Source: Actinomycetota bacterium (lineage in GTDB: Bacteria > Acidobacteriota > Blastocatellia > Chloracidobacteriales > Chloracidobacteriaceae). From it: a DNA stretch of 12,072 nucleotides. Of the stretch, positions 1 through 12,072 are shown one piece after another. The translations under genes and the position numbers were made by a program. The notes beneath the pieces are model-generated. The model worked only from the letters and a program-made list of their open reading frames with translations, did not search any database and was not told the origin of the DNA. How positions within the stretch are numbered: position 1 is the first letter of the stretch; each line of letters begins with the position of its first letter. The stretch is taken from assembly GCA_013298335.1 (NCBI GenBank), contig JAAFHI010000035.1, forward strand, positions 1 to 12,072. Direction: 5' to 3'.

Positions 1-719
1 TGACGATCAACCAGCAGCGGGGAACCAACCCCGACACGCCGGGGCAGTTCCGTCCGTCGAACGGCTTCGTCTACATCAAGAATGCCAATGCGACCGGGTT
101 CGCCGATGCGGAGTTCTTCTTCGGGACGGCGGGTGACGTGCCGGTCGCGGGCGACTGGGACGGCGACGGCGACGACAGCATCGGCATCTACCGCAACGGG
201 ACGTTTTTCCTCAGAAACACGAACACGAGCGGCTTTGCCGACATTCAGTTTCCGTTCGGCTCGGCGGGCGACATTCCGATTGTCGGCGACTGGAACGGCG
301 ACGGCGTGGACACGGTCGGCATTGTGCGAGGCAACACGGTCTTCCTGCGGAATTCCAACACCGCCGGAAACGCCGACATTCAGTTCAATTACGGCAATCC
401 GACCGACATTTTCATCACGGGCGACTGGAACGGCGACGGCGTGGACACCATCGGGGCGTTCCGTCCGTCGAACGGCTTCGTCTACATCCGCAACAGCAAC
501 ACCACCGGAAACGCCGATTTCGAGTTCTTCTACGGCACGACGGGCGACCGTCCGGTGGTGGGCGACTGGAACAACGACGGGACCGACACCATCGGGGTCG
601 TCCGGGGCAATCGCTGGCTGTTGAGAAATTCGAATACCAGCGGCTTCGCCGAGATCGACTTCTTCTACGGGACCGACACCGACGTGCCCATCGCGGGCGA
701 CTGGGACGGGCAGCCGTAG
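1..719 (+). CDS. Secreted FG-GAP/VCBS-like repeat protein, C-terminal end (5' partial)
   Basis: The reading frame is open from the left edge to the TAG at 717-719, so this is the tail of a longer protein; the GTG at 138 is an internal codon and not the start. All visible sequence is a tandem repeat of about 45 residues. Each unit begins GDWNGDGVDTIGVxR, continues through FLRNSNTxGxADIxF and ends YGxxxDxPIx. The acidic GDWNGDG loops resemble the calcium-binding D-x-D-G-D-G loops of FG-GAP/VCBS beta-propeller repeats, which are common in large exported or surface proteins. The protein ends seven residues into a last unit (GDWDGQP), with no sorting domain or membrane anchor after it. The signal peptide and any catalytic or adhesive domain would lie outside the window. 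The gene converges on the small gene at 851-1039. The repeat class is clear; the role (adhesion, matrix or carbohydrate contact) is not. Confidence 0.85.
   Translation, partial: TINQQRGTNPDTPGQFRPSNGFVYIKNANATGFADAEFFFGTAGDVPVAGDWDGDGDDSIGIYRNGTFFLRNTNTSGFADIQFPFGSAGDIPIVGDWNGDGVDTVGIVRGNTVFLRNSNTAGNADIQFNYGNPTDIFITGDWNGDGVDTIGAFRPSNGFVYIRNSNTTGNADFEFFYGTTGDRPVVGDWNNDGTDTIGVVRGNRWLLRNSNTSGFAEIDFFYGTDTDVPIAGDWDGQP
150..716 (+). repeat. In-frame tandem repeats of 135-141 bp in the repeat protein gene
   Basis: Units start at the GDW codons at 150, 285, 420 and 561, with a truncated fifth at 696. The spacings are 135, 135, 141 and 135 bases. The unit at 420 is two codons longer because it has FRPSNGFVYIR in place of VRGNTVFLR. 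An earlier, partly visible unit (about 48-149) carries the same longer variant. Bases 48-77 are identical to 459-488 over 30 bp, and bases 285-313 are identical to 420-448 over 29 bp. Confidence 0.9.
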
Positions 720-723
720 GAAA

Positions 724-751
724 GGATGAAGGATGAGGGATGAAGGATGAA
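724..751 (+). repeat. Heptamer array, GGATGAA x4, just after a stop codon
   Basis: Four consecutive 7-base units read GGATGAA, GGATGAG, GGATGAA, GGATGAA. The array starts five bases after the TAG of the repeat protein, with GAAA-type sequence between. A nearly identical array occupies the same position after the kinase gene (10112-10139). The region is non-coding on both strands. A single inverted unit (TTCATCC) follows at about 774-780. Confidence 0.85.
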
Positions 752-795
752 AAAAACTGAAAACTGACTGACGTTCATCCTCCATGAAAATCAAA

Positions 796-829
796 AACCG
801 CGCCGAAGGAAACTTCCAACGGCGCGGTT
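796..829 (-). terminator. Rho-independent terminator of the small membrane protein gene
   Basis: A perfect 9-bp inverted repeat pairs AACCGCGCC (796-804) with GGCGCGGTT (821-829). The loop can form a further 4-bp stem (GAAG/CTTC, 805-808 and 813-816). On the minus strand the stem is followed by a T-rich tract (TTTTTGATTTT), as expected for intrinsic termination of leftward transcription. It lies 22 bases past the stop of the gene at 851-1039. On the plus strand only TTATTGT follows, so it may also weakly stop the converging repeat-protein transcript. Confidence 0.8.
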
Positions 830-850
830 ATTGTACCTGGTAAAGGAGTT

Positions 851-1039
851 TCAGCGTTTTCTTGTCAACAGGTAGAACAACAGCAGTCCCGGCAGACTGA
901 GTGGGAAGAGGCTCTTTTCAATCAGGACTCCGGTTATACAAATCGGAAGAAGAATGAAAAAAACTATCCAGAGCAGAAATGTGGTCGGGCCGTAGGAATC
1001 GGAGGGAAGTTTTGGCGGCTGGTTGATCGGGCTGTTCAT
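851..1039 (-). CDS. Small two-helix membrane protein of unknown function
   Basis: This 62-residue protein has a short polar N-terminus (MNSPINQPPKLPSDSYGP). Two hydrophobic stretches follow, about residues 20-39 (FLLWIVFFILLPICITGV) and 44-58 (LFPLSLPGLLLFYLL), and a basic tail (TRKR). This predicts two membrane helices with a charged cytoplasmic end. The ATG at 1037-1039 has a weak upstream GGAAGG about ten bases away. The best support that the gene is real is the strong terminator 22 bases beyond its stop, on the correct strand. I recognise no family. Its neighbours give no functional hint: a convergent surface protein on one side and the operon end with a repeat hairpin on the other. Such short hydrophobic frames can arise by chance, so confidence is moderate. 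Confidence 0.5.
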   Translation of the reverse strand: MNSPINQPPKLPSDSYGPTTFLLWIVFFILLPICITGVLIEKSLFPLSLPGLLLFYLLTRKR

Positions 1040-1064
1040 GACGGCTGGCCTTCCCGGGGAAACA

Positions 1065-1153
1065 GTCTCGGAGTCTTGGAGTCTGGAGTCTCGGAGTCAA
1101 AAGCCGATTTCGACTCCGAGACTCCGAGACTCCAAGACTCCAGACTCCAAGAC
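1065..1153. repeat. Head-to-head 7/8-mer arrays forming a long hairpin
   Basis: The left arm (1065-1098) contains TCGGAGTC, TTGGAGTC, TGGAGTC and TCGGAGTC units. The right arm (1112-1153) contains the complementary GACTCCGA, GACTCCGA, GACTCCAA, GACTCCA and GACTCCAA units. The arms can pair over about 29 bp with a one-base bulge around a 13-base spacer (1099-1111). On the minus strand the array begins within a few bases of the TAA of the third amidohydrolase gene (1157-1159), so the operon transcript would enter this hairpin immediately. It could act as a 3'-end stability structure. There is no T tract that would make it a standard terminator. Confidence 0.8.
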
Positions 1154-1156
1154 TTC

Positions 1157-2485
1157 TTATTTCACGCGCTGTTTGAACTGCTCGTAGAAGTCCGTGTGAC
1201 GGCTGGTCAACTGAACCGGGCGACCGTCGATGAAGGCGTACTTCACGTGGGTCTTCGGTTCGAGGATGTCGCCGTCGGTGATGATGACGTTCGCCATCTT
1301 GCCGACTTCGAGCGAGCCGAGCTGCGCGCCAACGCCCATGATTTCGGCGGGCGACAGCGTGATGGCCCGGAGCGCGTCCTTCGGATCGAGGCCGAACGCC
1401 GCCGCCATGCCCGCGTGGTAGGGCAGGTCGCGGACGTGCGGGCCGTTGTCGCCGGTGGAAATCGCGTACTTCACGCCCGCCTTCTGCAATTTCGCGGCGT
1501 TTTCATACAGCGCGTCGTAGGCGTCGTCGTCCCGCATCGGCAGATCGAGCGTTCCGGTCAGAATCACCGGCACGTTCTTCGCCTTGAGTTCGTCGGTAAC
1601 CTTCCAGGCATCGTTGCCGCCGACCAGGATCGGCTTGAGGTTCATCTCCTCGGCGAACCGGATGACCGCCCGGATGTCGGTTTCCCGTTCGGCGCGGAAC
1701 AGCACCGGCTTTTCGCCCTTGGCGTAGGGAAGCAGGTCGCCGAGGACGACGTTCTCCGCCACCCGGGGCAGCGTGGCGTCCTTGGCGGCGGCGTCCATCG
1801 CCTTTCCGTAATCAATCGCTTCCCGAAGGATGCGCCGGAGGTCCTCGACGCGCCGGTTGCGCTGGTTGATCGCCTCGTTGATGTTCGACGGGCCGCCCTG
1901 CCGGAAGGCCGTGAAGGGACCGCCGCCGCCGAGAGCCAGGCGGGGGAAATTGACCACCAGCGCGGCGAGCGGCTGGACGGCCATTTCCTTCGGCGAGGTG
2001 CCGAACAGGTTGAGAATCGTCGCCTGTCCGCAGATCGTTCCGCCCTGCGGCATCGTCACCACGTTGGTCACGCCGTTGCAGCGGGTCACGCGGACGTGCG
2101 CGCTGTGCGGGTTGACCGCGATGATGGCGCGGGCGTTCGGGTTGAACTCGCCGATTTCCGCCTGGTCGATGGTCGCCGGGACGCTCTCGATTTCGACCAG
2201 CCCGAGGGCGGTTGCCGCGTCGAACATTCCCGGATAGACGGTAAGGCCCTGTCCTTCAACGATTTGCGCGCCGCCGGGGGCGGTCGCCGAGGCCCCGACC
2301 GCGACGATCTTGCCGTCCTTGATGGCGACGCCGCCGCGTTCGATGATCTCGCCGCTGACGGTGACGATCCGCGCGTTGCGGATGAACACTGCCGAGCGCG
2401 GCGCGAGGTCGAGTTGCTGCTGCGCGAAACCGAGGCTGAAGAGCATCGGCATCAGGCAGAGCAGCGCGATGGCCATCCGCGCCAT
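1157..2485 (-). CDS. Exported amidohydrolase-fold paralog, metal site lost (operon gene 3)
   Basis: This 442-residue protein starts with a signal peptide (MARMAIALLCLMPMLFSLGFAQ). It then shows the composite amidohydrolase layout: a small beta domain (SAVFIRNARIVTVSGEII...GGVAIKDGKIVAVG), a TIM-barrel region and the closing beta domain (LGSLEVGKMANVIITDGD). Family membership is clear from these flanks. The metal ligands are not conserved. The HxH motif after PGxxD reads D-A-A-T-A (residues 89-93), and the strand-5 and strand-6 His regions read LFRAERETDI and ILVGGNDAW with no His. A hydrolytic role like that of the paralog at 2587-4023 is therefore unlikely. A partner or substrate-binding role is inferred. 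The start at 2485 is chosen because it gives a normal signal peptide and has GAGGG eight bases upstream. An in-frame ATG at 2590, overlapping the previous stop and preceded by GGAGGAG, would add 35 residues largely encoded by a heptamer repeat array and hairpins. Confidence 0.85.
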   Translation of the reverse strand: MARMAIALLCLMPMLFSLGFAQQQLDLAPRSAVFIRNARIVTVSGEIIERGGVAIKDGKIVAVGASATAPGGAQIVEGQGLTVYPGMFDAATALGLVEIESVPATIDQAEIGEFNPNARAIIAVNPHSAHVRVTRCNGVTNVVTMPQGGTICGQATILNLFGTSPKEMAVQPLAALVVNFPRLALGGGGPFTAFRQGGPSNINEAINQRNRRVEDLRRILREAIDYGKAMDAAAKDATLPRVAENVVLGDLLPYAKGEKPVLFRAERETDIRAVIRFAEEMNLKPILVGGNDAWKVTDELKAKNVPVILTGTLDLPMRDDDAYDALYENAAKLQKAGVKYAISTGDNGPHVRDLPYHAGMAAAFGLDPKDALRAITLSPAEIMGVGAQLGSLEVGKMANVIITDGDILEPKTHVKYAFIDGRPVQLTSRHTDFYEQFKQRVK

Positions 2486-2488
2486 CCG

Positions 2489-2508
2489 CCCGGCCCTCAA
2501 GGACCGGG
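2489..2508 (-). promoter_or_regulatory. Hairpin covering the ribosome-binding site of operon gene 3
   Basis: On the minus strand CCCGGTCC-TTGA-GGGCCGGG folds as an 8-bp stem (one T-G pair) with a four-base loop. It ends four bases before the ATG at 2483-2485 and contains the GAGGG that would act as ribosome-binding site. It could limit independent initiation and favour coupling to the upstream gene. Further GC-rich arms (AGCCC/GGGCT) lie at about 2506-2541. A regulatory role is inferred only from the fold and position; this may simply be part of an inserted repeat. Confidence 0.35.
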
Positions 2509-2551
2509 CTCGTACTGGAACAAGCCCTGTGAACGGGGCTGCATGCCCGTC

Positions 2552-2586
2552 ATTCCGCATTCCGCATTCCGCATTCGATATTCTCT
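2552..2586 (-). repeat. Heptamer array GCGGAAT inside the amidohydrolase operon
   Basis: On the plus strand there are three perfect ATTCCGC units (2552-2572), followed by two decayed units (ATTCGAT, ATTCTCT) that reach the TGA of operon gene 2 (2587-2589). Read in the direction of the operon, the array (GCGGAAT) begins at the base right after that stop. It separates gene 2 from the likely start of gene 3. If translated from the ATG at 2590, it encodes the odd [10 protein letters not shown] segment. Confidence 0.85.
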
Positions 2587-4023
2587 TCATTGCTGGTGCT
2601 CCTCCGCGCCCTTCAGGCAGTTGTCTTCGCCTTTGTATGCCGGACGCCGACCCCGCGGAATTCCGCCGGGCTGGCCACCCTCGCCCGCCCGGTTCGGGTC
2701 GGCCTTTTCAAGTTCGGCCCGTTCCTTCGCCAGTGCCTCGCGTCGGGCAAGGTCGGTCGCGCGGTCGAACAGCATGTCGCCGTCAACGAAGGTCATGTCG
2801 ACCCGGGCGTAGACGCTCAGCGGATGGGCCGTCCAGATGGCGATGTCGGCGTCCTTGCCGACTTCAATCGAGCCGACACGCTTGTCGATGCCGAGCTGTC
2901 TGGCGGGATTGAGGGTGATCATCCTGAGGGCGCTTTCCTCGCTGACGTCGCCGTACTTCATCATCTTGGCGGCTTCGATGTTGAGGCGGCGCGACCGCCC
3001 GTCATCGTCGGAGTTGAGCGAAACCAGCACGCCCGCGCGTTCGAGAATCGCCGCGTCGTAGGGAATCGCATCGTAGGCCTCGACCTTGTAGGCCCAGAAA
3101 TCGGCGAAAATCGACGCGCCCGCGCCGTGTTTCGCGATTTCCTTGGCCACCTTGTAGCCTTCGAGGGTGTGCTGGAACGTGCGGACCTTGAAGCCGAAGT
3201 CGTCGGCGATGCCGATGAGCATCAGGATTTCCTCCGCGCGGTAGCAGTGCGAGTGAACGAAACGCTTGCCTTCGAGCACTTCGACCAGCGGGTCAAGCTG
3301 GGTGTCGCGGCGCGGCGGGGTCACGTTTTCACCCTTCGCTTTGGCCGCGTTGTAGGAATCCCACTGGCGCTTGTAGTCGCGGGCCCGCGTGAAGGCGTCG
3401 CGAATGACTTCCTCGACGCCCATGCGGGTCGCCGGGTAGCGGTTCGGAATGCCGGGAATGCCGCGCGCGCTGGAGCGCTTCGGGTTTTCGCCGAGGGCGA
3501 ATTTGATGCCCGGCGGGGCGTCGGGGAAGATGAATTCCTCGACCGGACGGCCAAATTTGATCTTCACCACCTGATTCTGGCCGCCGATGGCGTTGGCCGA
3601 ACCGTGGAGCAGGTTGAGGGCGGTGACGCCGCCCGCGAGCTGGAGGTAGAGCGCCGGGTCGGTCGGGTTGAGGACATCCTGAATCCGGCACATCGAGGTG
3701 ACGGACGCGGAAAATTCGTTCACCGCGTCGATCATCGTGTGCGAGTGGCAGTCAACGATGCCGGGCATGACGAACTTGCCGGTGGCGTCAATGACCTTCG
3801 CGCCCTCGGGGGCTTTCAGGTCCTTGCCGATTCTGGCGATTTTTCCGTTCTGGATGAGGATGTCGGTGTTCTTGAGGGTGCCGTTGGTGACGGTCAGGAC
3901 CGTCGCGTTGCGGATGAGCGTATCGCCCGCCGCCCTGGTCGCCGCCCGCGCGGGAAGGGCGACGGCGACGAGGCAGAGGAGCGCGATCAGCGCGGTCAGT
4001 CGGTTCGTAAGTCGCTTGATCAT
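2587..4023 (-). CDS. Exported imidazolonepropionase-like amidohydrolase, intact active site (operon gene 2)
   Basis: This 478-residue metal-dependent hydrolase has a signal peptide ([19 protein letters not shown], cleavage near residue 27), so it probably acts in the periplasm. The amidohydrolase signature is complete. HxH is present at residues 93-95 (PGIVDCHSH), the Lys in [11 protein letters not shown] is near 174, strand-5 His lies in [11 protein letters not shown] (257/259), strand-6 His is 285 ([10 protein letters not shown]), and the strand-8 Asp is in SLNSDDDG (339-341). The closing domain [15 protein letters not shown] is typical. The ALGENPK block is known from a subgroup of uncharacterised exported members of this superfamily. 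The substrate cannot be read from sequence; the family acts on cyclic amides, dipeptides, lactones and related bonds. The C-terminus has an unusual Gly/Arg-rich tail (about 445-465). It is the only member of the operon expected to be catalytic. The start has only a weak ribosome-binding site, 60 bases after gene 1. Confidence 0.9.
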
Positions 4024-4083
4024 GTTCGGAGTACCTATGAAGGAAAGACCCGTCCTCGCGGTCGGGTTGCCGTTCGGTCGGCT

Positions 4084-5967
4084 TTACTGAAACTGCGGTC
4101 GGGTGCCCGTGAAGGTGGCCGTTCCCTGCGGTGAGCCGATGGTGCCCTCGATGCGATTGCCCTGAACTTTTCCGCTCAGGCTCAGATCGACCGACTGGCC
4201 GCTGATGTTCACGTTGGCCGAAGCCTGAAACGTGTCGCCGGTCACCGTCGCGTTGGACAGATCGGAGGTCCCGAAGGGCGTGCCGAGCGTCCCGGTCAGC
4301 TTGTTGCCTTCCTGTCGGAGCGTGAGCGTGCCGGGAAACTGCTGCGGGCCGAGCGAAACGGTAATCGTCCAGGGGCCGGTGAAATTCACCGCCTCGGTCG
4401 AACCGCCGGGGCCGTTCGGTTTTCCGCCCGGACCGCCGCCCGCCGCCTTTTTCAGCACGACCGGGTGGGCGCGTTCGGTGCCGGGATTGCCCGTGCCGCG
4501 AATTTCATCCGCCGTGTAGGTGCCGCTGAAGCTGATGTTTATCGAGGCGTCGCCGCGCTTGATTGTGCCGGAAAAGGCGAGCGTCGAAACCGAGGCGTCG
4601 TCGCCGATGCCGGTGAACACCGGGCTGAGGGTGCCTTCGCCGACGGTTCCGGCCACGGTGATAAACACGTAGGCGACCTTGCGTTTCGCGTCGAAGAGGT
4701 CGCCGCGCACGACGGTCAGGTTGGCGATCTTGCCGACTTCGACTGATCCGGCCCGGTCGGCGATGCCGAGCAGTTCCGCGCCGCTGAGGGTCAGCGCGCG
4801 GAGGGCGGCGTCCGGCGCGAGGCCGTTCTGGATGGCCTTGGCCACGTTTGACACGGCATCCGCGGGGGCCGCGCCGCCGCTTTCAAAGGCAAAGGAGACG
4901 CCCGCTTTCGCGAGCAGGCCCGCCGTCTTGAGCGCGGCCACCCGGTTGCGGAGGGTTTCGAGCGTTTCCGGATCGGCTTCCGGATTCGGCGCGACCGTCC
5001 GTTTGGGGAAGTTGAGCGAGAGCAGCACCGGCGTGTTCGACGCCTTGAGCCGGTCGGCGACCCGGTCGGCCTCGCGTCCCCCGGCGATGACGCCGCGGAG
5101 GTTGAATTCCTTCGCCAGATCGAGCGCGCGGATGATTTCGCGTTCCGAATCGGCGTACATCACGACCGGAATCTCCTGATTGAGCGCCTGCGCGAGCGCC
5201 GCGAGCGACGGATCGTACTCGGGACGCTTCAATCCGCGCGGGTTCTTCCGGTAGGCGGCTTCCAGGTCCCGATAGCGCTGGGCGTCGAAAAAGCTCTGCC
5301 GGATCAGCGAAAACACGCCCATCAGCGAACTCGGATAGCTCGCCCCGGCGAGCGGAACGAAGGTGATGTGGAGGGCGACCGGCGTCTTGACGACGAAGTC
5401 GCGCGGGGCGTCCCCCGCCAGATTGATGACCGCCGAACGGCCCATGAACATGCCGTCGCGGGGAATCGTGAGCGCGGTCGTGAAACCGGCCTGCCGCGCG
5501 GCGTCGAGGCCCTCGCCAGTGGAGCGGACGAGGTCGGAGGCGAGCAGTTCCGGCTGGAAACCCGGCTGGCGGGTCGAATTCGGGGCCGCGCCGGTCGGCG
5601 GTCCGGACGGTGCCGTGGGGAAGCCGCCACGTCCGCCGCCACCGCCACCCGCCGGGGGCGTGGCCGCGACGTAGCCGAGGTTGGTGGTCGAGTCGATCAG
5701 GCCCGGATAGACGGTGAGACCGGCGCCGTCGAGCCGTTTGGCATCGGCGGGCGGGGTGACGTTCGCGCCGACCGCGACGATGAGTCCTTCGCGGACGACC
5801 ACCGTGCCGTTTTCGATGGGCGCGCCCGAGACCGGGACGATCCGGGCGTTGATGATGGCGAAACAGTTGGGTCTGACGACGTCCCCCGGGCGCTCGGATT
5901 GCGCCCAGGCAGGGAACGACAGCAGCCAGCCGCAGAGCATGGCAAAAAGAAATCGACGTGACTTCAT
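4084..5967 (-). CDS. Exported amidohydrolase-fold pseudoenzyme with beta-rich C-terminal domain (operon gene 1)
   Basis: This 627-residue protein starts at the ATG at 5965-5967, which gives a clear signal peptide ([23 protein letters not shown]). Another 30 in-frame residues upstream look non-coding. Residues about 35-430 follow the amidohydrolase plan ([15 protein letters not shown]...[10 protein letters not shown]...[18 protein letters not shown]). The metal site is gone: HxH reads S-T-T-N (residues 93-96), the strand-5 and strand-6 His positions read VVMYADSE and VIAGGREA, and the strand-8 Asp region reads FAFESGG. A Gly/Pro-rich insert (about residues 104-130) follows the dead HxH. The C-terminal part (about 455-627) holds two beta-rich segments joined by a Gly/Pro linker; the second begins [20 protein letters not shown] and ends TFTGTRP. 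I recall a similar domain at the C-terminus of many acidobacterial exported proteins. The gene is first in the operon. A binding or scaffold role for the active gene 2 product is inferred. Confidence 0.85.
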
Positions 5968-6233
5968 TCGGGTTGGTCTTTCCGCAACGAAGAGATGGGG
6001 GTATTCCGGGATGGTTCGAATGGGGCTGCATTTACACCATTCGGCTTCGGGTTGCATAGCGCGACCGACGGAAAGAACCGCCGTCGGGCTTCGCTTCCGG
6101 TGTTCCGGTCCCGAATCCGTCCCGTGGGAAATCCCCCGCGTTGCTCAGGTATTTTCTGATGTGACGCGACGAACGTCCAAATTCTTCACAAAGTTCCGAT
6201 TCTCTTGCCGAAAAGCCGTCCGGAGCGAAAAAA
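5968..6233 (-). promoter_or_regulatory. Non-coding leader and promoter region of the amidohydrolase operon
   Basis: No gene is supported in the stretch between the terminator at 6234-6263 and the operon start at 5967, so the operon promoter must lie here. A perfect 7-bp hairpin (CCGACGG at 6065-6071, CCGTCGG at 6081-6087) sits about 100 bases upstream of the start codon. It has no T tract on the minus strand. No convincing -35/-10 pair was found; the closest is TTGGAC followed by GAAAAT at 18 bases, which is poor. The ribosome-binding site is a weak GGAAAG. Confidence 0.35.
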
Positions 6234-6263
6234 AACCGCCGGACGACGCAGCGTCCGGCGGTT
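6234..6263 (-). terminator. Strong rho-independent terminator of the exported unknown protein gene
   Basis: A perfect 12-bp inverted repeat pairs AACCGCCGGACG (6234-6245) with CGTCCGGCGGTT (6252-6263) around a six-base loop. On the minus strand it is followed by a run of eight T bases (the poly-A at 6228-6235 on the plus strand). It lies about 28 bases past the stop of the gene at 6292-7197 and insulates the amidohydrolase operon from it. Confidence 0.9.
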
Positions 6264-6291
6264 CTTCGCACAACGAAGCCTGCGCTTCACA

Positions 6292-7197
6292 TTACTGTGA
6301 ACGCGCGTAGCTTCGCGCTTTGACGAGTTCCGTCTGAACGAGGTCGGCTGACTTTCGATCATTCGGCAACGTCGTCATTTTCAACTTCAGGAGGTTGTCG
6401 AAGTGCTGTTGCGGGGAGAATCCCTGGGTCGGCTGCCACTTGAAAACGTCCGTGCAGACCAGCGCGCCCTTGACCCGCTCCAGGGATTGCCCCTTGGCGT
6501 CGGTGGCGAGTTCCCGCAGTCCGGTGATGACGTAGTAGGCCTGTTCCTTGCAGATGAAGAGGTAGATTTCCGCCTGGTCGAATTTCCCGATGTAGCGCAC
6601 TTCATCGGCTTCGAGCAGTTTGTCGATCAGCGGCGCGGACTTTGCCGGCGCGGGGCCGCCGGCGGGTTTGACGTCGTCGTCATCGGAACTGATGCTGGCG
6701 ACATGGCGGTTGAGCCGTCCGTCGGTGAGACTCACCTCGACGACCTGCATGGACTCGGGACGGGGAACCGACGTGAAATTCGTCGAGATGCCGTCGAACA
6801 TGTCCTTCAGTTCGGTGTACGCCTGCCGGGCCTGGGTGTAGTTGGTTGAATTCGGGGAGGTGCGGTAGATGCGGACGACCTGTTCGTAAAAGAACTGGAC
6901 CCGCTCGCGGCACTGGTTGACCTTGGCGTTGATGCCGTCGAAGCCCTTGCGGACATCGTCGAAGCCGCCGCGTTTGCGTCCGCCGCCCCTGGCACCTGAG
7001 GTATAGGCCGCGACCTGGCTTTGAAGCGCGGCCAGTTCGCTTTTGTAGGCGCGGATGGCCCCGGCGAGTTCGCCGTCGGCGATTCCGCCGCTCTGGGCGA
7101 AGACGGCGGTTTCGGGAATGAGGGGCATTGCCCCCGCGCAGAGACAGGCGCCGCACAGCGCGGCTGCCCGGAATCGTCCGGAAAAAAAGTTCGGCAT
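6292..7197 (-). CDS. Exported protein of unknown function
   Basis: This 301-residue protein starts at the ATG at 7195-7197, which has an excellent ribosome-binding site (AGGAG eight bases upstream). It begins with a signal peptide (RFRAAALCGACLCAGAMPLI..., cleavage near AVFAQ, residue 35). In-frame codons upstream to 7317 have no such support. The mature part has an alpha-helical, heptad-like stretch (about 42-66, GELAGAIRAYKSELAALQSQVAAY), a Gly/Arg patch (about 68-78, ARGGGRKRGGF) and a second helical region to about 140. An acidic, Pro/Ala-rich linker (170-189, SSDDDDVKPAGGPAPA) leads to a C-terminal alpha/beta region (190-301). Four Cys remain besides those in the signal peptide region or near it (C96, C216, C248 in the mature chain among them). 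I recognise no family. The gene is divergent from the kinase at 7518 and shares its upstream region, and it ends in a strong terminator, so it is a single-gene unit. A functional link to the kinase is possible but unproven. Confidence 0.8.
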   Translation of the reverse strand: MPNFFSGRFRAAALCGACLCAGAMPLIPETAVFAQSGGIADGELAGAIRAYKSELAALQSQVAAYTSGARGGGRKRGGFDDVRKGFDGINAKVNQCRERVQFFYEQVVRIYRTSPNSTNYTQARQAYTELKDMFDGISTNFTSVPRPESMQVVEVSLTDGRLNRHVASISSDDDDVKPAGGPAPAKSAPLIDKLLEADEVRYIGKFDQAEIYLFICKEQAYYVITGLRELATDAKGQSLERVKGALVCTDVFKWQPTQGFSPQQHFDNLLKLKMTTLPNDRKSADLVQTELVKARSYARSQ

Positions 7198-7517
7198 TTT
7201 CAAACTCCTCTCTCGCTTCGCCGTAAAACACGAAGCCGAAAAGAAAAACCCGAGCCCGCGTTCAGCCGAAAGGAAAGCGCGGACATTGTTCATAATTATT
7301 TTATCGGGATGACGCATTGACGTTACCTTACAATCGGCAGGGCTGTAAAGTCGGTTGACTCGGATAAAGCTGGCTTTTCAAGAGCTTTTTTCAGTCCAGT
7401 CCGCGAATCGGTCCGAACGGGGAACTTGTCGTGGACAAACCGTCGAGCCCCCGTGCAGTATGGCCGGGAGTGTCTCCGTCGGCGTTCCCACCCTCATTTT
7501 CCGCTGGTTTTTGGCGT
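7198..7517. promoter_or_regulatory. Divergent promoter region between the exported protein and the kinase
   Basis: This is a 320-base stretch with no supported gene. It must hold promoters in both directions. An AT-rich island at 7286-7305 includes TAAAAT on the minus strand (7298-7303), a possible -10 for the leftward gene, but no good -35 is visible. In the kinase leader, AAAGCT (7366-7371) can pair with AGCTTT (7383-7388), and T bases follow to 7391; this weak terminator-like fold could attenuate the kinase transcript. The frame of the kinase is open back to a GTG at 7431, but codons between 7431 and 7517 use A/T third positions more than the gene does. Confidence 0.4.
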
Positions 7518-10106
7518 ATGCAGAATCAGAACCCGCCGCCCGAATCCACTGTCGTGAAAGCTCCCGACCATTCCGATGAATTGTCGCTGAACGACACGCG
7601 CCCGATGGCCCCGGCCCCCTATTCGCTTGTGCCCGAGTCGCTTGTCGGGCAGACCGTGGCCGAAAAATACGCCGTTCAGCGCCTGCTCGGGCGGGGCGGC
7701 GCGGGCGAGGTGTATCTCGCCAACCAGATCGAACTCGACCGCCCGGTTGCCTTCAAGGTGCTGCGAACGGAAATCGCCGACCGCCCCGATTCCCTCGAAC
7801 GTTTTCGCCGCGAGGCGCGCATCGCCGCCCGGCTGCACCATCCGAACATCGTCGCGGTCTACGATTTCGGGATGGTCGCCAACCGCCACGCCTTCATCGT
7901 CATGGAATATCTGCCGGGGAAATCGCTGCGCGAGCACATCGAGGCCCATCCCGGCGGGCTGCCGCTGCGCGAGGCGGGCGTCATCTTCAAGCAGATGGCG
8001 GCGGGCGTTCACGCGGCGCACCTTTCGGGCTACATCCACCGCGATCTCAAACCCGGCAACGTCATGGTCGAAATCGGACACGGCGGCGAGCCGATCGTCA
8101 AGGTGCTCGATTTCGGCATCGCGAAAATCACCGACGAGGGCCACGTCGAGGGGCAGAACGACCTCACCGGCAAGGCGCTGCTCGGAACGCCGCACTACTG
8201 CTCGCCGGAACAGGCGATGGGCGAAGCGGTCGATTCCCGGGCGGACATCTACAGTCTGGGGCTGACCCTCTACGTCATGCTCACCGGCCACCTGCCGTTC
8301 AACGGCCCGACTCCGGCTTCGATTATCGTGCAGCACGCGACGAAGCCGCCGCGTCCGCCCCGCGAACTGCGCCCCGACATCCCCTTCGCGCTCGAACGTC
8401 TGATTCTGCAATCACTTGCCAAGTCGCCGGACGACCGTCCGAGTTCCGCCGTGGCGTTTGCCGCCGATGTGACCGCCGCCATCGAATCGTCGCTCGCCTT
8501 CGAAACCGTCACGGCCTTCGTGACCAACTTCCCGGTGCTGCCCGACACGCCGACGCCGACCCTGTTCGAAGGCTCGGAGTTCGACACCAATCCGCTCAAC
8601 CGGACGCACGACACCGGCGACTCGAAGCAGGACTCGAAAAGCGATTCGAAGGAGCGCGTCCGCCGGCGGCTGGCGGTGATTCCGTTCCGCAATCTGGCGG
8701 CCCAGCCGGATATCGAATTCCTCGGCTTTTCGCTGGCCGATTCGATCATCAGCCAGATGGCCTACGTCAAGAACCTCATCGTCCGGCCCACGTCGGCGGT
8801 CGAGCGGCTCTCGACCTCGCTCGAAACGACCGAAATCGCCCGCCGCATCGACGTGGACACGATTCTCACCGGGACCTATCTCAAGGCGGGCGACACCTTC
8901 CGCGTGAACACGCAACTGGTGGACGTGCTTCCCAACGAAATCCTCTGGCGCGAGCAGTTCGACGTACCGTTCGGCAACATCCTCGCGCTTCAGGACCGCA
9001 TCACCGAAAAGATCGTGAGCGGACTCAACCTTTCGCTCTCGACCGAGGAAGCCGAAAACCTGCACGTCGAGACGCCGCGCGATCTGACCGCCTACGAACT
9101 GTTCATGCGGGCGAAAAGCCTCGCCGACGACGTGGAGGGCTGCCTCGAAGCCATCGCGCTCCTCAAACAGTCGCTCGACCTCGACCCGAACTATGCCCCG
9201 GCCTGGGCGGAACTCGCCGACCATCATTTACATATCGCGTTTGGCGGTCTCGGCGGTCACGAACACTACATCGAGGCGGAAAACGCGGCCCGGCGGGCGC
9301 TCAACCTGAATCCCGACCTGCTGGCGGCGCACTTCGTCATGCTCGCGGCCTACGGCCAGACCGGACGGGTCGTCGAATCCATGCAGACCTGTCTGACGCT
9401 GCTGCACGCCGCGCCGTCGAGCGAATTCACGCACCTCGGCCTTGGCCATCTCTATGAATACAATGGAGAACTCGACCGCGCGCTGCGGGCGTTCTCGCGG
9501 GCGCGGCGGATCAATCCGACCTATCTGACGACCTTCACCCAGACGGCGGCGATCTATTTTCAGCGCGGAGAAGACGAAAAGGCGCTTCAGTTCCTCACCG
9601 ACGACGTCTGTCAGGAATACGATTGCGGCACGAAAGCCTATCTGCTCGGCGTCCTCGCCTTCCGCGGCGGCGACCGCGACAACGCCTACCGGCAATTCAC
9701 GACCTCGGCGCGGGTGGATGCCCACAGCATTTTCGGACGCCTCAGTCTCGGCGCGCAGCTCAAACTGGAAGGAAATGCCGACGCCGGTCTGGCGATTCTC
9801 GAAGAAGTGAGCGGAAAGGTGACGAGCGGCGACTGGCTGTTCTTCCTCGCCCACCCGTTCATCATGGCTTTCCACCGGGGCGACCGGGCGCTCGACCTGC
9901 TCGAACGGTCGGTCGAACTCGGCTACTGCAACCTCGAAGGTCTCGAACGCGACCCGGCGTTCGAACCCATCCGCGCCGAACCGCGCTACGTCGCGCTGCT
10001 CGACCGGGCCCGCGCCATGAAAGCCGAACGCCAGCCGCTCCTCGACCAGTTGATGGAACTCGAAGACAAACTGTCGAGCTTCTACAGCGGCACGGACAGC
10101 CTGTAG
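7518..10106 (+). CDS. Cytosolic Ser/Thr protein kinase with TolB-like domain and TPR repeats
   Basis: This is an 862-residue signalling protein in three parts. Residues about 47-315 are a Hanks-type kinase with all key elements: Gly loop GRGGAGEVYLA (about 58), ATP Lys in VAFKVL (K80), alpha-C Glu in RREARIAARLHHPNIV, catalytic HRDLKPGN (H174, D176, N181), metal-binding DFG (D198) and the substrate-loop GTPHYCSPEQ. A Ser/Thr/Asp-rich linker (about 350-381, with GDSKQDSKSDSKE) follows. Residues about 382-515 (RRRLAVIPFRNLAAQPDIEF...) match the TolB-like region found in adenylate cyclases and kinases that carry TPRs. Residues about 524-850 are TPR-type helices (for example LKQSLDLDPNYAPAWAELADHH, ALRAFSRARRINPTYL). 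No membrane helix separates kinase and sensor parts, unlike many PknB-like kinases, so all domains should be cytosolic. The ATG at 7518 is preferred over the GTG at 7431 on codon use, though neither has a strong ribosome-binding site. Target and ligand are unknown. Confidence 0.92.
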   Translation: MQNQNPPPESTVVKAPDHSDELSLNDTRPMAPAPYSLVPESLVGQTVAEKYAVQRLLGRGGAGEVYLANQIELDRPVAFKVLRTEIADRPDSLERFRREARIAARLHHPNIVAVYDFGMVANRHAFIVMEYLPGKSLREHIEAHPGGLPLREAGVIFKQMAAGVHAAHLSGYIHRDLKPGNVMVEIGHGGEPIVKVLDFGIAKITDEGHVEGQNDLTGKALLGTPHYCSPEQAMGEAVDSRADIYSLGLTLYVMLTGHLPFNGPTPASIIVQHATKPPRPPRELRPDIPFALERLILQSLAKSPDDRPSSAVAFAADVTAAIESSLAFETVTAFVTNFPVLPDTPTPTLFEGSEFDTNPLNRTHDTGDSKQDSKSDSKERVRRRLAVIPFRNLAAQPDIEFLGFSLADSIISQMAYVKNLIVRPTSAVERLSTSLETTEIARRIDVDTILTGTYLKAGDTFRVNTQLVDVLPNEILWREQFDVPFGNILALQDRITEKIVSGLNLSLSTEEAENLHVETPRDLTAYELFMRAKSLADDVEGCLEAIALLKQSLDLDPNYAPAWAELADHHLHIAFGGLGGHEHYIEAENAARRALNLNPDLLAAHFVMLAAYGQTGRVVESMQTCLTLLHAAPSSEFTHLGLGHLYEYNGELDRALRAFSRARRINPTYLTTFTQTAAIYFQRGEDEKALQFLTDDVCQEYDCGTKAYLLGVLAFRGGDRDNAYRQFTTSARVDAHSIFGRLSLGAQLKLEGNADAGLAILEEVSGKVTSGDWLFFLAHPFIMAFHRGDRALDLLERSVELGYCNLEGLERDPAFEPIRAEPRYVALLDRARAMKAERQPLLDQLMELEDKLSSFYSGTDSL

Positions 10107-10111
10107 GAAAA

Positions 10112-10175
10112 GGATGAAGGCGGAAGGATGAGGGATGAAAGAAGAAGTTTTGAGTTTTGAATGTTGAGTTCTGAG
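10112..10175 (+). repeat. Two successive heptamer arrays after the kinase stop
   Basis: The first array (10112-10139) reads GGATGAA, GGCGGAA, GGATGAG, GGATGAA and starts six bases after the TAG (10104-10106). The second (10148-10175) is a different heptamer family: TTTTGAG, TTTTGAA, TGTTGAG, TTCTGAG. Both run in phase at seven bases without interruption. The first matches the array at 724-751 in sequence, copy number and distance from the stop. The second ends at the first base of the inverted repeat that follows. Confidence 0.85.
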
Positions 10176-10375
10176 TTTTCCTGACCCCAGTGGATTTTGT
10201 GGGGTGAATTTGTAGAACTGGTTTTGAAACCCGCGAGGCGGGTGTCCGAATGTAGCCCCCGATGATGCGAGTCTTCGAGCGAATCGGGGGAAACTGGGGA
10301 GTAATTGAGAATTGAGAATTTTCAGATTCCGCATTCTCTTCCCCACCCCACAAAATCCGGTGGGATCAGCAAAAC
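10175..10375. repeat. 201-bp unit bounded by 32-bp imperfect inverted repeats
   Basis: Bases 10175-10206 and the reverse complement of 10344-10375 agree at 28 of 32 positions and share the uninterrupted core GGATTTTGTGGGGTG. Inside are two further hairpins: ACCCGC/GCGGGT with a GAG loop (10229-10243) and CCCCCGAT/ATCGGGGG (10256-10263 and 10283-10290). There is no coding capacity. The layout fits a small non-autonomous mobile palindromic element (MITE-like) or a large structured RNA end. No target duplication is evident at the edges. Together with the arrays just before it, this accounts for most of the gene-free stretch 10107-10478; bases 10376-10478 show nothing recognisable. Confidence 0.7.
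10303..10323 (+). repeat. Short heptamer array AATTGAG within the inverted-repeat unit
   Basis: Two perfect AATTGAG units (10303-10316) are followed by a decayed third (AATTTTC). It belongs to the same size class as the other arrays but lies inside the 201-bp unit and not directly after a stop codon. A TTG at 10305 opens the frame of the downstream gene here, but that start would be made of repeat sequence. Confidence 0.6.
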
Positions 10376-10478
10376 TTCTTCTGTAATTGTTCAGTCGCCG
10401 CCATTTGCCCTGCCCTCAAGAACTGAGTGGTTTTACTTCAAGCCTTTTGAATGTGGCGAATTCAGCTCAAAGAAGTCT

Positions 10479-11057
10479 ATGCGGGACCAGTATTTTTTTG
10501 TCGAGTTCCAGATCGGGTCCCAACCCCGATTTGATGCGCTTCGGCGATTCTTCCTCGCCCTCAAAGCCGAGAAAGACCGCTTTTGCCTGCAAATCAATGA
10601 AGGGACGGGGGAGAATCCAGAGGAGTTGAATTGGTACGAGTTCCTCGATCTGGAGGCCGTTGAATGGTTTTCAGACACATTCGACTTTCAGTCCGACGAA
10701 GGAAAGACATACCAGCAACTCTGGGAACTGACCGATCCGGAAGTTCGATGGGCACATCCGATATTCACCCATCCTGGTCACTGGGACTTTGAATCCCTGA
10801 TTGAGGCGTTGTTCGAGGGGGAATATGGCCTGATCGACCTGATACAGGAAGAAAAGATGAAGGGTGTTCTTTACTATGATCCTTGGGCTGCGCCTTTCGG
10901 TGGTACGGAGTCGCTGGTCGAATTGATTGAATCTTTCGGCAACACCGTGACCTTTGATTCCTGCCATGAAGGCCCACACCGTCGCCCGATTGTCGGCTGG
11001 GATTTTGAACTGGCAAAAAAATTGGTACAGGCAGGGAAGGGATTTGTACCCGATTGA
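10479..11057 (+). CDS. Orphan protein of unknown function, lower GC than neighbours
   Basis: This 192-residue protein starts at the ATG at 10479, the first ATG after the repeat-rich region, with only a weak AAGAAG before it. The frame stays open upstream to a TTG at 10305, but that part is repeat DNA. The protein is acidic and rich in aromatics (RDQYFFVEFQIGS, LNWYEFLDLEAVEWFSDTFDF, HPGHWDFESLIEALFEGEYG), with no signal peptide or membrane helix, so a compact cytosolic fold is expected. I recognise no family. Sampled GC is about 50-55 percent against about 65 percent in the kinase gene, and codon choice is more mixed, which suggests horizontal acquisition. Small acidic proteins of this style are sometimes immunity proteins, but no toxin gene is visible, so that remains speculation. 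A terminator-like hairpin at its end supports an independent gene. It converges on FNR. Confidence 0.7.
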   Translation: MRDQYFFVEFQIGSQPRFDALRRFFLALKAEKDRFCLQINEGTGENPEELNWYEFLDLEAVEWFSDTFDFQSDEGKTYQQLWELTDPEVRWAHPIFTHPGHWDFESLIEALFEGEYGLIDLIQEEKMKGVLYYDPWAAPFGGTESLVELIESFGNTVTFDSCHEGPHRRPIVGWDFELAKKLVQAGKGFVPD

Positions 11058-11095
11058 AAATCCACCGGACAACGCCGGGCACGCGGATTTTCTTC
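11056..11095 (+). terminator. Probable terminator of the orphan gene
   Basis: GAAAATCC (11056-11063, starting within the TGA stop) pairs perfectly with GGATTTTC (11085-11092). The loop can form an inner CCGG/CCGG stem, and TTC follows the TTTTC end. The A/T-rich lower stem with its T-rich 3' side fits intrinsic termination on the plus strand. The 21-base loop makes it less typical. Confidence 0.5.
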
Positions 11096-11162
11096 AGCGC
11101 AGCGTATCGGTCCGGGCAGACCGACCGGCGCTTCGCAAACCGGTGACGACCACCGTCATGAA

Positions 11163-11225
11163 TTATGAGCTTTCCGGAGACGTGAAATTCGCCATCTCCG
11201 GAAACTCATAACTCATAACTCATAA
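11163..11225 (-). repeat. Heptamer array TTATGAG x3 joined to a long hairpin, after the FNR stop
   Basis: On the minus strand three perfect TTATGAG units (plus strand CTCATAA, 11205-11225) start three bases after the TGA of FNR. The array runs straight into a 10-bp perfect inverted repeat (TTTCCGGAGA 11171-11180, TCTCCGGAAA 11195-11204). One more unit in reverse orientation (TTATGAG at 11163-11169) lets the stem extend by seven bases with a one-base bulge. The hairpin may mark the 3' end of the FNR transcript, although no T tract follows. Confidence 0.8.
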
Positions 11226-11228
11226 TTT

Positions 11229-12072
<844 letters not shown>

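Follow-up and report, generated by a model that had tools for sequence, protein, structure and literature searches.

The stretch of DNA analysed here (the window, 12,072 bp) carries short arrays of heptamers close behind the stop codons of several genes, which raises the question of what ties such repeats to gene ends. All five stop-adjacent arrays listed in a preliminary description were found at their places; the distances to the stop codons, given there as 0-6 nt, measured 2-10 nt. Genes were called with our own hexamer model and not taken from an annotation. Behind a gene for a repeat-rich protein without Pfam match at 1e-3 (3-719, plus strand), four GGATGAR units (GGATGAA, GGATGAG, GGATGAA and GGATGAA; 722-751, plus strand) begin 2 nt past the TAG at 717-719. 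On the 3' side of this array a lone complementary unit TTCATCC (774-780, minus strand) is, judged from its sequence, perhaps the leftover of a far arm, and a GC-rich terminator-like hairpin followed by TTATT (796-829, no strand assigned) was recognized from its inverted repeat and sequence. An array of GGAGTCT and GGAGTCTC units (7 and 8 bp; 1112-1154, minus strand) lies 2 nt past the stop at 1157 of an amidohydrolase gene (1157-2476, minus strand, start from the hexamer model) and faces a complementary far arm (1064-1098, plus strand) across a 13-bp loop. The TGA of a second amidohydrolase gene (2587-4023, minus strand) is followed after 10 nt by 3.7 units of GCGGAAT (2551-2576, minus strand), for which a partner arm was looked for and none was found. 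The longest ORF of the gene at 1157-2476 extends to 2590, across this GCGGAAT array.

Downstream of a gene for a protein kinase that also matches TPR and FlgO (7518-10106, plus strand), a four-unit GGATGAR block with its second unit mutated to GGCGGAA (10112-10139, plus strand) starts 5 nt past the stop at 10106 and is directly followed by an imperfect TTTTGAG array with 77% matches (10146-10179, plus strand); the same spacer holds a short AATTGAG array (10303-10320, plus strand) with no gene end adjoining. The fifth place is 3 nt past the stop at 11229 of an oxidoreductase gene (PF00175; 11229-12071, minus strand), where 3.3 units of TTATGAG (11203-11225, minus strand) form an inverted repeat with the far arm AATTATGAG (11161-11169, plus strand), the stem being lengthened by an inner inverted repeat (11171-11180/11195-11204). 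The pairing of 1112-1154 and of 11203-11225 and the array at 10303-10320 were absent from the preliminary description, which had also called the units purine-rich throughout; TTTTGAG contains three purines in seven positions, and the constant feature is an excess of G over C on the strand of the gene. At a score of at least 11, the window contains four period-7 arrays, compared with 0.013 on average and at most one in 300 Markov-1 resamplings, while periods 4-6 and 9-13 gave none, period 8 one (1112-1142) and period 14 two. The arrays in the window are real and far beyond chance.

Strand and position relative to genes were tested on samples of genomes rather than on whole genomes. The sample of the window's own genome (G000) was drawn from its 1093 contigs by number, as far as C837; five further contigs picked for hits (L031-L035) were excluded from the counts of position, pairing, length, terminators, Shine-Dalgarno (SD)-like motifs and stop triplets, and included in the period count and the GGATGAR unit-pattern count. 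The stretches of G003 derived partly from contigs with listed matches, and G001 was scanned at score 12 and for period 7 only. Within 117.6 kb, which include the five contigs picked for hits, 22 arrays of period 7 reached a score of at least 12, against five of period 9, two of period 8 and one each of periods 6 and 12; periods 4, 5, 10, 11 and 13 yielded none. None of 32 arrays in G000 and six of 98 in G003 lay inside called ORFs. The arrays thus have the properties of heptameric short tandemly repeated repetitive sequences (STRRs): a tandem unit of 7 bp, intergenic location and many loci per genome. Their lengths peak at 25-31 bp in three samples (16/41, 39/111 and 29/54). As 40 kb of G002 contained no arrays, they appear dispensable in the family; the oxidoreductase gene at 11229-12071 has counterparts of 76-77% identity in G002 and G006, and these loci are without array. 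An artefact of draft assembly was rejected, since word and rule are also found in Herpetosiphon, including the H. aurantiacus record whose title gives it as a complete genome.

The orientation of G over C predicts position in G000: the 5' end of the G-rich strand was the end nearer to a gene in 26 of 26 cases. The rule is looser in the samples of G001 (20/22), G003 (63/84) and Herpetosiphon (24/30), so that in none of them is array strand random relative to the neighbouring gene. Purine content was the weaker guide to orientation (20/22, 17/22 and 56/78). In all four samples the G-rich strand is predominantly sense behind stops and antisense before starts. Among 30 G-rich 5' ends in G000, 19 lay at most 15 bp from a stop and five at most 15 bp from a start; the corresponding numbers were 28 and seven in G003 and nine and six in G001, and in Herpetosiphon stops were hardly ahead of starts (five and four). 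Placement within 15 bp of a stop (17/26 in G000, 24/84 in G003) far exceeded the null expectation of 2.6±1.5 (maximum nine in 1000) and 5.7±2.2 (maximum 13), respectively, while the excess at starts was small (4 vs. 1.7 and 6 vs. 4.0). In 80 additional named loci, whose ORFs were called crudely, the rule was looser: 42 of 62 arrays with both neighbours were nearer at the 5' end, where 29 stops and seven starts lay within 20 bp, compared to six of each at the 3' end. Of the 91 arrays there, 18 fell into called ORFs and 23, counted without a divergent control, had a convergent partner within 600 bp.

Stop triplets contained in the words were rejected as sole cause of this placement, as 15 of 20 stop-facing arrays without such a triplet and 41 of 57 with one lay within 15 bp; 11 of the 41 flush arrays with a triplet overlap the called stop. 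SD-like motifs occurred at one of five and one of nine array-adjacent starts vs. 92/228 and 91/227, numbers too few to be used. A strict link to 3' ends in a single orientation, as initially proposed, is therefore only partly borne out: the link is strong, but far arms face starts in antisense and divergent spacers hold a few arrays. The arrays are not strictly a 3'-UTR feature, because many of them make up the 5' half of an inverted repeat, and its far arm may be turned towards a start.

Tandem heptamers with comparable habits are known. Mazel et al. reportedly dealt with cyanobacterial STRRs in 1990. As far as the available portion of the literature describes them, these resemble the present arrays in being short tandem heptamers scattered over the genome; our own check of cyanobacterial genomes covered the GGATGAR word only. 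The available text of Rehm et al., 2015 (PMC4692102) mentions three heptanucleotide STRRs in Calothrix and treats the G-rich heptamers of Xanthomonas (GGGAATC) and Nostoc (GGGGA(C/T)T). There, coding-strand copies follow a stop and copies on the non-coding strand precede a start, at a distance of 0-50 bp, and the ORF on the 5' side is the closer neighbour. They occur singly or as inverted pairs and less often between divergent ORFs; their length varies among relatives and their function is stated there as open. A rule of strand and position, which had been thought undescribed, was thus already published. Judged by the same portion of that paper, both systems share the period of 7, this rule and the occurrence as single or inverted pairs; however, Xanthomonas and Nostoc use one word type (GGGNATC), whereas our genomes hold many words each, including some that lack G runs, sister genera differ in their dominant word and a single site can carry different words, and the distance to the gene end is often at most 15 bp rather than 0-50 bp (PMC4692102). 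Terminators do not come up in that portion of the paper. In the sections available of MacGregor, 2015 (PMC4679880), the TAACTGA repeats of Beggiatoaceae, likewise intergenic heptamer arrays common to distant phyla, stand mostly a few nucleotides before starts in forward direction, with a single indirect repeat reported for the genome concerned and a translational regulator proposed, in contrast to the present arrays with their location mostly behind stops and many inverted pairs. For the breadth, the dialects and the replacement of words at fixed sites no description was found in the literature.

A complementary partner was found on the 3' side of 20 of 27 arrays in G000 and on the 5' side of none; in G003 the ratio was 40/91 to 2/91, and six of 30 Herpetosiphon arrays were paired. 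Intrinsic terminators are GC-rich hairpins of small size with a short loop and a U tract; in G000 the distance between the array and the far end of its partner is 30-190 bp, which makes most loops long. Of the convergent neighbours, 5/7 and 8/16 had a word in common; among random pairs the shares were 12% and 16%. Our best guess is REP-like hairpins built of slippage-prone heptamers. Liang et al. reportedly studied E. coli REP elements and stop codons in 2015. According to the available part of PMC12306157, REP elements fold into stem-loops between genes, some no more than 15 nt from a stop, with reported ribosome stalling or mRNA stabilisation; the present arrays would likewise form spacer stem-loops, some close behind stops, but REP are palindromes with shared consensus motifs and the arms here are tandem heptamers. 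Compared with such stem-loops, the placement agrees and the pairing agrees in part, the effect on mRNA being putative.

As a whole, the explanation that the arrays are heptameric tandem repeats serving as arms of intergenic stem-loops is a reasonable proposal which, drawn from sequence, we hold at somewhat less than even confidence. Arrays of G-rich heptamers tend to start at the edge of an ORF, in most cases no more than 15 nt past a stop; the arms may fold in the transcript into a stem-loop close behind the stop, which could act as a barrier at the 3' end of the cistron like E. coli REP hairpins and partly substitute for an intrinsic terminator, and between convergent genes one stem-loop might serve both. 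Terminator-like hairpins were indeed rarer at stop-flush ends (8/42 vs. 93/212, p = 0.003, uncorrected for multiple tests), with no significance in any single-genome stratum or in three classes of spacer (convergent, p = 0.15; 80-150 bp, p = 0.71; 301-600 bp, p = 0.14), and they were also low at ends in spacers with a non-flush array (12/42). The early suggestion of a 3'-UTR system for mRNA stability or termination would be compatible with this deficit as far as an RNA role at gene ends is concerned, but not as a strictly 3'-UTR one.

The word at one site can differ between relatives. Sister genera have words of their own, and this holds even for a shared stop: behind the amidohydrolase stop at 2587 the window has GCGGAAT, and G001 has AGGACTG units at the matching place. 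Three Herpetosiphon sites likewise carry another word at the same site, and one Herpetosiphon stop is followed by four units in two species and one unit in two others. From one related genus to another the seven letters vary, and the arrays mostly keep their place and direction. Under the stem-loop reading, slippage by 7 bp would lengthen and shorten the arrays, fold-back or ectopic copying would create the far arm and spread the genome-specific word, and place and fold would persist where sequence does not. The broader idea of a position-locked, sequence-free gene-end system in several phyla, with lineage-own heptamer dialects, inherited place, polarity and fold and partly replaced intrinsic terminators, is attractive but rather doubtful.

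A neutral mutational origin is a possibility that we take seriously with clear reservations: G-rich words just behind stops, where ribosomes no longer cover the RNA and where single-stranded DNA or R-loops might arise, would expand by 7-bp slippage; template switching would copy the inverted far arm, and selection would merely exclude arrays from ORFs. Unit number changed in place, period 7 stands far above other periods, G exceeds C on the sense strand, words differ between sister genera with none in the 40 kb of G002, and stop-flush arrays without detected partner are common (5/17 in G000, 14/26 in G003, 3/6 in Herpetosiphon). Taken alone, it leaves unexplained the terminator deficit, the GGATGAR word in genomes of at least five phyla (chosen among the matches listed) and the exact 30-mer of 722-751, present in 61 copies in G000. 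These copies, all with the pattern A,G,A,A, would fit a dispersed mobile or copied element of REP/REPIN type that lodges next to gene ends and is spread by gene conversion or by a Y1/RAYT transposase. The same holds for the pattern G,A,G,A, shown by 12 of the 24 sampled G003 arrays with GGATGAR, for the length peak and for the longer dispersed composite repeat around some G003 arrays. Such an element we consider improbable: apart from local tandem copies the flanks of 35 G000 contexts have little in common except a few A residues, and the 41 arrays sampled in G000 comprise 22 consensus words, against five Y1_Tnp matches in that genome. Set beside MITEs, which are conserved elements with terminal inverted repeats and target duplication, the G000 flanks are little conserved, but G003 has a longer conserved composite. 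The arms are tandem heptamers of many words, not palindromes of 20-40 bp with one RAYT-linked consensus. Y1_Tnp occurs in 31 of 39 genomes (own included) without visible relation to the GGATGAR counts, the one word compared, which weakens a spread driven by RAYT.

G-quadruplex elements, proposed in the available text of PMC4692102 for GGGAATC and GGGGA(C/T)T, would agree with the four GG tracts of four GGATGAR units and with array lengths peaking near four units. Many words have no GG, and such words (AATTGAG, AGCAGTT, AGARCAT, AAGTCAA, TTATGAG) are among the gene-flush arrays too; non-GG words lack a four-unit peak in successive 7-bp bins (5, 4, 4, 3 and 1 in G000; 10, 10 and 2 in Herpetosiphon; 10, 8 and 5 in G003). 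Quadruplex-capable G runs with a four-unit preference are therefore no general property of the arrays, and this reading is weakened to the point of being very improbable.

A rule which applies to many words, outlasts the exchange of a word at a given site and is met in several phyla makes it testable whether mutation bias behind stop codons or selection for a hairpin at the message's end is at work. A natural experiment on this is offered by sister species in which one and the same stop is followed by different words or by different numbers of units.

Within the window, four arrays with a period of 7 bp reached a score of at least 11, compared with 0.013 expected. A mixed array of 7- and 8-bp units (1112-1154, minus strand) and two imperfect arrays (10112-10139 and 10146-10179, both plus strand) are outside this count. 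As the preliminary description had stated, five of the eight called genes have arrays behind their stop; the distance of 0-6 nt given there holds for gaps of 2, 2, 5 and 3 nt and is exceeded by one of 10 nt. Purine richness, which had been proposed for every unit, is not the trait that the units share; read on the gene's strand, it is an excess of G over C. Inverted-repeat arms join 1064-1098 with 1112-1154 and 11161-11169 with 11203-11225, and a GC-rich hairpin with a weak T-rich tail (796-829) is found 3' of the GGATGAR array at 722-751. At 2476-2590 the longest frame of the downstream amidohydrolase starts at an ATGA overlapping the upstream stop and crosses the GCGGAAT array, so annotation programs may call this array coding. 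A REP-like palindrome was seen by eye at 2488-2541.

The window's own genome (G000) is a draft of 5.11 Mb in 1093 contigs, in which GGATGARGGATGA matched 321 times on one strand and 307 times on the other, and its reversed control not at all. The sample comprised 76 records (75 contigs picked by number and the window; 362,395 bases) and contained 32 arrays, none within called genes. With orientation defined by G over C, the G-rich strand had its 5' end closer to a gene than its 3' end in all 26 arrays with both neighbors known. For 30 arrays the 5' neighbor was known; 19 of them began at most 15 bp from a stop and five equally close to a start, the spacers offering 176 starts versus 170 stops, and no 3' array end in the sample came that close to a gene. 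Compared with 1000 random placements of the 26 arrays in the same spacers, arrays were in excess at stops (17 observed, 2.6 ± 1.5 by chance, maximum 9) and not unusually frequent at starts (4 versus 1.7 ± 1.2). REP-like palindromes also occur in the sample; one with CGGAATGGCTCTGCCTTTCCG is present in at least eight copies and has the word (7-bp unit) GCGGAAT in common with the window array. Contigs C34, C38 and C9 begin or end inside heptamer arrays, which therefore probably break the assembly, and in C121 and C327 an array plus spacer is present in three tandem copies.

Outside G000 the rule is looser: it was obeyed by 63 of 84 arrays (21 exceptions) in G003 and 20 of 22 in G001, both of the same family, and by 24 of 30 in Herpetosiphon. 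The orientation rule is thus exceptionless in the G000 sample only; the suggested tie to gene 3' ends is strong without being strict. The G003 sample (20 stretches, 374 kb) held 98 arrays, six of them within called genes; within 15 bp, 24 stops were found versus 5.7 ± 2.2 by chance and six starts versus 4.0 ± 1.9. Its exceptions include divergent spacers, where three of eight arrays obey, and several GGATGAR blocks embedded in a longer dispersed repeat. This repeat consists of a GGATGAG block followed by AAATAAAACCAATTCTTCAGCCC (L115:18218-18312, also in stretches L116, L120, L123 and L130), with at least 14 block copies, several flanked by arms that resemble GGGCTTGGGGCTGAGGGC and the complementary sequence. 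G003 also carries arrays of 8-bp words of the GGTGACAA kind near genes (L111:18089-18215, L112:16648-16815). Two stretches of G001 (40 kb) yielded 22 arrays, with nine stops, six starts and no 3' array end within 15 bp; four Herpetosiphon species (100 kb each) yielded 30, with five stops and four starts; 40 kb of the family member G002 contained none. Stop triplets inside the words were rejected as sole cause of the flush placement, since among the pooled stop-facing arrays of G000, G001 and G003 15 of 20 without a triplet versus 41 of 57 with one lay within 15 bp.

Complementary partner arms (within 300 bp, score at least 12) were located on the 3' side of 20/27 arrays in G000 and 40/91 in G003, and on the 5' side of 0/27 and 2/91. 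With the search restricted to the spacer, 19/26 (G000), 44/84 (G003) and 6/30 (Herpetosiphon) arrays were paired; stop-flush arrays lacked a partner in 5/17, 14/26 and 3/6 cases, respectively. Neighboring arrays within 400 bp were convergent in all seven cases in G000; the 26 in G003 comprised 16 convergent, eight same-direction and two divergent ones. Convergent neighbors had the same word in 5/7 (G000) and 8/16 cases (G003), compared with 12% and 16% for random arrays. Partner-arm ends facing a stop lay within 13 bp of it in 7/10 cases in G000, and those facing a start within 11 bp in 2/9; in G003, 12/24 lay within 20 bp of stops and 3/20 within 19 bp of starts. Spacers of 40-800 bp held an array in 6/29 convergent versus 2/32 divergent cases in G000, 9/24 versus 4/23 in G003 and 6/38 versus 3/37 in Herpetosiphon.

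The words themselves differ between genomes. GGATGARGGATGA matched in 31 of 58 genomes of a class sample including G000, in mass only in G000 and G003; G001 had six matches. In nine named genomes, selected because the word had already been found there, three Herpetosiphon species had 482, 772 and 784 matches and H. aurantiacus had 117; single records of Hydrogenedentes, Pyrinomonadaceae and Lyngbya had 660, 269 and 265, the reversed control also giving 97 in the Lyngbya record, while Chthoniobacter flavus had 88 and Chloroploca seven. Three units of AATTGAG matched 885 times in G001 versus 32 in G000 and seven in G003, and three of AGGACTG 1177 times versus none in either, overlapping matches within single arrays being counted. 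The exact 30-mer of the array at 722-751 occurs 61 times in G000 and 3 to 25 times in each of four Herpetosiphon genomes, and was absent from six further genomes searched. A spacer phrase of greater length, ccgtgtaatccgtgtaatccgtggctcat / ttcgtgtaattcgtgtaatttgtggctc, looks common to G000 (L068:5516-5619) and Herpetosiphon stretches, so the vocabulary common to the phyla may extend past heptamers.

Words also change at fixed sites. Beyond the amidohydrolase stop (2587), GCGGAAT units follow after 10 nt in G000 and AGGACTG units after 12 nt in G001 (protein 70% identical); in a further genome, G006 (73%), the stop is followed by no array, and a possible start lies 6 nt past it. The oxidoreductase loci (11229) of G002 and G006 had no array. 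The Herpetosiphon comparison is no census, its 23 listed site groups overlapping between species and many lacking an anchor in at least one; at three sites the species differed in the word used at a given junction, a single species falling below the array threshold in one of these cases, one site had four units in two species and one unit in the other two, and of the rest some kept the word and some had a relative without an array. Slippage and fold-back copying could generate arrays and arms; a reading of the arrays as purely mutational products is tentative but possible, only slightly less likely than one as REP-like hairpins, and the present data do not set the two apart.

PMC4692102 reports the rule on strand and position, together with inverted pairing and variable array length, for a single type of G-rich word in Xanthomonas and Nostoc, and leaves the function of these repeats open. 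According to PMC4679880, one heptamer is common to Beggiatoaceae, cyanobacteria and Bacteroidetes, chiefly ahead of start codons. Neither word change at fixed sites nor heptamers of Acidobacteriota or Chloroflexota came up among the hits, mostly judged by their listing, of searches in an open-access library that lacks most subscription journals. Period, polarity, partial pairing, stop proximity and word replacement were demonstrated in the present samples.

Terminator-like structures were predicted by a simple scan for a hairpin plus T-tract in 80-600-bp spacers of G000 and G003. They were present at 8/42 stop-flush ends versus 93/212 array-less ends (p = 0.003, uncorrected), and at 12/42 ends whose spacer held an array that was not flush. 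The corresponding stop-flush and array-less values were 4/27 versus 62/152 in tandem (p = 0.0095, uncorrected) and 4/15 versus 31/60 in convergent spacers (p = 0.15); by length they were 2/7 versus 32/84 at 80-150 bp (p = 0.71), 2/21 versus 35/79 in the middle class (p = 0.004, uncorrected) and 4/14 versus 26/49 at 301-600 bp (p = 0.14). Within single-genome strata no deficit was significant (G000, p = 0.12 and 0.17; G003, p = 0.68 and 0.14). These data suggest that arrays tend to occupy gene ends without a predicted intrinsic terminator. REPs within 15 nt of stops are described in PMC12306157, and a tentative but quite possible reading is that the heptamer arrays are REP-like hairpins: they would fold in RNA and, once folded, may act as a barrier or set transcript ends.
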